64,000 nt of DNA from Sphingomonas sp. Leaf20 (lineage in GTDB: Bacteria > Pseudomonadota > Alphaproteobacteria > Sphingomonadales > Sphingomonadaceae): positions 1,054,001 through 1,118,000 of the forward strand of contig NZ_LMKN01000001.1 of the NCBI RefSeq assembly GCF_001421535.1, in the 5' to 3' direction. The position numbers and the translations under genes were made by a program. Position 1 is the first letter of the stretch, and every line of letters starts with the position of its first letter. This document shows positions 1-64,000 of the stretch, piece by piece. The notes beneath the pieces were generated by a model, which saw only the letters and a list, made by a program, of their open reading frames with translations, was not told the origin of the DNA and ran no database searches.

Positions 1-1054
1 CCAGGAAGATGCCCTGCACCACCGCCGACGTCGTGCGCAGGCCGACCTGTTCGGCATCGGCCTCGACCTGCATGCCCTGGAAGCACCCCGCCACCGCGAT
101 GATCGCGCCGAAGACGGGCGCCTTGATCAGCGCGATGTACAGGTCGGTGATCGGCACGACCTCGCGGATGCGCGCGATGAACGTGACGGGCGGAATGCCG
201 AGCTGGATCCAGCACAGCAACCCGCCGCCGATGATCGCGATCAGCGACGCATAGAAGGCGAGCAACGGCATCATCACGATCGCCGCCAGCACACGCGGCA
301 GCACGAGCGCCTCCATCGGCGACACGCCGATCGTCCGCATCGCGTCGATTTCTTCGGTCAGCTTCATCGTGCCGAGCTGCGCCGCGAACGCCGAACCCGA
401 TCGCCCCGCGACCATGATCGCGGTCATCAGCACACCGAGTTCGCGCAGCGTCAGCCGCCCGACGAGATTGATCGTGAACACCTCGGCGCCGAACTGGCGC
501 AGCTGCACCGCGCCCTGCTGGGCGATGACCACGCCGATCAGGAAGCTCATCAGTCCGACGATGCCGAGCGCGGCGATGCCGACCACCTCGAACCGCTGGA
601 CCACCGCGTTGAACCGGAACCGGTGCGGGTGGCGAATGACGCTGCCGAACGCGATCGTCGTAGCGCCGAGAAACGCGAGCAGCCCCATCATCGTCTTGCC
701 GGTCAGCACGACCGCGTCGCCGATCTCGCCGAGCACGCGGCTGACCGCACCGACGGGCTTCGGACGCTCGGTCTGCGGCTGGTCGGATGCCACGACCTGA
801 TCGAACAGCTTCTGGTCGTCGGCATCCAGCCCGTCGATCGTCGCGTCGTTGCGCGCCGCAAACCGGTGGACGACCCACGCGCCGATCGTGTCGATCCGCT
901 CGACCCCGCTCAGGTCGACATGCGCGATCTTGGCCGCGTCGACCGCCTCCAGCCGTTCGGGCAATGTCCCAAGCCTGGCAAGAGACAGATCGCCGGTAAA
1001 GCGAAGCGTACCGGTCTCGGCACCGTCCTGCTGGAAATCTGCCATCGCACTCAT
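1..1054 (-). CDS. MlaE-family ABC transporter permease with N-terminal STAS domain (3' end cut off)
   Basis: Inner-membrane permease of the type that moves phospholipid between the envelope membranes (Mla/Ttg2-like systems). Reading leftward from the ATG at 1054, the first hundred or so residues look like a STAS domain (HVDLSGVERIDTIGAW). A permease domain follows with the segments MSFLIGVVIAQQGAVQLRQF and GRSGSAFAAQLGTMK and the typical EEIDAMRTIGVSPMEALVLP stretch. STAS-MlaE fusions are common in alphaproteobacteria. A second in-frame ATG lies at 1045. The ATPase and MlaD-like substrate-binding genes would be expected downstream, beyond base 1, and cannot be seen. It is divergent from the HAD hydrolase gene at 1116. 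Confidence 0.88.
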   Translation of the reverse strand, partial: MSAMADFQQDGAETGTLRFTGDLSLARLGTLPERLEAVDAAKIAHVDLSGVERIDTIGAWVVHRFAARNDATIDGLDADDQKLFDQVVASDQPQTERPKPVGAVSRVLGEIGDAVVLTGKTMMGLLAFLGATTIAFGSVIRHPHRFRFNAVVQRFEVVGIAALGIVGLMSFLIGVVIAQQGAVQLRQFGAEVFTINLVGRLTLRELGVLMTAIMVAGRSGSAFAAQLGTMKLTEEIDAMRTIGVSPMEALVLPRVLAAIVMMPLLAFYASLIAIIGGGLLCWIQLGIPPVTFIARIREVVPITDLYIALIKAPVFGAIIAVAGCFQGMQVEADAEQVGLRTTSAVVQGIFL

Positions 1055-1115
1055 CGCGGCACCTTTGCGGCAAACGGACTGGATCGGCAAGACGAATGCT
1101 GTGTAAGCGCGGATA

Positions 1116-1793
1116 ATGACTCAGCTTCTCGCCATCTACGACATGGACAAGACGATCACGCACGCGCCGACCTGGACGCCGTTCCTGATCCATTCCGCCC
1201 GCAGCGGCGCGCCGTGGCGGCTCGCGCTCGTTCCCGTCGCCGCGTTCGCCGCGATGGGCTATGTCGCCAGGCTGATGAGTCGCGGCCGCCTGAAGCAGGT
1301 GATGCAGCGGATGATGCTCGGCAAGTCGATGTCGCCCGAGCAGGAACGCCGCGCCGCGACCGCGTTTGCCGACCGGGTGACGAAGGACGGCGTCTTCGCC
1401 GCGGCGCTGCGCCAGATCGAGGCCGACCGCGCCGCGGGCTACCGGCTCGTCATGGCGACCGCCTCCTACCGTTTCTACGTCGAGGCGATCGCCGAACGGC
1501 TGGGCTTCGACGCGGTCATCGGCACCGAGAGCCTGCGCGATGCGAACGGCCACCTGCTTGCGGGGATCGACGGCGAGAATTGCTACGGCCCCGCCAAGCT
1601 CGCGATGATCGAGGCGTGGATGGCGCGCGAGGGCATCGCGCGCGCCGATGCGCATGTCCGCTTCTATTCCGATCACGTCTCGGACGCGCCCACCTTTGCC
1701 TGGGCGGACGAGCCGTTCGCGGTGAATGCGCATGGCCCGCTCCGCCTGCTCGCCAGGGCGAAGGGCTGGCCGATGCCCGACTGGGAGCGATAG
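1116..1793 (+). CDS. HAD-IB family hydrolase
   Basis: A 225-residue phosphatase-type protein of the haloacid dehalogenase superfamily, subfamily IB (the SerB-like group). The nucleophile motif DMDKT is at residues 9-13. A later YSDHVSD stretch provides the acidic metal-binding motif, with the conserved Lys in the KLAMIEAW region between them. The helical cap spans roughly residues 20-100. The substrate cannot be deduced; relatives act on phosphoserine or on small phosphate esters of lipids. The gene starts 62 bp from the divergent permease gene, so the two may share a promoter region. Confidence 0.85.
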   Translation: MTQLLAIYDMDKTITHAPTWTPFLIHSARSGAPWRLALVPVAAFAAMGYVARLMSRGRLKQVMQRMMLGKSMSPEQERRAATAFADRVTKDGVFAAALRQIEADRAAGYRLVMATASYRFYVEAIAERLGFDAVIGTESLRDANGHLLAGIDGENCYGPAKLAMIEAWMAREGIARADAHVRFYSDHVSDAPTFAWADEPFAVNAHGPLRLLARAKGWPMPDWER

Positions 1794-1813
1794 CCCCCGT
1801 CTGACGTCGCCGC

Positions 1814-3082
1814 CTAGAGCAGCAGGTCGATCGTGTGGATCGCGAGCCCGACCAGCCCGCCGACGATCGTCCCGTTGACGCGGATATATTGCAGGTCGCG
1901 GCCAACCGCATTCTCGAGCCGCCGCGTGATCGTGTCGGCATCCCATCCGCGCACCGTCTCGGACACCAGCCGGACGATCCCGTCGCCATAGTCCGCGGCG
2001 ATCCCGACGACCGCGCGCCGGACGAAGCGGTTGATCGTGTGCGACAGCCGCGGGTCGCGCTGCAACGTCTCGCCGAGCTGGCGCAGGATATCGCCCAGCT
2101 TGCCCGCCATCGCGCGTTCGGGGTCGCGCGCGATCCCGAGCAGCGCGGCGCGTGCCTGTTCCCACAGGCCATCGAGCCAGCGCTGCATCGCCGGGTTGCC
2201 GAGCAGTTCGTTCTTCAGCGTCTCGATCCGCGCGCGCATTGCCGGGTCATGCTGGAGGTCCTCGGCAAACCGCGCGAGCCCTTCTTCGGCGCGGATGCGC
2301 AACGGATGGTGCGGGTCCTCGGCAACCTCGCCGAGCAGCTTGTCGAGCCCGTCGATCAGCTTGTTCGCGACCGCCCCGTCGAGCCCGGTCCAGCGCAGCA
2401 GCGAGCCGGCGCGGTCGTGCACCATCGCGCGGATGAGATGATCGTTCGCCGCGAGCGCCTGCGCCGCCCAGCGGATCCCCGCATCGAGCAGCGGTGCGTG
2501 GCGCCCCTCCGCGATCGACGCCTTCAGCAGCTGGCCGAGGATCGGCGACATCTCCGTCTCGCGCAGCCGTGCGCCGATCCCGGCCTTGACCATGCCGCCC
2601 AGCCGCGCCGGGTCGAGCCCCTCGAGCACCTGCGCGACGAGCTTCGACGCACCCGACCGGAACCGCCCGCCCGCACCCTCGGGCGGATCGGTCAACCAGC
2701 GCGCGATCGCCCCCGCGACGTCGAGACGCCGCATCCGCCGCGAGATCACCGCGGGCAGGAGGAAATTGTCGCGCAGGAAGACCGCGAGCGTGTCGCCGAT
2801 CCGATCCTTGTTGCGCGGGATGATCGCGGTGTGCGGGATCGGCACGCCAAGCGGATGGCGGAACAACGCGGTCACCGCGAACCAGTCCGCCAGCCCGCCG
2901 ACCATCGCCGCTTCCGCGAACGCGCGGACGAACCCGACCGCCGGATGCACCGGGCCGATCGCCCGGCTCACGAGGAAGACGATCGCCATCGCGACCAGCA
3001 GCCCGGTCGCGACGATCCGCATCCGCACCAGCGCAGGATTGACGGCTTCCTGAGCCGGACGCGCACGGGTGATCGGTATCAT
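1814..3082 (-). CDS. DUF445 family membrane protein
   Basis: A 422-residue protein of the DUF445 family (YjiN-like). It has an N-terminal membrane segment (LLVAMAIVFLVSRAIG) followed by the family hallmark GGLADWFAVTALFRHPLG and a PRNKDRIG motif. A long, helix-rich, probably coiled region follows, and a second hydrophobic segment lies at the extreme C-terminus (GGLVGLAIHTIDLLL). Both ends therefore appear membrane-anchored. I chose the ATG at 3082 (MIPITRARPAQ) over the ATG at 3130, because the extra 16 residues are not family-like. The function of the family is not established. It is followed downstream by the convergent HAD gene. Confidence 0.85.
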   Translation of the reverse strand: MIPITRARPAQEAVNPALVRMRIVATGLLVAMAIVFLVSRAIGPVHPAVGFVRAFAEAAMVGGLADWFAVTALFRHPLGVPIPHTAIIPRNKDRIGDTLAVFLRDNFLLPAVISRRMRRLDVAGAIARWLTDPPEGAGGRFRSGASKLVAQVLEGLDPARLGGMVKAGIGARLRETEMSPILGQLLKASIAEGRHAPLLDAGIRWAAQALAANDHLIRAMVHDRAGSLLRWTGLDGAVANKLIDGLDKLLGEVAEDPHHPLRIRAEEGLARFAEDLQHDPAMRARIETLKNELLGNPAMQRWLDGLWEQARAALLGIARDPERAMAGKLGDILRQLGETLQRDPRLSHTINRFVRRAVVGIAADYGDGIVRLVSETVRGWDADTITRRLENAVGRDLQYIRVNGTIVGGLVGLAIHTIDLLL

Positions 3083-3199
3083 AGCCGAAACAATCCCCGA
3101 GCGCCGGGATAGTTCAAGGCGCGACCGCACCCGCGCAAATCATTCGCCGCAACCGGCAACGCTTCAAGCGGCGGATCACACGGCGAATCACGTGGCGCG

Positions 3200-6100
3200 T
3201 CACTCGGCGGGCTGGGTACCGCCCTCCCCGTCGGCATAACCGATCTTGGGCGACGCCGGCCCGAGCATCGGCCGGTCGGGACCGGGGATGCCTAGCGGAC
3301 CCTCGCCATTGTCGCCTGGCCGATAGGTCAGCAGACGCCGGCCCAGCCGCGGTCCGACCGCGCGCTCGATCCCGACCGCGAGACTGAACGCCGCGGGAAT
3401 GATCAGCAGCGTCAGCAGCGTCGACAGCGCCAGCCCGCCGATCACGACCGTGCCCATCGGCGCACGCGACGACGCATCGCCGCTGATCGACATCGCGGTG
3501 GGGACCATGCCGGCGACCATCGCGACCGTCGTCATCACGATCGGCTGCGCCCGCTTGTGTCCCGCATCAATGATCGCGGTGAAGGTGTCGACGCCCTTGC
3601 TCATCTCGTCGAGCGCGAAGTCGATCAGCAGGATCGAGTTTTTGGCGACGATCCCGAGCAGCATCAGCAGCCCGATATAGACCGGCATCGAGATCGGTTG
3701 CCCCGTGACCCACAAGGCGAGCAGCCCGCCGAGCGGTGCCAGCAGCAGCGACCCCATGTTGACGAACGGCGGCAGCACGCGCCGATACAGCAGCACGAGC
3801 ACCGCAAAGACGAGGAACGTTCCCGAGACGACCGCCATGATGAAGTTGGTGATCATCTCCGCCTGCCACTTGGTCTGGCCGAGCGCGAGTTCGCTGACGC
3901 CGACCGGGAGCATCTTCATCGTCGGCAGCGCATGGACCTGCTTCATCGCATCGGAAATGACGACGCCGGGAGCGAGATCCGCGCCCAGCGTGATCTGCCG
4001 CTGCTGGTTGACGCGGTCGATCTTGGTCGGGCCCGAGCCCAGCCCGATATCGGCCACCACGTTGAGCGGCACCGAGCCGCCCGATGCGGTCGCGACAGGC
4101 AGGTTCTGGATCGTCGAGAGGTTCGAGCGCGCGGACTGGTCGAGCGCGACGCGGATCGGGATCTGCCGGTCGGTCAGCGAGAATCGCGCCGAATTCTGGT
4201 CGATATCGCCCAGCGTCGCGATCCGGATCGCCGATGACAAGGCCTGCGTCGTCACGCCGAGGCTCGCCGCGAGGTCGAAGCGCGGGCGGATGACGATTTC
4301 GGGCCGCTGCATCCCCCCCGACACGCGCGGTGCGGTGAGCGACTTGAGCGACCCCATTTCCGCGACGATCTGGTCCGCCGCCTTCTGCAATTTGGCAGGG
4401 TCGCTGCCGCCGAGCACGACGGTTACGTCGCGACCGCTCGACCCCCAGCCCGACTGCGACCGGAACGACACGCGCGCGTCGGGAATCGCGGTCAGCTGCG
4501 GCGCGAGGCGGCGCTCGAAATCGACCGACTTCTCCTTGCGATCCTTGCTCAGGTTCGCGGTCACGTTGCCGCTGCCGACGCGCGTCCGCGCATAGACAGT
4601 CGTCACCTCGGGCTGCTGGCGCAGGATCTCGCTGACGCGCGCGACGACCGCGTCGGTCTGCGCGAGCGTGGTGCCGGGCACCATCTCGATCTGCGCGTTC
4701 GCATCATCCTCGTCGCGCGTCGGCTGGAACTGCGACGGCAGGACGGTGAACATGAACAGCGTCAGCGCGAACGACACGGCCCCCGCCCCGATCGCCCACA
4801 TCCGGTGATCGAGCACGCGGTTGAAGACCTTGCGCAGCCCGCCGCGGGCCCGCCATGCAGCGGCCTTGCGGCTGTCGAGCGTCCAGTGCAGCGTGCGGAC
4901 ATACCAGTCCATCACGCGGCCCTCGCCATGCGTCGCATGACCGAAGGACTTAAGGAAATACGCCGCGATCATCGGCGTGACGAGCCGCGCGACCGCGAGG
5001 CTCATCAGCACCGCGGCGACGACGGTCAGGCCGAAATTCTTGAAGAACTGCCCCGCGATACCCGGCATCAGCGCGACCGGCAGGAACACCGCGACGATCG
5101 CCATCGTCGTCGCCAGCACGGCAAGGCCGATCTCGTCGGCGGCATCGATCGACGCCTGATAGGCGGATTTGCCCATTCGCATGTGCCGGACGATGTTCTC
5201 GATCTCGACGATCGCGTCATCGACCAGCACACCCGCCACCAGGCTGAGCGCGAGCAGCGTCATTCCGTTGAGGTCGAACCCGAGCAGGTCCATGAACCAG
5301 AAGGCGGGGATCGCCGACAGCGGGATCGCGAGCGCGGAGATCGCGGTCGCGCGCCAGTCGCGCAGGAACAGGAACACGACGATGACCGCGAGCACCGCGC
5401 CCTCGATCATCGCATGGATCGCGCTCTCATATTGCGACTCGGTATAGTCGGTGCTGGTATAGCGCTGGACGAACTTGACCGACGGATTGCGCTTTTCGAG
5501 CGCGCGCAGCTTTTCGACAGCCGCATGATAGATCGTGACGTCCGACGCCCCCTTGGCGCGCTGGAAGTCGAAGGTGATCGCCTGGCGGCCGTCGACCGTC
5601 GCCCGGCTGCGCTGCTCGGCATACAGGTCGCGGACCTGCGCGATGTCGGCGAGCCGCACGGTGCGGCCATTGCCGACGCTGATCTGCGTCTGTCCGAGAT
5701 CGGCCGCGTTGCGTGCGTTGCCCAGCACGCGGATCGATTGCTCGGACCCCGCAATTTCCGCGCGGCCGCCCGCGGCGTTCAGGTTCACCAGCCGCAACTG
5801 TGCGTTGACCTGGCTCGCGGTCAGCCCCTGGCTCTGCAGCTTGAGCGGGTCGAGGATCACGCGGATCTCGCGGCTGACGCCGCCGTTCCGGCTGATCGTC
5901 GCCATCCCGGGGATCGACAGCAGCTCCTTGGTCACCGTGTCGTCGATGTACCAGGACAGCTGTTCGACCGTCATGCTCGTGGTGATCGCGGCAAAGCTCG
6001 CAATGTCGTTGCCGCTGGTGTTCGCGCGGTAGACCTGCGGCTCGAGGATGCCGTCGGGCAGGTCGCTGCGGATCTGCGCGATCGCGTCGCGCACGTCGTT

Positions 6101-6424
6101 CACCGCGCGATCGATCGGCGTACCGATCGTCAGCTGGATGATCGTCTGGGAATTGCCCTCGGTGACGGTCGAATTGATCTCGTCGATACCCTGGAGCGAT
6201 CGCACCGCCGCCTCGACGCGCTGCGTGACCTGCGTCTCCATCTCGGTCGGTGCCGCACCCGGCTGGTTGACGACGACGATCGCGATCGGGAAGTCGATGT
6301 CGGGATCGCGGTTGACGTCCATCCGCATGAAGCTGACGACGCCTGCAAGCATCAGGGCCAAGAAGAGCACGATCGGCGGAACCGGATTGCGGATCGACCA
6401 GGCCGAGATGTTGCGGAAGTTCAT
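3200..6424 (-). CDS. RND efflux transporter, permease subunit
   Basis: A 1074-residue inner-membrane pump of the AcrB/MexF (HAE-1) RND type. It exports hydrophobic compounds using the proton gradient, together with a periplasmic adaptor and an outer-membrane channel. The N-terminal membrane helix (NPVPPIVLFLALMLAGVV) is followed by the porter signature RDPDIDFPIAIV. The central membrane block contains GVLVDDAIVEIENI, with the paired acidic residues expected in helix 4. A second porter and membrane block ends in GIVAKNSILLIDFALDE. About 40 residues rich in Gly and Pro extend the C-terminus. The start lies 5 bp after the adaptor stop, so the two genes form an operon. No outer-membrane factor gene is adjacent. 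Confidence 0.93.
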   Translation of the reverse strand: MNFRNISAWSIRNPVPPIVLFLALMLAGVVSFMRMDVNRDPDIDFPIAIVVVNQPGAAPTEMETQVTQRVEAAVRSLQGIDEINSTVTEGNSQTIIQLTIGTPIDRAVNDVRDAIAQIRSDLPDGILEPQVYRANTSGNDIASFAAITTSMTVEQLSWYIDDTVTKELLSIPGMATISRNGGVSREIRVILDPLKLQSQGLTASQVNAQLRLVNLNAAGGRAEIAGSEQSIRVLGNARNAADLGQTQISVGNGRTVRLADIAQVRDLYAEQRSRATVDGRQAITFDFQRAKGASDVTIYHAAVEKLRALEKRNPSVKFVQRYTSTDYTESQYESAIHAMIEGAVLAVIVVFLFLRDWRATAISALAIPLSAIPAFWFMDLLGFDLNGMTLLALSLVAGVLVDDAIVEIENIVRHMRMGKSAYQASIDAADEIGLAVLATTMAIVAVFLPVALMPGIAGQFFKNFGLTVVAAVLMSLAVARLVTPMIAAYFLKSFGHATHGEGRVMDWYVRTLHWTLDSRKAAAWRARGGLRKVFNRVLDHRMWAIGAGAVSFALTLFMFTVLPSQFQPTRDEDDANAQIEMVPGTTLAQTDAVVARVSEILRQQPEVTTVYARTRVGSGNVTANLSKDRKEKSVDFERRLAPQLTAIPDARVSFRSQSGWGSSGRDVTVVLGGSDPAKLQKAADQIVAEMGSLKSLTAPRVSGGMQRPEIVIRPRFDLAASLGVTTQALSSAIRIATLGDIDQNSARFSLTDRQIPIRVALDQSARSNLSTIQNLPVATASGGSVPLNVVADIGLGSGPTKIDRVNQQRQITLGADLAPGVVISDAMKQVHALPTMKMLPVGVSELALGQTKWQAEMITNFIMAVVSGTFLVFAVLVLLYRRVLPPFVNMGSLLLAPLGGLLALWVTGQPISMPVYIGLLMLLGIVAKNSILLIDFALDEMSKGVDTFTAIIDAGHKRAQPIVMTTVAMVAGMVPTAMSISGDASSRAPMGTVVIGGLALSTLLTLLIIPAAFSLAVGIERAVGPRLGRRLLTYRPGDNGEGPLGIPGPDRPMLGPASPKIGYADGEGGTQPAE

Positions 6425-6429
6425 GGCTG

Positions 6430-7605
6430 TCAGCTCGCCTTCTTCGTGATCGGCTTCACCGTTTGTCCGGGCGTCAGGAACCCGCCCGCAGACTGTACCA
6501 CGCGTTCGGTGCCGTCGAGTCCGCCGATGATCGTCACGCCCGCATCGGACACCTGCCCGATCTTGACGTCGCGCCGGACCACCTTGTTCTGCGCATCGGC
6601 GATATAGACGTAATTGCCCTTCTCGTCGCTTTGCAGCGCGGAGTCGGGAAGCAGCGGCGCCTGGGTCGCGCCGCCGACGATCGTCGCCGCGGCGAACCCG
6701 CCGGGGCGCAGGCCCGGGTCATATTTGACCGCGATCCGCGCGATCCCCTGACGCGTCTGCGAATCGATCACCGGCGCCACCTGCCACACCTCGCCGGGAT
6801 AGCGCTGCGTCGTGCCGACCGGGACCACCGTGGCGCGTGCGCCGACGTGAAGCCCGGCGAGATCCGCTTCGCTCAGCTGCGCGCGCATCTCCATCTGCCC
6901 CCCCATCGCCATCCGGAACAGCACGCCTGCCGACGGCCCGACGATCTGCCCGGGCTCGACGCCGCGGGTCAGCACCAGCCCCGCCGCGGGCGCGCGGATG
7001 TCGAGCCGCCCGTTGCGCGCACGCGCCTCGCCGAGCGAGGCCTGCGCGACCTTGACGCGCGCCGCCGCGGCATCGCGCGTCGCCGCCTTGCGCTGCAGGT
7101 CGGCCTTCGAGATGAAGCCGCGATCGACGAGCTGCCGCGCCCGATCGAGTTCCGCCTGCGCGATCGTCTCGTCGGAGCGCGCGACCGATACCGACGCGGC
7201 GAGCGAGGCCGCGGCCTCGATCTGGACCGAGCGATCGACCGTCGCGAGCACCTGCCCCGCGGCGACCCACTGGCCGGGCTCGACCAGCACGCGCGTGATC
7301 ATCCCGCCCTCGCCCGCGACGCCGACCGGCATCTCGCGCCGCGCCGCGAGCGTCCCCGTTGCCGAGATCACGCGGTCGACGGTCTTGCGGCCCGGCACGA
7401 CGACCGTCACCGAGGGCAGCTGCGGCGCCGCTGCAGCGGTCGCGGCCCCCTTCTTGCCCGGTCCGAACGCGAACCAGGCGCCGGCGATCGCCGCGAGGAT
7501 GACGATCAGCGCGATGATGACGTTGCGACGCGTGTGCGACGGCGTCGTATAGTCCGGCAACATCGGTTGCGGGTCGTCACCGATCACCTTGGTCTCGTAA
7601 TTCAT
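6430..7605 (-). CDS. RND efflux periplasmic adaptor (membrane fusion protein)
   Basis: A 391-residue adaptor of the HlyD/AcrA type that joins the RND pump to an outer-membrane channel. One N-terminal membrane anchor (NVIIALIVILAAIAGAWFAF, about residues 27-46) is followed by the lipoyl-like half EPGQWVAAGQVLATVD. A helical hairpin with DLQRKAATRDAAAARV comes next, then the second lipoyl half (IRAPAAGLVLTRGVEPGQIV) and beta-barrel domains. I chose the ATG at 7605 (MNYETKV) because the 15 upstream in-frame residues carry no family similarity. It is the first gene of the two-gene efflux operon. Confidence 0.9.
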   Translation of the reverse strand: MNYETKVIGDDPQPMLPDYTTPSHTRRNVIIALIVILAAIAGAWFAFGPGKKGAATAAAAPQLPSVTVVVPGRKTVDRVISATGTLAARREMPVGVAGEGGMITRVLVEPGQWVAAGQVLATVDRSVQIEAAASLAASVSVARSDETIAQAELDRARQLVDRGFISKADLQRKAATRDAAAARVKVAQASLGEARARNGRLDIRAPAAGLVLTRGVEPGQIVGPSAGVLFRMAMGGQMEMRAQLSEADLAGLHVGARATVVPVGTTQRYPGEVWQVAPVIDSQTRQGIARIAVKYDPGLRPGGFAAATIVGGATQAPLLPDSALQSDEKGNYVYIADAQNKVVRRDVKIGQVSDAGVTIIGGLDGTERVVQSAGGFLTPGQTVKPITKKAS

Positions 7606-7821
7606 GCGCGCACAATCCCCGTCCCGACCCGATCCGTTAGGACCGAACATCCGCTGTATTATCTGAATAGGTCACCACGCTCAACCCCCGCCAAGCATGC
7701 CGCGATTCGGACGCAGGCATGCCCAGAAACCAACCTGTCCGCAAGCTGCACGCGGCGTTCAGCCTGCGTTGACCGATCCGGCCCCATGCGGGCAATGCGT
7801 GTTGCTTCAGGGAGATACCGA
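7606..7821. promoter_or_regulatory. divergent intergenic region between the efflux operon and the SIMPL gene
   Basis: 216 bp without a supportable gene, lying between two outward-facing starts. It must hold the promoter of the efflux operon on the minus strand and that of the SIMPL gene on the plus strand. An AT-richer patch (GTATTATCTGAATAGG, about 7656-7671) is a possible core promoter element. I could not fix -35 and -10 boxes with confidence, and I see no clear operator palindrome. No repressor gene adjoins the pump. Confidence 0.35.
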
Positions 7822-8556
7822 ATGATCAAGATTGCCATGCTCGCGGCGGCCTCGCTCGCAGCGACTGCTGCCGGCGCGACGGCGGCCAACGCGCAGACGC
7901 CGGTGACCGTCGAGCCGATGATTCCGGCGGCGGGTACGGTGCTCGATGTCAGTGCCGAGGGGCGAACGACTCGCGTTCCCGACGTCGCGACGATTCGCGC
8001 CGGCGTCGTGTCGCAGGCGGCCACCGCCGCCGCCGCGCTGTCGGACAATGCGCAGCGCATGAACCGCGTGCTCGCGGCGCTCAAGAAGGCCGGCGTCGCC
8101 CCGCGCGACATCGCCACCGCGAGCGTCGGCCTGTCGCCGCAATATCGCTATGCCGAGAACCAGCCGCCCGTGATCACCGGCTATCAGGCGACCAACAGCG
8201 TATCGGTCCGCTTCCGCGACGTGGCGAAGTCGGGCGTCATCCTCGACGCGCTGGTCGGCGAGGGCGCGAACCAGATCGACGGCCCCAATCTCTCGATCGA
8301 TCAGCCCGATACCGCGCTCGACGAGGCGCGTGCCGACGCGGTCAAGCGCGCGCGTGCGCGTGCCGAGCTCTACGCACGCGCCGCCGGCATGCGCGTGACG
8401 CGGATCGTCTCGATCACCGAGAATGGCGAGAATGCCGGGTCGCCCAACCCGCCGATGCTGATGGCACGCGCGTCGATGGCCAAGGACAGCACGCAGATCG
8501 TCGCGGGCGAGAAGGACGTCACCGTCAGCATCTCGGTCCGCTTCCTGCTCAACTGA
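7822..8556 (+). CDS. SIMPL domain (DUF541) periplasmic protein
   Basis: A 244-residue exported protein of the SIMPL/DUF541 family (YggE, BP26). The signal peptide (MIKIAMLAAASLAATAAG, ending near ANAQ) is followed by the usual start of the domain, LDVSAEGRTTRVPDVATIRAG. The QPPVITGYQATNSVSVRFRD motif and a C-terminal VTVSISVRFLL strand complete it. Members oligomerise in the periplasm and are linked to stress, but no enzymatic activity is established. I chose the ATG at 7822 because it begins the signal peptide and follows a GGAGA ribosome-binding site. A strong hairpin terminator follows. Confidence 0.88.
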   Translation: MIKIAMLAAASLAATAAGATAANAQTPVTVEPMIPAAGTVLDVSAEGRTTRVPDVATIRAGVVSQAATAAAALSDNAQRMNRVLAALKKAGVAPRDIATASVGLSPQYRYAENQPPVITGYQATNSVSVRFRDVAKSGVILDALVGEGANQIDGPNLSIDQPDTALDEARADAVKRARARAELYARAAGMRVTRIVSITENGENAGSPNPPMLMARASMAKDSTQIVAGEKDVTVSISVRFLLN

Positions 8557-8592
8557 GTCGTCCCGCGGACGCCGCGATCGACGTCCCATGCA

Positions 8593-8629
8593 AAAGGGCC
8601 GCCCGGTTTCCCGGACGGCCCTTTCTTTT
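8593..8629. terminator. bidirectional rho-independent terminator
   Basis: A hairpin with arms AAAGGGCCGCCCGG (8593-8606) and CCGGACGGCCCTTT (8611-8624), a four-base loop and one C-A mismatch at 8602/8615. It is followed by a T-rich tail, and an A-rich run sits on the other side. It lies between the SIMPL gene and the convergent small membrane-protein gene, and can serve both. Confidence 0.9.
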
Positions 8630-8652
8630 CGCGTGACGAATGCGAAGGTGTT

Positions 8653-8910
8653 TTAGCGAACGCTGCCGCGGCGAACGAGGTTCACGATCGCGAGCAGGAC
8701 GATGGCACCCAGCAGCGACACGATGAACGAGGTCAGCGTGAGCGGTGCGTTGTTGATCGAACCACCCGAGAGGATCAGCCCGCCGATAAAGGCACCCACG
8801 ATGCCAACGACGATGTTCAGGAAAATACCCTGCTGCGCGTCAGTGCGCATGATCATGCTGGCGATCCAGCCGATGACGCCGCCGATGATCAGCCAAAGAA
8901 TAAGACCCAT
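8653..8910 (-). CDS. GlsB/YeaQ/YmgE family small membrane protein
   Basis: An 85-residue protein, nearly all of it three hydrophobic segments: LILWLIIGGVIGWIASMIM, then IVVGIVGAFIGGLILSGG, then FIVSLLGAIVLLAIVNL. This matches the transglycosylase-associated or stress-response membrane-protein family GlsB/YeaQ/YmgE (PF04226). The conserved GGVIGWIASMI and GIVGAFIGG motifs are present. The biochemical role of the family is unknown; relatives are often induced by general stress. A purine-rich AGGAAGT ribosome-binding site precedes the ATG at 8910. Confidence 0.85.
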   Translation of the reverse strand: MGLILWLIIGGVIGWIASMIMRTDAQQGIFLNIVVGIVGAFIGGLILSGGSINNAPLTLTSFIVSLLGAIVLLAIVNLVRRGSVR

Positions 8911-9001
8911 TTTAACTTCCTCCGTTGATCCCGTAGCCGGGCGATGGCGGAAAGACGTGCGAAGACCGATATTTGTTCCGCTCGCGTTTTGAGTTTAGGT
9001 C

Positions 9002-9301
9002 TCAGTATTTCTGCTGGCGCTCGTAGAGCGTTTTGTAGTGCTGGATCCGCGTGACGCGCAGCCCCGGCATCCCCGACCGGTCGATCGCACGCTGCCAGCC
9101 CGCAAATTCCTCGACCGTCAGGCCATAGCGGTCGCAGACCTCGTCGACCGACAACAGGCCGCCGTTCACCGCGGCGACGACCTCGGCCTTGCGACGCACG
9201 ACCCACCGCGTCGTGCTGGGCGGCGGCAGCGAGTCGATCGTCAACTGCTCGCCGAGCGGCCCGATGACCTTGGCAGGACGGATCTTCTGGTTCTCGATCA
9301 T
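9002..9301 (-). CDS. sciP: DUF1153 family regulator, SciP (CtrA inhibitor)
   Basis: A 99-residue helix-turn-helix protein of the DUF1153 family. In Caulobacter SciP binds CtrA and blocks it from activating its promoters during G1. Visible hallmarks are VIGPLGEQLTIDSLPPP, TTRWVVRRKAEVVAAVNGG, DRYGLTVEEFAGWQRAIDR and LRVTRIQHYK, which follow the Caulobacter protein closely. I chose the ATG at 9301, preceded by AGAGG six bases upstream, over an in-frame TTG two codons earlier. The presence of sciP places the organism among the alphaproteobacteria with a CtrA cell-cycle system. Confidence 0.92.
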   Translation of the reverse strand: MIENQKIRPAKVIGPLGEQLTIDSLPPPSTTRWVVRRKAEVVAAVNGGLLSVDEVCDRYGLTVEEFAGWQRAIDRSGMPGLRVTRIQHYKTLYERQQKY

Positions 9302-9404
9302 TTGCAACCTCTGATCGGGGCGTCGCGCCCCTTCTCAACATTCGTAGACGGCATGTAAGCGCAGGACTTGAAGAACGATTGAAGCGCCACGGTAAACGAC
9401 CCCT

Positions 9405-9632
9405 TCATTCACGTTTCCAGTTGGCGAGCGCGTTTGCCATCGGCCCGTTGAACGCACCGTGGACGGGCGCGAACAGCTTGGGATCGACCGCGACGCGGGC
9501 AAAGCCGGCCTGCACCACCGCCGTCGGGCTCGCCGCCTGCCGCGCGGCAACCCCCACGATCAGGAGCGCGAGATCGCCCGGTAATACGGTGACCTCTGTC
9601 TCTCGATCAAAACGGGGGAAGCTCAAATCCAA
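9405..9632 (-). CDS. hypothetical protein
   Basis: A 75-residue open frame upstream of sciP on the same strand, with a hydrophobic stretch VTVLPGDLALLIVGVAA and a C-terminal FAPVHGAFNGPMANALANWK. I recognise no family. Third-base composition of the later codons is like that of real genes here, but the only start for the full frame is a TTG with no clear ribosome-binding site. The true start may be further in. A competing frame on the other strand (9379-9648) looks less protein-like. Confidence 0.4.
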   Translation of the reverse strand: MDLSFPRFDRETEVTVLPGDLALLIVGVAARQAASPTAVVQAGFARVAVDPKLFAPVHGAFNGPMANALANWKRE

Positions 9633-9767
9633 CGCAAAACTCGCATAACCATCAGGTAGAGACTGAGGTTTAGCGCAGAGGGGTGAAATCTAAGTAAAGC
9701 TCGCGCGGCGGTTCGGTCGTCCGTCGTATTTTTTGCAACGGCTCGCCGCAAAGCCTATGATCGGCCG

Positions 9768-10886
9768 ATGGAACAGTCGGATTTTCAATTGGGTGGCACC
9801 GCGCCCGGGTCGCTGCGCGGGCGTCGGATCGTCGTCGCGATGTCGGGCGGCGTCGACAGCTCGGTGGTCGCGGCACTCGCGCACGAGACGGGCGCCGAGA
9901 CCATCGGCGTCACGCTCCAGCTCTATGATCACGGCGAGGCGATCGGCCGCGCGGGCTCGTGCTGCGCGGGCCGCGACATTCGCGACGCGCGCGCGGTCTG
10001 CGACCGGCTGGGCATCGCGCATTATGTCTTCGACCATGAGACGAGCTTCCGCGAACAGGTCGTCGACCGGTTCGCGGACGAATATCTCGCGGGCCGCACG
10101 CCGATCCCGTGCGTCCAGTGCAACATGGGGCCGAAATTCACCGACCTGCTGAAGCTCGCGCGCGATCTCGGCGCGGATTGCCTCGCCACCGGCCATTATG
10201 TCCGCCGGGTCGAGGGTGCGGATGGCGCCGAACTTCACCGCGGCGCGGATCCGGCGCGCGACCAGAGCTATTTCCTGTTCGCGACGACGCAGGCGCAGCT
10301 CGACTATCTGCGCTTCCCGCTTGGCGGCCTGCCCAAGGCCCGCGTCCGCGAGATCGCCGCGGAGCTCGGTCTCGGCGTCGCGGCAAAGCCCGACAGCCAG
10401 GATATCTGCTTCGTCCCCGATGGCGATTACGCGAGTCTGGTGAAGAAGCTGCGCCCCGAGGCGGATACCGCGGGCGACATCGTCGACCTGCGCGGCGCCA
10501 AGCTTGGCGAGCATCGCGGGCTGATCCACTTCACCGTCGGCCAGCGTCGCGGGCTCGAGATCGGCGGCAGCCCCGAACCGCTCTACGTCGTGCGCGTCGA
10601 ACCCGAGACCCGGCGCGTGATCGTCGGCCCGCGCCGCGCGCTCGCGGTCGAGGCGGCACGGCTGACCGACATCAACTGGCTCGGCGGCGATTTCACCGGG
10701 CCGCTGACCGCCAAGGTCCGATCGATGGCCAAGCCGGTGCCCGCGCGGCTCGTCGACGACCGGATCGTGTTCGACGCCCCCGAATACGGCGTCGCGCCGG
10801 GCCAGGCGGCGGTGCTCTATGCGGGCGAGCGCGTGCTCGGCGGCGGCTGGATCGCGCAGACCGAGGCGGCACTCGCGGCCGCCTGA
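9768..10886 (+). CDS. mnmA: tRNA-specific 2-thiouridylase
   Basis: A 372-residue enzyme that adds sulphur to uridine 34 of tRNAs for Lys, Glu and Gln, using ATP and a relayed persulphide. The PP-loop SGGVDSS is at residues 26-32. The catalytic Cys118 lies in [15 protein letters not shown] and the persulphide Cys214 in [19 protein letters not shown] and the [11 protein letters not shown] motif are also present. An additional cysteine, Cys115, lies close to Cys118. The N-terminus has about 18 residues before the PP-loop domain. A gene for a small UVR-motif protein begins 15 bp downstream and is probably co-transcribed. Confidence 0.96.
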
Positions 10887-10901
10887 CGCGTTGGAGGCGG
10901 C

Positions 10902-11150
10902 ATGGATATCGAAGCCCTTCGCCGCCAGATGGAAGCCGCCGCCGCCGCGATGGACTTCGAGACCGCCGGGCGCCTGCGCGACCAGATCAGCATGTTGCGC
11001 GGCGGCGGCGCGGTGGCCGACACGACGGGCCTGACGCGCCAGCAGCCCGGTGCGATGGGACTCGGCACCAGCCAGCAGCGCATGACCCCGCCCCCCGGCT
11101 GGGTGAAGCCGAAAAAGCCCGATCCGATGACCAAGGGGCGCAAGCGGTAG
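10902..11150 (+). CDS. UvrB/UvrC-motif (UVR) small protein
   Basis: An 82-residue protein. Its first 33 residues form a UVR motif (DIEALRRQMEAAAAAMDFET then AGRLRDQISMLR), the helical hairpin through which UvrB and UvrC bind each other. The rest is low-complexity and basic, ending PMTKGRKR. It has no nuclease or helicase part, so it may bind UvrB/UvrC or Clp-type partners. The exact role is unknown. It lies 15 bp after mnmA with its own GGAGGCGGC ribosome-binding site. Confidence 0.78.
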   Translation: MDIEALRRQMEAAAAAMDFETAGRLRDQISMLRGGGAVADTTGLTRQQPGAMGLGTSQQRMTPPPGWVKPKKPDPMTKGRKR

Positions 11151-11204
11151 TCTTAATCCCGCCCTGTTTCTTCCGTCAGGATGACGGGGTGTTTTGGTGG
11201 GCAA

Positions 11205-11996
11205 TCACGGCAGCAGGAACGTGCCCTCGATCACCGTCACGCACGCGCCGCCGAGCACCACCCGCTCGTCGACAAGCCGGCACGACAGCTTCCCGCCGCG
11301 CGCGCTCGCCTGGAAGGCCGAGAACCGGTCGCCGAGCGTCTCCGCCCAATAGGGCACCATGACCGCATGCGCGGATCCGGTCACCGGGTCCTCGTCGATC
11401 GCGTAATAGGGCGTGAAGACGCGGCTGACGATGTCGGTCGCACGACCGCGTGCCGCGACGATCGCGACGATCGGGAATGCCGACAGCGCGACGAAGTCGG
11501 GGGTGAGGTCGCGGACGATATCCTCGTCCCCGACGACGACCAGCGCATAGCCCTTCTCATGCCAGAGCGTCTCGACCGGGTCCGTGATGCGCAGCGCCGC
11601 GACGATCTCGGGCATGTCCTTCGGGGTCGGCTTCCACGCGGGCAGTTCGAGCGTATAGCCGCGATCCGCGCACGCGACCTCGAGCACCCCGGCCTGCCGC
11701 GTCCGGAACCGCACGCGGTCGCGCGCGGTATCCGACGACAACACGAAATGCCCGCTCGCCAGCGTCGCATGGCCGCACAGCGCGACCTCGGCCGCCGGCG
11801 TGAACCAGCGCAGGTCGAAATCGACCTCGCCATCGTCCGACGCGACGATGAACGCGGTCTCGCTCAAATTGTTCTCCTGCGCGATCTTGAGCAGCACGTC
11901 GTCGGGCAACCACGCCGACAACGGCATCACCCCCGCCGGGTTGCCGCCGAACGGCGTGTCGGTGAACGCATCGATCTGCGCAAAGGGTATTCTCAT
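11205..11996 (-). CDS. PhzF family isomerase-like protein
   Basis: A 263-residue protein of the PhzF/YddE family (diaminopimelate epimerase fold). N-terminal QIDAFTDTPFGGNPAGVMPL and NNLSETAFI, which carries the family's catalytic Glu, are followed by LRWFTPAAEVALCGHATLAS. The C-terminal half has DPVTGSAHAVMVPYW. PhzF itself isomerises a phenazine precursor; no phenazine genes are nearby, so the substrate is unknown. I chose the ATG at 11996 because the upstream in-frame residues are unlike the family. It is the last gene of the pdxH / cation efflux / phzF-like run. Confidence 0.88.
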   Translation of the reverse strand: MRIPFAQIDAFTDTPFGGNPAGVMPLSAWLPDDVLLKIAQENNLSETAFIVASDDGEVDFDLRWFTPAAEVALCGHATLASGHFVLSSDTARDRVRFRTRQAGVLEVACADRGYTLELPAWKPTPKDMPEIVAALRITDPVETLWHEKGYALVVVGDEDIVRDLTPDFVALSAFPIVAIVAARGRATDIVSRVFTPYYAIDEDPVTGSAHAVMVPYWAETLGDRFSAFQASARGGKLSCRLVDERVVLGGACVTVIEGTFLLP

Positions 11997-12021
11997 GACG
12001 GGATCCTCGTGCGGGTGGCGT

Positions 12022-12969
12022 TCAGACGCGCTTGCCGAACCAGTGCGGCGTGACATCCGCCTCGACCAGCGGATTGTCGGTATCGACATGCCCCTCGGGA
12101 TCGAGATGGATCAGCACCTCGACCTTGGGGAAGGCGGTGCGCAGATTGCGCTCGACCGCCTCGACGATGTCGTGCGCGTGCGCCACCGTCAGGTCGCGCG
12201 CGACCTCCATGTGGAACTGCGCGAAGTCGTGGCTGCCCGACCGCCGCGTGCGGAAATCGTGGATCCCGCGGATGCCGGGCTGGCGCGCGGCGACGTCGAG
12301 GAACTGCGCGCGCAGATCCTCGGGCCATTCCTTGTCCATCAGCTGGTCGATCGCGTTCGACGATGCCTGGAACGCACCCCAGGCGAGCCATAACGCGATG
12401 ACAATCCCGAAGATCGGATCCGCGCCGCTCCACCCGACATATTGGTCGAGCACCAGCGCGACGATCACCGATCCGTTGAGCAGCACGTCCGACTGGTAAT
12501 GGACGTTGTCCGCGAGGATCGCCACCGAGCCCGTCTGGCGGATGATCTTGCGCTGATAGGCGAGCAGGAACACCGTCGCGACGATCGCGATGACCGAGAC
12601 GCCGATCCCGAAATCGGCGCCCGTGGTCGGCTGCGGATCGCTGAACGCCAGGATCGCGCGCCACGCGATGCCGGCGGCCGACGCGGTGATCAGCATGACC
12701 TGGAACAGCGCCGCGAGCGCCTCCGCCTTGCCGTGGCCAAAGCGGTGGTCGTGATCCGCCGGCGTCGCCGCGAGCCGCACGCCGTACAGCGTCACCAGCG
12801 ACGCGAGCAGGTCGAGCGCGGTATCGGCAAGCGAGCCGAGCATCGCCACCGACCCCGTGGTCCAGGCGGCAAACGCCTTTAGCAGCAGCAGGGAACACGC
12901 CATCGCCACGCTGGCGAGCGCGGCGCGTGTCGCGAGCGGTATCACCCGGCGACGTTCGTCCTGAGTCAT
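12022..12969 (-). CDS. cation diffusion facilitator family transporter
   Basis: A 315-residue CDF (FieF/CzcD-type) efflux protein for divalent metals such as zinc, iron or cobalt. Six membrane segments are expected. Metal-site motifs are visible in TALDLLASLV (helix 2) and HDHRFGHGKAEALAALFQ, and in DNVHYQSDVLLNG (helix 5). The C-terminal cytoplasmic domain has GIRGIHDFRTRRSG, AHDIVEAVE and VLIHLDPEGH. The start overlaps the pdxH stop by four bases (ATGA), so the genes are translationally coupled. Confidence 0.93.
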   Translation of the reverse strand: MTQDERRRVIPLATRAALASVAMACSLLLLKAFAAWTTGSVAMLGSLADTALDLLASLVTLYGVRLAATPADHDHRFGHGKAEALAALFQVMLITASAAGIAWRAILAFSDPQPTTGADFGIGVSVIAIVATVFLLAYQRKIIRQTGSVAILADNVHYQSDVLLNGSVIVALVLDQYVGWSGADPIFGIVIALWLAWGAFQASSNAIDQLMDKEWPEDLRAQFLDVAARQPGIRGIHDFRTRRSGSHDFAQFHMEVARDLTVAHAHDIVEAVERNLRTAFPKVEVLIHLDPEGHVDTDNPLVEADVTPHWFGKRV

Positions 12970-13544
12970 GGGAACAACAGTCCTTCGTTCCAGCTATCCT
13001 TGTCGCGCACGAAAAGCCGGCGCTCGTGCAGGCGGTGCGCGCGATCCTGCCAGAATTCGATCCGGCTCGGCACGACGCGGTATCCGCCCCAATGCGGCGG
13101 GCGCGGCACGTCGCCGCCCTCGAACCGCGCCGCCACGTCGGCAAAGCGCGCCTCGAACGTCTCGCGGCTGTCGAGCGGGCGCGACTGGTCCGAGGCCCAG
13201 GCACCCAGCTGCGAATCGCGCCCGCGCGACGCGAAATAGGCATCCGACTCGGCATCGCTCGCCAGCGTCACCGCCCCCTCGATCCGCACCTGACGGCGCA
13301 GCGACTTCCAGTGGAACAGCAGCGCGGCCTGCGGATTGGCGGTAAGATCGCCCGCCTTGCGGCTTTCGCGGTTCGAATAGATCACGAATCCGTCGGGTCC
13401 GTGCCCTTTCAGAAGCACCATCCGCACCGACGGTCGCCCGTCGGAATCCGCGGTCGCGAGCGCGACGGCATTGGGGTCGTTCGGTTCCGACTCCTTGGCC
13501 TGTGCATACCAGGTGTCGAACAGCGTGAAGGGATCGTCAGACAT
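12966..13544 (-). CDS. pdxH: pyridoxamine 5'-phosphate oxidase
   Basis: A 192-residue FMN enzyme making pyridoxal 5'-phosphate from the pyridoxamine or pyridoxine phosphate. Family motifs are PSVRMVLLKGHGPDGFVIYS, NPQAALLFHW, RQVRIEG, ASRGRDSQLGAWASDQS and the C-terminal PPHWGGYRVVPSRIEFWQ with HERRLF. I chose the ATG at 13544 (MSDDPFTLFDTWY). The reading frame continues far upstream, but that part is antisense to ku. It is the first gene of a three-gene operon and is divergent from ku. Confidence 0.95.
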   Translation of the reverse strand: MSDDPFTLFDTWYAQAKESEPNDPNAVALATADSDGRPSVRMVLLKGHGPDGFVIYSNRESRKAGDLTANPQAALLFHWKSLRRQVRIEGAVTLASDAESDAYFASRGRDSQLGAWASDQSRPLDSRETFEARFADVAARFEGGDVPRPPHWGGYRVVPSRIEFWQDRAHRLHERRLFVRDKDSWNEGLLFP

Positions 13545-13640
13545 GCCCGCGCCATAGCGGGGTTTGACGGCCAGCGAAACTTTGGAACGACTCGCGCGCG
13601 TCGATGTTTGAATCGGTTCCGGAACGAAGGAACAGACACC

Positions 13641-14507
13641 GTGGCAGCGCGCGCATACTGGCAGGGACAGATCCGGCTCGCGCTGGTCTCGATCCCCGTC
13701 GAGATCTACTCCGCCACCAAGTCGGGCGCGGCGGTCTCGTTCAAGCAGATCCATGAGCCGTCGGGGCAGCCGATCCATTACGACAAGGTGGTCACCGGCG
13801 TCGGCCCGGTCGATGCCGACGAGATCATGAAGGGCTATGAGGTCTCGAAGGGGGAATATGTCCTGCTCGAGCAGGACGAGATCGACGCGGTGAAGCTCGA
13901 GTCGAAGAAGACGCTCGAACTCACGCAGTTCGTCGACGCGAGCGAGATCGACGTGCTCTATTACGAGAAGCCCTATTTCGTCGTCCCCGCCGACGACCTC
14001 GCCGAGGAGGCCTTCATCGTCCTGCGCGAGGCGCTGCGCCGGACGAAGAAGATCGGGCTCGGCCAGCTCGCGATGCGCGGGCGCGAATATGTCGTCAGCC
14101 TCAAGCCGTGCGGGCGCGGCCTGGTGCTCGAGACGCTGCGCTACGCCGACGAGGTCCACAAGGCGCAGGGCTATTTCCGCGACATCCCCGACGACAAGCC
14201 CTCCGAGGAGCTGCTTGAACTCGCCGAGGCGCTGATCGTCAAGCGCAGCGGCGACTTCCACCCGCAGGAATTCCACGACCGCTATGTCGACGCGCTGAAG
14301 GACCTGATCGAACGCAAGCGCAAGGCGAACGGCAAGACGATCATCGAGGACAAGGATACCGGCGAGCGCAAGGGCTCGAACGTCGTCGACCTGATGGCCG
14401 CGCTGAAGAAATCGATGGCTGCGAAGGAACCGGCGAAGGCTGAAGAGAAGAAGGCCCCGGCCAAGAAAACGCCCGCCAAGCGCGCCCCGGCGAAAAAACG
14501 TGCCTGA
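13641..14507 (+). CDS. ku: Ku protein, non-homologous end joining
   Basis: A 288-residue bacterial Ku that binds broken DNA ends as a dimer and recruits LigD. It starts at a GTG (VAARAYWQGQIRLALVSIPV), the usual opening of the family. The core includes KQIHEPSGQPIHYDKV, KGYEVSKGEYVLLEQDEI and YYEKPYFVVPAD. The C-terminal tail is rich in Lys and Ala (KKTPAKRAPAKKRA), as in Ku proteins whose tails bind DNA or LigD. A paired palindromic repeat separates it from ligD. Confidence 0.95.
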   Translation: MAARAYWQGQIRLALVSIPVEIYSATKSGAAVSFKQIHEPSGQPIHYDKVVTGVGPVDADEIMKGYEVSKGEYVLLEQDEIDAVKLESKKTLELTQFVDASEIDVLYYEKPYFVVPADDLAEEAFIVLREALRRTKKIGLGQLAMRGREYVVSLKPCGRGLVLETLRYADEVHKAQGYFRDIPDDKPSEELLELAEALIVKRSGDFHPQEFHDRYVDALKDLIERKRKANGKTIIEDKDTGERKGSNVVDLMAALKKSMAAKEPAKAEEKKAPAKKTPAKRAPAKKRA

Positions 14508-14516
14508 ACACAGCAT

Positions 14517-14598
14517 CGTCATCCCAGCGAACGCTGGGATCTCCCCGTTGCCGCCCACCCCCCTGCCGCACGAGATCCCAGCGTTCGCTGGGATGACG
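14517..14598. repeat. paired palindromic repeat (copy A), between ku and ligD
   Basis: Two inverted arms, CGTCATCCCAGCGAACGCTG onward (14517-14542) and its reverse complement (14573-14598), separated by about 30 bp. Each arm is itself a palindrome (ATCCCAGCG AA CGCTGGGAT). The same architecture recurs at 15228-15308, 30123-30215 and 62194-62275. It resembles REP/BIME-type intergenic elements. It may also act as a transcript-end hairpin for ku, but there is no T-tract. Confidence 0.85.
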
Positions 14599-14614
14599 GT
14601 ATCGGCGGCACGTC

Positions 14615-17122
14615 GTGGCTGACACCCCCGACCCACTCGCGCGCTACAACGCCAAGCGCGACTTCGCGAAGACCGCCGAACCCGCGGGCACGCTGACCCC
14701 CGGCAACGGCAACAGCTTCATGGTGCAGAAGCACGACGCCACCCGGCTCCACTGGGACCTGCGCCTCGAGATCGACGGCGTGCTCAAGAGCTGGGCGGTC
14801 ACCCGCGGCCCCAGCCTCGACCCGGGCGAAAAGCGCCTCGCGGTGCGCACCGAGGATCATCCGCTGAGCTACGCGACGTTCGAGGGCACGATCCCCGCGG
14901 GCGAATATGGCGGCGGCACGGTGATGCTGTGGGACCGCGGCAGCTGGTCGCCGATCAAGGGCAAGTCCGCGAGCGATCTCGACAAGGGCCATCTCCACTT
15001 CGTCCTCGACGGCGAACGGATGAAGGGCGAATGGCTGCTCATCCGCCTCAAGCCCCGCGCGAAGGAAAAGCGCGAGAACTGGCTGTTGCGCAAGATCGAC
15101 GACGCTGCCGCAGGCGGCACCGACACGCTTGTCGACGAGGCGCTCACCAGCGTGTCCACCGGCCGCACGATGGCGGAGATCGCCGAGGGGAAGAAGCCGG
15201 CACGCGCAACCAAACCCGCCCCTCCCCCGTCATCCCGGCGAAAGCCGGGATCCAGAGCCAAAAGCGCCGCGGCCGATACGCTGGATCCTGGCCTTTGGCA
15301 GGATGACGCCGCGCTCCCCGATTTCCGCGACCCCCAGCTCTGCACGCTCGTCGATGCCGTCCCGACCGGCTCGGCCTGGCTGCACGAGGTCAAATATGAC
15401 GGCTACCGCGCGCTCGTCGCGGTCGCGAACGGCACGGCCAGGGTGTTCACGCGCACCGGGCTCGACTGGACCGACAAGTTCGCTGGAATCGCCGCCGCCG
15501 CCGCGACGCTGCCCGTCCGGTCCGCGCTGATCGACGGCGAGATCGTCGCGTACAAGGACGGCCATCCCGACTTCTCGACGCTGAAGGACGCGATCTCGAA
15601 CGGCGGCGACATGACATTGTTCGCGTTCGACCTGCTCGAGCTCGACGGCGAGGACCTGACCGGGCTGTCCAATCTCGACCGCAAGGCCCGGCTCGAACCG
15701 CTGATCCCGGGCGACGACAACCGGCTGCGCTATTCGGACCATGTCGTCGGCGCGGGCGAGCAGTTGTTCGAAACCATGTGCCGCGAGGGGCTCGAGGGCA
15801 TCGTCTCGAAACGCGCCGACGCGCCCTATGCGGGCAAGCGGACCAAGGCGTGGCTCAAGGTCAAGTGCACGCACCGGCAGGAATTCGTGATCGTCGGCTG
15901 GCTCCCCTCCGACAAGAAACGCGGGTTCAAGTCGCTGCTGCTCGGCGTGCGCGACGGCAAGGGCTATCGCTATGCGGGCAAGGTCGGCACGGGCTTCGAC
16001 CAGGCGCTGATGACCGAGCTGCGCGACAAACTCGAGGCGCTCGACCGCAAGACGCCGACCGTCGACGCTCCGAAGGCTGCGGTCCGCGGTGCGAAATGGG
16101 TCACGCCCAAACTCGTCGCCGAGATCGCGTTCGCCGAGACCACGCCCGACGGCGTGCTGCGCCATTCGAGCTTCATCGGCCTGCGCGAGGACAAGGCGGC
16201 GAAGGACGTCGTCGCCGAGACGCCTGCGCCGGTCCCGGATGCCGCCGACGCGGTCCCCGCGACGCGCATCACCGTCACCAGCCGCGACCGCGTCCTGTTC
16301 GACGAGTCGGACGTCACCAAGGGCGATCTCGCCGATTATTATGCCGCGGTATCGGGCATCATGCTGCCCTTCGCGGGCAGCCGCCCGATCAGCCTCGTCC
16401 GCTGCCCGCAAGGCCGGTCGCGCGCCTGCTTCTTCCAGAAGCACGACGCAGGCAGCTTCGGCGATGCGGTCCACCAGGTGCCGATCCGCGAGAAGGACGG
16501 ATCGACCGAAGACTATCTGTACGTCGACGACGCCGACGGACTTGTCGCGTGCGTCCAGATGGGGACGATCGAGTTTCATGGCTGGGGATCCTCGGTCGCG
16601 GCGCTGGAAAAGCCCGACCGGCTGGTCTTCGACCTCGACCCCGACGAGGGGCTCGCGTTTTCGGATACGAAAGCGGCGGCGGAGCATCTGAAGACGCAGC
16701 TTGCCGAGCTCGGCCTCGTCAGCTTTCCGCTGCTGTCGGGTGGCAAGGGGATCCATGTCGTCGTGCCGCTCACGCCCGACGCCGAATGGCCCGCGGTCAA
16801 GGACTTCGCCGACCGGTTCGCGCGCGCGCTCGCCGGCGCCGAGCCCGACCGCTTCGTCGCGACGATGGCCAAGGCCAGGCGCAAGGGGCGGATCTTCATC
16901 GACTGGCTGCGCAACCAGCGCGGCGCCACCGCGGTGATGCCCTATTCCGCACGGGCAAGGGCCGGCGCACCCGTCGCGGCGCCCGTGTCGTGGACCGAAC
17001 TGCGCGACATCGACACCGCCGCGCGCTGGGGCGTACGCGACGTCGACGAGCTCATCGCACGGGTCAATTCGCGCGCGCTCAAGGGATGGGGCGTGGCCGA
17101 CCAGGTGCTGCCCGATCTGTGA
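14615..17122 (+). CDS. ligD: multifunctional DNA ligase D
   Basis: An 835-residue end-joining enzyme with three activities, in the order phosphoesterase, ligase, polymerase. The phosphoesterase is near residues 30-150 (KHDATRLHWDLRLEIDGVLK, TRGPSLDPGEKRLAV, PAGEYGGGTVMLWD). The ATP-dependent ligase has its nucleotidyl Lys260 in EVKYDGYRA, with LIDGEIVAY and LEGIVSKRADAPY. The polymerase/primase is C-terminal (FFQKHDAGSF, DRLVFDLDPDEGL, LSGGKGIHVVVPL, RIFIDWLRNQRGATAVMPYS). It starts at a GTG. The linker before the ligase domain, about residues 205-232, is encoded by a palindromic repeat element. It pairs functionally with the upstream ku. Confidence 0.96.
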   Translation: MADTPDPLARYNAKRDFAKTAEPAGTLTPGNGNSFMVQKHDATRLHWDLRLEIDGVLKSWAVTRGPSLDPGEKRLAVRTEDHPLSYATFEGTIPAGEYGGGTVMLWDRGSWSPIKGKSASDLDKGHLHFVLDGERMKGEWLLIRLKPRAKEKRENWLLRKIDDAAAGGTDTLVDEALTSVSTGRTMAEIAEGKKPARATKPAPPPSSRRKPGSRAKSAAADTLDPGLWQDDAALPDFRDPQLCTLVDAVPTGSAWLHEVKYDGYRALVAVANGTARVFTRTGLDWTDKFAGIAAAAATLPVRSALIDGEIVAYKDGHPDFSTLKDAISNGGDMTLFAFDLLELDGEDLTGLSNLDRKARLEPLIPGDDNRLRYSDHVVGAGEQLFETMCREGLEGIVSKRADAPYAGKRTKAWLKVKCTHRQEFVIVGWLPSDKKRGFKSLLLGVRDGKGYRYAGKVGTGFDQALMTELRDKLEALDRKTPTVDAPKAAVRGAKWVTPKLVAEIAFAETTPDGVLRHSSFIGLREDKAAKDVVAETPAPVPDAADAVPATRITVTSRDRVLFDESDVTKGDLADYYAAVSGIMLPFAGSRPISLVRCPQGRSRACFFQKHDAGSFGDAVHQVPIREKDGSTEDYLYVDDADGLVACVQMGTIEFHGWGSSVAALEKPDRLVFDLDPDEGLAFSDTKAAAEHLKTQLAELGLVSFPLLSGGKGIHVVVPLTPDAEWPAVKDFADRFARALAGAEPDRFVATMAKARRKGRIFIDWLRNQRGATAVMPYSARARAGAPVAAPVSWTELRDIDTAARWGVRDVDELIARVNSRALKGWGVADQVLPDL
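15228..15308. repeat. paired palindromic repeat (copy B), in frame inside ligD
   Basis: An 81-bp copy of the palindromic pair. The left arm starts CGTCATCCCGGCGAAAGCCG and the right arm ends TGGCAGGATGACG, with GGATCC segments facing inward. It is read in frame as 27 codons of the ligD linker (SSRRKPGSRAKSAAADTLDP and following). The left arm is a near-perfect palindrome (ATCCCGGC GAAA GCCGGGAT); the right arm is less regular. Confidence 0.8.
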
Positions 17123-17298
17123 AACCACCCCCCTCCCTTGAGCGTGCGGCTATCTCCCCGGCCGGGACGCTGGCGGTGCGATGCGTGGGCCGCCGGCGCT
17201 CGCGGTTTCGGTACGACGCGGGGCGGACGGGACATTTTATGTTGCACCGCCGCGTCGAAAGGTGAAACACCGCCGCCACTGATCGGGGACTTGAGGCA

Positions 17299-19788
17299 TT
17301 GGAAATAGCGACGCAATCCGCGCCCCTGTTCGACGCGATGGTCCATGCCGACCGCTGGATCACCGACTATTGCGCGCGCAGCACCAGCGCCGACGTGCTG
17401 TGTCCCGACGCCGATGGCAGCATCGACCCCGCCTGGCCGGCGATGTTCGCGGAGCTCGCCGCGGTCGCGTCGGATGATCTCGGCCATGTCCGCGAACGCG
17501 TCCAGCGGCATGCCGCCGACATCGGCACGGGGTTTCGGATCGCCGACGAACCCGACGAGCGCCCCTGGCCGGTGTCGCCCGTCCCGCTGCTGATCGAGGC
17601 AGGGGAATGGGCGGGCATTGCGCGCGGCGTCGTCCAGCGTGCGACGCTGATGGAACACGTCATCGCCGACCTCTACGGCGAAGGCCGGATCGTCGCCGAC
17701 GGCCATATCCCCGCCGCGCTCGTCACCGGCAGCCCGTTCTTCCTGCGTCCGATGGTCGGGCTGCCGCCGCCCGGCGGACGGCATCTCGATTTCATCGCGA
17801 TCGATCTCGGTCGCGGCCCGACGGGCGAATGGCGCGTGCTCGCCGACCACCTGCGCGCACCTGCGGGGGCGGGCTATGCGCTGGAGAACCGCCTCGCGGT
17901 CAGCCGGACGCTCGGCGGGTTGCAGGCGCGTCTGAACGTGCAGCGTCATGCGCCGTTCTTCACTGCGTTCCGTGCCGGCCTCGCGGCGATGTGCAAGCGC
18001 ACCGACCCGCGGATCGGGCTGCTCACGCCGGGCCGCTTCAACCCGAGCTATCCCGAACAGGCGCATCTCGCGCGCTATCTCGGGCTGCTGCTCGTCGAGG
18101 GCGCCGATCTCGCCGCGCTCGAGGACAAGGTCTATGTCCGCACGATCGGCGGCCTCAAGCGGATCGACGCGCTGTGGCGGCGGCTCGATCCGCGGCTGCT
18201 CGATCCGCTCGCGTTCGACACGCATTCGCAGATCGGCGTCCCCGGGCTGATCGACGCCTATGCCGCGGGCAATGTCGTGCTGTCGAACGCCCCCGGGTCC
18301 GCGGTGCTCGAGGCGCCGGCCTTCGCCGCGTTCCTGCCGCAGCTCGCGCGGTCGCTGCTCGGCGAAGACCTGCTGCTCCCCAACATCGCGACCTGGTGGT
18401 GCGGGCAGGACGGTGCACGCAACCGGGTCGAGGCGGATCTCGACGCGCTGCTGATCGGCCCCGCCTTCCACGCGGCCCCGCTCGGCCTGCCCGATGGCCC
18501 GACCGCGGGCGCCGACATCACCGGCAACGCGCGCACCGCGCTGCTCGCGGACATCGCGCGCCGGCCGCAGGATTATGTCGGGCAGGAGCTCGTCCGGCTG
18601 TCGACGATGCCCGTCGTCGTCGGCGATGCGCTCGTCCCGCGCCCGTTCACGCTCCGCGTCTTTGCGGCCCGCGGCGGCGATGGCGAGTGGACCGTCCTGC
18701 CCGGCGGGTTCGCGCGGATCGGCGAGCATCCCGACGCCCGCGCCGCCGTGATGGGCGAAGGAATCTGGTCCGCCGACGTCTGCGTCTATGGCGCCGATCC
18801 GGTCGCCCCCGACTCGCTGCTGACCGCACCCGACTCGCTCCACGTCCGCCGCAATCCGGGGACGTTGCCAAGCCGCGTCGCGGACAATTTCTACTGGCTG
18901 GGTCGCTATCTCGAGCGCGGCGAGGCGCTGCTCGGCGCGATCCGCGTGATGCTGGGCAACTCGATCGACGTCGATGGCGGCGCGGTGCTCTCGCCGCAGA
19001 CCGTCGGCAAGCTTGTCGGGCTCGTCGTCGGCAGCGGTGCCGCGCCGCATCCCCCGTCGCTGCGCCGCGCCGACCTGACGCAGTTCGCGCGGACCGCGAT
19101 GGAGGACGACGCGTGGCAGTCGATCGCGACGATCAACCGCCATGCGCGCGACATCGGCGAGGGGTCGCGCGACCGGCTGTCCGCGGACATGGTCCGCCTG
19201 CTCGAGGCGCCCTTCCCGTCGCATCGCGGCATGCTCGACCGCGCCGGGTCGCTCCAGCGCCGCTACGCCGCGATCGCCGGGCTGTCGGCCGAGCATATGG
19301 GTCGCACCGCGGCGTGGCGGTTCCATGATCTCGGCCGCCGCATCGAGCGCGCGATGGCGATGGCGCGCGCGATCCGGCTGTTCGGGATGCCCGGCGCCTC
19401 GCCCGACGACCTGTCCGTGCTGCTCGACCTCGCCGACAGCCAGATCACCTATCGTCAGCGTTACCTGACCGGCATCGCCCGCGTCCCCGTCATCGACCTC
19501 GTCGCGCTCGATCCGGGCAATCCGCGCAGCCTCGCCTTCTCCGCCGAACGCATCGCCGCGCGCCTTGCCGAGCTGCCGGTGCTGAGCGACGACGAGATGG
19601 CCGAGCCGCAACAGGCGCAGGCGATCGCGCTCCAGGCGATCGTCGTCACCGCGGCCGCGGCCGATCTCGATGCGGACACGCTGGGCGACATCGAACGCCG
19701 TCTGGGCGGCGTGTCGGACGCACTCGCCCGCCGCTATTTCCTGCAGGGCGCCGAGCCGTTGCGCACCAGCGGGCTGACGCTGGCATGA
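17299..19788 (+). CDS. circularly permuted ATP-grasp / alpha-E domain fusion protein
   Basis: An 829-residue fusion. Residues about 1-480 match the circularly permuted type-2 ATP-grasp family (DUF404/407): FFLRPMVGLPPPGG, DLGRGPTGEWRVLADHLRAP, GYALENRLAVSRTL, RIGLLTPGRFNPSYPEQAHL. The NNN-type segment reads VVLSNAPGSAVLEAPA. Residues about 515-829 match the alpha-E helical family (DUF403): PSRVADNFYWLGRYLERGEA and FHDLGRRIERAMAMAR. These two proteins are usually separate genes next to a transglutaminase, and were proposed from genome context to form an amide-bond (peptide-tag) system. The start is a TTG at 17299; an ATG at 17338 is the alternative. The reaction and substrate are unknown. Confidence 0.9.
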   Translation: MEIATQSAPLFDAMVHADRWITDYCARSTSADVLCPDADGSIDPAWPAMFAELAAVASDDLGHVRERVQRHAADIGTGFRIADEPDERPWPVSPVPLLIEAGEWAGIARGVVQRATLMEHVIADLYGEGRIVADGHIPAALVTGSPFFLRPMVGLPPPGGRHLDFIAIDLGRGPTGEWRVLADHLRAPAGAGYALENRLAVSRTLGGLQARLNVQRHAPFFTAFRAGLAAMCKRTDPRIGLLTPGRFNPSYPEQAHLARYLGLLLVEGADLAALEDKVYVRTIGGLKRIDALWRRLDPRLLDPLAFDTHSQIGVPGLIDAYAAGNVVLSNAPGSAVLEAPAFAAFLPQLARSLLGEDLLLPNIATWWCGQDGARNRVEADLDALLIGPAFHAAPLGLPDGPTAGADITGNARTALLADIARRPQDYVGQELVRLSTMPVVVGDALVPRPFTLRVFAARGGDGEWTVLPGGFARIGEHPDARAAVMGEGIWSADVCVYGADPVAPDSLLTAPDSLHVRRNPGTLPSRVADNFYWLGRYLERGEALLGAIRVMLGNSIDVDGGAVLSPQTVGKLVGLVVGSGAAPHPPSLRRADLTQFARTAMEDDAWQSIATINRHARDIGEGSRDRLSADMVRLLEAPFPSHRGMLDRAGSLQRRYAAIAGLSAEHMGRTAAWRFHDLGRRIERAMAMARAIRLFGMPGASPDDLSVLLDLADSQITYRQRYLTGIARVPVIDLVALDPGNPRSLAFSAERIAARLAELPVLSDDEMAEPQQAQAIALQAIVVTAAAADLDADTLGDIERRLGGVSDALARRYFLQGAEPLRTSGLTLA

Positions 19789-19831
19789 GCCGGCGCGGCG
19801 GGCCGCCCCGCTCCCCCGGACCTGGCACCCG

Positions 19832-20725
19832 ATGATCTACGATATCCGTCACGTCACGACGTTCGACTATGGCGCAAGCGTCAAGTTCGCGCGCTGCAAC
19901 CTGCGTCTCAAGCCGATCGACTGGCCCGGCCAGACGCTCGAGACCTATACGCTGTCGGTGCATCCCGGCGGCCGCACCAGTGCGGCGCGTGCCGAGGCGG
20001 GGCTCGCCAACGTCACGCGGCTCGTCGTGGACAGCCCCGTCCGGCATCTCACGATCGAAAGCCGGTCGCGCATGACCGTCGACCGGCTCGTACCCGTGCC
20101 CCGCGCGGACGATCCGACGCTCGCCGAGATCGCCGCGATGGCGCGCGCGAGCACAGATCTGTCCGCCGCCAGCCCGGCCAATTATATCTACCCCTCGCCG
20201 CTCATCCCGCTCGACCAGTCGATCGCCGACTATTGCGCCGCCGATCTCGACCCCGCGCGCGGCGCGCTGGATGCAGGGATCGCGCTCGCGCGGCGGATCC
20301 AGCGCGAATTCGTCTTCGATGCCGACGCGACGCTGGTCGACACGCCCCCGCACGAGGCGTTCCGCCACCGCAAGGGCGTCTGCCAGGATTTCGCGCAGAT
20401 CATGATCACCGGTCTGCGCGCCGCCGGGCTGCCCGCGGCCTATGCGTCGGGCTATATCCGCACGATTCCCCCCGCGGGCCAGCCGCGTCTGGTCGGGGCC
20501 GATGCGACTCATGCCTGGGTCCTGCTCTGGTGCGGACCGCGGCATGGCTGGGTCGGCCTCGATCCCACCAACGGCATCTGGATGGCGAGCGATCACATCG
20601 TCATGGCGGTCGGCCGCGACTATGCCGAGATCGCGCCCGTCGACGGCGTCGTACTCGGATCGGGCGCGCAGAACATGGACGTCAGTGTCGACGTCGCCCC
20701 GCTCGACGAGCCGGCGCGGCCCTGA
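19832..20725 (+). CDS. transglutaminase-like cysteine protease family protein
   Basis: A 297-residue protein with an N-terminal bacterial transglutaminase-like beta domain (MIYDIRHVTTFDYG, LRLKPIDWPGQTLETY) and a C-terminal papain-like transglutaminase core. The triad is complete: Cys184 in KGVCQDFAQ, His227 in ADATHAWV and Asp244 in GLDPTNG. No signal peptide is visible, so it is probably cytoplasmic. It follows the ATP-grasp/alpha-E fusion by 43 bp on the same strand, the standard partnership for this family. It may cleave or transfer amide bonds made by the partner; that is inference from context. Confidence 0.9.
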   Translation: MIYDIRHVTTFDYGASVKFARCNLRLKPIDWPGQTLETYTLSVHPGGRTSAARAEAGLANVTRLVVDSPVRHLTIESRSRMTVDRLVPVPRADDPTLAEIAAMARASTDLSAASPANYIYPSPLIPLDQSIADYCAADLDPARGALDAGIALARRIQREFVFDADATLVDTPPHEAFRHRKGVCQDFAQIMITGLRAAGLPAAYASGYIRTIPPAGQPRLVGADATHAWVLLWCGPRHGWVGLDPTNGIWMASDHIVMAVGRDYAEIAPVDGVVLGSGAQNMDVSVDVAPLDEPARP

Positions 20726-20814
20726 CGCGGTCTTTGCTGCCAAACCGGCGGGCGGGAATTGCGCTGGAGGCCGCATCGCCCCACATAGATGCGCAAGTAA
20801 GACTGGGGACGTAA

Positions 20815-21744
20815 GTGGCCGATCCGTACAAGACCTTGGGCGTTGCCCGCGATGCAACCGAAGCCGACATCAAGAAGGCGTATCGCAAGCTTGCCAAGGA
20901 ACTGCATCCCGACCGCAACAAGGACAATCCCAAGGCGTCCGAACGGTTCAGCCAGGTCACCAACGCCTATGACCTGCTGAACGACAAGGACAAGCGCGCG
21001 CGCTTCGATCGCGGCGAGATCGACGGCGACGGCAACCCCGCCGCGCCGTTCGGCTTTGGCGGCGGCGGCGGTGGTCGTGCGCAGCCCGGCGGCGGCTTCC
21101 GCAGCGAGGGGTATGAAACCGGCGGCCCCGACATGAGCGATATCTTCGAGGGGCTGTTCGGCGGCGCGCAGCGGGGCGGCGGCGGCTTTTCGAGCGGCTT
21201 CGGCCGGCGGGCACAGCCCAAGGGCGAGAACGTCGCCTATCGCCTGCAGGTCCCGTTCGTCGAGGCAGCGACGCTGGAGCCGCAGCGCGTGACGCTCGCC
21301 GACGGCAAGACGCTCGATCTCAAGCTTCCCGCCGGCGTCGAGACCGGCACGCAGATGAAGCTTGGCGGCAAGGGTGAACCCGGTCCGGGTGGCGCAGGCG
21401 ACGCGATCGTGACGATCGACGTCCAGCCGCACCGGTTCTTCACGCGCGACGGCGACGATGTCCGCATCGACCTGCCGATCAGCCTCGCCGAGGCGGTACT
21501 CGGCGGATCGATCAAGGCGCCGACCGTCGACAAGCCCGTCATGCTGACGATCCCCAAGGGGACCACGTCGGGCAAGACGTTGCGCCTCAAGGGCAAGGGC
21601 TTTCACAAGAAGGGCGGCGGGCGCGGCGATCAGCTCGTCACGCTGATGATCGACATTCCGGCGAACGATGCGGCGCTCGCGACGTTCGTCGAAGAATGGA
21701 AGGATCACGGCGCGGGGAACCCACGGGGGGCCATGGGCGTCTGA
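20815..21744 (+). CDS. DnaJ-class co-chaperone (CbpA-like)
   Basis: A 309-residue J-domain protein that stimulates DnaK. The J domain occupies about residues 1-65 with HPD at 31-33 (KELHPDRNKDN). A Gly/Phe-rich linker (FGFGGGGGGRAQPGGGF) follows, then the C-terminal substrate-binding domains (TLADGKTLDLKLPAGVETGT, PHRFFTRDGDDVRIDLPISL, LRLKGKGFHKKGG). The DnaJ-type zinc-finger cysteines are absent, so it is the type II, CbpA-like form. It starts at a GTG preceded by GGGGACGTAA. No dnaK is nearby. Confidence 0.92.
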   Translation: MADPYKTLGVARDATEADIKKAYRKLAKELHPDRNKDNPKASERFSQVTNAYDLLNDKDKRARFDRGEIDGDGNPAAPFGFGGGGGGRAQPGGGFRSEGYETGGPDMSDIFEGLFGGAQRGGGGFSSGFGRRAQPKGENVAYRLQVPFVEAATLEPQRVTLADGKTLDLKLPAGVETGTQMKLGGKGEPGPGGAGDAIVTIDVQPHRFFTRDGDDVRIDLPISLAEAVLGGSIKAPTVDKPVMLTIPKGTTSGKTLRLKGKGFHKKGGGRGDQLVTLMIDIPANDAALATFVEEWKDHGAGNPRGAMGV

Positions 21745-21751
21745 ACGCCTT

Positions 21752-22717
21752 GTGAATGATAGCAATCTTACGCCCGAAGCGCGCGCCCACGATCATCGGG
21801 GTGCGCGCACCAGGCTCACGCGCGGCATAGCGAAGGTCCGTCCGGGCAGCACGGCGTTCGAAGTCGTCAAGCGCGCCGCGGTGGGCGTCTTCAACGACGG
21901 CTTCATCCATGCCGGCAACCTCGCCTATCTCGCGCTGATGACGGTGTTTCCGTTCTTCATCGTCGCCGCCGCGATCCTGTCGCTGTTCGGGCAGAGCGTC
22001 GAGACGATCCGTGCGGTCGAATCCTTCCTCAACGTCCTGCCGCCCAACGTATCCGATCTGTTGCGCAAGCCGATCGCCGACGTGCTCGCGGCGCGCACCG
22101 GATCGCTGCTCTGGCTCGGCGCGCTGGTCGGGCTGTGGACCGTCGGCAGCTTCGTCGAGACGATCCGCGACATCTTCCACCGCGCCTACGGGATCAAGGC
22201 GACCGCGCCGTTCTGGAAATCGCGGCTCGGCTCGTCCGCGGTGATCGTCGGATCGGTCATCATGGCGCTGCTCTCGTTCCTCGTGCAGGGCATCCTCACC
22301 GCCGCCGAACAGTTCATCTACCGCCTCGTCCCCTTTGCGCAGGACGCCGCGGGCTGGGTCGGGCTGTCGCGGCTGATCCCCGCGCTGCTGATGTTCGGCG
22401 CGCTGTATCTACTGTTCTATTCGGTCACGCCGTCGCGCTACCGTTACTCCAAATGCCGCAAATGGCCCGGCGCGGCGTTTACCGCGGCGTGGTGGATCAG
22501 CGCGACCGCGTTGCTGCCGATCGTGCTGTCGAGTCTGGGCGGCTACGACCTGACCTATGGCAGCCTCGCGGGCGTCGTCATCATGCTGCTGTTCTTCTAC
22601 GTGATCGGGCTGGGGCTGGTGTTCGGCGCGCATTTGAACGCAGCACTGGCGGAACCACCCGAAACCACGCTAGAGCAGCCGGCTAAGACGGTGCAGGTGG
22701 AGGCGACGACGGCGTGA
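21752..22717 (+). CDS. YihY/virulence factor BrkB family membrane protein
   Basis: A 321-residue inner-membrane protein of the YihY/BrkB family (once misassigned as ribonuclease BN). About six membrane segments are visible, including NLAYLALMTVFPFFIVAAAI, SLLWLGALVGLWTVGSFVE and LIPALLMFGALYLLFYSV, with a late GVVIMLLFFYVIGLGLVFGA. The FHRAYGIK motif of the family is present. I chose the GTG at 21752; an ATG at 21668 would overlap the dnaJ-like gene by 77 bp. The stop overlaps the fabI start (GTGA). The function is uncertain. Confidence 0.88.
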   Translation: MNDSNLTPEARAHDHRGARTRLTRGIAKVRPGSTAFEVVKRAAVGVFNDGFIHAGNLAYLALMTVFPFFIVAAAILSLFGQSVETIRAVESFLNVLPPNVSDLLRKPIADVLAARTGSLLWLGALVGLWTVGSFVETIRDIFHRAYGIKATAPFWKSRLGSSAVIVGSVIMALLSFLVQGILTAAEQFIYRLVPFAQDAAGWVGLSRLIPALLMFGALYLLFYSVTPSRYRYSKCRKWPGAAFTAAWWISATALLPIVLSSLGGYDLTYGSLAGVVIMLLFFYVIGLGLVFGAHLNAALAEPPETTLEQPAKTVQVEATTA

Positions 22718-23517
22718 ACGGTTTGATGGCGGGCAAGCGCGGATTGATCATGGGCTTGGCGAACGACAAGTCGCTGGCCTGGGGGATCGCCAAGAAGCTG
22801 TCCGAAGCGGGCGCCGAACTCGCGTTCAGCTATCAGGGCGAGACGATGGAGAAGCGCGTCCGCCCGCTTGCCGAGCAACTCGGCGTCGCGCGGCTGTTCG
22901 ACTGCGACGTGTCCGACATGGGCGCGCTCGATGCCACCTTCGCCAAGCTGGCCGAGGAATGGCCGACGATCGATTTCGTCGTCCACGCGATCGGCTTTTC
23001 GGACAAGAACGAGCTGCGCGGGCGGTTCGTCGACACCAGCCTCGACAATTTCCTGATGACGATGAACATCAGCGTCTATTCGTTCGTCGCGGTCGCGCAG
23101 CGTGCGGCCAAGATGATGAACCCCGGCGGGTCGATGCTGACGCTCAGCTATTATGGCGCCGAAAAGGTCATCCCGCATTACAACGTCATGGGCGTCGCCA
23201 AGGCCGCGCTCGAGACGAGCGTGCAGTATCTCGCAGTCGACCTCGGCCGCGACAATATCCGCGTCAACGCGATCTCCGCCGGCCCGATCAAGACGCTCGC
23301 CGCGAGCGGGATCGGCGACTTCCGCCTGATCCTGAAGTGGAACGAGCTGAATTCGCCGCTGAAGCGCAACGTGACGATCGACGATGTCGGCGGCGCGGGG
23401 CTGTACCTGCTCAGCGACCTGGCATCGGGCGTCACGGGCGAAACGCACCATGTCGACGCCGGCTACAACGTGATCGGCATGAAGGCCGAAGACGCCCCCG
23501 ATATCGCACTGGCATAA
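22714..23517 (+). CDS. fabI: enoyl-[acyl-carrier-protein] reductase (NADH)
   Basis: A 267-residue short-chain dehydrogenase-type enzyme that carries out the last reduction in each cycle of fatty-acid elongation. The cofactor motif is GLANDKSLAWGIAKKL. The active-site pattern YYGAEKVIPHYNVMGVAKAA contains the Tyr-x6-Lys pair. NAISAGPIKTLAASGIGDF and VTGETHHVDAGYNVIGM complete the family. The product is the target of triclosan-type inhibitors. It starts at a GTG overlapping the YihY stop; an ATG four codons later is also possible. An inverted-repeat element begins 3 bp after its stop. Confidence 0.96.
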   Translation: MNGLMAGKRGLIMGLANDKSLAWGIAKKLSEAGAELAFSYQGETMEKRVRPLAEQLGVARLFDCDVSDMGALDATFAKLAEEWPTIDFVVHAIGFSDKNELRGRFVDTSLDNFLMTMNISVYSFVAVAQRAAKMMNPGGSMLTLSYYGAEKVIPHYNVMGVAKAALETSVQYLAVDLGRDNIRVNAISAGPIKTLAASGIGDFRLILKWNELNSPLKRNVTIDDVGGAGLYLLSDLASGVTGETHHVDAGYNVIGMKAEDAPDIALA

Positions 23518-23519
23518 AC

Positions 23520-23577
23520 CCCTCTCCCCCTCCGGGGAGAGGGAGGGGCCCATGCGCAGCATGGGAGGGTGAGGGCA
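23520..23577 (+). repeat. left arm of the inverted repeat enclosing a DUF559 gene
   Basis: 58 bp beginning CCCTCTCCCCCTCCGGGGAG and ending GGGAGGGTGAGGGCA. Its reverse complement recurs at 23929-23985 with one indel region near the tip and two mismatches over the inner 34 bases. The outer 20 bases are a small hairpin in their own right. It begins immediately after fabI. Confidence 0.88.
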
Positions 23578-23579
23578 AG

Positions 23580-23993
23580 GTGAGGCAGAAGGACGGCACC
23601 GAAGCCCTCACCCGCGCACGCCAGATGCGCCGCGACGCCACCGAGGCGGAAACCCGGCTATGGCAGAACCTCCGCAGCCGCCGCCTCGCCGACTTCAAGT
23701 TCCGCCGCCAGGTCTGGATCGGCCCGTTCATCGCCGACTTCCTGTGCATGGACGCCATGCTCGTCGTCGAGGTAGACGGCAGCCAGCATATCGGCGACGC
23801 GGCCTATGACGCCGACAGAACCGCCTACCTCGCGAACAAGGGATACCGTGTGATCCGTGTCTGGAACAACGACGTGATGCAGCGGATGGACGACGTGCTT
23901 GCCGCGATCCTGTCCGCACTTAGCAGCGTGCCCTCACCCTCCCATGCTTCGCACGGGCCCCTCCCTCTCCCCGCCGGGGAGAGGGACCAGTGA
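23580..23993 (+). CDS. DUF559 domain (Vsr-like, PD-(D/E)XK) endonuclease-like protein
   Basis: A 137-residue protein of the DUF559 family, related to very-short-patch-repair endonucleases. Conserved features are [35 protein letters not shown] and [11 protein letters not shown], followed by [15 protein letters not shown]. The acidic residues E, D (ADF) and E-x-D (VEVDG) fit a PD-(D/E)XK-type active site. It starts at a GTG (23580) just inside the left arm of the repeat. Its last 21 or so codons are encoded by the right arm. The stop overlaps the aroC start by four bases. A paralogue lies at 28013. The role is unknown. Confidence 0.88.
23929..23985 (-). repeat. right arm of the inverted repeat enclosing a DUF559 gene
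   Basis: 57 bp beginning TGCCCTCACCCTCCCATGCT and ending CCGCCGGGGAGAGGG, the reverse complement of 23520-23577. It encodes the C-terminal tail of the DUF559 protein. Its last bases (GGGGAGAGGG) lie four bases before the aroC GTG, where a ribosome-binding site is expected. Confidence 0.88.
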
Positions 23994-25057
23994 GCGTCAA
24001 CACCTTCGGGCGGATGTTCCGCTTCACCACCTGGGGCGAGTCGCACGGCCCGGCACTCGGCGCGGTGGTCGACGGGTGCCCCCCCGGTATCCCCCTCACC
24101 GAGGCCGACATCCAGCCCTGGCTCGACAAGCGCCGCCCCGGCACCTCGCGCTTCACCACGCAGCGGCGCGAGCCCGATACCGTCCGGATCCTGTCGGGCG
24201 TGTTCGACGGGCGCACCACGGGCACGCCGATCAGCCTGATGATCGAGAATGTCGACCAGCGCTCGAAGGACTATTCGGACGTCGCCAAGGCCTATCGCCC
24301 CGGCCATGCCGACTATGCCTATGACGCCAAATACGGGTTTCGCGATTATCGCGGCGGCGGCCGCTCGTCGGCGCGCGAGACCGCGGCGCGCGTCGCCGCC
24401 GGCGCGGTCGCGCGGCTCGTCGTGCCGCAGGTCCGCATCCGCGCCTGGGTCGAGGCGATCGGCGGCGATGCGATTCACCCCGCCAACTTCGACGACGCGC
24501 AGATCGACCAGAACCCGTTCTTCTGCCCCGATGCCGCGGCCGCGCTGCGTTGGGAGGCGCTGGTCGACGCCGCGCGCAAATCCGGCTCGTCGCTCGGCGC
24601 GGTGATCGCGTGCGAGGCGACCGGCGTTCCCGCCGGCTGGGGCGCGCCGCTTTATGCCAAGCTCGATTCCGAACTCGCCGCGGCCTGCATGAGCATCAAC
24701 GCGGTCAAGGGGATCGAGATCGGCGACGGGTTCGCCGCCGCCGCGCTGTCGGGCGAGGCCAATGCCGATCCGATGCGCCCCGGCGTCGACGGCCCCGAAT
24801 TCCTCGCCAACCATGCCGGCGGGATCGCGGGCGGGATCGCCACCGGCCAGCCGATCCGGTTGCGCGTCGCGTTCAAGCCGACCAGCTCGATCCTCACCCC
24901 CGTCGAGACGATCAGCCCGACCGGCGAGGCCGCCACGATCGCCACCAAGGGCCGCCACGACCCCTGCGTTGGTATCCGCGGGGTGCCGGTCGTCGAGGCG
25001 ATGGTCGCGCTTGTAATAGCGGACCAGGCGTTGCTCCACCGGGGTCAGTGCGGCTAG
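23990..25057 (+). CDS. aroC: chorismate synthase
   Basis: A 355-residue enzyme that makes chorismate from EPSP with reduced FMN, the last step of the shikimate pathway. Signatures are [66 protein letters not shown] and [18 protein letters not shown]. It starts at a GTG ([15 protein letters not shown]) overlapping the stop of the DUF559 gene. The ribosome-binding site (GGAGAGGG) comes from the repeat element. Translation may thus be coupled to the DUF559 frame. Confidence 0.96.
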
Positions 25058-25117
25058 ACGACGGAACGTGTTGCTCTCGTCACCCGTTATAAAGGTACAA
25101 GATCTAGGAGAGACACG

Positions 25118-25504
25118 ATGCGTATTCTGATGACGGCAACCGCCGCTGCCCTGCTGATCACCGGCGCGGCGACCGCACAGACGACCGCGCCCGGCCAGTC
25201 GGGTAGCATGGGCGGCCAGTCGGGCGCGATGGGCGGCCAGGCAATGCCCGGTCAGCCGATGCCAGGCCAGCCCATGCCGGGTCAGTCGATGCCGGGCGAT
25301 TCGACGGTCCAGACTGACTCGATGGATCCGTCGACGACCGCGCCGGCCAACCCGAATGATCGCAAGAAGAAGGCGCGTCGCGGCGGAGCACAGTCGACGA
25401 TGCCCGGTTCGAGCACGACCGGCCCGACGATGCCGAATGCGCCCTCGTCGCCCGCCGCAGGCGGCATGGCGCCGGCACCCGGAATGACGCCGACCCCGAA
25501 CTGA
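25118..25504 (+). CDS. secreted low-complexity Met/Pro/Gly-rich protein
   Basis: A 128-residue protein with a clear signal peptide (MRILMTATAAALLITGAATA, cleaved near AQTT). The remainder is low-complexity: tandem MPGQP/GGQ units (MPGQPMPGQPMPGQSMPG), a basic patch NDRKKKARRGG and a Pro/Ala/Met-rich tail. I recognise no domain. An AGGAGA ribosome-binding site precedes the ATG, and a strong terminator follows, so it looks like an independent, expressed gene. A role in the envelope is possible but unproven. Confidence 0.75.
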   Translation: MRILMTATAAALLITGAATAQTTAPGQSGSMGGQSGAMGGQAMPGQPMPGQPMPGQSMPGDSTVQTDSMDPSTTAPANPNDRKKKARRGGAQSTMPGSSTTGPTMPNAPSSPAAGGMAPAPGMTPTPN

Positions 25505-25525
25505 TCGGTTCGTCGTCAGGTAAAT

Positions 25526-25560
25526 AAAAAACGGGCGGGGATTTCCCCGCCCGTTTTTTT
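25526..25560. terminator. bidirectional rho-independent terminator
   Basis: A perfect 15-bp stem, AAAAAACGGGCGGGG (25526-25540) and CCCCGCCCGTTTTTT (25545-25559), with an ATTT loop and a run of seven Ts. The A-run on the other side makes it active for the convergent purA transcript too. Confidence 0.95.
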
Positions 25561-25595
25561 GTGCCCGCCGTCGTCGGCAGGCCGTCAGCGACGGA

Positions 25596-26885
25596 TCAGT
25601 CCGAGAACGGATCGCGGACGAGGATCGTGTCCGCGCGCTCCGGGCTGGTCGAGACCAGCGCGACCGGGCAGCGGATCAGCTCCTCGATCCGGCGGATATA
25701 CTTGATCGCCTGCGCGGGCAGATCGGCCCAGCTGCGCGCACCCGCCGTCGTTTCCTGCCAGCCTTCCATCGTCTCGTACACCGGTTCGACCAGCGCCTGG
25801 TCGGCCGCATGCGCCGGGAAGTAATCGAGCGTCTCGCCACGCAGGCGATAGCCGGTGCAGATCGACACCGTCTCGAACCCGTCGAGCACGTCGATCTTGG
25901 TCAGCGCGATCCCGGTGATGCCGCCGACCGCCGCCGACTGCCGCACCAGCACCGCATCGAACCAGCCGCAGCGACGCTTGCGCCCGGTGACCGTCCCGAA
26001 CTCATGCCCGCGCACGCCGAGCCGCTCGCCGGTCTCGTTCTCGAGCTCGGTCGGGAACGGGCCCGATCCGACGCGCGTCGTGTACGCCTTGGCGATCCCG
26101 AGCACGAAGCCGACCGCGCTCGGGCCCAGGCCCGAACCGCCCGCCGCAGCGCCCGCGATCGTGTTCGACGAGGTCACGAACGGATAGGTGCCGTGATCGA
26201 CGTCGAGCAGCACGCCCTGCGCGCCCTCGAACAGGATCCGCTTGCCCGCCGACCGCGCGGCGTTGAGATCGCGCCACACGGGCTTGGCGAACGGCAGCAC
26301 GAAACCGGCGATCTCGCGCAGCTCGGCGATCAGCGCCGCACGGTCGATCGGCGGCTCGCCGAAGCCTGCACGCAGCGCGTCGTGATGCGCGGTCAGACGG
26401 TCGAGCTGCGGCCCCAGATCGTCGAGATGCGCCAGATCGCACACGCGGATCGCGCGGCGACCGACCTTGTCCTCATAGGCCGGGCCGATGCCGCGCCGCG
26501 TCGTGCCGATCTTGCCCGCGCCGCTCGCATCCTCGCGCAGACCGTCGAGATCGCGGTGGAACGGCAGGATCAGCGCGCAGGTATCGGCGATGCGCAGCGT
26601 CTCCGGCGTCGCGACGACACCCTGCGCGCCGAGCCGGGCGATCTCGTCCTTGAGCGCCCAGGGATCGAGCACCACGCCGTTGCCGATGAACGACGGCGTG
26701 CCGCGGACGATGCCCGACGGCAGCAGCGACAGCTTGTACACGTTCTCGCCGACGACCAAGGTGTGGCCGGCGTTATGGCCGCCCTGGAACCGCACGACCA
26801 TGTCGGCGCGCTCGGCGAGCCAGTCGACGATCTTGCCCTTGCCTTCGTCGCCCCATTGCGCGCCGATGACTGCTACGTTGGCCAA
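25596..26885 (-). CDS. purA: adenylosuccinate synthetase
   Basis: A 429-residue GTP-dependent enzyme that joins aspartate to IMP on the way to AMP. The N-terminal P-loop [18 protein letters not shown] and the catalytic [10 protein letters not shown] are present. Further family blocks are [40 protein letters not shown] and [10 protein letters not shown], and [16 protein letters not shown] closes the set. It is the last gene of the hisZ-purA pair, starting 30 bp after the hisZ stop. A bidirectional terminator follows it. Confidence 0.97.
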
Positions 26886-26915
26886 ACTCTATCTCCTGAG
26901 GATTACCCGCAGCGC

Positions 26916-28016
26916 CTACAGCGCGCGGGGGCCGCCCGCTACCCATAGATGCGTGCAGACCTGTGCTTCGGGGGTGTCGCCCGCCTCGAGCGCGGCGACG
27001 GTGACCCAGCCCTGCGCGCGCATCGCCGCGCCTTCGCTGGCGGGCGTGCCGAACGGCAGGAACAGCCGGCGGCGATCGACGCTCGCGGTGCGCCCGACCA
27101 GCGCATCGGCATAGAGCGAGAAGCCGGTCGCGGCTTCCTCCGCGCCCGTCTCGTGGACGATCGTGTACGTCCCGCCCCGCCCGACTTCGCGCGTGCTGCC
27201 ATCGGCGAACAGCGAGAAGCCGAGCCAGCTCTGATATTCGAACCCGTGCCGCTCGGTCGGATCGAGCGTCAGCGCGACGCGCCCGTCGATCGCCTCGGCG
27301 ATTCGCGACAGGGCATCGAGCCGCGAGGCGAGCGCACCGCTCGTGTCGAACGCGCGCAACCGCTCCATCGCCAGCGCGAACGGCCCGGCGGCCTCGATCA
27401 GCGGAAGGTAGGCAGGCGCGAGCGCGGCGACCGAACCGGCATCCTTCGCATCGAGCCGGTCGCGCAGCGTCGCGACCTGCTCGGGCGTAACGGGCAGCGG
27501 GCCGGCGGCGAGCGTCGGCACCAGGTCGGGCAGCGTGAAGTCGATCGACGCGCCGGTGACGTCGGCGGCGGTGATCATGTCGACCGCGACCGCGACAAGT
27601 TCCTGCGCCGCGGCGACCGAATCGAGCCCGATCAGCTCGCAGCCGATCTGCCGCGTCTCGCGCGCGGGCGCGAGCTGCGACGCGCGCAGTTTGAGCACCG
27701 ATCCGGCATAGCTCAGCCGCACCGGCCGCGGGTGATGCCCCATGCGGGTGGCGGCGATCCGCGCGACCTGCGCGGTGATGTCGGGGCGGATCGCGAGCGT
27801 GCGCTGCGACACCGGATCAACGAACCGCACCGCGTCATGCAGCCCGCCCGCCTTCAGCCGCATCTCGAGCCCATCGGCGAATTCGGCGAGCGGCGGATCG
27901 ACACGCTCGTAGCCGTGGAGGCGTGCAGCCTCGAGCACATGGGCTTCCAGTGCCGCCGCCGAATCGGCGAAGGGCGGCAGGCGATCTCTAAATCCCTCGG
28001 GGAGCAAAGCAGTCAT
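26916..28016 (-). CDS. hisZ: ATP phosphoribosyltransferase regulatory subunit
   Basis: A 366-residue protein resembling histidyl-tRNA synthetase without its anticodon domain. It partners short-form HisG in the first step of histidine synthesis. Visible blocks are PEGFRDRLPP at the N-terminus, GYERVDPPLAEFAD, RFVDPVSQRTLAIRPDITAQ, RLSYAGSVLK and RETRQIGCELIG. The glycine-rich VGRGGTYT lies near the C-terminus. I chose the ATG at 28016 because upstream in-frame residues overlap the DUF559 gene. Its start overlaps the stop of that gene (ATGA). HisG is not in the window. Confidence 0.88.
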   Translation of the reverse strand: MTALLPEGFRDRLPPFADSAAALEAHVLEAARLHGYERVDPPLAEFADGLEMRLKAGGLHDAVRFVDPVSQRTLAIRPDITAQVARIAATRMGHHPRPVRLSYAGSVLKLRASQLAPARETRQIGCELIGLDSVAAAQELVAVAVDMITAADVTGASIDFTLPDLVPTLAAGPLPVTPEQVATLRDRLDAKDAGSVAALAPAYLPLIEAAGPFALAMERLRAFDTSGALASRLDALSRIAEAIDGRVALTLDPTERHGFEYQSWLGFSLFADGSTREVGRGGTYTIVHETGAEEAATGFSLYADALVGRTASVDRRRLFLPFGTPASEGAAMRAQGWVTVAALEAGDTPEAQVCTHLWVAGGPRAL

Positions 28017-28375
28017 TGTATCAAGTCCACGCGTGTCACAAGTGCATCGCCGAGCACCTGCAAAACGCCTTCGAGATTTGTCATCACATCGGTATTGGCG
28101 AAACGGATCACCCGATATCCCTGCTCTTCCAGCCACGCCGTCCTGCGGGCGTCGCGTGCTTGATCGGTGTGCGTATCGCCGTCAAGCTCGACGACCAGCA
28201 TGTGCGAACGCGCGACGAAGTCCGCGATAAACGGTCCAATCACGACTTGGCGGGCGAACTTCACGTTCTGGAAGCGTTTGGCGCGAACCTGATGCCAGAA
28301 CCGCATTTCCGGTCCGGTCTGTTCTGACCGCATCGCCTTTGCCCGGCCCAGCATGATGTCGTCGGTTTTCGGCAC
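28013..28375 (-). CDS. DUF559 domain (Vsr-like) endonuclease-like protein, second copy
   Basis: A 120-residue paralogue of the protein at 23580. It shares [47 protein letters not shown] and QGYRVIRFANTDVM, so the same acidic residues are kept. Unlike the first copy it has no repeat-encoded tail. It ends within the hisZ start with a four-base overlap. Upstream, on the serA side, lies a CCCTCTCCCC inverted-repeat pair that does not enclose the gene. The role is unknown; expression with hisZ is likely from the overlap. Confidence 0.87.
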   Translation of the reverse strand: MPKTDDIMLGRAKAMRSEQTGPEMRFWHQVRAKRFQNVKFARQVVIGPFIADFVARSHMLVVELDGDTHTDQARDARRTAWLEEQGYRVIRFANTDVMTNLEGVLQVLGDALVTRVDLIQ

Positions 28376-28379
28376 TGCT

Positions 28380-28478
28380 CCCTCTCCCCTTTGGGGAGAG
28401 GGCCGGGGAGAGGGGCCGCCCCAAAAGCCATCTCGCGGTACTACCCCTCTCCCCTACCCTCTCCCCAGGGGGAGAGGG
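28380..28478. repeat. inverted repeat of the CCCTCTCCCC family, between serA and a DUF559 gene
   Basis: The left arm (28380-28416) starts CCCTCTCCCCTTTGGGGAGA and the right arm (28443-28478) is nearly its reverse complement, ending CCAGGGGGAGAGGG. The arms are only about 26 bp apart. They belong to the same family as the arms at 23520 and 23929 and the pair at 33230. The right arm ends eight bases from the serA stop, so it could also shape the end of the serA transcript. Confidence 0.85.
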
Positions 28479-28485
28479 AGTCTTA

Positions 28486-30063
28486 TCAGAAGTTCAGACC
28501 CATCGCGGTCTTCACCCCCGGCAGCGCGCGGACCTTCGTCAGCAGTTCCGGCGTCACCGCCTCGTCGACCGACAGCAACAGCACCGCCTCGCCGCCCGCC
28601 TGGCGGCGGCCGAGATGGAACGTGCCGATATTGACCCCCGCCTCGCCGAGCGCCGTCCCGAGACGCCCGATGAACCCCGGCGCATCCTCGTTGACGACAT
28701 AGAGCATCGGCCCCGCCAGATCCGCCTCGATCTTGATCCCGAGCAGCTCGACCAGACGCGGCGCCGAATCGCCGAACAGCGTGCCCGCGACCGACCGCTC
28801 ACCATCCTCGGTCTTGACCGACACGCGCAGCAGCGTGTGGTAATCCGCCTCGCGCTCGGTCCGCACCTCGCGCACCTCGAGCCCGCGCTCGCGCGCCAGC
28901 ACGGGTGCGTTGACCATGTTGACGGTCGCCGTCTGCGTCTGGAGATACCCCGCCAGCACCGCGCTGACGATCGGCTTGGCGTTCAGATCCGCCGCCGCGC
29001 CCTCGGTATGCACCGAGATCCGCGACACCGCGCCGTGCGTCAGCTGGCCGACGAGCGAGCCGAGCTTCTCCGCCAGCGCCATGTACGGCTTGAGCTTGGG
29101 CGCTTCCTCGGCGGACAGCGACGGCATGTTGAGCGCGTTGGTGACGCCGCCCGACATCAGGAAATCGGCCATCTGCTCGGCGACCTGGATCGCGACATTG
29201 ACCTGCGCCTCGGTCGTCGACGCGCCGAGATGCGGCGTGCTGATGAAGTTGGGCGTGTTGAACAAGGGCGAGGCCTTGGCGGGCTCCTCGACGAACACGT
29301 CGAGCGCAGCGCCGCCGACCTGCCCCGAATCGAGCGCGGCCTTGAGCGCGACCTCGTCGATCAGCCCGCCGCGCGCGCAGTTGATGATCCGCACGCCTTT
29401 CTTGGTCTTGGCGAGCGCGTCGGCCGAGAGGATGTTGCGCGTCTGGTCGGTCAACGGCGTGTGCAGCGTGATGAAGTCGGCACGTGCGAGCAGCTCGTCG
29501 AGCGTGACCTTCTCGACACCCATCTCGATCGCGCGCTCGGGCGTCAGGAACGGATCGAACGCGACGACCTTCATCTTGAGCCCGCGCGCGCGGTCGGCGA
29601 CGATCGAGCCGATATTGCCCGCGCCGATCAGGCCGAGCGTCTTCGACGTCAGCTCGACGCCCATGAAGCGGTTCTTTTCCCACTTGCCCGCCTGCGTCGA
29701 GGCGTCGGCCTCGGGCAGCTGGCGCGCGAGCGCGAACATCAGCGCGATCGCGTGCTCGGCGGTGGTGATCGAATTGCCGAACGGCGTGTTCATCACGACG
29801 ACGCCCTTGGCCGAGGCGGCGGGGATGTCGACGTTATCGACGCCGATGCCCGCGCGGCCGACGACCTTCAAATTGGTCGCGTGCTCGAGGATCTCCTTGG
29901 TGACCTTGGTCGAGCTGCGGATCGCGAGGCCGTCATAGTCGCCGATCATCGCCATCAGCTCTTGCGGAGTCTTGCCGGTGATCTCGTCGACCTCGACGCC
30001 GCGCTCGCGGAAGATCTGCGCGGCGCGGGGATCCATTTTGTCGGAAATGAGGACTTTTGGCAT
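28486..30063 (-). CDS. serA: D-3-phosphoglycerate dehydrogenase
   Basis: A 525-residue enzyme, the first committed step of serine synthesis. This is the long form: substrate-binding domain, NAD domain with GLIGAGNIGSIVADRARGLK, catalytic His in STPHLGASTTEA, an intervening allosteric-type domain, and a C-terminal ACT domain (NEDAPGFIGRLGTALGEAGV) that may sense serine. I chose the ATG at 30063 (MPKVLISDKMD) because the 42 upstream in-frame residues are encoded partly by a repeat. serC lies upstream on the same strand, with the paired palindrome between. Confidence 0.96.
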   Translation of the reverse strand: MPKVLISDKMDPRAAQIFRERGVEVDEITGKTPQELMAMIGDYDGLAIRSSTKVTKEILEHATNLKVVGRAGIGVDNVDIPAASAKGVVVMNTPFGNSITTAEHAIALMFALARQLPEADASTQAGKWEKNRFMGVELTSKTLGLIGAGNIGSIVADRARGLKMKVVAFDPFLTPERAIEMGVEKVTLDELLARADFITLHTPLTDQTRNILSADALAKTKKGVRIINCARGGLIDEVALKAALDSGQVGGAALDVFVEEPAKASPLFNTPNFISTPHLGASTTEAQVNVAIQVAEQMADFLMSGGVTNALNMPSLSAEEAPKLKPYMALAEKLGSLVGQLTHGAVSRISVHTEGAAADLNAKPIVSAVLAGYLQTQTATVNMVNAPVLARERGLEVREVRTEREADYHTLLRVSVKTEDGERSVAGTLFGDSAPRLVELLGIKIEADLAGPMLYVVNEDAPGFIGRLGTALGEAGVNIGTFHLGRRQAGGEAVLLLSVDEAVTPELLTKVRALPGVKTAMGLNF

Positions 30064-30122
30064 GGGATTGCTCCTGGGAATTCGGGGAATGGGAAATACC
30101 TTCCCCTCACCTCTCCCATTTC

Positions 30123-30215
30123 CGTCACCCCGGCGGACGCCGGGGCCCATGGTTTCGGTCCGCGTCATGAGCGGATGCTCCGTGTCCATGGGTCCCGGCG
30201 TTCGCCGGGATGACG
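30123..30215. repeat. paired palindromic repeat (copy C), between serC and serA
   Basis: The left arm begins CGTCACCCCGGCGGACGCCG (30123) and continues through GGGGCCCATGG. The right arm begins CCATGGGTCCCGGCGTTCGC and ends GGGATGACG (30215). The two are imperfect inverted copies with self-complementary cores (CCGGCG..CGCCGG). Architecture is the same as at 14517 and 62194, with a slightly longer spacer. The pair lies in the 184-bp serC-serA gap and may modulate read-through or mRNA decay. Confidence 0.82.
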
Positions 30216-30247
30216 GAGAGGGGGGTGAGAGAGCCGGCTAGGCTAGA

Positions 30248-31402
30248 TCAACCCGCCCTGGCGGTCGCGTAGGCCCAGTCGAGCCAGGGGCCGAGCGCCA
30301 TGATATCGGCGGTGTCGACGGTCGCGCCGCACCAGATCCGCAGGCCCGGCGGTGCATCACGATAGCCGGCGACGTCATACGCAGCGCCCGCCTTCTCGAG
30401 CGCGGCGGCCATCGCCTTGATCATCGCCTCGTCCGCACCCTCGACCGTCAGGCAGACGCTCGTCTTCGAGCGCGTCGCCGGATCGGCCGCGAGATGGCCG
30501 AGCCAGTCACGCTCCGCCACGATCGTGTCCAGCGCCGCCGCATTCGCGTCAGACCGCGCGATCAGCCCGTCCTCGCCGAGCGACTTCGCCCATTCGAGGC
30601 TGAAGATCGCGTCCTCGACGGCCAGCATCGACGGCGTGTTGATCGTCTCGCCCTTGAACACGCCCTCGGACAGCTTGCCCTTCGAAACGAGGCGGAACAC
30701 CTTGGGCAGCGGCCAGGCGGGGGTGTAGCTCTCGAGCCGCTCGACCGCGCGCGGGCCGAGGATCAGCACGCCGTGCGCGCCCTCGCCGCCGAGGACCTTC
30801 TGCCACGAGAAGGTCGCGACATCGATCTTGGTCCAGTCGATGTCGTACGCGAACACGCCCGACGTCGCATCGGCGAACGACAGGCCCTCACGGTCGTCGG
30901 GGATCCAGTCCGCGTTGGGCACGCGCACGCCACTGGTGGTACCGTTCCAGGTGAACAGCACGTCGTTCGACCAGTCGACCGAGTCCAGATCGGGGATCTG
31001 GCCGTAATCGGCGCGGATCACATTGGGGTCAATCTTGAGCTGCTTGACCGCGTCGGTCACCCAGCCCTCGCCGAAGCTTTCCCAGGCGAGCGCGGTCACC
31101 GGACGCGCGCCCAGCATCGTCCACATCGCCATCTCGTACGCGCCGGTGTCGGAGCCGGGGACGATGCCGATGCGGTGCGTGCTCGGAAGCTTCAGCAGTT
31201 CGCGCATCAGGTCGATGCTGTACTGGAGGCGGGTCTTGCCGATCTTCGAGCGATGCGAGCGACCGAGCGAATCAGTGGCGAGCTTGTCCGCGGACCAGCC
31301 CGGAGGCTTCGCGCAGGGACCGCTGGAGAAAAAGGGGCGTGCCGGCTTGGTCGCAGGCAGCGCAGGCGCACCTGTGGCGGTGGCGTAGGTCGTATCAGTC
31401 AT
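30248..31402 (-). CDS. serC: phosphoserine aminotransferase
   Basis: A 384-residue PLP enzyme converting 3-phosphohydroxypyruvate to phosphoserine, the step after SerA. It is of the alphaproteobacterial type: ARPFFSSGPCAKPPGWS at the N-terminus, GRSHRSKIGKTRL, GIVPGSDTGAYEMAMW and FTWNGTTSGVRVP. The PLP lysine is in FSWQKVLGGEGAHGV. I chose the ATG at 31402, preceded by GAGGAGAGATAC, over an ATG 61 codons upstream in a non-conserved stretch. It forms a pathway unit with serA. Confidence 0.95.
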   Translation of the reverse strand: MTDTTYATATGAPALPATKPARPFFSSGPCAKPPGWSADKLATDSLGRSHRSKIGKTRLQYSIDLMRELLKLPSTHRIGIVPGSDTGAYEMAMWTMLGARPVTALAWESFGEGWVTDAVKQLKIDPNVIRADYGQIPDLDSVDWSNDVLFTWNGTTSGVRVPNADWIPDDREGLSFADATSGVFAYDIDWTKIDVATFSWQKVLGGEGAHGVLILGPRAVERLESYTPAWPLPKVFRLVSKGKLSEGVFKGETINTPSMLAVEDAIFSLEWAKSLGEDGLIARSDANAAALDTIVAERDWLGHLAADPATRSKTSVCLTVEGADEAMIKAMAAALEKAGAAYDVAGYRDAPPGLRIWCGATVDTADIMALGPWLDWAYATARAG

Positions 31403-31635
31403 GTATCTCTCCTCACAGAGAGCACGCGCGGCGTTGGGACCGCGTGGCCCGTTGCCGGCCCTAACGACGTGGCGGTGCGAGTCAACCATGTCCGCGCATA
31501 CGTGCCCCGTCCCCACGCTCCTCCGTTCGCCCCGAGCGACGTCGAAGCGCAGCGCCGCCCACGCGCACGCCTCGACTCGCCGCAACGCCGCCCCGCGCCG
31601 CGTGACAAGCCGGCGCGGCGCGGGGATGATGGCCC
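31403..31635. other. divergent intergenic region between serC and the extensin-like gene
   Basis: 233 bp without a supportable gene. It must contain the serC promoter and leader (minus strand) and the promoter of the lipoprotein gene (plus strand). A short hairpin just before serC (CTCTCTGTGAGGAGAG on the minus strand) overlaps the ribosome-binding site and might affect initiation. I cannot assign a known leader RNA here from sequence alone. Confidence 0.3.
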
Positions 31636-32289
31636 ATGTACCGCGTCCTTTACCCTCTCCTGCTCACGATCATGCTCGCCGCCTGCGGGCGCGCCGATCG
31701 CCCCGCCGCGCCGCAACAGACCCGCCCCAACCTCTCGGTCCCGAGCAACCGCGAGACCGCGCAATGCCTCGCCGACCTGCGCCAGCTCCGCGTCTCGTTC
31801 CAGCTGCTGCCTGATCGCGAGACCGGCCCCGGTTGCGGCCTGGCGGGCACCGTCAAGCTCGTCGATATCGGCGTCCCCGTCGCCAATCTCACCGCGGTGC
31901 GCTGCGGCGCGGCGCGCGCGCTGATCGGCTGGACGCGCAACGCGGTCGCGCCCGCCGCCTATCAGATGCTCGGCAGCGAACTCGCGCGGATCGACAGCAT
32001 GGGCAGCTATGCGTGCCGCAACGTCGTCGGCTCGGCGCGCAACCTGAGCCGCCGTTCGGGCCACGCGATCGCCAACGCGGTCGATATCGGCGGGTTCGTG
32101 CTGAAGGACGGGCGGCGGATCAGCGTCCTCAACGACTGGAGTTCGCCCGATCCGCAGGTTCGGCAGTTCCTCCAGACGATCCGCGCCTCGGCGTGCAAGC
32201 GGTTCGGCACCGTACTCAGCCCCGACTATAACGCCGCGCATCGCAATCACCTTCATCTGGAGGACGATCGCGCGAATTTCTGCCGCTAG
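31636..32289 (+). CDS. extensin-like C-terminal domain lipoprotein
   Basis: A 217-residue probable lipoprotein with lipobox LAAC (Cys17). The rest is an extensin-like C-terminal domain (PF06904): QCLADLRQLRVSF, the GCGLAGTVKL motif and the pair SGHAIANAVDIGGF and HRNHLHLE. The last two resemble the zinc-binding His/Asp sites of D-Ala-D-Ala carboxypeptidases of the M15/VanY fold. A cell-wall peptidase role is plausible but unproven. It is divergent from serC. Confidence 0.86.
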   Translation: MYRVLYPLLLTIMLAACGRADRPAAPQQTRPNLSVPSNRETAQCLADLRQLRVSFQLLPDRETGPGCGLAGTVKLVDIGVPVANLTAVRCGAARALIGWTRNAVAPAAYQMLGSELARIDSMGSYACRNVVGSARNLSRRSGHAIANAVDIGGFVLKDGRRISVLNDWSSPDPQVRQFLQTIRASACKRFGTVLSPDYNAAHRNHLHLEDDRANFCR

Positions 32290-32335
32290 TACACCGGTCT
32301 AGCCCTGCGCGCGGCTTTCGACTAAATCCGCCGAA

Positions 32336-33220
32336 ATGACAGATACCCGCATTCCCTCACGCGTTTTCGCGAACGCCAGCCAGGACGCTGAAACCGCCCG
32401 CGACATCACGTCCACGCCGCAGACGCAGCATCCGCATTACCGCCTCGCCTTCCAGGACATGGACTTCCTGCTCCGCGAGGACCTCCGTCCGGTGCGGTTC
32501 CAGCTCGAGCTGCTCAAGACCGAACTGGTGCTCGAGGAAGCGAAGATCGCCTCGACCTTCGTCTTCTACGGCTCCGCCCGCATCCCCGAGCCTGCCAAGG
32601 CGCAGGCGCTGCTCGAACTCGCGACCGACGAAAAGTCGAAGAAGATCGCCGAGCGGCTGGTCGAGAAGTCGAAATATTACGACGTCGCGCGCGAGCTCGC
32701 CGCCAAGGTCAGCGTCCTGCCCCGCGACGAGCGTGGCTGGCGGCAGTTCGTCGTGTGCTCGGGCGGTGGTCCGTCGATCATGGAGGCGGCGAACCGCGGC
32801 GCGACCGATGTCGGCGCCGAATCGATCGGGCTCAACATCGTCCTGCCGCACGAGCAGGCGCCCAACCCCTATGTCACCCCGTCGCTGTCGGTGCAGTTCC
32901 ACTATTTTGCGCTGCGCAAGATGCACTTCCTGCTCCACGCGCGCGCGCTCGCGGCGTTCCCGGGCGGATTCGGCACGTTCGACGAGCTGTTCGAGCTGCT
33001 GACGCTGATCCAGACGGGCAAGATCCAGCCGATCCCCGTGCTGCTGTTCGGTCGCCAGTTCTGGGAGCGCGTGGTGAATTTCGACGCATTGGTCGAGGAA
33101 GGCGTGGTCAGCGAGAAGGACCTGTCGATCTTCCGCTATGTCGAGACCGCCGACGAGGCGTGGGACGCCGTCCAGTCCTTCTACCGCGAACGTGCCGCAA
33201 ACGAGGCAGCAGAAGCCTGA
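32336..33220 (+). CDS. LOG family protein (TIGR00730)
   Basis: A 294-residue Rossmann-like protein of the LOG/TIGR00730 family. Some members are cytokinin-activating phosphoribohydrolases that release the base from nucleoside monophosphates. Motifs are FVFYGSARIP, VVCSGGGPSIMEAANRGA and the family-defining PGGFGTFDELFELL. An N-terminal extension of about 75 residues precedes the core, so it belongs to the longer proteobacterial type. The natural substrate is not known. A repeat pair follows, between it and the convergent cytochrome gene. Confidence 0.9.
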   Translation: MTDTRIPSRVFANASQDAETARDITSTPQTQHPHYRLAFQDMDFLLREDLRPVRFQLELLKTELVLEEAKIASTFVFYGSARIPEPAKAQALLELATDEKSKKIAERLVEKSKYYDVARELAAKVSVLPRDERGWRQFVVCSGGGPSIMEAANRGATDVGAESIGLNIVLPHEQAPNPYVTPSLSVQFHYFALRKMHFLLHARALAAFPGGFGTFDELFELLTLIQTGKIQPIPVLLFGRQFWERVVNFDALVEEGVVSEKDLSIFRYVETADEAWDAVQSFYRERAANEAAEA

Positions 33221-33229
33221 CACTCTGCC

Positions 33230-33330
33230 CCCTCTCCCCTCGGGGGAGAGGGCCGGGGTGAGGGGCCGCCAAACAGCGCAGCGCCTCGGAAAAGCCCCTC
33301 ACCCCAACCCTCTCCCCACAGGGGAGAGGG
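33230..33330. repeat. inverted repeat of the CCCTCTCCCC family, between LOG and cytochrome c genes
   Basis: Arms 33230-33266 (starting CCCTCTCCCCTCGGGGGAGA) and 33294-33330 (ending CCACAGGGGAGAGGG) are inverted copies of each other over about 37 bp, separated by 27 bp. Each arm holds a small internal hairpin. It lies between two convergent genes, where it could end both transcripts. The sequence matches the family at 28380 and the arms at 23520 and 23929. Confidence 0.88.
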
Positions 33331-33341
33331 AGCAGAGAGGA

Positions 33342-34055
33342 TTACTGTTCCGTCCGCGCACCCTTGCGCGCAGCTTCCGGATCGACCGAGGGCGCACCCG
33401 ACGCCGCCGTCCCCGTATTCGCGATATCCGCGGTATCCGCACCGTTCTCGGCCGCAGCCTCCGCGGCATTCGCGGTGGCGGGCTGATCGGCCCCCTCGGC
33501 CGCGGGCGCCCCGGCGGCAGGCGCCGCGGGCAGTGGCAGGTTCGATCCCTGCTGGTTGAGATACAGGATCACGTTCGCGCGGTCCTGCGCGTTGCCGAGA
33601 CCCGCAAAGGTCATCTTGGTGCCCGCTGCGAACTTGCGCGGGCTGGTCAGCCACGCGTTCATCTTGTCGAAGTCCCAGGTGCCGCCGACGCCCTTCAGCG
33701 CGTCGGTAAAGGCAAAGCCGCCCTTGCCCTGGCCGATCCCCTCGCCCATCGTCCCGTACAGGTTCGGGCCGATCCCGTTCGCGCCCCCCTGGTTGATCGT
33801 GTGGCATGCGGCGCACTTCTTGAAGACCTCGGCGCCCTTGGCGGCATCGGCGGTCGGCAGCAGCGACGCGATCGCCACGTCGGGGGCTCCACCACCCGCG
33901 CCCTCCTCGACGACGCCCTCGATCGCATAGCCCATCTTCTCGGGCCGCTCGCCGTGGAACAGCATGCCCCCTACGATCGACAGCCCGAGCGCCGCACCAC
34001 AACCTGCGAGCACCCAACCGGCGATCGTATTGGTCCTGTCGTCCATAATGCGCAT
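33342..34055 (-). CDS. membrane-anchored class I cytochrome c
   Basis: A 237-residue electron carrier. An uncleaved N-terminal membrane segment (IAGWVLAGCGAALGLSIVGG) holds it to the periplasmic face. The haem site CAACH is at 81-85 and the Met ligand lies in GTKMTFAGL, as in the CycM/c552-type cytochromes. The last 60 or so residues are an Ala-rich, acidic tail (PAAPAAGAPAAEGADQPA). It may pass electrons from the bc1 complex to a terminal oxidase. An ATG three codons in (34046) is an alternative start. It is divergent from pheA. Confidence 0.9.
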   Translation of the reverse strand: MRIMDDRTNTIAGWVLAGCGAALGLSIVGGMLFHGERPEKMGYAIEGVVEEGAGGGAPDVAIASLLPTADAAKGAEVFKKCAACHTINQGGANGIGPNLYGTMGEGIGQGKGGFAFTDALKGVGGTWDFDKMNAWLTSPRKFAAGTKMTFAGLGNAQDRANVILYLNQQGSNLPLPAAPAAGAPAAEGADQPATANAAEAAAENGADTADIANTGTAASGAPSVDPEAARKGARTEQ

Positions 34056-34174
34056 CCGCCCCTGTTAGGTTTGGCACTGCCATAGAAAAGCCTGGCCCTG
34101 ATCGCAAGCAAACGCTGCCCCAGGGCTTTCGACGCGCTTGCCCGCACGCGCCGCGCTGGCTACGCGGCGCACCC

Positions 34175-35077
34175 ATGGAAAACTTCGCCGTCCCCGCCCG
34201 TCCGATCGTCGCGCGGATGACCGCCGCCGCCGCCGCAGAGCCCGCGCGCGCGGTCGCGTTCCAGGGCGCGCCCGGCGCCAACAGCCATGTCGCCGCGGTC
34301 GAGGCGTTCCCCGACGGCCTGCCGCTGCCGTGTTTCGACTTTGCCGATGCGATCGACGCGGTGAAGGACGGCCGCGCCGACTGCGCGATCATCCCGATCG
34401 AGAATTCGCTCCACGGCCGCGTCGCCGACATCCATTTCCTGCTCCCCGAATCGGGGCTGGTGATCACCGGCGAGCATTTCCTGCCGATCCGCCACGCGTT
34501 GATGGGGATCGGCCCGCGCGACGGCATCCGCCAGGCGATGAGCCATCCGCAGGCGCTCGGCCAGTGCCGCCACTGGCTCAAGGCGCACGCGATCGAGCCG
34601 GTCAGCTATCCCGACACCGCGGGCGCTGCGGCGAAGGTCGCCGAGCTCGCCGATCCGGCAATCGCGGCGCTCGCGCCGCCCGCCGCCGCCGCGCTCTACG
34701 GGCTCGACCTGCTCGCGACCGACATCGCCGACGCCGATCACAACACGACGCGCTTCGTCACGCTCGCACGCGGTGGCAAGCCCCCGGCGGCGCAGGACGT
34801 CGGCGACGGCGACTGGATGACCACGCTGATCTTCGAGGTCCGCAACGTCCCCGCCGCGCTCTACAAGGCGATGGGCGGGTTCGCGACCAACGGCGTCAAC
34901 ATGACCAAGCTCGAAAGCTATCAGCGCAACGGCAGCTTCGCCGCGACCGAATTCTACGCCGATGTGGTCGGCAAGCCCGGCGACGCCAATCTCGACCACG
35001 CGCTCGAGGAGCTCGGCTTCCATTCGAAATGGCTCCGCGTCCTCGGCACCTACCGACAGGCCCGCGCGAGAGGTTAG
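34175..35077 (+). CDS. pheA: prephenate dehydratase
   Basis: A 300-residue monofunctional enzyme converting prephenate to phenylpyruvate for phenylalanine synthesis. It has no chorismate mutase part. The catalytic domain shows VAFQGAPGANSHVAAVEAFP, DCAIIPIENSLHGRV, SHPQALGQC and the NTTRFVTLA motif. A C-terminal ACT domain follows (LIFEVRNVPAALYKAMGGFA, then TKLESYQRNGSFAATEFYAD), the usual site of phenylalanine feedback. It shares a pathway with aroC, which lies about 9 kb away. A perfect hairpin terminator follows. Confidence 0.94.
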   Translation: MENFAVPARPIVARMTAAAAAEPARAVAFQGAPGANSHVAAVEAFPDGLPLPCFDFADAIDAVKDGRADCAIIPIENSLHGRVADIHFLLPESGLVITGEHFLPIRHALMGIGPRDGIRQAMSHPQALGQCRHWLKAHAIEPVSYPDTAGAAAKVAELADPAIAALAPPAAAALYGLDLLATDIADADHNTTRFVTLARGGKPPAAQDVGDGDWMTTLIFEVRNVPAALYKAMGGFATNGVNMTKLESYQRNGSFAATEFYADVVGKPGDANLDHALEELGFHSKWLRVLGTYRQARARG

Positions 35078-35083
35078 GCTTTC

Positions 35084-35110
35084 ATCCTCCCCCGCCAGGG
35101 GGAGGATTTT
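35084..35110. terminator. hairpin terminator between pheA and nudC
   Basis: A perfect 10-bp stem ATCCTCCCCC (35084-35093) and GGGGGAGGAT (35098-35107), loop GCCA, followed by TTT. It separates two convergent genes. The inner CCTCCCCCGCCAGGGGGAGG also occurs at 40554-40573, so it is probably a dispersed repeat serving as a terminator. Confidence 0.75.
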
Positions 35111-35121
35111 AGCAGCGCCGC

Positions 35122-36015
35122 TTACCCCTGCGCCCAGACGCTGAGCAACGTGTGCGCGATCGCATAGGGCGGCGGCGGCAGGAACGGCCCCTCCTCGCCG
35201 CGCAGCACCGCGCGCACCATCTCGCGCGGGACCCACATCGCATCCTCGAGCTCGTTCACGTCGAGCGTGATCGCATCGTCCTCGGCCTCCGCGACGCACG
35301 CGATCATCAGCGACGACGGGAACGGCCAGGGCTGGCTGGCAATATAGCGGACACGGCCGACGCGCACGCCCGCTTCCTCGGCGATCTCGCGCGCGACCGC
35401 CTCCTCGATCGATTCGCCGGGTTCGAGAAACCCCGCCAGCGCCGAATAGCGTCCCGGCGGCCAGCCCTTGCCGCGCCCGAGCAGCGCACGCCCGTCATGC
35501 TCGGCGATCATGATCACGACCGGATCGACGCGCGGGAAATGCTCGGCGCCGCACGCCGGGCATTTGCGCGCCCAGCCGCCGCGAAAGACCGCGGTCGCGC
35601 TGCCGCATTTCGCGCAGAAGCCATGCCGGACATGCCAGTCGATCACGCTGCGCGCCGCGGCATAGGTCGCGGCCTCGCCCGGCGCGAGGCTGCCCAGCAC
35701 CGCCATCAGCGCGGGCGACCGCATCGCCGGTGCGGTATCGACGCGCATCCCGGCAAGCAGCGCGGTGAAATGGGGCCGCCCGCTCTCGTCGAGCCCGAGC
35801 AGGATCGGCTCGGCATCGTCGGGCAGATACGCGAGCGACGTCCATTCGAGCCGGCCATCGTCGGTCACCGCGGGCATCAACCCGTCGAGCACCAGCAGCC
35901 GCGCCCGCCAGTCGCCGCGCGCCGCCGCGAGCGCATCGGCATCGTGACGCAGCGCATCCGCGCGATCGAGGGTCCCGCCGGTGAAACCCGGTATCACGTC
36001 ACGCGCCAGACTCAT
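35122..36015 (-). CDS. nudC: NAD(+) diphosphatase / NADH pyrophosphatase
   Basis: A 297-residue Nudix enzyme cleaving NADH or NAD, and in related bacteria removing NAD caps from RNA. The zinc ribbon is at CAKCG and CPACG. The Nudix box GFLEPGESIEEAVAREIAEEAG follows (22 residues, key Gly and Glu present), then the NudC-specific SQPWPFPSSLM. The start overlaps the stop of the serine hydrolase gene (ATGA). It is the last gene of a mutY / hydrolase / nudC run, two of whose members deal with damaged or modified nucleotides. Confidence 0.94.
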   Translation of the reverse strand: MSLARDVIPGFTGGTLDRADALRHDADALAAARGDWRARLLVLDGLMPAVTDDGRLEWTSLAYLPDDAEPILLGLDESGRPHFTALLAGMRVDTAPAMRSPALMAVLGSLAPGEAATYAAARSVIDWHVRHGFCAKCGSATAVFRGGWARKCPACGAEHFPRVDPVVIMIAEHDGRALLGRGKGWPPGRYSALAGFLEPGESIEEAVAREIAEEAGVRVGRVRYIASQPWPFPSSLMIACVAEAEDDAITLDVNELEDAMWVPREMVRAVLRGEEGPFLPPPPYAIAHTLLSVWAQG

Positions 36016-37454
36016 CGTTGCGTTCCTGCCCTCATTCCAGCCCCCATCGCAGACCTTGGTCCTGCCGCCCCGTCAGCGGCCGCGGCGCGTACCGCGACAT
36101 CGCTGAACAATGCTGCGACGACCTCGTTGCGCAGCGGCCATCGCTCGCCGGGAAAATAATTGACCATCACGGTGCCGCGGACGTGCCGCACCGGATCGAC
36201 CCAGCCGATCGTACCCGCCGCGCCGCCCCAGCCATAGGTGCCCTTCGACGCGCCGCCCGGCACGTCCGCAAGATAGACCGAGCCGCCCGCGCCGAAGCCC
36301 ATCGCATTGCCCGCCGCGGTTGCGCCGTTGCCGGTGCCGATCCCCCCGAAGCGCACGCCCTTGGGCAACAGGTTCGACATGCCGAGCGCGACCGTCTCGG
36401 GCTTCATCACGCGGACGCCGTCGAGCGTGCCGCGGGCGTCGAGCATGTGCAGGAACCGGTCGTAATCGCGCGCCGACATCACCAGCCCCGCACCGCCATA
36501 GGGAAAGCTCGGCGCCTGGAGGAACACCGACGTCGCGGCGGGATCGAGCGGCGTGCGCGTGTCGCCGACGAACGCATAGTTGGTGGCGAGCCGCTTCACC
36601 TGCCCCTGCGGGACCCTGAAGAAGGTCGAGGTCATCTTCAGCGGCGTGAACATCCGGGTCTGGAGGAACCGCTCGAACGGCATCCCGCTCGCCACCTCGA
36701 TCACCCGGCCCATCACGTCGAGCCCGATCGAATAGCTCCACCGGGTTCCCGGTTCGGCGACCAGCGGCAGCGTCGCCGCGCGGTTGGCGAACTCCTCGAG
36801 CGAGGTCGGCCGGACCTGCGCCATCTGCGTCTCCATCGCCGCATTGACCGACATCGGCAGGACCCCGCGCCGCTCATATTCCTTGAGCAGCGGCCCCTTC
36901 ACGTTGATGCTGTAGCCAAGCCCGGCGGTATGCGTCAGCAGCATCCGGATCGTGATCGGCGTCGTTGCCGGCCGTGTCGCCAGCGACGTGTCGGGGTTCG
37001 TCGCGACGGTCATCGTTTTGAACGCAGGGATATATTTGCTCAACGGGTCGTCGAGCCCGAGCTTGCCGTCCTCGACGAGCATCATCGCGGCCATGCCCGT
37101 GATCGGCTTGGTCATCGAATAGACGCGCCACAGCGAATCGGCGTCGGCAACCGGCTGCCCCGTCCCGTCCGCGATCGCGCCGCTCGCGGGGAACAGCGTC
37201 GGCCGGTCGCCGATCCCGAACGCACCGACGATCCCGGGCATCTTGCCGTCGCGGACATAGCCGTCGAACAGCCGCTCGACCCTGGGCAGCACCGCGCGCG
37301 CCGATTCGCCGGCGCGTCCGGTCACGGCGACGTCGCTGCGGCTGGCGGTGCGCACGGCCTGCGTCTGGCCCGCCATCCGGGCCTGCCCCGCATACAGTGC
37401 GGTCGTTGCCAGCACGGCGAGTCCGCTCGCCGGGATCCAGTGCGAAAGCTTCAT
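36012..37454 (-). CDS. serine hydrolase of the beta-lactamase / class C family
   Basis: A 480-residue exported protein. The N-terminal signal-like segment is SGLAVLATTALYAGQA. The penicillin-recognition fold shows the SxxK motif in VYSMTKPITGMAA, a Tyr motif in RWSYSIGLDVMG, and WGGAAGTIGWVDP near the C-terminus. This pattern is typical of EstB-like esterases and D-aminopeptidase-like proteins, so it need not hydrolyse beta-lactams. I chose the ATG at 37454 because it opens the signal segment. It starts 11 bp after mutY and overlaps nudC. Confidence 0.87.
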   Translation of the reverse strand: MKLSHWIPASGLAVLATTALYAGQARMAGQTQAVRTASRSDVAVTGRAGESARAVLPRVERLFDGYVRDGKMPGIVGAFGIGDRPTLFPASGAIADGTGQPVADADSLWRVYSMTKPITGMAAMMLVEDGKLGLDDPLSKYIPAFKTMTVATNPDTSLATRPATTPITIRMLLTHTAGLGYSINVKGPLLKEYERRGVLPMSVNAAMETQMAQVRPTSLEEFANRAATLPLVAEPGTRWSYSIGLDVMGRVIEVASGMPFERFLQTRMFTPLKMTSTFFRVPQGQVKRLATNYAFVGDTRTPLDPAATSVFLQAPSFPYGGAGLVMSARDYDRFLHMLDARGTLDGVRVMKPETVALGMSNLLPKGVRFGGIGTGNGATAAGNAMGFGAGGSVYLADVPGGASKGTYGWGGAAGTIGWVDPVRHVRGTVMVNYFPGERWPLRNEVVAALFSDVAVRAAAADGAAGPRSAMGAGMRAGTQR

Positions 37455-37465
37455 TGCCGCCCTCC

Positions 37466-38497
37466 CTATCGTGTCCGTACCGCCTTGGCGGCCTTCAAGA
37501 AAACGGTCGGCAACCCCGCTGTGTCCAGCGCGTCGATGCTCCACCATTCGCCGGGTTGATGCGCCTCGACCTGCGCCACCGCAAGCGCGAGTTCGAGGTC
37601 GAAATGCGTGAAGCCGTGCACGACACGCTGCTCGAGCATCTGCCAGTCCGCCTGCGCCGGCGCCTCCTCAAACCCCGGCGGCGCATCCGCCCAGGGCCCC
37701 GTCGGCAGCGCGCGCATCCCGCCGAGCAACCCCGTATCGGGCCGCCGCACGAGCAGCACCTGCCCCGCGCGCTCGAGCCAGAAGATCGTCCCATGACGCT
37801 GCGGCTTGGCCGCCTTCTTCGCCTTGACCGGCAGCCGCTCGGGCGCGCCCTGCGCATAGCCGTCGCAATCGGCGCGCAGCGGGCACAACAGGCATTTCGG
37901 GCTGCGCGTCGTGCAGATCGACGAGCCGAGGTCCATCATCGCCTGCGCGAAGTCGCCCGCGCGCGCATCGGGCGTGATCGTGTCCGCGGCCGCGCGGATC
38001 GCGGGCCGTGCCGCGGGCAGCGGCGTCTCGATCGCGAACAGCCGCGCGACGACGCGCTCGACATTGGCGTCGACAACCACCGCACGCTCGCCGAACGCGA
38101 TCGCCGCCACCGCCGCCGCGGTATAGGCGCCGAGCCCGGGCAGCGTGCGCAATTCGGCCTCGGTCCGCGGAAACACGCCGCCATGCTCGGCGACCACCAC
38201 CTTTGCCGCGGCGACCAGGTTGCGCGCGCGTGCATAATAGCCAAGCCCCGCCCACGCGGCCATCACGTCGGCGTCCTCCGCCGCGGCGAGGCTCGCGAAA
38301 TCGGGCCAGCGCGCGGTCCAGGCGAGGAACCGCGGCGTGACCGCGGCGACCGTGGTCTGCTGGAGCATCACCTCGGACAGCCACACGCGGTATGGATCGA
38401 CCGGGTCGCCCGGCCTCGCGCGCCACGGCAGCTCGCGGCGATGCCGGTCGTACCAGGAGAGCAGGGCGTCGGCGACGGAAGAGCGCTTGGCGTTCAC
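37466..38497 (-). CDS. mutY: A/G-specific adenine glycosylase
   Basis: A 343-residue base-excision enzyme that removes adenine mispaired with 8-oxoguanine. The catalytic domain has LPWRARPGDPVDPYRVWLSE with VMLQQTTVAAV. The helix-hairpin-helix reads TLPGLGAYTAAAVAAIAFGE followed by VVDANVERV. The 4Fe-4S ligands follow the C-x6-C-x2-C-x5-C pattern (CTTRSPKCLLCPLRADC), and the C-terminal NUDT-like domain recognises 8-oxoG (FTHFDLEL). It starts at a GTG at 38497, divergent from the dciA-like gene. Confidence 0.96.
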   Translation of the reverse strand: MNAKRSSVADALLSWYDRHRRELPWRARPGDPVDPYRVWLSEVMLQQTTVAAVTPRFLAWTARWPDFASLAAAEDADVMAAWAGLGYYARARNLVAAAKVVVAEHGGVFPRTEAELRTLPGLGAYTAAAVAAIAFGERAVVVDANVERVVARLFAIETPLPAARPAIRAAADTITPDARAGDFAQAMMDLGSSICTTRSPKCLLCPLRADCDGYAQGAPERLPVKAKKAAKPQRHGTIFWLERAGQVLLVRRPDTGLLGGMRALPTGPWADAPPGFEEAPAQADWQMLEQRVVHGFTHFDLELALAVAQVEAHQPGEWWSIDALDTAGLPTVFLKAAKAVRTR

Positions 38498-38523
38498 GCG
38501 CCGCCTATGGCATGGGGATTGCG

Positions 38524-39114
38524 ATGAGCAACCCGTCCGGCACCAGCATCGACGAAAACGGCCCGGCGGCGACCGGCGCGCGCGCCGCGCCCAAGCGCAA
38601 GGCCGCGCCGCGCAAGCCCAAGATCGACGCCGATGCCCCCCGCGCCAACCGCTCGCGCGCGGTCGCCGAGCTGCTGCCCGCGATCGGCGGCGCCGCATTC
38701 CGCCGCTTCGGCTTCGTCCAGTCCTCGGTCGTCAGCCGCTGGCCCGAGATCGTCGGCGAACGATTCGCCGGCGTCAGCACGCCCGAATCGATCCGCTTCC
38801 CGATGGGGCAGAAACAGGACGGCGTCCTCACGCTGACCGTCCGCGGTGCGCATGCACCGATGATGCAGCACGTCATCCCCGAGATCACCGAGCGCGTGAA
38901 CCGCTTCTTCGGCTATGCCGCGGTCGCGCGCATCACGATCCGCCAGGGGGAGGTCGCCCGCCCCCGCGTCAAGGCCGCGCCGCCCGCGATCAGGACCGTG
39001 CCCGCCGACCTCGGCCAGAGCCTGAAGGGGATCGCCGATCCCGAGCTGCGCGCGGTCCTCGAATCACTAGCCGCCGGCGTCGCCTCGACGAACGGCCTTC
39101 CCAGGATCAGCTGA
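38524..39114 (+). CDS. dciA: DUF721 domain protein, DciA-like helicase loader
   Basis: A 196-residue protein of the DUF721/DciA family. In bacteria without DnaC, DciA helps load the DnaB helicase. A basic, disordered N-terminus (ARAAPKRKAAPRKPKIDADA) is followed by the conserved part: GFVQSSVVSRWPEIVGERFA, LTLTVRGAHAPMMQHVIPEI and FGYAAVARITIRQGE. The ATG at 38524 is preferred; one at 38512 is possible. Its stop abuts the next gene with no gap, so it begins a dciA/dsbA-like/dsbA-like run ahead of smc. Confidence 0.82.
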   Translation: MSNPSGTSIDENGPAATGARAAPKRKAAPRKPKIDADAPRANRSRAVAELLPAIGGAAFRRFGFVQSSVVSRWPEIVGERFAGVSTPESIRFPMGQKQDGVLTLTVRGAHAPMMQHVIPEITERVNRFFGYAAVARITIRQGEVARPRVKAAPPAIRTVPADLGQSLKGIADPELRAVLESLAAGVASTNGLPRIS

Positions 39115-39777
39115 ATGCGCCTTCTCTTTGCGTTTCTCGGTTTCGTTCTCCTCACCGCCGCCACGCCAGCGCAGAAGGCGCCCCCCGTCGCCAGGACCGC
39201 GAGCGGCACCTATGTGCTCGGCAGCCCGACCGCGCGCGTGAAGCTCGTCGAATATGCGAGCTACACCTGTTCGCACTGCGCCGATTTCTCGACGCAGTCG
39301 CAGGCGGTGCTCAAGGGCCGGATGATCGCCTCGGGTTCGACCAGCCTCGAATTCCGCCACATGATCCGCGACCGGCTCGATCTCGCCGCGGCGGTGCTCG
39401 CGCGCTGCACCGGCCCGCGCGGCTTCTTCCCGACCTCCGCCGCGATCTTTGCCGCGCAGCCCGTCTGGCTCAAGCGCGGGATCGAGTTCCAGGAGGTGAA
39501 CGCCGCGCGCGTCGGCCTCTACCCGCGTCCCGCGCAGCTCAGGGCCTATGCCGATGGCGCGGGGCTGACCGATCTGGTCAAGGCGCGCGGGCTGTCGTCC
39601 GCCGCGATCGACGCGTGCTTCGCGGACGGTGCAGAGGTCGACCGGATCCTCGCAATCACCGCCGCCGCGCCCGCCGAAGTCGATTCGACGCCGTCCTTCT
39701 TCATCAATGGCAAGATCGTGCCGCATGGCGGCTGGGCCCAGCTCGAACCCGCGCTGCGCACCGCCGGCGCCCGTTAA
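39115..39777 (+). CDS. DsbA-like thioredoxin-fold protein (CSHC)
   Basis: A 220-residue exported thiol oxidoreductase-like protein. The signal peptide (MRLLFAFLGFVLLTAATPAQ) is followed by the DSBA-type thioredoxin fold (PF13462). The active site TCSHC carries Cys52 and Cys55, and the cis-Pro region is VDSTPSFFINGK. Its role would be disulphide formation or exchange in the periplasm. The ATG follows the dciA stop directly. A second, lipoprotein-type homologue follows within 20 bp. Confidence 0.88.
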   Translation: MRLLFAFLGFVLLTAATPAQKAPPVARTASGTYVLGSPTARVKLVEYASYTCSHCADFSTQSQAVLKGRMIASGSTSLEFRHMIRDRLDLAAAVLARCTGPRGFFPTSAAIFAAQPVWLKRGIEFQEVNAARVGLYPRPAQLRAYADGAGLTDLVKARGLSSAAIDACFADGAEVDRILAITAAAPAEVDSTPSFFINGKIVPHGGWAQLEPALRTAGAR

Positions 39778-39797
39778 TTTCGTTGGAGTATCACCGC

Positions 39798-40532
39798 ATG
39801 AAGCTCGTATCCGCCCTCGCCGTCCTGCCGCTCGCGCTCGCCGCATGTTCGGGTGGCGACACGTCGAACACCACGCAGGCCGCAGCCCCCGTCGCCGCGG
39901 CGACCGCCCCCGCCGGCCAGAACTGGGCCGAGACCGTCGTCAAGACGCCCGAAGGCTATCTGATGGGCAACCCCAATGCCCCGATCAAGCTCGTCGAATA
40001 TGGCGCGCGCTCGTGCCCGACCTGCGGCGCGTTCGGCCGCGAGGCGTACAAGCCGCTGACCGAGACCTATGTCTCGACCGGCAAGGTCAGCTTCGAATTC
40101 CGCGACTTCCTCGTCCACGGCGCGCCCGACGTCGCGCTGACATTGCTCGGCCAGTGCGGCGGCACCGCGCCGTTCTTCCCGATCCTCGAGCAGATGTACC
40201 AGAACCAGAACGCGTTCCTCGACAAGCTCCAGACGATGCCCGCCGCGCTGCAGCAGAGCCTCGCCAACCTGCCCCCGACCGCGGTCGCCACCAAGCTCGC
40301 CGAGCACATGGGCGCGATCGACTTCGTCAAGCAGCGCGGCATCCCCGAGGCCAAGGCGCGCGCCTGCCTCGCCGACCAGAAGCAGCTCGAGGTCATGGCC
40401 AAGCCGACCGAGGATGCGATGCAGTCGGGCACGGTCACCGGCACGCCGACCTTCCTGCTCAACGGCAAGAAGCTCGAGAACGTGCTGTCGTGGAGCGAGA
40501 TGGAAAAGGCGCTGAAGGCCGCCGGCGCCTGA
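39798..40532 (+). CDS. DsbA-like thioredoxin-fold lipoprotein (CPTC)
   Basis: A 244-residue homologue of its neighbour. The lipobox LAAC has the lipidated Cys17. An Ala/Pro-rich spacer is followed by a DSBA-type fold with active site SCPTC (Cys73, Cys76) and cis-Pro in VTGTPTFLLNGKK. It is predicted to be anchored to a membrane and to face the periplasm. Two such proteins in tandem, one soluble and one lipidated, suggest divided roles, but substrates are unknown. Confidence 0.9.
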   Translation: MKLVSALAVLPLALAACSGGDTSNTTQAAAPVAAATAPAGQNWAETVVKTPEGYLMGNPNAPIKLVEYGARSCPTCGAFGREAYKPLTETYVSTGKVSFEFRDFLVHGAPDVALTLLGQCGGTAPFFPILEQMYQNQNAFLDKLQTMPAALQQSLANLPPTAVATKLAEHMGAIDFVKQRGIPEAKARACLADQKQLEVMAKPTEDAMQSGTVTGTPTFLLNGKKLENVLSWSEMEKALKAAGA

Positions 40533-40553
40533 CCCGGATACTGCGCTGACGCT

Positions 40554-40573
40554 CCTCCCCCGCCAGGGGGAGG
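40554..40573. repeat. short hairpin repeat CCTCCCCC-GCCA-GGGGGAGG
   Basis: An eight-base perfect stem with a GCCA loop, identical to the core of the hairpin at 35084-35110. Here no T-run follows. It lies 21 bp after the second DsbA-like gene and may act as a weak terminator. It is probably a dispersed repeat, since the same 20 bases occur in both places. Confidence 0.7.
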
Positions 40574-40755
40574 TGGCAGGTGCAGCCTGACGGAGGGGGC
40601 GGACGCGGAACAAGGGTTTTCCTTCCCTCCCCTTCGTCATTCTCGCCCCCCCGGCGGGGAACGATCGCCAGGACGCGAAACCCCGACCGCAGATATCCCC
40701 TCGGCACGACCCGCCGGCTGAGCTACCGTCGCCACCCCAGGGGAGAGCGCGCGCC

Positions 40756-43700
40756 GTGCAGATCAAACGCCTCCGCATCACCGGGTTCAAGAGCTTCGTC
40801 GAACCCGCCGACCTCCGGATCGAACCCGGGCTGACCGGCGTCGTCGGGCCGAACGGCTGCGGCAAGTCGAACCTGCTTGAGGCGCTCCGCTGGACGATGG
40901 GCGAGGCCAGCGCCAAGTCGCTGCGCGGGTCGGGGATGGAGGACGTCATCTTCGCGGGCACCGCGACGCGCCCGCCGCGCGATTTCGCCGAGGTCTCGAT
41001 CCTCGCGGAGATCGCCGGGCCGACCGGGGTCGACGAATGCGAGGTGGTCCGCCGGATCGAACGCGGCGCGGGCTCCGCCTACCGGATCGACGGCCGCGAC
41101 GTCCGCGCAAAGGATGTCGGCCTGCTCTTCGCCGATGCCGCGACAGGCGCGCACAGCCCCGCGCTGGTCAGCCAGGGCCGGATCGGCGCGGTGATCGCCG
41201 CCAAACCCGCCGATCGCCGTGCGATGCTCGAGGATGCGGCGGGGATCGCAGGGCTGCACGTGCGCCGCAAGGACGCCGAGGCCAGGCTGCGCGCGACCGA
41301 GGCCAATCTCGCCAGGCTCGACGAAGTGATCGCCGACCAGGACGCGCGCGTCGCCGCGCTCAGGCGCCAGGCGCGCGCCGCCGACCGCTATCGACAGCTT
41401 TCCACGCAGATCCGCGTCGCCGAAGCCAGGCTGGTCTTCGCGCGCTGGCAGGAGGCCGCGACCGCCGCGGATGCCGCGCGTCTCGCCGCGGCGGTCGCCG
41501 ATGCACGCGTGTCCGACGCCGCCGCGATCGAGCGGACCACCGCCGCGAACCGGCTCGACGCGGCCGCGGCGGTCGCCACCGCGCGCAGCGCAGCACTCGC
41601 CGCGCGCGACACCGCCACCGAGACGGGGCACGCGCTCGCGAGCCTGCGCACCGAACGCGCCGCGATCGACCGGCAGCTGACCGGGCTTGCCGACGCACGC
41701 CGCCGGATCGCGGAGGACCGCGCGCGCGAGGGCAGTCTCGCGCGCGATGCCGCCGATGCGCTCGCGCGGCTCGCGGACGAGACGACCGCGCTCGATGCCG
41801 CGATCACGCAGGCAACCGCTGCGGTGCCCGCGCTCGACGCCGCGCAGGTCGAGGCCGAACGGCGCGCGCGCGATGCCGAGGTCGCGCTCGCGCAGGCGAT
41901 GACGCGTCATGCGGGCGACGTCGCCGAGACGCGCGTCGCCGCCGCCGCGCTCGCCGCCGCCGGCGCGCGCGCCGATCGTGCGGCACGCGACGCGGCGCAA
42001 CTCGGCGCAGCGCGCGCCGCGCTCGGCGATGCCGCCCCGATCGAGGCCGAGCGCGACGCCGCCGCCGCTGCGCGTCTGGCGGCAATCGAGGAGGCCGCCG
42101 CGGCGCGTCACGCGCTCGGGCAGGCGGAAACCGACGAGCGCGACGCGATCGCCGCGCGCGATGCCGCCGAGTCCGCGCGCGCGACCGCCCGCGCGGACCT
42201 CACCGCGATCGACAGCGAGGCGGCCGCGCTCACCCGTGCGACGCAGCGCAGCGGTCGCGACCGCCTGCTCGACCACGTCACCGCCACCCCCGGCCACGAA
42301 CGCGCGCTCGCCGCTGCGCTCGGCGACGATCTCGACACGCCGCACGCCGCGTGGACGGGCGCCACGCCGCGCGCCGACGACCCGACCGCGCCCCCGGGTG
42401 CGACCCCGCTCGCCGCGCAGGTCGACGCGCCCGCAGTACTCGCGCGACGGCTCGCGCAGGTCTTCGTCACCGAGGTCGACGAGGGCAGCCCGCTCGCGGT
42501 CGGCCAGCGGCTCGTCACGCGCGACGGCACGCTGCGGCGCTGGGACGGGTTCGTCGCGACGGGCAGCGGCGCCGCCGCGGCGGAGCGGCTCGAACGGCTC
42601 AACCGGCTGCACGCCCTGCAGGCCGCGCGCCCCGCGGCGGCCGACGCGGTCGCGACGCGCGACGCCGAACGCAGCGCGATCGACCAGGACATCGCCGCCG
42701 CCCGCCGCGCGGCGCAGGACGCGCGGACGCGTCTGGCCGCGGCGGAGACGCGCGTCCGCGATGCGCAACGCACCGAGGACCGCGCCGCCGCCTTGCTCGA
42801 ACGGCTCGTCGGCCAGCGCGCCGATCTTGACCTGCGCGCGCACCGCATCGATACCGAACAGGACGCCGCGCGCGCCGAACAGCGCGCGGCCGACGCCGCG
42901 GTCGCCGCGCTGCCCGATGCCCGCGCCAGCGCCGACGCGGTCGCCGGGCTCCACCGCACCGCCGAGGCGTGCCGCACCGCGGTCGCGCAGGCGCGCGGCG
43001 CACGCGGCGCGCTCGACCGCAGCCGCGCGACCGACCGCGAACGCCTCGCCGCGGCGCACGCCGACATCCGCAGCTGGCGCGCGCGCGCCGGCGAGGCGGC
43101 CAAGCGGATCGGCGCGATGGACCTGCGCGAGGTCGACCTCGCGCGCGATGCCGACCGGATCGCGGATCGCCCCGCCGCGCTCGATCGCCAGCTCGCCGCG
43201 CTCGATGCGGACACTGCCGCCGCGCGCGCGACCGCCGATACGCTTCATGCCGCCGAGCAGGCCGCAGACGCCGCGCTGCGCGCCGCCGAGGACGGCCAGC
43301 GTCTCGCCGCCGAGACGCTCGCCACCGCGCGCGAGAACCGCGCCGCCGCGGCCACGCGCGCGGACAATCACGAGCAGCGCCGGATCGAGGCGGGACGCGT
43401 CTCGGGTCAACGGTTCGAATGCCCCGCCCCGCTGCTCCCCGAGCGTCTCGGCTTCGCCGCCGCCGATGTCCGATCGCCCGAGGACGAGACGCGCGGGTTC
43501 GAGCGGCTCACGACCGATCGCGAGCGGATCGGCGCGGTCAACCTCATGGCCGATCGCGAACTGGCAGAGCTCGAATCCGCATCGGGCGGCAACGCCGCCG
43601 AACGCGCCGAGCTGGGCGAGGCGGTCCAGCGGTTGCGCGGGTCGATCGGCACGCTCAACCGTGAAGGTCGCCAGCGGCTGCTGACCGCCTTCGCCGCGGT

Positions 43701-44154
43701 CAACGATCATTTCCAGCGGCTGTTCGGGACGTTGTTCGACGGCGGCGCGGCGCATCTCGACCTCGTCGATTCGGACGATCCGCTCGAGGCGGGGCTCGAG
43801 ATCCTCGCGCAGCCGCCGGGCAAGCGGCTGCAATCGCTGACATTGCTGTCGGGGGGCGAACAGGCGCTCACCGCGGTCGCGCTGATCTTCGCGCTGTTCC
43901 TCACCAACCCCGCACCGATCTGCGTGCTCGACGAGGTCGACGCACCGCTCGACGATGCCAATATCGACCGGTTCTGCGCGCTGCTCGACCGGATGGCGCG
44001 CGACACCGCGACGCGGTATCTCGTCGTCACGCACAACGCCGTCACGATGAGCCGCATGCACCGGCTGTTCGGCGTCACGATGATCGAGCCCGGCGTCAGC
44101 CGTCTCGTCTCGGTCGACCTCCAGGCCGCGACCGATCTCGTCGCGGTGGCGTGA
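40756..44154 (+). CDS. smc: chromosome segregation protein SMC
   Basis: A 1132-residue condensin subunit organising and segregating the chromosome. The N-terminal ATPase half has FKSFVEPADL and the Walker A GPNGCGKSNLLEALRW. Two long coiled coils, unusually rich in Ala and Arg, flank a hinge near the middle. The C-terminal half has the signature LTLLSGGEQALTAVALIFAL and Walker B PICVLDEVDAPLDDANID. It starts at a GTG (VQIKRLRITGFKSF). The kleisin and ScpB genes are not nearby. Length is near the family's usual range of about 1150. Confidence 0.96.
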   Translation: MQIKRLRITGFKSFVEPADLRIEPGLTGVVGPNGCGKSNLLEALRWTMGEASAKSLRGSGMEDVIFAGTATRPPRDFAEVSILAEIAGPTGVDECEVVRRIERGAGSAYRIDGRDVRAKDVGLLFADAATGAHSPALVSQGRIGAVIAAKPADRRAMLEDAAGIAGLHVRRKDAEARLRATEANLARLDEVIADQDARVAALRRQARAADRYRQLSTQIRVAEARLVFARWQEAATAADAARLAAAVADARVSDAAAIERTTAANRLDAAAAVATARSAALAARDTATETGHALASLRTERAAIDRQLTGLADARRRIAEDRAREGSLARDAADALARLADETTALDAAITQATAAVPALDAAQVEAERRARDAEVALAQAMTRHAGDVAETRVAAAALAAAGARADRAARDAAQLGAARAALGDAAPIEAERDAAAAARLAAIEEAAAARHALGQAETDERDAIAARDAAESARATARADLTAIDSEAAALTRATQRSGRDRLLDHVTATPGHERALAAALGDDLDTPHAAWTGATPRADDPTAPPGATPLAAQVDAPAVLARRLAQVFVTEVDEGSPLAVGQRLVTRDGTLRRWDGFVATGSGAAAAERLERLNRLHALQAARPAAADAVATRDAERSAIDQDIAAARRAAQDARTRLAAAETRVRDAQRTEDRAAALLERLVGQRADLDLRAHRIDTEQDAARAEQRAADAAVAALPDARASADAVAGLHRTAEACRTAVAQARGARGALDRSRATDRERLAAAHADIRSWRARAGEAAKRIGAMDLREVDLARDADRIADRPAALDRQLAALDADTAAARATADTLHAAEQAADAALRAAEDGQRLAAETLATARENRAAAATRADNHEQRRIEAGRVSGQRFECPAPLLPERLGFAAADVRSPEDETRGFERLTTDRERIGAVNLMADRELAELESASGGNAAERAELGEAVQRLRGSIGTLNREGRQRLLTAFAAVNDHFQRLFGTLFDGGAAHLDLVDSDDPLEAGLEILAQPPGKRLQSLTLLSGGEQALTAVALIFALFLTNPAPICVLDEVDAPLDDANIDRFCALLDRMARDTATRYLVVTHNAVTMSRMHRLFGVTMIEPGVSRLVSVDLQAATDLVAVA

Positions 44155-44224
44155 TCGCGACGGCCTGATCGCGGCCGCACCCGGATTCTTCCCAAACCCC
44201 GCCGACCTGCGATATGCTCGCGCG

Positions 44225-44410
44225 ATGTTCCTCGACGACTCGACGATCTGGCCGCGCAAGGACGACCTGCCGCCGCGCAAGCCGGTCTTTCGCCATGAAC
44301 GCGCGCTCAGCCGCCTGCTGCTCGGCTATGCGCTCGCGCTGCTGCTCCTGCCGATCAGCCTTGGCAGTTTCGTCGATGCGATCCGCTATGTGATCGGGTT
44401 ATTCGACTAA
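44225..44410 (+). CDS. small membrane protein, hypothetical
   Basis: A 61-residue protein. A charged N-terminus (MFLDDSTIWPRKDDLPPRKP) leads into a single membrane segment (LLLGYALALLLLPISLGSFV) and a short tail. I recognise no family. It follows smc by 70 bp on the same strand and precedes the radical SAM gene by 59 bp. The start is an ATG without a strong ribosome-binding site. Confidence 0.55.
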   Translation: MFLDDSTIWPRKDDLPPRKPVFRHERALSRLLLGYALALLLLPISLGSFVDAIRYVIGLFD

Positions 44411-44469
44411 TCACAATAGGTTGATCCCGATCAATCGACAGCGTGCCTTCCGGAACGTAATGCGAACGG

Positions 44470-45714
44470 ATGGCGCAGCTCGACACCCGCGAGAAACTCG
44501 AGATCCTCGCCGATGCGGCGAAATACGATGCGTCCTGCGCCTCGTCGGGCACCGCCAAGCGCAATTCGAAGGACGGCAAGGGGCTCGGCTCGACCGAGGG
44601 CATGGGGATCTGCCACGCCTACGCGCCCGACGGCCGCTGTATATCGCTGCTCAAGATCCTGCTGACCAACAGCTGCATCTTCGACTGCCATTACTGCATT
44701 AACCGCAAGAGCTCGAACGTCCGCCGCGCGCGCTTCACCGCCAAGGAAGTCGTCGACCTGACGATCGCCTTCTACAAGCGCAATTATATCGAGGGGCTGT
44801 TCCTCTCCTCGGGGATCATCGCCTCGTCCAACTACACGATGGAGCAGATGGTCGAGGTCGCGCGCTCCTTGCGCGAGGATCATCATTTCCGCGGCTATAT
44901 CCACCTCAAGACGATCCCCGACGCCGACCCCGAGCTCGTCCACCAGGCGGGGCTCTACGCCGATCGCCTGTCGATCAACGTCGAGCTGCCGACCGCCGGC
45001 GGCCTCAAGCGGCTCGCTCCCGAAAAGGACGGCGTGCGGATCGAGACCGCGATGCGCGAGGTCAAGGCCTCGATCGTCGACGGCAAGGACGCCAAGGCCA
45101 AGTACAAGTCCGCGCCACGCTATGCCCCCGCGGGCCAGTCGACGCAGATGATTGTCGGCGCGGACGCCGCGACCGATGGCGACATCGTCCGCAAGGCCTC
45201 GACGCTCTACGACCGGTTCGGTCTGCGCCGCGTCTATTATTCGGCATTCAGCCCGATCCCCGACGCGAGCGCGGTGCTCCCGCTGCAACGCCCGCCGCTG
45301 ATGCGCGAGCATAGGCTCTACCAGTCCGACTGGCTGATGCGCTTCTACGAGTTCCAGCCGCACGAGGTGGTCGCCGCCGCCGACGATGCGACGGGCATGC
45401 TCCCGCTCGACATCGACCCCAAGCTCGCCTGGGCGCTCAAGTTTCGCGGCGCGTTCCCCGTCGACGTCAACCGCGCGCCGCGCGAGATGCTGCTCCGCGT
45501 CCCCGGGCTCGGCGTGAAGGCGGTCAACGGCATCCTCACCAGCCGCCGCTGGCGCCGGCTCCATCTCGCCGACGTCGCGCGGCTGACGGTGTCGGTCGCC
45601 AAGCTGCGCCCGTTCATCATCGCCGAGGATTGGCGCCCGGTCGCGCTGTCGGACCGCGCCGAGCTTCGCCCGATCGTCGCGCCGAAGCCGCGCCAGATGG
45701 AAATGTTCGGCTGA
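44470..45714 (+). CDS. putative DNA modification/repair radical SAM protein (TIGR03916-like)
   Basis: A 414-residue radical SAM protein. The iron-sulphur cysteines are Cys69, Cys73 and Cys76 in SCIFDCHYCINRKSS. An N-terminal region with SCASSGTAKR and GICHAYAPDGRC precedes them. A C-terminal helix-hairpin-helix follows (LLRVPGLGVKAVNGILTSRR, then LHLADVARL), which suggests DNA binding. This matches the family described as a putative DNA modification/repair radical SAM protein. Its usual partner, a DUF4130/uracil-DNA-glycosylase-like protein, is not adjacent. The reaction is unknown. Confidence 0.87.
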   Translation: MAQLDTREKLEILADAAKYDASCASSGTAKRNSKDGKGLGSTEGMGICHAYAPDGRCISLLKILLTNSCIFDCHYCINRKSSNVRRARFTAKEVVDLTIAFYKRNYIEGLFLSSGIIASSNYTMEQMVEVARSLREDHHFRGYIHLKTIPDADPELVHQAGLYADRLSINVELPTAGGLKRLAPEKDGVRIETAMREVKASIVDGKDAKAKYKSAPRYAPAGQSTQMIVGADAATDGDIVRKASTLYDRFGLRRVYYSAFSPIPDASAVLPLQRPPLMREHRLYQSDWLMRFYEFQPHEVVAAADDATGMLPLDIDPKLAWALKFRGAFPVDVNRAPREMLLRVPGLGVKAVNGILTSRRWRRLHLADVARLTVSVAKLRPFIIAEDWRPVALSDRAELRPIVAPKPRQMEMFG

Positions 45715-45750
45715 CGCCGCCGTCGACCGCGCTCGCGAAAAGGATCCCGA

Positions 45751-46611
45751 TTGCCCCATTTCCTCGTCGCCGAAAGCGAGACCGCGGATCAACGCGACGC
45801 GCGTCGCCGTCACGCGGGCAAGAGCTCGGGCGAAACCTACGCCGCGACGCTCGAACAGCTGCGTCCCGATGCGCGGATCACGATCGTCGCGCCCGCCGAC
45901 GATGATGCCGACCAGCTCGACGCCGCAGCGTTGCGCGCGTTCGATGCGGTGTTCGTCACCGGATCGCCGCTCCATGTCTATGACGACAGCCCCCCGGTCC
46001 GCCGCCAGCTCGCGTTCATGCGCGCGGTGTTCGCTTCGGGCACGCCGTCGTTCGGATCCTGCGCGGGGCTGCAGCTCGCGGTCGCCGCGGCGGGTGGCAG
46101 CGTGCGCAAGATGCCCGAGCGGATCGAGGCGGGCGTTGCGCGCCGGATCACCGCCACCGCCGATGGCCGCGCGCATCCGCTGCTCGCGGGTCGGGCGCCG
46201 AGCTGGGATGCGCCCGCGATCCACGGCGACGAGGTCGAGCAGCTTCCCGACGACGCGACCTTGCTCGCGAGCAATGCGGTGACCCGCATCCAGGCGGCGG
46301 AGATCCGCCATGACGGCGGCGTCTTCTGGGGTGTCCAATATCACCCCGAGCTCGCCCCGCGCGAGATCGCGATCGCGTTGCGGCGGCAGGCCGACGATCT
46401 CATCGAAGCGGGACTGGCCGAAACGCAGGACGATGTCGAACGCCGTGCCGCAGAACTCGACGCGCTGCATGACTCGTCCGACCGCCGGTCGCTGCTATGG
46501 GCGCTCGGGGTCGACCGCGAGTTCGCGCACGAGGCCAGCCGCCGTCTCGAACTGACCAATTTTCTCGATCATTTCACGCCGAGCCGCGCGCGTGACGCGG
46601 GAGCGGATTAA
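45751..46611 (+). CDS. class I glutamine amidotransferase-like protein
   Basis: A 286-residue protein with a GuaA-type amidotransferase fold. The nucleophile Cys104 is in FGSCAGLQLAVAA and the His/Glu pair in WGVQYHPELAPRE. VTGSPLHVYDDSPPVRRQL belongs to the same family. A C-terminal extension of about 60 residues (HDSSDRRSLLWALGVDREFA) has no recognised match. It starts at a TTG at 45751, 36 bp after the radical SAM gene, so the two may be co-transcribed. The stop shares the bases TTAA with the convergent response-regulator gene. Confidence 0.85.
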   Translation: MPHFLVAESETADQRDARRRHAGKSSGETYAATLEQLRPDARITIVAPADDDADQLDAAALRAFDAVFVTGSPLHVYDDSPPVRRQLAFMRAVFASGTPSFGSCAGLQLAVAAAGGSVRKMPERIEAGVARRITATADGRAHPLLAGRAPSWDAPAIHGDEVEQLPDDATLLASNAVTRIQAAEIRHDGGVFWGVQYHPELAPREIAIALRRQADDLIEAGLAETQDDVERRAAELDALHDSSDRRSLLWALGVDREFAHEASRRLELTNFLDHFTPSRARDAGAD

Positions 46612-46958
46612 CGCGGCGCGAGCCGCCGGAACGTGTCGACCACCACCGCGTCGTTCACCGGCTTGTTGAGGATGACCATCGGCGGCGCAAACGGAATGCA
46701 GTCCTCGGGCGTCCCCGTCACGAAGATCACGGGCAGGTCGCCATACTGCGACAGGATGCGCTGGACGGCGGCAGGACCGGTGCCCTCGAGCAGCTTGACG
46801 TCGGACACGATGATGTCCGGACGGCGGTGCCGCGCCTGCTCGATTGCCGCATCCTGCGTATCCGCCTGCGCGATCGAGGTCGCACCAGCCTGCTCGATCA
46901 GGCAGATGATATGATCGGCGATCAGCCAGTCATCTTCGATTACGAGCGCATGGCACAT
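46608..46958 (-). CDS. single-domain response regulator
   Basis: A 116-residue receiver domain with no output part. The acidic pair is in VIEDDWLIAD, the phospho-acceptor Asp in DIIVSDVKL, the Thr switch in VIFVTGTPEDC and the Lys in VILNKPV. All catalytic positions are intact. It lies downstream of the LOV histidine kinase on the same strand, with a 115-residue gene between, and is the likely phosphate acceptor. It probably acts by protein-protein contact. Its stop overlaps the convergent amidotransferase stop. Confidence 0.9.
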   Translation of the reverse strand: MCHALVIEDDWLIADHIICLIEQAGATSIAQADTQDAAIEQARHRRPDIIVSDVKLLEGTGPAAVQRILSQYGDLPVIFVTGTPEDCIPFAPPMVILNKPVNDAVVVDTFRRLAPR

Positions 46959-47068
46959 TGGTGTTTCCCGGCATTACAGAGGCTTCCAACGAAGCGCCGC
47001 TCGCAACGGGCCCGATAAAAGCGGACCGGTCCTGTAAATAAGTTCATTCGGGCGTCACGCCCCTCGGC

Positions 47069-47416
47069 TCAGCGCGCCGCGCCCTCCGCGTCGGGGGCGA
47101 TCGAGGCGAACCAGTCGGCATAGGGCGTCGTGCGCGCGAGATGCCGGTTCAGGTCGGGCGCGCCGTCGTGCCACCAGACGGGCCCCCGCTCGCCAAGCTG
47201 GCGCTTGGCCGCATCGACCGCGGCATGCGCGGCGCGCTCGCCCTCCGCATCGCCGGCCTTGCGCGTGCGCGCCACGTCGCGGCGCGCGTCCATCAGCGCC
47301 GCGACGAACCCGCTGCGCGCCGCCTCGGACAGATCCGGGTTCGCCGTGCGCCACAGCCGGCCACGAACGACGATATAGCGTCCGTCGGGTGTCGAGAGCG
47401 GCGCGGGCTTCGCCAT
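47069..47416 (-). CDS. conserved hypothetical protein in the LOV kinase operon
   Basis: A 115-residue protein with YIVVRGRLWRTANPDLSEAA, a basic helical middle (DARRDVARTRKAGDAEGERA) and a Trp-rich C-terminal part (ERGPVWWHDGAPDLNRHL). I do not recognise a named family. Its ATG is directly adjacent to the stop of the histidine kinase gene, so it is co-transcribed and probably translationally coupled. A link to the light signalling pathway is inferred only from position. Confidence 0.7.
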   Translation of the reverse strand: MAKPAPLSTPDGRYIVVRGRLWRTANPDLSEAARSGFVAALMDARRDVARTRKAGDAEGERAAHAAVDAAKRQLGERGPVWWHDGAPDLNRHLARTTPYADWFASIAPDAEGAAR

Positions 47417-48856
47417 TCAGAGCGGCGCGTCGATCGTGAAGACGACGCCCGCAGGCGCATAGTCGATCTTCGCCGCGCCGCGCAGGTGCTGCGCCAGCAC
47501 GCGTTCGATCATCCGCGATCCGAACCCGGTCCGCGTCGGCGGCGTCACGACGGGGCCGTTCTCCTCCTCCCACCGGAAGGCCAGCCGCCGGCCCTGGTCG
47601 CCGACGACGATCCGCCATGCGATCGTCACATGCCCGCTCGCGACCGACAGTGCGCCATATTTGCTCGCATTGGTCGCGAGCTCGTGAAGCGCCATCGACA
47701 GCGCGAGCGTCACGCGCGGCTCGAGCGACACCACCGGCCCCGCGATCGTGAACAGCCGCCCCCGGCCATCGTCGAACGGCGCCATCACCCCCGCGACGAT
47801 GTCGCCCATCGTCGCGCCCGCCACCTCGTCGCGCAGCAACAGGTCGTGCGCGACCGCAAGCGACCCGATCCGTGCGCCGATCGTGTCGCGTGCCTCGTCC
47901 ATCGATCCGGCATCGCGCAGCGTCTGGTTGACGATCGCGCTGACCGTCGCGAGCGTGTTCTTGACGCGGTGTGTCAGCTCCCCCGCGAGCAGCGCGCGGT
48001 GTTCCTCGACGCGCTTGCGCTCGGTGATGTCGGTCGAGAAGCCCGTCATCGACAACGGCGTCCCGTCCGCCCGCTGCAGCAGCTCGCCGCGGATCGCGAC
48101 CCAGCGCACCTCGCCGCCGGGGGTCACGATCCGGTATTCGATGTCATAGTCGCTGCCGTCGCGCAGCGTCGCCGCGATCGCATCCAGCACGCGCGCCAGA
48201 TCCTCGGGATGGATCGCCGCCTGGAATTCGTCATAGCCGAACACCGCATCGGCATCGCGACCGAACACCGCCTTGCATCCCGCCGACGCGTTGAGCAGTT
48301 GCGCGCGCGGCTCGAACGTCCATGCGCCCAGCCGCCCCGCACGGAGCGCGAACGCGAGTTGCGCCGCGCTGTCCGCCAGCCGCGCCTGTGCGTCCGCGGC
48401 ATCCGCCTCGAGCGCCTTGTGCTCGGCGATCAGCTGGACGAGCCGGTCGCGTTCGAGCGTCACGTCGTGCTGCGACGCGATGAAATACCGCGCCGTGCCC
48501 GCGGCATCGAACACCGGCGCGACGAGCAGCCGGTTCCAGAACGCGCTGCCGTCCTTGCGATGGTTGAGCAGGTCGATCTCGATCCGCGTCTCGCACGCCA
48601 CCGCGTCGCGCAACGCGCCGACATCGCGCGGATCGGTGAGCGGGCCCTGCAGGAACCGGCAATTGCGCCCGACCACCTCGTCGCGGCGATAGCCGGTCAG
48701 CCGCTCGAACGCCGCGTTGACGTAGATGATCGGATTGTCGTCGAGCGCAGGGTCGCTGATCGCCATCGCCAGGTTCGAATCCTCGAACCCCGCGACGAAC
48801 GGATCGGTCCGGTCGAGCGACTGCTCGAACGCGGCAACGGCGCACGCATGCACCAT
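47417..48856 (-). CDS. LOV-PAS-HWE sensor histidine kinase (putative blue-light receptor)
   Basis: A 479-residue cytoplasmic kinase. Residues about 20-135 are a LOV domain with the flavin-adduct motif GRNCRFLQG (Cys66). A second PAS/PAC domain follows at about 165-285 (RWVAIRGELLQRADGTPLSM, then TDITERKR). The kinase core is of the HWE/HisKA_2 class, with His296 in ELTHRVKNTLA, the N-box NASKYGALS and the G-box TGFGSRMIERVL. It has no membrane segment. I chose the ATG at 48856; upstream in-frame starts exist up to 49093, but that part is not conserved-looking. It is first in an operon ending in a response regulator. Confidence 0.9.
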   Translation of the reverse strand: MVHACAVAAFEQSLDRTDPFVAGFEDSNLAMAISDPALDDNPIIYVNAAFERLTGYRRDEVVGRNCRFLQGPLTDPRDVGALRDAVACETRIEIDLLNHRKDGSAFWNRLLVAPVFDAAGTARYFIASQHDVTLERDRLVQLIAEHKALEADAADAQARLADSAAQLAFALRAGRLGAWTFEPRAQLLNASAGCKAVFGRDADAVFGYDEFQAAIHPEDLARVLDAIAATLRDGSDYDIEYRIVTPGGEVRWVAIRGELLQRADGTPLSMTGFSTDITERKRVEEHRALLAGELTHRVKNTLATVSAIVNQTLRDAGSMDEARDTIGARIGSLAVAHDLLLRDEVAGATMGDIVAGVMAPFDDGRGRLFTIAGPVVSLEPRVTLALSMALHELATNASKYGALSVASGHVTIAWRIVVGDQGRRLAFRWEEENGPVVTPPTRTGFGSRMIERVLAQHLRGAAKIDYAPAGVVFTIDAPL

Positions 48857-49083
48857 CGCGCCATCGGCCTGCCGCAGCGGCGAACGGTTCTCACTCTGTT
48901 CCAAATCGATCCGATTGCTACCGATAGTGTCCGCGCGTCGCAAGTCCCTGATACCGTACAGAGCTTTGCTCGGACGCCCGCGCGTACCATGCGCACGCCG
49001 CAACGCGGGGCGCGACACGGGGCGCGACGGGGAAATCTGGGCGTGGATCTGACCCGATGCGCGATGTCGCACGTTCAATAGGC

Positions 49084-50736
49084 ATGACATCACGACCCTT
49101 ACGCGCCCGGCCCTCGCTTGCCCGGCATGCGCTTGGTGCCGCCGCGGTGCTGCTGCTCGTCCCGACGGCCCCCGCCCCGGCAGCCATCGCCGCGCCCATT
49201 CCCCAGAAAAAGGCGCCCGCGCGCGCCAAACCGGCCGCTCCCAAGAGCAGCGCGCCAGGCCTCCCCGCGATCGAGGGCGGCACCGCGGTCATCGACAAGC
49301 AGGCGGTCACCGACGCACCCGCGCGCGCGCTTTATGCGAAGACGGGCTGGCACGCGCTCTGGTCGGCGGGCAACGCCGCGGCGCTCGACCGGATCCTCGC
49401 CGACCGCGCGCGTCACGGGCTCGACCGCGTCGCGTTCCTGCCCGAGCAGGAGTCGGGCGTTTCCGGCGGCAGCGCGGCGGCGGACGAGGATATCGCACGG
49501 ACGCGCGCCGCGCTCGACTATGCCGCGGCGCTCGCACAGGGGCGCGTCGATCCGGCGACGCTTCACGACGTCTACACGCTGCCGCGCCCCAAGGTCGATC
49601 TCGTCGCGGGCCTCGCGCGCGCACTGGCGGCGAACGCGCTGCCCGCCTGGTTCGACGGCCTCGCGCCGCAGGATGCCGACTATGCCGCACTGTCCGCCGC
49701 CTATATCGCGTTCAGCGCGAAGGCCGCGGTCGCCTCCCCCACCATCGCGATCCCGTCGGGCGTGATCCGCGTCGGCATGCGCGATCCGCGCGTCGCGACG
49801 ATCGTCGAGCAGCTGGTCGAGAGCGGCTACACGATCGCCGCGCCCGATATCGCCGCGCCCCCGCCGCCCGGCCAGACCGCCGCCCCGACGCTCTATACGC
49901 AGGCGCTCGCCGATGCGGTGAAGGGGTTGCAGACCGATTACGGGATCGCCGCGGACGGCGTCGTCGGTCCCGACACGCTCAAGGTCCTCAACCTCGGCGC
50001 GGGCGACCGCGCGCGTTCGCTCGCGGTCGGGCTCGAGCGGCGGCGCTGGCTCGCACGCACCGCGCCCGCGACGCGGATCGACGTCAACACCGCCTCGGCG
50101 CAGCTTCGCTACTACCGCGACGGCGTGCTCGTCGATCAGCGCAAGGTCATCGTCGGCGAACCGGGCCGCGAGACCCCCGGTCTCTCGTCCCCGATCTATC
50201 GCCTCGTCGCCAACCCGACCTGGACCGTGCCCAAGTCGATCCAGAACGGCGAGATGGCCAATGTCGGTCCCGACTATCTGGCCGAGCACAACATGGTGCT
50301 CCGCGACGGCTGGATCGTCCAGCAGCCGGGGCCGAGCAACGCGCTGGGGCTCGTCAAGTTCGACATGGCGAACGACCAGGCGATCTATCTCCATGACACG
50401 TCGGCGCCCGGGCTGTTCGATCGCAGCCAGCGGCACCTCAGCCACGGCTGCGTCCGCGTCGAGGATGCGTCGGGATTCGCGCAGATGCTCGCGGACGATG
50501 CGGGCGTCGCCGACGCATGGCAGACCGCGCAGATGTCGGGCGAGATGACGTTCGTCCCGCTGCCGACGCGCATCCCCGTGCGGCTGCTCTATCACAACGT
50601 CTATGTCGGCGACGACGGCCGCGTCGCGTTCCGCACGGATCCTTACGGCTGGAACGACCCGGTCGCCGAACGTCTCGGCTTCGCGCGCGCCGCCGCCAAT
50701 CGGGCCGAGGCCAAGGCGATCGATATCGGCCCGTGA
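49084..50736 (+). CDS. L,D-transpeptidase family protein (YcbB-like)
   Basis: A 550-residue exported protein. The signal segment (HALGAAAVLLLVPTAPAPAA) is followed by a Pro/Lys-rich stretch and an N-terminal YcbB-type scaffold. A peptidoglycan-binding motif (ALADAVKGLQTDYGIAADGV) precedes the YkuD catalytic domain. The active site is SHGCVRV with His454 and Cys456. It would form 3-3 cross-links in peptidoglycan or attach proteins. I chose the ATG at 49084, at the head of the signal peptide, over one at 49057. It is divergent from the LOV kinase operon. Confidence 0.9.
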   Translation: MTSRPLRARPSLARHALGAAAVLLLVPTAPAPAAIAAPIPQKKAPARAKPAAPKSSAPGLPAIEGGTAVIDKQAVTDAPARALYAKTGWHALWSAGNAAALDRILADRARHGLDRVAFLPEQESGVSGGSAAADEDIARTRAALDYAAALAQGRVDPATLHDVYTLPRPKVDLVAGLARALAANALPAWFDGLAPQDADYAALSAAYIAFSAKAAVASPTIAIPSGVIRVGMRDPRVATIVEQLVESGYTIAAPDIAAPPPPGQTAAPTLYTQALADAVKGLQTDYGIAADGVVGPDTLKVLNLGAGDRARSLAVGLERRRWLARTAPATRIDVNTASAQLRYYRDGVLVDQRKVIVGEPGRETPGLSSPIYRLVANPTWTVPKSIQNGEMANVGPDYLAEHNMVLRDGWIVQQPGPSNALGLVKFDMANDQAIYLHDTSAPGLFDRSQRHLSHGCVRVEDASGFAQMLADDAGVADAWQTAQMSGEMTFVPLPTRIPVRLLYHNVYVGDDGRVAFRTDPYGWNDPVAERLGFARAAANRAEAKAIDIGP

Positions 50737-50763
50737 GCGTGCGCCCCTGAGGCTGCGACGACC

Positions 50764-51924
50764 CTAGCGGTAGGTCATCCCGCGTTCGAGCCCGCGCAGC
50801 TCGGCCAGCCCGCGCAACCGGCCGATCAGCGAATAGCCCGGGTTGGTCGTCTTGGTCAGGTCGTCGACCATCTGGTGGCCGTGATCGGGGCGCATCGGCA
50901 GCGACTGCCCGGTCCGCGCCTGCAACGCGACGATCTCGGCCATGATCGCGGGCATGTCGGCATCGCCCTCGAGATGCGGCGCCTCGTGGAACGCGCCATC
51001 GGGCTCGCGCTGGACCGAGCGGAGGTGGAGGAAGCCGATCCGGTCGCCAAGCCGCCGGACCATCCCGGGCAGGTCGTTGTCCGCGCGCACGCCGAACGAT
51101 CCGCTGCAGAAGCACAGCCCGTTCGCGGGCGACGGCACCGCGTCGAACAGCGCGGCGACGTCCGCCTCGGTGCTGACGACGCGCGGCAATCCGAACAGCG
51201 GAAAGGGCGGATCGTCGGGATGGACGACCAGCCGGATTCCCTCCGCCTCCGCGACCGGGCACACCGCCTCGAGAAACGCGACATGGCTCGCGCGCAGCCG
51301 CTCGCTGTCGATATCCGCATAGGTCGCGATGCAGTCGAGCAGTTCGGGCGAGCTGAAACTCTCCTCGCTGCCCGGCAGCCCGGCGATGATCGTCCGCTCG
51401 AGCGTGACGCGCGCGGCCGCGTCCATTGCGGCGAAGCGCTGCTCCGCCCTCGCGACGACGGCCGCGTCATAGTCGGTCGCCGCACCGGGACGCCGCAGCA
51501 TGTGGATGTCGTACGCCGCCAGCGCCTCGAGCTCGAACCGCAACGCACGCGCGCCGTCGGGCAGCGGCCACGCCAGATCGGTCCGCGTCCAGTCGAGCAG
51601 CGGCATGAAATTATACGTGACGACGTCGATCCCGTGCGCCGCCAGGTTGCGCAGGCTCGCGACATAGGCCTCGATCAGCCGATCCCAGTCGCGACCACGC
51701 GTCTTGAGCCCTTCGTCGACCGGCAGGCTTTCGACGACCTTCCAGTCGAGCCCCGCCGCTTCGATGATCCGGCGCCGCTCGGCGATCGCCGCCTCGCTCC
51801 AGACCGCGCCGTTCGGCACCTCGTGCAGCGCGGTGACGACGCCGGTCGCACCCGCCTGCCGTATCGCGCCGAGCCCGACCGGGTCGTTCGGGCCGAACCA
51901 CCGCATGGTCTGGGTCATTCTCAT
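50764..51924 (-). CDS. uxuA: mannonate dehydratase
   Basis: A 386-residue enzyme turning D-mannonate into 2-keto-3-deoxygluconate in hexuronate catabolism. The N-terminal WFGPNDPVGLGAIRQAGATG and VTALHEVPNGAVW are typical of UxuA. Downstream blocks are NFMPLLDWTRTDL, RLVVHPDDPPFPLFGLPRVV, LCFCSGSFGVRADNDLPGMV and MRPDHGHQMVDDL, with the expected metal-binding His, Cys, Asp and His residues. It lies downstream of the TonB receptor gene on the same strand, with its own 216-bp leader. Confidence 0.95.
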   Translation of the reverse strand: MRMTQTMRWFGPNDPVGLGAIRQAGATGVVTALHEVPNGAVWSEAAIAERRRIIEAAGLDWKVVESLPVDEGLKTRGRDWDRLIEAYVASLRNLAAHGIDVVTYNFMPLLDWTRTDLAWPLPDGARALRFELEALAAYDIHMLRRPGAATDYDAAVVARAEQRFAAMDAAARVTLERTIIAGLPGSEESFSSPELLDCIATYADIDSERLRASHVAFLEAVCPVAEAEGIRLVVHPDDPPFPLFGLPRVVSTEADVAALFDAVPSPANGLCFCSGSFGVRADNDLPGMVRRLGDRIGFLHLRSVQREPDGAFHEAPHLEGDADMPAIMAEIVALQARTGQSLPMRPDHGHQMVDDLTKTTNPGYSLIGRLRGLAELRGLERGMTYR

Positions 51925-51989
51925 TGATCGTCTTCCTGCTGTCGATGCGCGCCTGTCGCCATGCGCGTCTTATAGCATAGCAGGCTGAT

Positions 51990-52027
51990 TTGGCATGACA
52001 CTTGTCAATTTTCTGACTGGCCAATTT
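51990..52027. promoter_or_regulatory. possible operator upstream of uxuA
   Basis: An AT-richer region with a perfect palindrome TGACA-CT-TGTCA (51996-52007), followed by CTGACTGGCCAATTTG. The GGCCAATT segment (52019-52026) recurs at 55641-55648 upstream of the TonB receptor and GH127 genes. GntR-type hexuronate regulators often use ATTGGT/ACCAAT-like sites, so this may be a regulon signal. No regulator gene is in the window. Confidence 0.4.
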
Positions 52028-52140
52028 GTTATCTTGATTGACTTCACGTCGGCGGGCCCCTTCCCCCCGCCGATCCCCGCCGCACGCTTGTCGGACCGGT
52101 CGTCGGGCCGCCACCGGCCGCCCGACGAAATCGCCTTCGC

Positions 52141-55100
52141 CTAGAAGGTCCCGCGCAGGCCGATCAGGAACTGGCGTCCCGGCTTGTACTGCGTGAACGT
52201 CGCGTTCTCGAACTGGAAATACGAGCGCAGCGTCGCATCGGTGAAGTTCGCCACGTTGATCGTCAGCTGCGGCGCGCCCGCAATCCCGAAGATCTTGTCG
52301 AGGTCGAACGACGACGAGAAGTCGTAGGTCGTATAGTCCGTCCCGAACAACGCCGCCGACGGGATGCCGTTCTGCGCCGCGCCGCTGTTCTGCGCACCCT
52401 GCCGCGAGGTCGTTGCGACGCGCAGCATCACGCCGTTCTTCTCGTAGAAGCCGGTGATGTTGTACGTGAACGGCGACACGCCGAACGCGGTGGCGGGGCC
52501 GTCGCTGCGCTGGTCGACGATCGTCGCGTTGGCGTTGAAGCCGAAGCCCGTGACGCCGATCATCCGCGTCAGGAAATCGAGCGGCTGGACCCACTGGAAT
52601 TCCAGCCCGTTGATCGTCAGCTTGTTGGGGACGTTGACCTGCGACGTCACCTGCACCTGCGCGACGGTCGGGCCGCCACGCGAGTTCAGCGCGATCTGCT
52701 GCGTCGGGTTCAGCGTGTCGTAGGTGATGCCGTATTGCGCGAGTTCGGCGAACGCGACCGTGTTGATCGCGGTGTTGGTGAAGCCCTCGATCGACTTGCG
52801 GAACGCGTTGAAGCTGATCACGCCCTCGCGGCCGGTATAATATTCGAAACCGAGGTCGAGGTTGGTCGACAGATAGGGTTCGAGCGCGGGGTTGCCGATG
52901 CTCGCCTGATCCGCCGAGGGTGCGCCGAAATTGACGCCGGGCAGCTGTGCCGACGGATCGGGGCGCGTCAGCGTCCGCGACCCGGCGACGCGAACGACCG
53001 CCTGCTCGCTCAGGTCATAGGCGAAGGTCGCCGCGGGCAGCCATTCGGAATAGGCGTTGCGCGTCGACACCATGCTGACGATGTTCGGATAGCGGCTGCC
53101 ATCGGGCAGGCTGCCGCCGGCCGCGGGCGTGTTGCGCGGATCGGGGAGCGAGACGCGCCCGGTGATCTGCTGGATCGTGTTGACGTAGCGCAGCCCGAGG
53201 TTGAAGCGCAGCATGTTGCCGCCCAGCTCCTGCGCGCCGTTGACCGTGGCGAACGCCGACTTGACGATCTCGCGGATCAGGCCGCCGCTCGCACCCGTGT
53301 TGGCGCCGCCGCTGTCAGGCGCGCTGTCGTGGAACGACTGATAGTTGGTCGCCGCTGCGAACGCCGGCCAGTCGACCGTGACGAACCCCGCAGGCCCCGG
53401 CGTCAGATAGCCCGGCGCTGCGGCATTGGGCACGAGCGACCCGCCATAGGACAGCGGACCCGCGACGCCCGTGGTCGCCCCCGTCCCCAGACCCGGATAG
53501 GTCGGATACCCTGCGGGCACGACGCCCGGCGCGTTCAGCCCTTCGCAGGGTGGCTGCGTATTGGGCGACGGGACGAACACGCTCGGATTGTTGCCGCAGA
53601 CCGCATTCTGCCACGCCTGGCTGTTGTCGAACCCGCGGATCCGCCGCGACACGTCGTCGAACGCGCCGCCGACCTTGATGTTGAGCGCCTTGTCGCCCCA
53701 CGTCAGGTCGCCGCGCGCGCCCTTGCTCTTGTTGAGCCGGCGCTCGTCGGAGATGTTGACGCGGCTCCCGGGATTCCACCCGAAATTCGCCGGATCGTTG
53801 AGGTCGAGACCGCTCGTGATCGTCGGCATCCCGCCCGTGTTCGAATAGGTCACCGTATTGCCCACGCCCAGCGGCGTCGTCATGCCGACCGTCGGGCTCT
53901 CGCGGTGGAAGGTCGATCGCGCATAATTGCCCTGCAGCGTGGCCTTGAGCGTCGGCGAGATTTCCCATTCGCCGCCCGGATTGACGCTGAACAGCTTGGT
54001 CGTCTCGGTATAGGGGCGGAATTCGTTGAAGAACTGCGCGTTGGCGAACGTGCCGCCGGTCACCACGCAGCCGACCGTGCAATCGGCCTTGTCGAACGTC
54101 AGGTTGGTCGGGATCACCGCGCCGTTGCGCACGATCCACGCCATGTTCTCGCGGATCAACTCGTTCTTCTTGTAGCCGTACAGACCGTCGATGTAGAAAT
54201 GCAGCGTGTCGGTCGGCTGCCATTCGGTGCTGACGATCGCGTTGATGCGGTCGCGCGGGCCGCGGATGCTGGTGGTGCGCCCGAGACGCGGCAGCAGCGC
54301 GTTGTCGATCTGCTGGATCGTCGCGCCGGGATTGTTCGCGAGCAGGAACGCGCGGTCGATCGGCGTCCCCGCGACCAGCCCGCCGCCGGCGCCCGCCGGC
54401 ACCACCGCCGGGATCGTCCAGTTGCCGCCGCCCGTCGTGTTGCACCCGCTCGCGGCGCCGCACTGCGCCGCGGTCAGCGCGGGGTTGGTATAGCCGATCG
54501 TCTCGAACCCGCGCGTGTCGGTGAACAGCCGCTGGGCCGACACGCCCGCGAGGATGCCGAAGCGCTCGGTGCGCCAGCTGCCGATCAGCGCGCCGCGCGC
54601 GCCGATCCGGTCCTCGGGCGACTGGCGCGTGCCCTGGACGTTATAGTTCAGGAACCCCGTCGCGCGGTCGAACGGCCGCGCCGACCGCAGGTCGATGTTA
54701 CCCGCCGCGCCGCCTTCGAGAAGATCCGCGGTATAGCTCTTGTTGACCGTCAGCTTGGTGAACAATTCGGTCGGGAAAAAGCTGAGGTCGACCGAGCGGT
54801 CGGTGCCTTGCGCATCCGTCGCGCCCGACGATGCGACCGCGATCGTCGCGCCGTTCAGCGTCACGTTGGTGAAGTTCGACCCCAGCCCGCGGATCGCGAC
54901 GTTGGTGCCCTCGCCCGTCACGTCGCGCGTGATCGTGATGCCAGGGATGCGGTTGAACGATTCGGCGATGTTCGTGTCGGGGAACTTGCCGATATCCTCG
55001 GCGAAGATCGAATCGGTGAACCCGGTCGACGCGCGCTTCGCGTCGGTCGACTTGGCCAGGCTCGAGCGATAGCCCGTGACCACGATGTCCTCGGCCGGCG

Positions 55101-55305
55101 TCCCCTGCGTCGTGTCGGTCTGCGGCGCGGGCGGCGTCGCGGGGCCGTTGTCCTGACCATTTTCGGGCACCTGCTCCTGCGGCGGCGGGACGGTCTGCGC
55201 GCTCGCGGCCGACACGCACAGCGCGGCCAGCGTCGTCGCGCACAACAGCGCGCCGCGGGACAGATGCGGCAATGTCTTGCGGGCGGGCTTCGACTTGGAC
55301 GTCAT
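52141..55305 (-). CDS. TonB-dependent receptor (Xanthomonas/Caulobacter type)
   Basis: A 1054-residue outer-membrane active transporter. A signal peptide (LLCATTLAALCVSAASAQ) is followed by a Pro/Gln-rich spacer and the TonB box EDIVVTGYR. The plug domain has FPDTNIAESFNRIPGITITR and NVAIRGLGSNFTNVTLNG. A long beta-barrel ends in the expected aromatic residue (FLIGLRGTF). This subfamily (TIGR01782) often imports oligosaccharides. Its neighbours, a mannonate dehydratase and a GH127 glycosidase, point to a plant-derived sugar. An AGAGAGGATCC ribosome-binding site precedes the ATG. Confidence 0.94.
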   Translation of the reverse strand: MTSKSKPARKTLPHLSRGALLCATTLAALCVSAASAQTVPPPQEQVPENGQDNGPATPPAPQTDTTQGTPAEDIVVTGYRSSLAKSTDAKRASTGFTDSIFAEDIGKFPDTNIAESFNRIPGITITRDVTGEGTNVAIRGLGSNFTNVTLNGATIAVASSGATDAQGTDRSVDLSFFPTELFTKLTVNKSYTADLLEGGAAGNIDLRSARPFDRATGFLNYNVQGTRQSPEDRIGARGALIGSWRTERFGILAGVSAQRLFTDTRGFETIGYTNPALTAAQCGAASGCNTTGGGNWTIPAVVPAGAGGGLVAGTPIDRAFLLANNPGATIQQIDNALLPRLGRTTSIRGPRDRINAIVSTEWQPTDTLHFYIDGLYGYKKNELIRENMAWIVRNGAVIPTNLTFDKADCTVGCVVTGGTFANAQFFNEFRPYTETTKLFSVNPGGEWEISPTLKATLQGNYARSTFHRESPTVGMTTPLGVGNTVTYSNTGGMPTITSGLDLNDPANFGWNPGSRVNISDERRLNKSKGARGDLTWGDKALNIKVGGAFDDVSRRIRGFDNSQAWQNAVCGNNPSVFVPSPNTQPPCEGLNAPGVVPAGYPTYPGLGTGATTGVAGPLSYGGSLVPNAAAPGYLTPGPAGFVTVDWPAFAAATNYQSFHDSAPDSGGANTGASGGLIREIVKSAFATVNGAQELGGNMLRFNLGLRYVNTIQQITGRVSLPDPRNTPAAGGSLPDGSRYPNIVSMVSTRNAYSEWLPAATFAYDLSEQAVVRVAGSRTLTRPDPSAQLPGVNFGAPSADQASIGNPALEPYLSTNLDLGFEYYTGREGVISFNAFRKSIEGFTNTAINTVAFAELAQYGITYDTLNPTQQIALNSRGGPTVAQVQVTSQVNVPNKLTINGLEFQWVQPLDFLTRMIGVTGFGFNANATIVDQRSDGPATAFGVSPFTYNITGFYEKNGVMLRVATTSRQGAQNSGAAQNGIPSAALFGTDYTTYDFSSSFDLDKIFGIAGAPQLTINVANFTDATLRSYFQFENATFTQYKPGRQFLIGLRGTF

Positions 55306-55589
55306 GATCGGGATCCTCTCTGGAACCTCGCTGCCGTGCGTTGGACAGGAGGCAAAATCGTCGGCGGCTGGACGTAAAGTTCAGGGTAAGCGGGGTGGAC
55401 GGCCGGGGGGCTGCACGAACCGATCAGGCCGCGCGCCGACGGTCATGACGCGGTCGCCCGGGGGCCCCGGGGGCATCGTCACGACACGCAGGCAACCGGC
55501 AGGAGCGATGCGCTCCCGCGTTGCGACTAGAAGAATTGCGTAGCACCCAAGTCATCCATCCCTCGTCATGCCTGCTTCACACAGATCGT

Positions 55590-55603
55590 TGATAGCGCTA
55601 CCT
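55590..55603. promoter_or_regulatory. candidate LacI-family operator
   Basis: TTGATAGCGCTACC around 55589-55602 contains the perfect palindrome TAGCGCTA (55593-55600). LacI-family repressors bind symmetric sites with a central CG, such as TGATAGCGCTATCA; this copy differs at two or three outer bases. It sits between the divergent receptor and glycosidase genes, where a sugar-responsive repressor would be expected. Confidence 0.45.
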
Positions 55604-55633
55604 CGGCGATAGTTGTCAGCAAGTCAATATGCT

Positions 55634-55646
55634 TTGGCTAGGCCAA
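55634..55646. promoter_or_regulatory. palindrome TTGGC-TAG-GCCAA, possible operator
   Basis: A perfect 13-bp interrupted palindrome in an AT-richer tract, directly followed by TT to give GGCCAATT, the segment shared with the uxuA leader at 52019. It lies in the same divergent gap as the TAGCGCTA site, about 190 bp before the GH127 start. Confidence 0.4.
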
Positions 55647-55831
55647 TTCGGCCCGACCTGTGAGGGTACTCGCCAATGTGCGCGCTACCGTTTTCTGCGT
55701 CGCTACCATCCGCCGATCGTGTCCGGACCGGACCCGGCCGCGTCGACGCGCCGAACGACCTCGGTGGATCGGCGGCCTTCCCTCTCGCCCGCATCCTGCT
55801 ATCACTCCGACAAAAGCGTTGGAGGATGCAG

Positions 55832-57811
55832 ATGATCGACACCCGAAAAGCAGGGCGAATTGCGGGGCGACCCGCAGGCCGATCGCGTCGCGCCTTCCTC
55901 GTCAGCGCAGGCGCGCACGCGCTGATGGCGGGGACGATGCTGTCGACCGCGCGCGCCACGCCGGCATTTGCCGCGGGCGGTACGGCGGCCATCCCGGCGG
56001 CCAGGCTGCGCGCCTTCGACCTCGCCGACGTTACCTTGTCAGACAGCCCGTTCCTGCATGCGCAGCACAAAACCGAGGCGTATCTGCTCGCGCTGCACCC
56101 CGACCGGCTGCTGCACAATTTTCGCGTCAACGCCGGGCTGACGCCGAAGGCGCCCGTCTATGGCGGGTGGGAATCCGATCCGCTCTGGGCGGACATCAAC
56201 TGCCACGGCCACACGCTGGGGCATTATCTGTCGGGGTGCGCGCTCGCCTATCGCTCGACCGGCAAGCGCGAATACAAGCGCCGGATCGATCATATCGCGC
56301 GCGAACTCGCCGAATGTCAGCAGGCCGCGGGGTCGGGGCTCGTCTGCGCGTTCCCCGACGGCGCCGCCTTGCTCGCGACGCATCTGCGCGGCGATCCGAT
56401 CACCGGCGTGCCCTGGTACACGCTGCACAAGGTCTTTGCGGGCCTGCGCGACGGCGCCTTGCTCGCGGACAGCGCACCGTCGCGCGCGGTGCTGTTGCGG
56501 TTCGCCGACTGGGCGGTGGTCGCGACGCGGTCGCTCGACGACGCGCAGTTCGAGACCATGCTCGAGACCGAACATGGCGGGATGAGCGAGATCTTCGCCG
56601 ACCTCTACGTCATGACGGGCAATGCCGACTATCGCCGGACCGCGGAACGCTTCGCGCAGAAGGCGGTGCTGGCGCCGCTCGCCAAGGGTCGCGACACGCT
56701 CGACGGGCTGCACGCCAACACGCAACTGCCCAAGATCATCGGCTATCAGCGGCTGTGGGAGGTCACCGGGAAATCCGACTACCACGACGCGTCGCGATTC
56801 TTCTGGCGGACGGTCGCGCTCACCCGGTCGTTCGCGACGGGCGGGCACGGCGACAACGAGCATTTCTTCCCGGTCGCCGACTTCGCGTCGCATGTCTTCT
56901 CGGCGAAGGGATCGGAGACCTGCTGCCAGCACAACATGCTCAAGCTCACGCGCGCGCTGTTCCTCCACGATCCGCAGGTCGCCTATGCCGATTATTACGA
57001 ACGCACGCTCTACAACGGGATCCTCGCGTCGCAGGACCCCGACAGCGGCATGACCACCTATTTCCAGGGCGCGCGGCCGGGCTATATGAAGCTCTACCAC
57101 AGCCCCGAAGACTCGTTCTGGTGCTGCACCGGCACGGGCATGGAAAACCACGTCAAATACCGCGACTCGATCTATTTCCACGACGACGACGCGCTCTACG
57201 TCAACCTGTTCATCCCCTCCGCGGTGACGTGGAAGGACAAGGCGGCGCGCGTCACGCAGACGACGCTGTTTCCCGACGTTCCGACGACGAGCTTGCGCTG
57301 GACATCCGCCCGCCCGACCGTCGCGACGATCAAGCTGCGCCACCCGCAATGGAGCCGCACCGCGATCGTCCTCGTCAACGGCACCGAGGCGGCGCGCTCG
57401 ACCCGGCCCGGCAGCTATGTCGACGTCGCGCGCACCTGGCGCAGCGGCGACACGGTCGAGCTCCGGATGGCGATGGACGTCGCGGTCCAGCGCAACCCGG
57501 TCGCCCCCGACATCGTCGCGTTCACCTATGGCCCGCTGGTCCTTGCGGGCGCGCTCGGTCGCGAGGGGCTGGCCCCAGGCGCAGACATCATCGTCAACGA
57601 ACGCAAGTACGGCGCGTACAACGACACCCCGTTCACCGCGCCGACGCTTCCCGCCATGCCGAACGACACCCCCGGCACGCTCACGCCCGGCAGACGCCCG
57701 CTCGAATTCACGACGCGATCCTCCGACAACCAGCCGGTCCGCCTGATCCCCTATCACCGCATCGCGCACGAACGCTACGCGACCTATTGGCAGCTCACCC
57801 CGCCGGTCTGA
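55832..57811 (+). CDS. glycoside hydrolase family 127 (DUF1680) protein, Tat-exported
   Basis: A 659-residue enzyme of GH127, whose founding member HypBA1 is a beta-L-arabinofuranosidase. A twin-arginine signal (GRSRRAFLVSAGAHALMAG, RR at 19-20) predicts folded export. The zinc and catalytic residues fit the family: Glu362, Cys364 (GSETCCQHN) and Cys431, Cys432 (FWCCTGTGMEN). HGDNEHFFP carries the probable acid/base Glu. I chose the ATG at 55832, six bases after GGAGG, over the ATG at 55826. It is divergent from the TonB receptor. Other DUF1680 members have different sugar specificity, so the exact substrate is open. Confidence 0.9.
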   Translation: MIDTRKAGRIAGRPAGRSRRAFLVSAGAHALMAGTMLSTARATPAFAAGGTAAIPAARLRAFDLADVTLSDSPFLHAQHKTEAYLLALHPDRLLHNFRVNAGLTPKAPVYGGWESDPLWADINCHGHTLGHYLSGCALAYRSTGKREYKRRIDHIARELAECQQAAGSGLVCAFPDGAALLATHLRGDPITGVPWYTLHKVFAGLRDGALLADSAPSRAVLLRFADWAVVATRSLDDAQFETMLETEHGGMSEIFADLYVMTGNADYRRTAERFAQKAVLAPLAKGRDTLDGLHANTQLPKIIGYQRLWEVTGKSDYHDASRFFWRTVALTRSFATGGHGDNEHFFPVADFASHVFSAKGSETCCQHNMLKLTRALFLHDPQVAYADYYERTLYNGILASQDPDSGMTTYFQGARPGYMKLYHSPEDSFWCCTGTGMENHVKYRDSIYFHDDDALYVNLFIPSAVTWKDKAARVTQTTLFPDVPTTSLRWTSARPTVATIKLRHPQWSRTAIVLVNGTEAARSTRPGSYVDVARTWRSGDTVELRMAMDVAVQRNPVAPDIVAFTYGPLVLAGALGREGLAPGADIIVNERKYGAYNDTPFTAPTLPAMPNDTPGTLTPGRRPLEFTTRSSDNQPVRLIPYHRIAHERYATYWQLTPPV

Positions 57812-57852
57812 CCGCGACCGGTCCGCGCGCGACCGGCGCGGCGGCGGATTGG

Positions 57853-58557
57853 ATGCGTCGCGCCATGCCGCTAGACCGGCACGCCATGCCCCCCGCCCCG
57901 CCTCCCGCCCCGCCAACCGCCCCTCTCGCCGCCCCCGAGTTCGATGCCGGCTTCCGCCATCAGCTCGACACATTGTTCGCGTGGCGGCGGGATGTGCGCC
58001 GCTTCCGTCGCGTGCCCCTGCCGCCCGGCGCGCTCGATCGCGTTCTGGGCGCAGCCGCAACCGCGCCGTCGGTCGGGCTCAGCCAGCCCTGGCGCTTCGT
58101 CACGGTGGAGTCCCCCGACCGCCGCGCGGCGGTGCGCGCGGATTTCGTCGCGTGCAACACCGCCGCCTTGTCCGCGCAGGACGACGCACGCAGCGCACGC
58201 TATGCCCGCCTCAAGCTCGCAGGCCTCGATCAGGCGCCCTGCCATGTCGCGGTGTTCGTCGAACCCGATCCGGAACAGGGCCACGGCCTCGGCCGCGCGA
58301 CGATGCCCAAAGCCGTCGCCTTCTCCGCGGTCATTGCGATCCACACGATCTGGCTGGCGGCGCGCGCCGAGGGCATCGGGCTCGGCTGGGTATCGATCCT
58401 CGACCCCGCACGCATGACGCACATCCTCGACGTGCCCTCCGCGTGGCAGCTCGTCGGCTATCTCTGCATCGGCTATCCCGAAACCGACGGCGTGACACCC
58501 GAACTCGAAACGGCGGGATGGGAAACGCGACGCGCGCTCAGGGTCATCGCGCGCTAG
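57853..58557 (+). CDS. bluB: 5,6-dimethylbenzimidazole synthase (BluB)
   Basis: A 234-residue flavin enzyme that breaks down reduced FMN to make the lower ligand of vitamin B12. The family pattern is clear: FAWRRDVRRFRRVPLPPGAL, AAATAPSVGLSQPWRFVTVE, AIHTIWLAARAEGIGLGWVS and the C-terminal YLCIGYPE. The N-terminus is Pro/Ala-rich and its start uncertain; ATGs at 57865 and 57886 are alternatives. No other cobalamin gene is in the window. It lies 41 bp after GH127 and is convergent with the SRAP gene. Confidence 0.88.
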   Translation: MRRAMPLDRHAMPPAPPPAPPTAPLAAPEFDAGFRHQLDTLFAWRRDVRRFRRVPLPPGALDRVLGAAATAPSVGLSQPWRFVTVESPDRRAAVRADFVACNTAALSAQDDARSARYARLKLAGLDQAPCHVAVFVEPDPEQGHGLGRATMPKAVAFSAVIAIHTIWLAARAEGIGLGWVSILDPARMTHILDVPSAWQLVGYLCIGYPETDGVTPELETAGWETRRALRVIAR

Positions 58558-58603
58558 GTCGCGTAGCGGGTCACCGCACCGACCGACCGCGACACGGCGC
58601 GCG

Positions 58604-59254
58604 TCACGCCGCCAGCGTCCGCGTCGGAAACACCGGGCCGCGCACCTGCATCCGATCCGCACGATAGGGCCGCTGCAGCGCCAGCACGTCGTCATAGCTG
58701 CCGGTCAGCCAGCGATCGTGATCGTCGGGCCGCAGGATCGTGATCATCGCCTTGGGATGGATCGGCGCGACCAGTTCGTTCGCGTCGCACGTCACCATCG
58801 CGAAATAGCGCTGCTCGCCGACCTGCCGCCAGAACCCGGCGATCGCGAACACCGGCTGATCGGTGACCGAGAACCACATCTCGCCCTTGATCGGCTTCTT
58901 GCCGTCGCCGAGGTCGGTCGGCTCGCGCGCCCATTCGCAGAATTCGGTCAGCGGGATCAGGCACCGGTTGGCCGGATCGCTCACCAGCGAACGCCATTGC
59001 GGCAAATGGAGCGTGCGGACGTTGGTCTGCGCGACCTTGCGCCCCGCCTGCTTGGCCTGCCCCGCAAGGACGTCCCACTCCATTACGTCGACACCGCGCC
59101 GCGCGCCCTCGTCGCGCACGACATAGGCGCGGCCGAACGGGCGAAGCTCTTTCGGATCGAACCGGTTGTCCATCGGCTTGTCGGTCAGCCATTCGCCGCC
59201 GAACCGTTCGAAGATCGTATCCGGCTCGCCGCTGAACCGCGCGCGGTTGCACAT
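58604..59254 (-). CDS. SOS response-associated peptidase (SRAP/YedK/HMCES family)
   Basis: A 216-residue protein of the SRAP family that forms a covalent link with abasic sites in single-stranded DNA and so shields them. Cys2 becomes N-terminal after Met removal (MCNRARF) and is the reactive residue. Asn in QTNVRTLHLPQWR, Glu in PLTEFCEWA and His in APIHPKAMITIL complete the active site. A short CAxxVTCDAN-like segment (FAMVTCDANELV) is family-typical. It starts at the ATG at 59254, three bases after the stop of the preceding small gene. Confidence 0.93.
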   Translation of the reverse strand: MCNRARFSGEPDTIFERFGGEWLTDKPMDNRFDPKELRPFGRAYVVRDEGARRGVDVMEWDVLAGQAKQAGRKVAQTNVRTLHLPQWRSLVSDPANRCLIPLTEFCEWAREPTDLGDGKKPIKGEMWFSVTDQPVFAIAGFWRQVGEQRYFAMVTCDANELVAPIHPKAMITILRPDDHDRWLTGSYDDVLALQRPYRADRMQVRGPVFPTRTLAA

Positions 59255-59257
59255 CGA

Positions 59258-59605
59258 TCAGTTGCCGGGGCTGCGGCGCTTGATCTCGCCGAGCAGCGCC
59301 TCGGCGACGGGATGCCCGATGTCGCCGCCGGTCTGCTGATACGCACTCGCCAGCTCGGTGTCCGACGCGGCGCTCAGCAGCGCCTCGACGCGCGCGCTGT
59401 ACGCGTCGGCTTCGGCCGCCGCCGCGTCGGCCGCGTCCTCGCTGGTCACGCCGGCGGCATCACCGGGCGTATCACCGGGCGCGGGCGCATGCGCCATCAC
59501 CGCATTCTCCTTGAAGATGTCGAACGCGTCGGCCGCCTCGCTGCGCTGCTCCAGCGCGATTTCGAGAAGCGTGAACAGGTCGAGCGGGGATGTGGTGTTT
59601 TCCAT
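59258..59605 (-). CDS. hypothetical protein upstream of the SRAP gene
   Basis: A 115-residue acidic, Ala-rich protein, probably helical (LDLFTLLEIALEQRSEAADA), with a conserved-looking C-terminus LASAYQQTGGDIGHPVAEAL. I recognise no domain. It ends three bases before the SRAP start on the same strand, so the two are likely co-transcribed. No signal peptide or membrane segment is visible. Confidence 0.65.
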   Translation of the reverse strand: MENTTSPLDLFTLLEIALEQRSEAADAFDIFKENAVMAHAPAPGDTPGDAAGVTSEDAADAAAAEADAYSARVEALLSAASDTELASAYQQTGGDIGHPVAEALLGEIKRRSPGN

Positions 59606-59641
59606 GCGCCGACCTAAGCCGGTTTTGCGACGTCAGGCAAA

Positions 59642-60136
59642 TTACGCGTCGGTCGCCGGCGCGGCGGCAGGGCGCCGCTGCGACACGATCTGCGCGACGC
59701 GGTCGGCAAATTGCTTGAGCGTCGGCACGATGTCCGCGCGCGCCAGCTTGCGCGGATGCGGATCGATCGCACACAGCGTCCCGTAGAACGAGTTGTCCGA
59801 CAGGACGATCGGCAGCGAGACATAGCTCTTGAAGCCGTAGAGCGCGGGCGCCGGGTGGCTGTTCCACCGCGGATCGGCGGAGACGTCGTCGATCACGACC
59901 GCATTGCCGGACTCGCGGATGTCGTTGCAGATCGTCGTCGAGATGCGCAGCTCGTCCCCCGGCGACATGCCGAAGTCGATCTGGTCGAGCACCTGGCACG
60001 CGATCCAGCGCGCCTCGGTCACGCGTGCGACCGCGACGAATCCCATCCCCGTGAGCGCCGCCACCTCCTCGAGGATGCGGCGTATCTCGTCATCGTCGCC
60101 AAAGCGCGCGGCATCCGCGGCCAGTTCGTCGAACAT
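59642..60136 (-). CDS. GAF domain protein
   Basis: A 164-residue protein consisting of one GAF domain: EIRRILEEVAALTGMGFVAV, STTICNDIRESGNAVVIDDV and FKSYVSLPIVLSDNSFYGTL, then CAIDPHPRKL. Such domains bind small ligands or chromophores; here it stands alone without a kinase or cyclase part. I chose the ATG at 60136, preceded by GGGGGA, over ATGs further upstream. The ligand is unknown. Confidence 0.85.
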   Translation of the reverse strand: MFDELAADAARFGDDDEIRRILEEVAALTGMGFVAVARVTEARWIACQVLDQIDFGMSPGDELRISTTICNDIRESGNAVVIDDVSADPRWNSHPAPALYGFKSYVSLPIVLSDNSFYGTLCAIDPHPRKLARADIVPTLKQFADRVAQIVSQRRPAAAPATDA

Positions 60137-60219
60137 AAGCTGGTCCCCCGCGCCGACCATAGCCCAGCCCGCGGGTTCTGACGACTCCCGGCGCAACCGG
60201 GCGCCGTCGCGAGCGGACG

Positions 60220-60408
60220 TCAGCGGCGGCGATACCGGGGATCGGGCGTGATCGCCTCGATCTTGTCGAGTTCCGCGATCAGATCCGCAAACCCGTCATC
60301 CGCGTCTTCGTCCGCGGCGACCGAGAACAGGCGATGAAACCCCGACCCCAGGACGTCGAGATCGCGTTGGGTCAGGAGACCAACAGCCACGATACGGTCT
60401 TTCGTCAA
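60220..60408 (-). CDS. conserved hypothetical small protein
   Basis: A 62-residue protein (VAVGLLTQRDLDVLGSGFHR, then an acidic FADLIAELDKIEAI and a basic end). I believe similar small proteins occur in sphingomonads, but I know no function. I chose the TTG at 60408 because GGGAG lies seven bases upstream. An ATG at 60468 would add 20 residues that look non-conserved. It lies between the GAF gene and the tRNA gene. Confidence 0.6.
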   Translation of the reverse strand: MTKDRIVAVGLLTQRDLDVLGSGFHRLFSVAADEDADDGFADLIAELDKIEAITPDPRYRRR

Positions 60409-60592
60409 AATCCATCTCCCGGCGTAGATGAAGGCAACGGGCGACCGACGATTAAGTGCCTTCCCCAAGCGGCGACTGCCGACAATGCACGCGTACAGGC
60501 CAGCGCAAGCCGAACCGCGCCACCCGGCGATCCCGGCACGCGAAGCAGACGCCGCGGAGGGGCTTCAAAAGGCTGAAGATTTCAGTGCAAAA

Positions 60593-60685
60593 TGGCGGAG
60601 ACGGAGGGATTCGAACCCTCGGTACCAGTAAACCCGGTACGGCGGTTTAGCAAACCGCTGGTTTCAGCCACTCACCCACGTCTCC
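60593..60685 (-). tRNA. tRNA-Ser(GCU)
   Basis: Read on the minus strand it starts GGAGACGTGGGTGAGTGGCT at 60685 and ends CGTCTCC-G-CCA at 60593, so the CCA end is encoded. The acceptor stem GGAGACG/CGTCTCC is perfect. The anticodon stem-loop is CGGTTTGCTAAACCG with anticodon GCT. A long variable arm (TACCGGGTTTACTGGTA) is typical of serine tRNAs, and the T-arm is GAGGGTTCGAATCCCTC. It decodes AGC and AGU. Confidence 0.97.
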
Positions 60686-60843
60686 GGCTGCAGCAGGTGC
60701 GGGGCTATAGCGGGGGTCTGCGCGGGGGGCAACTGGTGTTGCACGGTGTTCGAGCGTGAAATCGACTCTTTCCGCCGTTTCATTCATTGCGGGGTCAGGC
60801 CCGGATTGGTTAGCTGGGCATTCACGTATCGGGGAAGATCATC

Positions 60844-61593
60844 ATGCGCAGTTTCTGGCTCGGGCTCGGCGCCCTCGCCGCGTCGATCGCGAGCAGCGCG
60901 CCCGCGCAGGTTCGCACGATCGACCCCAATCAGGCGATCGACGGCGATCTCGCCCCGCAGCAACGCGCGCAGGCGGATACGCGCACGCAGCCGTCGCCGC
61001 GCTATCCCGAGCAGCCCGCCCCGGTCGAGCCCGTCGAATCGCCCGCCCCGTCGCAGGTCGCACCCGCGACCGGTGCCCAGACGCGCGCGGAGGCGACGAT
61101 GAGCGCCGCCGACACCTATGAGCGCGACGATCTGCTCGCGGCGGGCGAAGGCGTGTTCGGCAAGGGCGCGGCGGGGCTCGGCGGCATCCTCGAGAAGATC
61201 CTCAAGGACCAGGGCCAGCCCAACGCCTATATCGCGGGGCGCGAGGCGTCGGGCGCGTTCATCCTCGGCGTCCGTTACGGCTCGGGGCTGATGAACCACA
61301 AGGTCGAGGGCGAGAAGCCCGTCTACTGGACCGGGCCGTCGGTCGGGTTCGACGTCGGCGGCGACGCGAACAAGGTCTTCGTGCTCGTCTACAACCTCTA
61401 CGACACCGAGGAACTCTACAAGCGCTTCCCCGCGGTCGAGGGCCGGCTCTACCTCGTCGGCGGATTCGCCGCGACCTATCTGCGGCGCGGCAACGTCGTG
61501 CTGATCCCGATCCGGCTCGGCGTCGGCTGGCGCGCGGGCGTGAATGTCGGGTACATGAACATCACCCACAAAAGCAGGTGGCTGCCGTTTTAA
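60844..61593 (+). CDS. eipA: EipA family envelope protein (DUF1134)
   Basis: A 249-residue periplasmic protein of the DUF1134/EipA family. In Brucella EipA is needed for envelope integrity. A signal peptide (MRSFWLGLGALAASIASSAP) is followed by a Pro/Gln-rich linker (PSPRYPEQPAPVEPVESPAP). The conserved beta-rich domain begins at about residue 90: TYERDDLLAAGEGVFGKGAA, AYIAGREASGAFILGVRYGS, GPSVGFDVGGDANKVFVLVY and VLIPIRLGVGWRAGVNVGYM. The structure and partner are not deducible here. Confidence 0.9.
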   Translation: MRSFWLGLGALAASIASSAPAQVRTIDPNQAIDGDLAPQQRAQADTRTQPSPRYPEQPAPVEPVESPAPSQVAPATGAQTRAEATMSAADTYERDDLLAAGEGVFGKGAAGLGGILEKILKDQGQPNAYIAGREASGAFILGVRYGSGLMNHKVEGEKPVYWTGPSVGFDVGGDANKVFVLVYNLYDTEELYKRFPAVEGRLYLVGGFAATYLRRGNVVLIPIRLGVGWRAGVNVGYMNITHKSRWLPF

Positions 61594-61834
61594 GGCGCAG
61601 GTGGGCAGCCGGCCACGCCCGGCTGACTCCACCAAGCCCGGCCGGCGGCGCGTAGCGCCGTCCGACGACGCGGGCTTTGCCCGCGACGCGGCGCCGCCCC
61701 CGCCAACACCCCTCATCCCCTACAACCCTGGGCTCCCGCCTTCGCGCGAGAACAGCGCGTGCGGCGGGCCTCCGGGCCCCTCCTGCAACAGCGCCCGGTA
61801 GCGCCCACCCCCACAATCGCCTAACGCCACGCGA

Positions 61835-62185
61835 ATGGCCAAACCCGACCGCCTCGCCCGTCTCGACGCCCAGCGCGAGGATCTCGAAACCGACTACCGC
61901 GCGACACTGATCGCCGCGCTGGAGAGGACCGCGGGCGGGTCGCTCGGGCTGTTCGACCGCAGCAGCGACCGCCGCGTCCGCACCGCGATCGCGCCGACGA
62001 TCGCCGCGCTGCGTGAAATGGGCACCGAGATCGACGCGATGCGCGACCGGCTGATGCTCGACCCGTTCGCGCTCCACCGCGACTTCTTCGCCGCGCGCGG
62101 GCCGGTCAGCGCAAGTGCGCCCGGCGAGCAGAAGGCGGCACGGCTGTGGCTGGCGCGGCTCGCACAGGAGGATCCGGCGGACTGA
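61835..62185 (+). CDS. conserved hypothetical protein
   Basis: A 116-residue, probably all-helical protein with many charged residues: LDAQREDLETDYRATLIAAL, LGLFDRSSDRRVRTAIAPTI and RDRLMLDPFALHRDFFAARG. I recognise no named family. It lies 241 bp after eipA; that gap is GC-rich, with small hairpins (GCGGGCTTTGCCCGC) but no gene I can support. A paired palindrome follows, before pyrC. Confidence 0.62.
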   Translation: MAKPDRLARLDAQREDLETDYRATLIAALERTAGGSLGLFDRSSDRRVRTAIAPTIAALREMGTEIDAMRDRLMLDPFALHRDFFAARGPVSASAPGEQKAARLWLARLAQEDPAD

Positions 62186-62193
62186 CCCCCTAC

Positions 62194-62275
62194 CGTCATC
62201 CTGACGAAAGTCAGGACCCAGGGTCACGACCGCCGCGCTGCTTGGCTCTGGATCCTGACGTTCGTCAGGATGACG
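62194..62275. repeat. paired palindromic repeat (copy D), next to pyrC
   Basis: The left arm begins CGTCATCCTGACGAAAGTCA (62194 onward) and continues GGACCCAG. The right arm is CTGGATCCTGACGTTCGTCA and ends GGATGACG (62275). Each arm has a self-complementary core (ATCCTGACGA..). Same overall plan and length (82 bp) as the copy at 14517. It overlaps the pyrC stop region by about 11 bp, so the pyrC C-terminus is encoded by its edge. Confidence 0.85.
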
Positions 62276-63311
62276 GGGTAGAGACGAACCGCCACCCCGC
62301 ATCGGTCCCCGCAAGGAACGGCACGACCGACGTATCCCCCTCCCCGACCCGCTCGGGCACGATCACGCTCTCACGCACCAGCGTCACCGTGCCCTCGTTC
62401 AGCGGCAACCCGTAGAACCGCGCGCCATGCTCCGACGCGAACCCCTCAAACCGGTCGATCGCGCCCTCCGCGTCGAACACGCCGAGATACGCCTCGAGCG
62501 CGAACGGCGCGTTGAAGATCCCCGCACAGCCGCAGCCCGATTCCTTCGCCCCCACGACATGCGGCGCGCTGTCGGTGCCGAGGAAGAAGCGCGGGCTACC
62601 CGACACCGCGGCCTTCCGCACCGCGAGCCGGTGAGTCTCGCGCTTGAGCACGGGCAGGCAATAGGCGTGCGGCCTGAGCCCCCCGTCGAACAACGCGTTG
62701 CGGTTGATCAGCAGATGCTGCGGCGTGATCGTCGCGGCGATCGGATGGTCCGCCTCGCTGACGAACGCCGCGGCCTCGGCGGTGGTGATGTGCTCGAGCA
62801 CGATCTTCAGCCCCGGATAGTCGCGCGTCAGCGGCGTCAGGATACGCTCGACGAACACCGCCTCGCGGTCGAAGATGTCGATGCTCTTGTCCGTCACCTC
62901 GCCGTGGATCAGCAGCGGCATGCCGATCCGCTGCAGCGTCTCGAGCACGCCCGTCAGCGCGCGGATATCGGTGACGCCATGCGCCGAATTGGTCGTCGCA
63001 TGCGCGGGGTAGAGCTTGCACGCGGTGAACACGCCCTCGGCATGGCCGCGCTCGATCTCGGCGGGATCGGTGCCGTCGGTCAGGTAGCAGGTCATCAGCG
63101 GCGTGAAATCGGCACCGCCGACCGCCGCGAGGACCCGCTCGCGATAGGCGCGCGCGGCGGCGATCGTCGTCACCGGCGGGGTGAGGTTGGGCATGATGAT
63201 CGCGCGCGCGAACTGCCGCGCGCTGTGCGGCGCGACCGCGTCCAGCATCGCGCCGTCGCGCAGGTGGAGATGCCAGTCGTCGGGGCGGCGGATCGTGATG
63301 CTGTCGGTCAT
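62265..63311 (-). CDS. pyrC: dihydroorotase
   Basis: A 348-residue zinc amidohydrolase of pyrimidine synthesis, of the E. coli class. The metal-binding HLHLRDG motif is at the N-terminus (RRPDDWHLHLRDGAML). The carbamylated Lys is in CKLYPAHATTNS. The His residues of LIHGEVTD and VLEHITTAEAA, and the catalytic Asp in FLGTDSAPH, are present. The C-terminal residues are encoded at the edge of palindromic repeat copy D. It starts at the ATG at 63311, divergent from ygfZ. Confidence 0.95.
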   Translation of the reverse strand: MTDSITIRRPDDWHLHLRDGAMLDAVAPHSARQFARAIIMPNLTPPVTTIAAARAYRERVLAAVGGADFTPLMTCYLTDGTDPAEIERGHAEGVFTACKLYPAHATTNSAHGVTDIRALTGVLETLQRIGMPLLIHGEVTDKSIDIFDREAVFVERILTPLTRDYPGLKIVLEHITTAEAAAFVSEADHPIAATITPQHLLINRNALFDGGLRPHAYCLPVLKRETHRLAVRKAAVSGSPRFFLGTDSAPHVVGAKESGCGCAGIFNAPFALEAYLGVFDAEGAIDRFEGFASEHGARFYGLPLNEGTVTLVRESVIVPERVGEGDTSVVPFLAGTDAGWRFVSTPSS

Positions 63312-63393
63312 GCGCCCTCCTACCGACGCGCGGCAGACGACGCCAGACGGTTGCGCGCCTTGGAAATCGCCGGGCGCGCACTAGGTGAAGGAG

Positions 63394-64000
63394 ATGACCG
63401 AGCCCGACAGCGCAACCCGGCCCGAGACGGCCACCTGCCTCGCCGACCGCGCGGTGCTGCGCATCGCGGGCGAGGACGTCCGCGGCTTCCTGCAGGGGCT
63501 GGTGACCGCCGACACCGCGTTGCTCGCGCCCGGCGCGCCCGCCTGGGCCGCTTTGCTGTCGCCGCAGGGCAAGGTGCTGTTCGACTTCCTCCTCTGGGCG
63601 GACGGTGCCGACGTGCTGGTCGATGTCGAGGCGTCGCAGGCCGAGGCGCTCGCCAAACGCCTGACGCTCTACCGCCTGCGCCGCGCGATCACGATCGCCC
63701 CCGATCCGCTCCATGTCCACTGGTCGCCGACGGGGACGCAGGGCCGCCCCGATCCGCGGCTTCCCGCGCTCGGCCACCGCTGGCTCGGCCCCGCGGATGC
63801 AGCGGCAGGCGATGCGTCGCCCGCCTGGCACGCGCACCGCCTGTCGCTCGGCGTGACCGAAGGCATCGCCGAGCTCGGCAGCGGCGAGACGCTCTGGCTC
63901 GAATGCAACGCGCGCGAGCTGAACGGCGTCAGCTTCACCAAGGGCTGCTATGTCGGCCAGGAGAACACCGCGCGGATGCACCACCGTTCGAAGGTCAACC
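63394..64000 (+). CDS. ygfZ: YgfZ/GcvT-like folate-binding protein (3' end cut off)
   Basis: At least 202 residues of a YgfZ family protein, a tetrahydrofolate-binding factor needed for repair or assembly of certain Fe-S enzymes. The GcvT-like N-terminal fold shows RIAGEDVRGFLQGLVTADTA and AALLSPQGKVLFDFLLW. The family-defining KGCYVGQE motif, with its conserved Cys, is visible just before the window ends. An AGGAG ribosome-binding site precedes the ATG at 63394. It is divergent from pyrC. Confidence 0.92.
   Translation, partial: MTEPDSATRPETATCLADRAVLRIAGEDVRGFLQGLVTADTALLAPGAPAWAALLSPQGKVLFDFLLWADGADVLVDVEASQAEALAKRLTLYRLRRAITIAPDPLHVHWSPTGTQGRPDPRLPALGHRWLGPADAAAGDASPAWHAHRLSLGVTEGIAELGSGETLWLECNARELNGVSFTKGCYVGQENTARMHHRSKVN

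Follow-up and report, generated by a model that had tools for sequence, protein, structure and literature searches.

How does a palindromic DNA repeat come to lie in frame within the gene for a non-homologous end-joining ligase, and what has kept it there? The question is raised by ligD of Sphingomonas sp. Leaf20, in a window of 64,000 nucleotides (the window is the whole stretch of DNA that was analysed), where the following features matter.

13641–14507, plus strand: ku, upstream of ligD (PF02735, E 2.9e-48; start read from the sequence)
14517–14598, no strand assigned: intergenic REP dimer in the ku–ligD gap, 82 bp, of another subtype than the ligD copy
14615–17122, plus strand: ligD, 835 aa in a single open frame, with 3'-phosphoesterase, ATP-dependent ligase and primase-polymerase
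15173–15337, plus strand: the whole LigD linker from phosphoesterase to ligase, as cut for comparison (alignment and extraction plus Pfam); the recurrently occupied site
15228–15308, plus strand: CGTC-type REP head-to-head dimer, 81 bp, about 27 codons, peptide SSRRKPGSRAKSAAADTLDPGLWQDDA
15228–15251, plus strand: left REP arm, with CGTC tag, perfect 8-bp stem and GAAA loop, then the CCA tail
15252–15284, no strand assigned: spacer between the arms, with CCA tails at both ends
15285–15308, minus strand: right REP arm, inverted, with CGTC tag and an 8-bp stem with one mismatch
30123–30215: REP dimer of the CCCCGGCGGACGCCGGGG subtype, 93 bp, laid out as the ligD copy
62194–62275: intergenic REP dimer, 82 bp, laid out as the ligD copy

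Functionally, the gene has the make-up of a bacterial end-joining LigD, with phosphoesterase, ligase and polymerase domains in one protein and ku adjoining. Pfam assigns LigD_N to aa 38–144 and begins the ligase match at aa 252, and the element, at about codons 205–232, falls between both, the reading frame being open across it with LigD domains on either side and its translation being predicted from the sequence. The first-pass annotation had placed it in a basic interdomain linker, and both this domain placement and the positive charge of the linker support that view. A second, partial LigD match (polymerase part; 65% identity, 226-aa open frame) was seen in the same genome at C10:57323–57973.

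Structurally, the CGTC superfamily is defined by a CGTC tag, a stem of 8–9 bp starting with AT, a loop of 4–5 nt and a CCA-like tail, and its families CGTC-1 to -4 are found mostly in alpha-Proteobacteria, as head-to-head dimers and with no dedicated transposase, in the account given in the main sections of Di Nocera et al. (2013, PMC3733652). The left arm of the ligD dimer reads CGTC-ATCCCGGC-GAAA-GCCGGGAT-CCA and the right arm, on the reverse strand, CGTC-ATCCTGCC-AAAG-GCCAGGAT-CCA with one stem mismatch, so that both arms carry the tag, the AT-starting 8-bp stem, the 4-nt loop and the CCA tail, and the element shares the dimer form as well. By the features given in PMC3733652, 15228–15308 is thus a CGTC REP dimer. 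An 81-bp palindromic repeat in frame within ligD, as had been described from the sequence, is thereby confirmed, its layout being the same as that of the 82-bp dimers at 14517–14598 and 62194–62275. Its closest genomic match, an 82-bp dimer elsewhere on the contig, has 67 identical positions, and tag, stem, loop, tail, length and spacer start all agree with the genomic copies.

Genomically, the repeat is dispersed in high copy and mostly as head-to-head dimers, as is characteristic of the superfamily. The arm pattern gave 143 + 157 matches in the 4.31-Mb genome against 0 + 0 read backwards (a few of the listed matches were not REP-like), and a tag-and-stem scan of 1.6 Mb gave 396 arms where the reversed sequence gave 50. 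The same 1.6 Mb held 130 dimers, 113 of them 81–84 bp long, with the reversed control covering arms and not dimers. A plasmid search returned matches at 60–80% identity only. For the count of dimers in genes, 1.6 Mb of the window's contig was joined, a simple hexamer gene finder called 1407 genes on it (coding share 89%), and one gene miscall in the ku region was replaced by hand before dimers were counted. Six of the 130 dimers fell inside called ORFs, and three of these, in ligD, truB (82 bp) and ileS (82 bp), we judge to be truly intragenic. The dimer at C1:599397 was dropped since it lies upstream of the likely true UvrB start, as were those at 343548 and 572101, whose ORFs of 54 aa and 188 aa are doubtful (the latter without a Pfam match). 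Single REP arms in genes (92 of 142 singles) were also set aside, their peptides indicating mostly chance matches of a loose pattern. The two further host genes are:

L135:5014–6012 (G000 C1:625014–626012): truB, with an 82-bp REP dimer in a loop
L136:4427–7393 (G000 C1:644427–647393): ileS, with two palindromic inserts

The truB and ileS inserts, at 82 bp, are also open, which corrects the earlier notion that a length divisible by three is what keeps the frame. IleRS has a CGTC REP around aa 291 and, elsewhere in the protein, another repeat of a different kind (PPSPLRGEGRGEG...PHPSPLPDGERE).

That only three of 130 dimers are judged intragenic, though called genes make up 89% of the stretch, is what would be expected under pure tolerance, by which repeats insert everywhere and are mostly lost again from coding sequence, the ligD linker is neutral ground on which copies in frame survive, and the bias in charge would mean no more than that acidic or hydrophobic versions are removed. 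The AlphaFold2 model fits this reading in having no predicted secondary structure in the linker past a short helix at its start, but it was built from a 30-row alignment and says little on the linker because it is poor overall (mean pLDDT 56.7), the phosphoesterase domain included (below 50).

Comparatively, the linker in relatives offers a more telling record. Of 101 genus genomes, 99 gave a LigD match, weak in two cases (G003 and G086, E about 1e-7), and from 475 encoded relatives in named records the best 80 were taken, so that 110 linkers (30 from genus genomes, 80 from named-record relatives) were reduced to 95 by deduplication. Sorted by motif and by eye, 27 of these carry a CGTC REP, 27 a second type that we call GG, 38 neither, and three are unclear. 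The GG type is a GGGGAGG-type palindromic dimer (TCCTCCCC...GGGGAGGGGGACC), unrelated in sequence to the REP; in 30 chosen genomes the GG pattern was found in 26 and the CGTC pattern in 27, with no reversed matches, and an exact GG match is absent both from this genome and from that of S. aerolata. The nearest relative, Sphingomonas aerolata NW12 (91%; L031), has the same 81 bp at the same codon (offset 613–694), and other close relatives have a different REP subtype or a GG dimer at the same linker position. An insertion confined to this lineage, with flanks joining cleanly elsewhere, had been named as the confirming result, and this was not found: S. aerolata has the insertion too, the place is taken by other palindromic repeats in close relatives, and no clean empty site appeared in the ten aligned pairs. 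A target duplication at a precise empty site, as looked for in a MITE-like transposon, did not appear among these pairs either.

Distant LigDs with the same residues and no palindrome would have refuted the insertion, a result that did not occur: more distant relatives mostly differ there, many having K/A/P-rich linkers without palindromes. Some linkers scored as neither may keep remnants, such as SSGVTKKKK in L092 (by eye). In other genera of the family, the same linker contains a third family of almost perfect palindromes (CCCACCCCTAACCCCTCCC... and its inverse) in one of 12 LigDs (L261), and four extra genomes of the same genus showed REP, GG, REP-like and none, respectively (by eye).

Quantitatively, a mechanical repeat signature was present in 54 of the 95 linkers. 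Among 3223 windows of equal length elsewhere in LigD, 54 had a REP-like arm and two a GG signature, whereas REP arms occur in 28 of the 95 linkers. Folding was computed for 109 linkers, duplicates included and L103 left out. No window of the gene folds as strongly as the linker in 51 of the 63 genes with a repeat there, which is true of 0 of the 46 others; and the linker outdoes at least 95 of 100 synonymous shuffles in 49 of the 63 and in 1 of the 46. The linker of this strain has no such excess (z −0.1 against synonymous shuffles, its fold being matched by 8 of 67 windows), because it holds an imperfect dimer, a heterodimer. This lack of excess folding, like the imperfect right arm, could be taken to mean that an ancient coding sequence resembles a REP by chance, an idea that we regard as highly improbable given the agreement with genomic copies in all the features named above, and the enrichment of arms in linkers over other LigD windows. 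Occupancy speaks against pure tolerance, too: 54 of 95 linkers are occupied, against about three dimers in about 1400 called genes, which calls for a tolerance above the average, although ligD was chosen for holding one.

Evolutionarily, the type of repeat changes often. On a quick maximum-likelihood LigD tree with the linker excluded (92 rows; 28 of 92 inner branches weak), linker type requires at least 22 changes, or 16 without the 20-row clade of this strain. Changes between repeat and none number 13 (12 without this clade), those between REP and GG 12 (7 without it), and well-supported branches alone force 10, 14 and 12 changes for REP, GG and none, each scored against the rest. Recombination between alleles can mimic such turnover, and we weighed the reading that there was one ancestral repeat, later types having arisen as repeats underwent gene conversion or as strains exchanged ligD alleles. 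L032 has the insert of L001 and L031 yet is nested among GG carriers, and against its sister L011 the upstream part is 95.1% identical and the rest of the gene 98.5%, so that its insert is probably an allele exchange; the mixed faeni/aerolata clade has a similar look, and repeats of one family share enough sequence for conversion to be possible. However, REP and GG sequences are unrelated, seven REP/GG and 12 repeat/none switches persist outside this strain's clade, and in the sister pairs L022/L065 and L027/L068, whose repeat families differ, the flanks are 87–95% identical, so that no long exchange tract is seen there, and their similarity up to the linker edge is close to that over the remaining gene. 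A single ancestral repeat is therefore unlikely as a general account.

Some LigDs are broken at half or collapsed repeats. In twelve further genomes, taken since their LigD matches were split, three genes (L267, L269 and L271) are frameshifted at a collapsed GG hairpin and a fourth (L270) at half a GG element; of the remainder, L268 is broken elsewhere, L272 is cut by a contig end and six are intact. In these four genes the linker frameshift separates phosphoesterase from ligase-polymerase. Both sides can still be recognised despite the scar or half element between them, which again favours pure tolerance.

The reading frame differs from gene to gene. In 26 of the 27 REP linkers of LigD the left arm is read in a basic, SSRRKPG-like frame (by peptide pattern; L026 is the exception), and in 20 of 21 when left arms are located by position, while right arms use two frames. 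The SSRRKPG-like frame is the rarest open frame among this genome's dimers, being open in 45 of 258 readings of the 129 other genomic dimers versus 131 and 133 for the other two frames, and it is the most basic of the three in those dimers (+3.1 versus −1.4 and +1.2). Mean net charge is +6.4 (REP), +5.0 (GG) and +6.4 (none) for LigD linkers and −1.8 and −3.0 for TruB and for site 2 of IleRS, the LigD values being of whole linkers with edges and the others of insert columns only; these comparisons of frame and charge, including their P-values, treat relatives as independent, ignoring kinship. In 28 of 30 TruB inserts both alternative frames would be more basic than the one in use, a count on the 30 best-scoring of 60 matched genomes from which the other 30, where the TruB match breaks at the loop, are absent. 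Five REP-like left arms in TruB are read in the other two frames. The 30 IleRS loci were likewise the best-scoring of 61 matched genomes, and their inserts read RHPGESRDP or VAPAKAGA (by eye). Within LigD, the frame in use is the most basic of three in 14 of 27 REP, 19 of 27 GG and 17 of 38 non-repeat linkers; because that holds for only 14 of the 27 REP linkers and right arms are two-framed, the argument from charge rests on the left-arm frame and on the contrast between genes. Such strongly different use of frames between genes runs against pure tolerance, which has its insertion part in common with the explanation that we prefer and which we hold to be possible but not the better account.

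In relatives, the truB and ileS sites contain repeat-derived peptides of several families in many genomes (alignments, by eye), the second IleRS site being filled by varied repeats in the same way. In some relatives the TruB loop is nearly empty, as in G059, where the two halves of the match lie 3 nt apart.

Locally, the dimer between ku and ligD had suggested spread over a short distance. Ranked by similarity to the ligD copy among 129 dimers read on both strands (258 readings), that dimer comes only 220th, the best match being elsewhere on the contig. In S. aerolata, which shares the ligD copy, the strict scan gave no dimer in the ku–ligD gap, where there is just a REP-like pair, degenerate and lacking tags. 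These two observations leave spread from the ku–ligD dimer unsupported, and near neighbours are in any case ordinary, 79 of the 130 dimers having another within 711 bp. The ku–ligD gap also seems to be a favoured place for repeats: in L032, L034, L035–L037 and L042 it was seen to hold another large palindrome (GGGAGGGGTTGGGGGTGGGT...), and in L038, L039, L041, L043 and L044 a REP dimer like that at 14517.

A REPIN consists of two inverted REPs and a spacer dispersed as one unit, and REPINs are of the GTAG type and go with RAYT transposases. The ligD repeat differs from them in having a CGTC tag and in residing in a genome without a RAYT-type gene, the search for RAYT-type transposases (PF01797) giving no match here when five of 14 control genomes gave one. 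A RAYT as mover of the repeat was accordingly rejected for want of a PF01797 match in this genome. The search likewise gave no dedicated transposase flanked by repeats, as befits the CGTC superfamily, and the few matches in the genus (four of 61 genomes) are in line with the description of CGTC repeats as lacking a dedicated transposase in the main sections of PMC3733652.

Thus, we posit that ligD probably acquired its REP dimer in a common ancestor with S. aerolata and that the dimer was kept in a tolerant linker, as part of a recurrent colonisation by several families on which the protein has exerted selection by charge. The CGTC dimer would be a short, non-autonomous, mobile-looking repeat that inserted in the ligD of this common ancestor and was retained through landing in frame in a tolerant interdomain linker. 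A few coding sites in Sphingomonas (the ligD linker, the truB loop and the ileS loops) would have been colonised repeatedly by unrelated palindromic families, with copies decaying or collapsing, perhaps by deletion between the outer arms, and others replacing them. Selection at the protein level may then keep the frames that fit locally, basic in LigD and acidic or neutral in TruB and IleRS. Directly observed are the insert in frame and its identity as a repeat, its presence in S. aerolata as well, the different types at the site, the differences in frame and charge and the collapsed scars; from these we infer that the repeat is mobile, in what order events took place, and that selection caused the bias.

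Several elements of this picture have precedents. GTAG and CGTC REPs were already reported inside genes, many of them for DNA synthesis or repair, and the cases described in the main sections of PMC3733652 include, in S. alaskensis and E. litoralis, genes for pseudouridine synthase B and for tRNA synthetases; in O. terrae, whose genome is of the GTAG type, a gene for a DNA ligase; and Xanthomonas recB, where copies occupy the same site whereas other genes have them at different sites; whether intragenic REPs are neutral or alter the protein was left open there. Intragenic REPs, including those in repair genes, have therefore been known since 2013, in that part of the literature, and the ligD copy is a further case. 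The same sections count RPE-4 and RPE-6 of R. conorii as CGTC repeats, and Rickettsia palindromic elements, by their description, are likewise palindromic repeats in frame within protein genes, in another genus. Enterobacterial RU elements (Delihas 2007, PMC2759123), compared by the partial description used here, are small mobile repeats of 103–168 bp with open frames inside gene loci, alike in being intragenic and different in size and host.

A search of the literature for repeats in ligD, intragenic repeats in Sphingomonas and replacement in frame at one site returned only PMC3733652 and other reports of intragenic repeats, within a scope that excluded most subscription papers, and 'repeat insertion' was not found in the LigD literature sampled, for example in passages of PMC8656161. 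The sections of PMC3733652 considered do not contain ligD of Sphingomonas, serial replacement by unrelated families at one codon or gene-specific frames, and recurrent occupation by several families with such frames did not turn up in the literature searched (PMC3733652 without its supplementary gene list).

Practically, caution is called for with annotated proteins, in which a peptide like SSRRKPG or SSPARGGGP can have come from a repeat. More broadly, the ligD linker amounts to a natural experiment, with some 16–22 inferred changes of type, two unrelated families, contrast genes and broken alleles, and it permits a direct test of whether repeats in proteins are tolerated or are selected by frame and charge. 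A bolder and rather doubtful version holds that such coding sites are standing landing pads at which the host picks repeat linkers by frame, basic for LigD and acidic for TruB and IleRS, and at which a resident palindrome may attract the next; if true, selfish repeats would be a renewable source of functional protein segments. Either way, the finding bears on how the linkers of a non-homologous end-joining ligase evolve.
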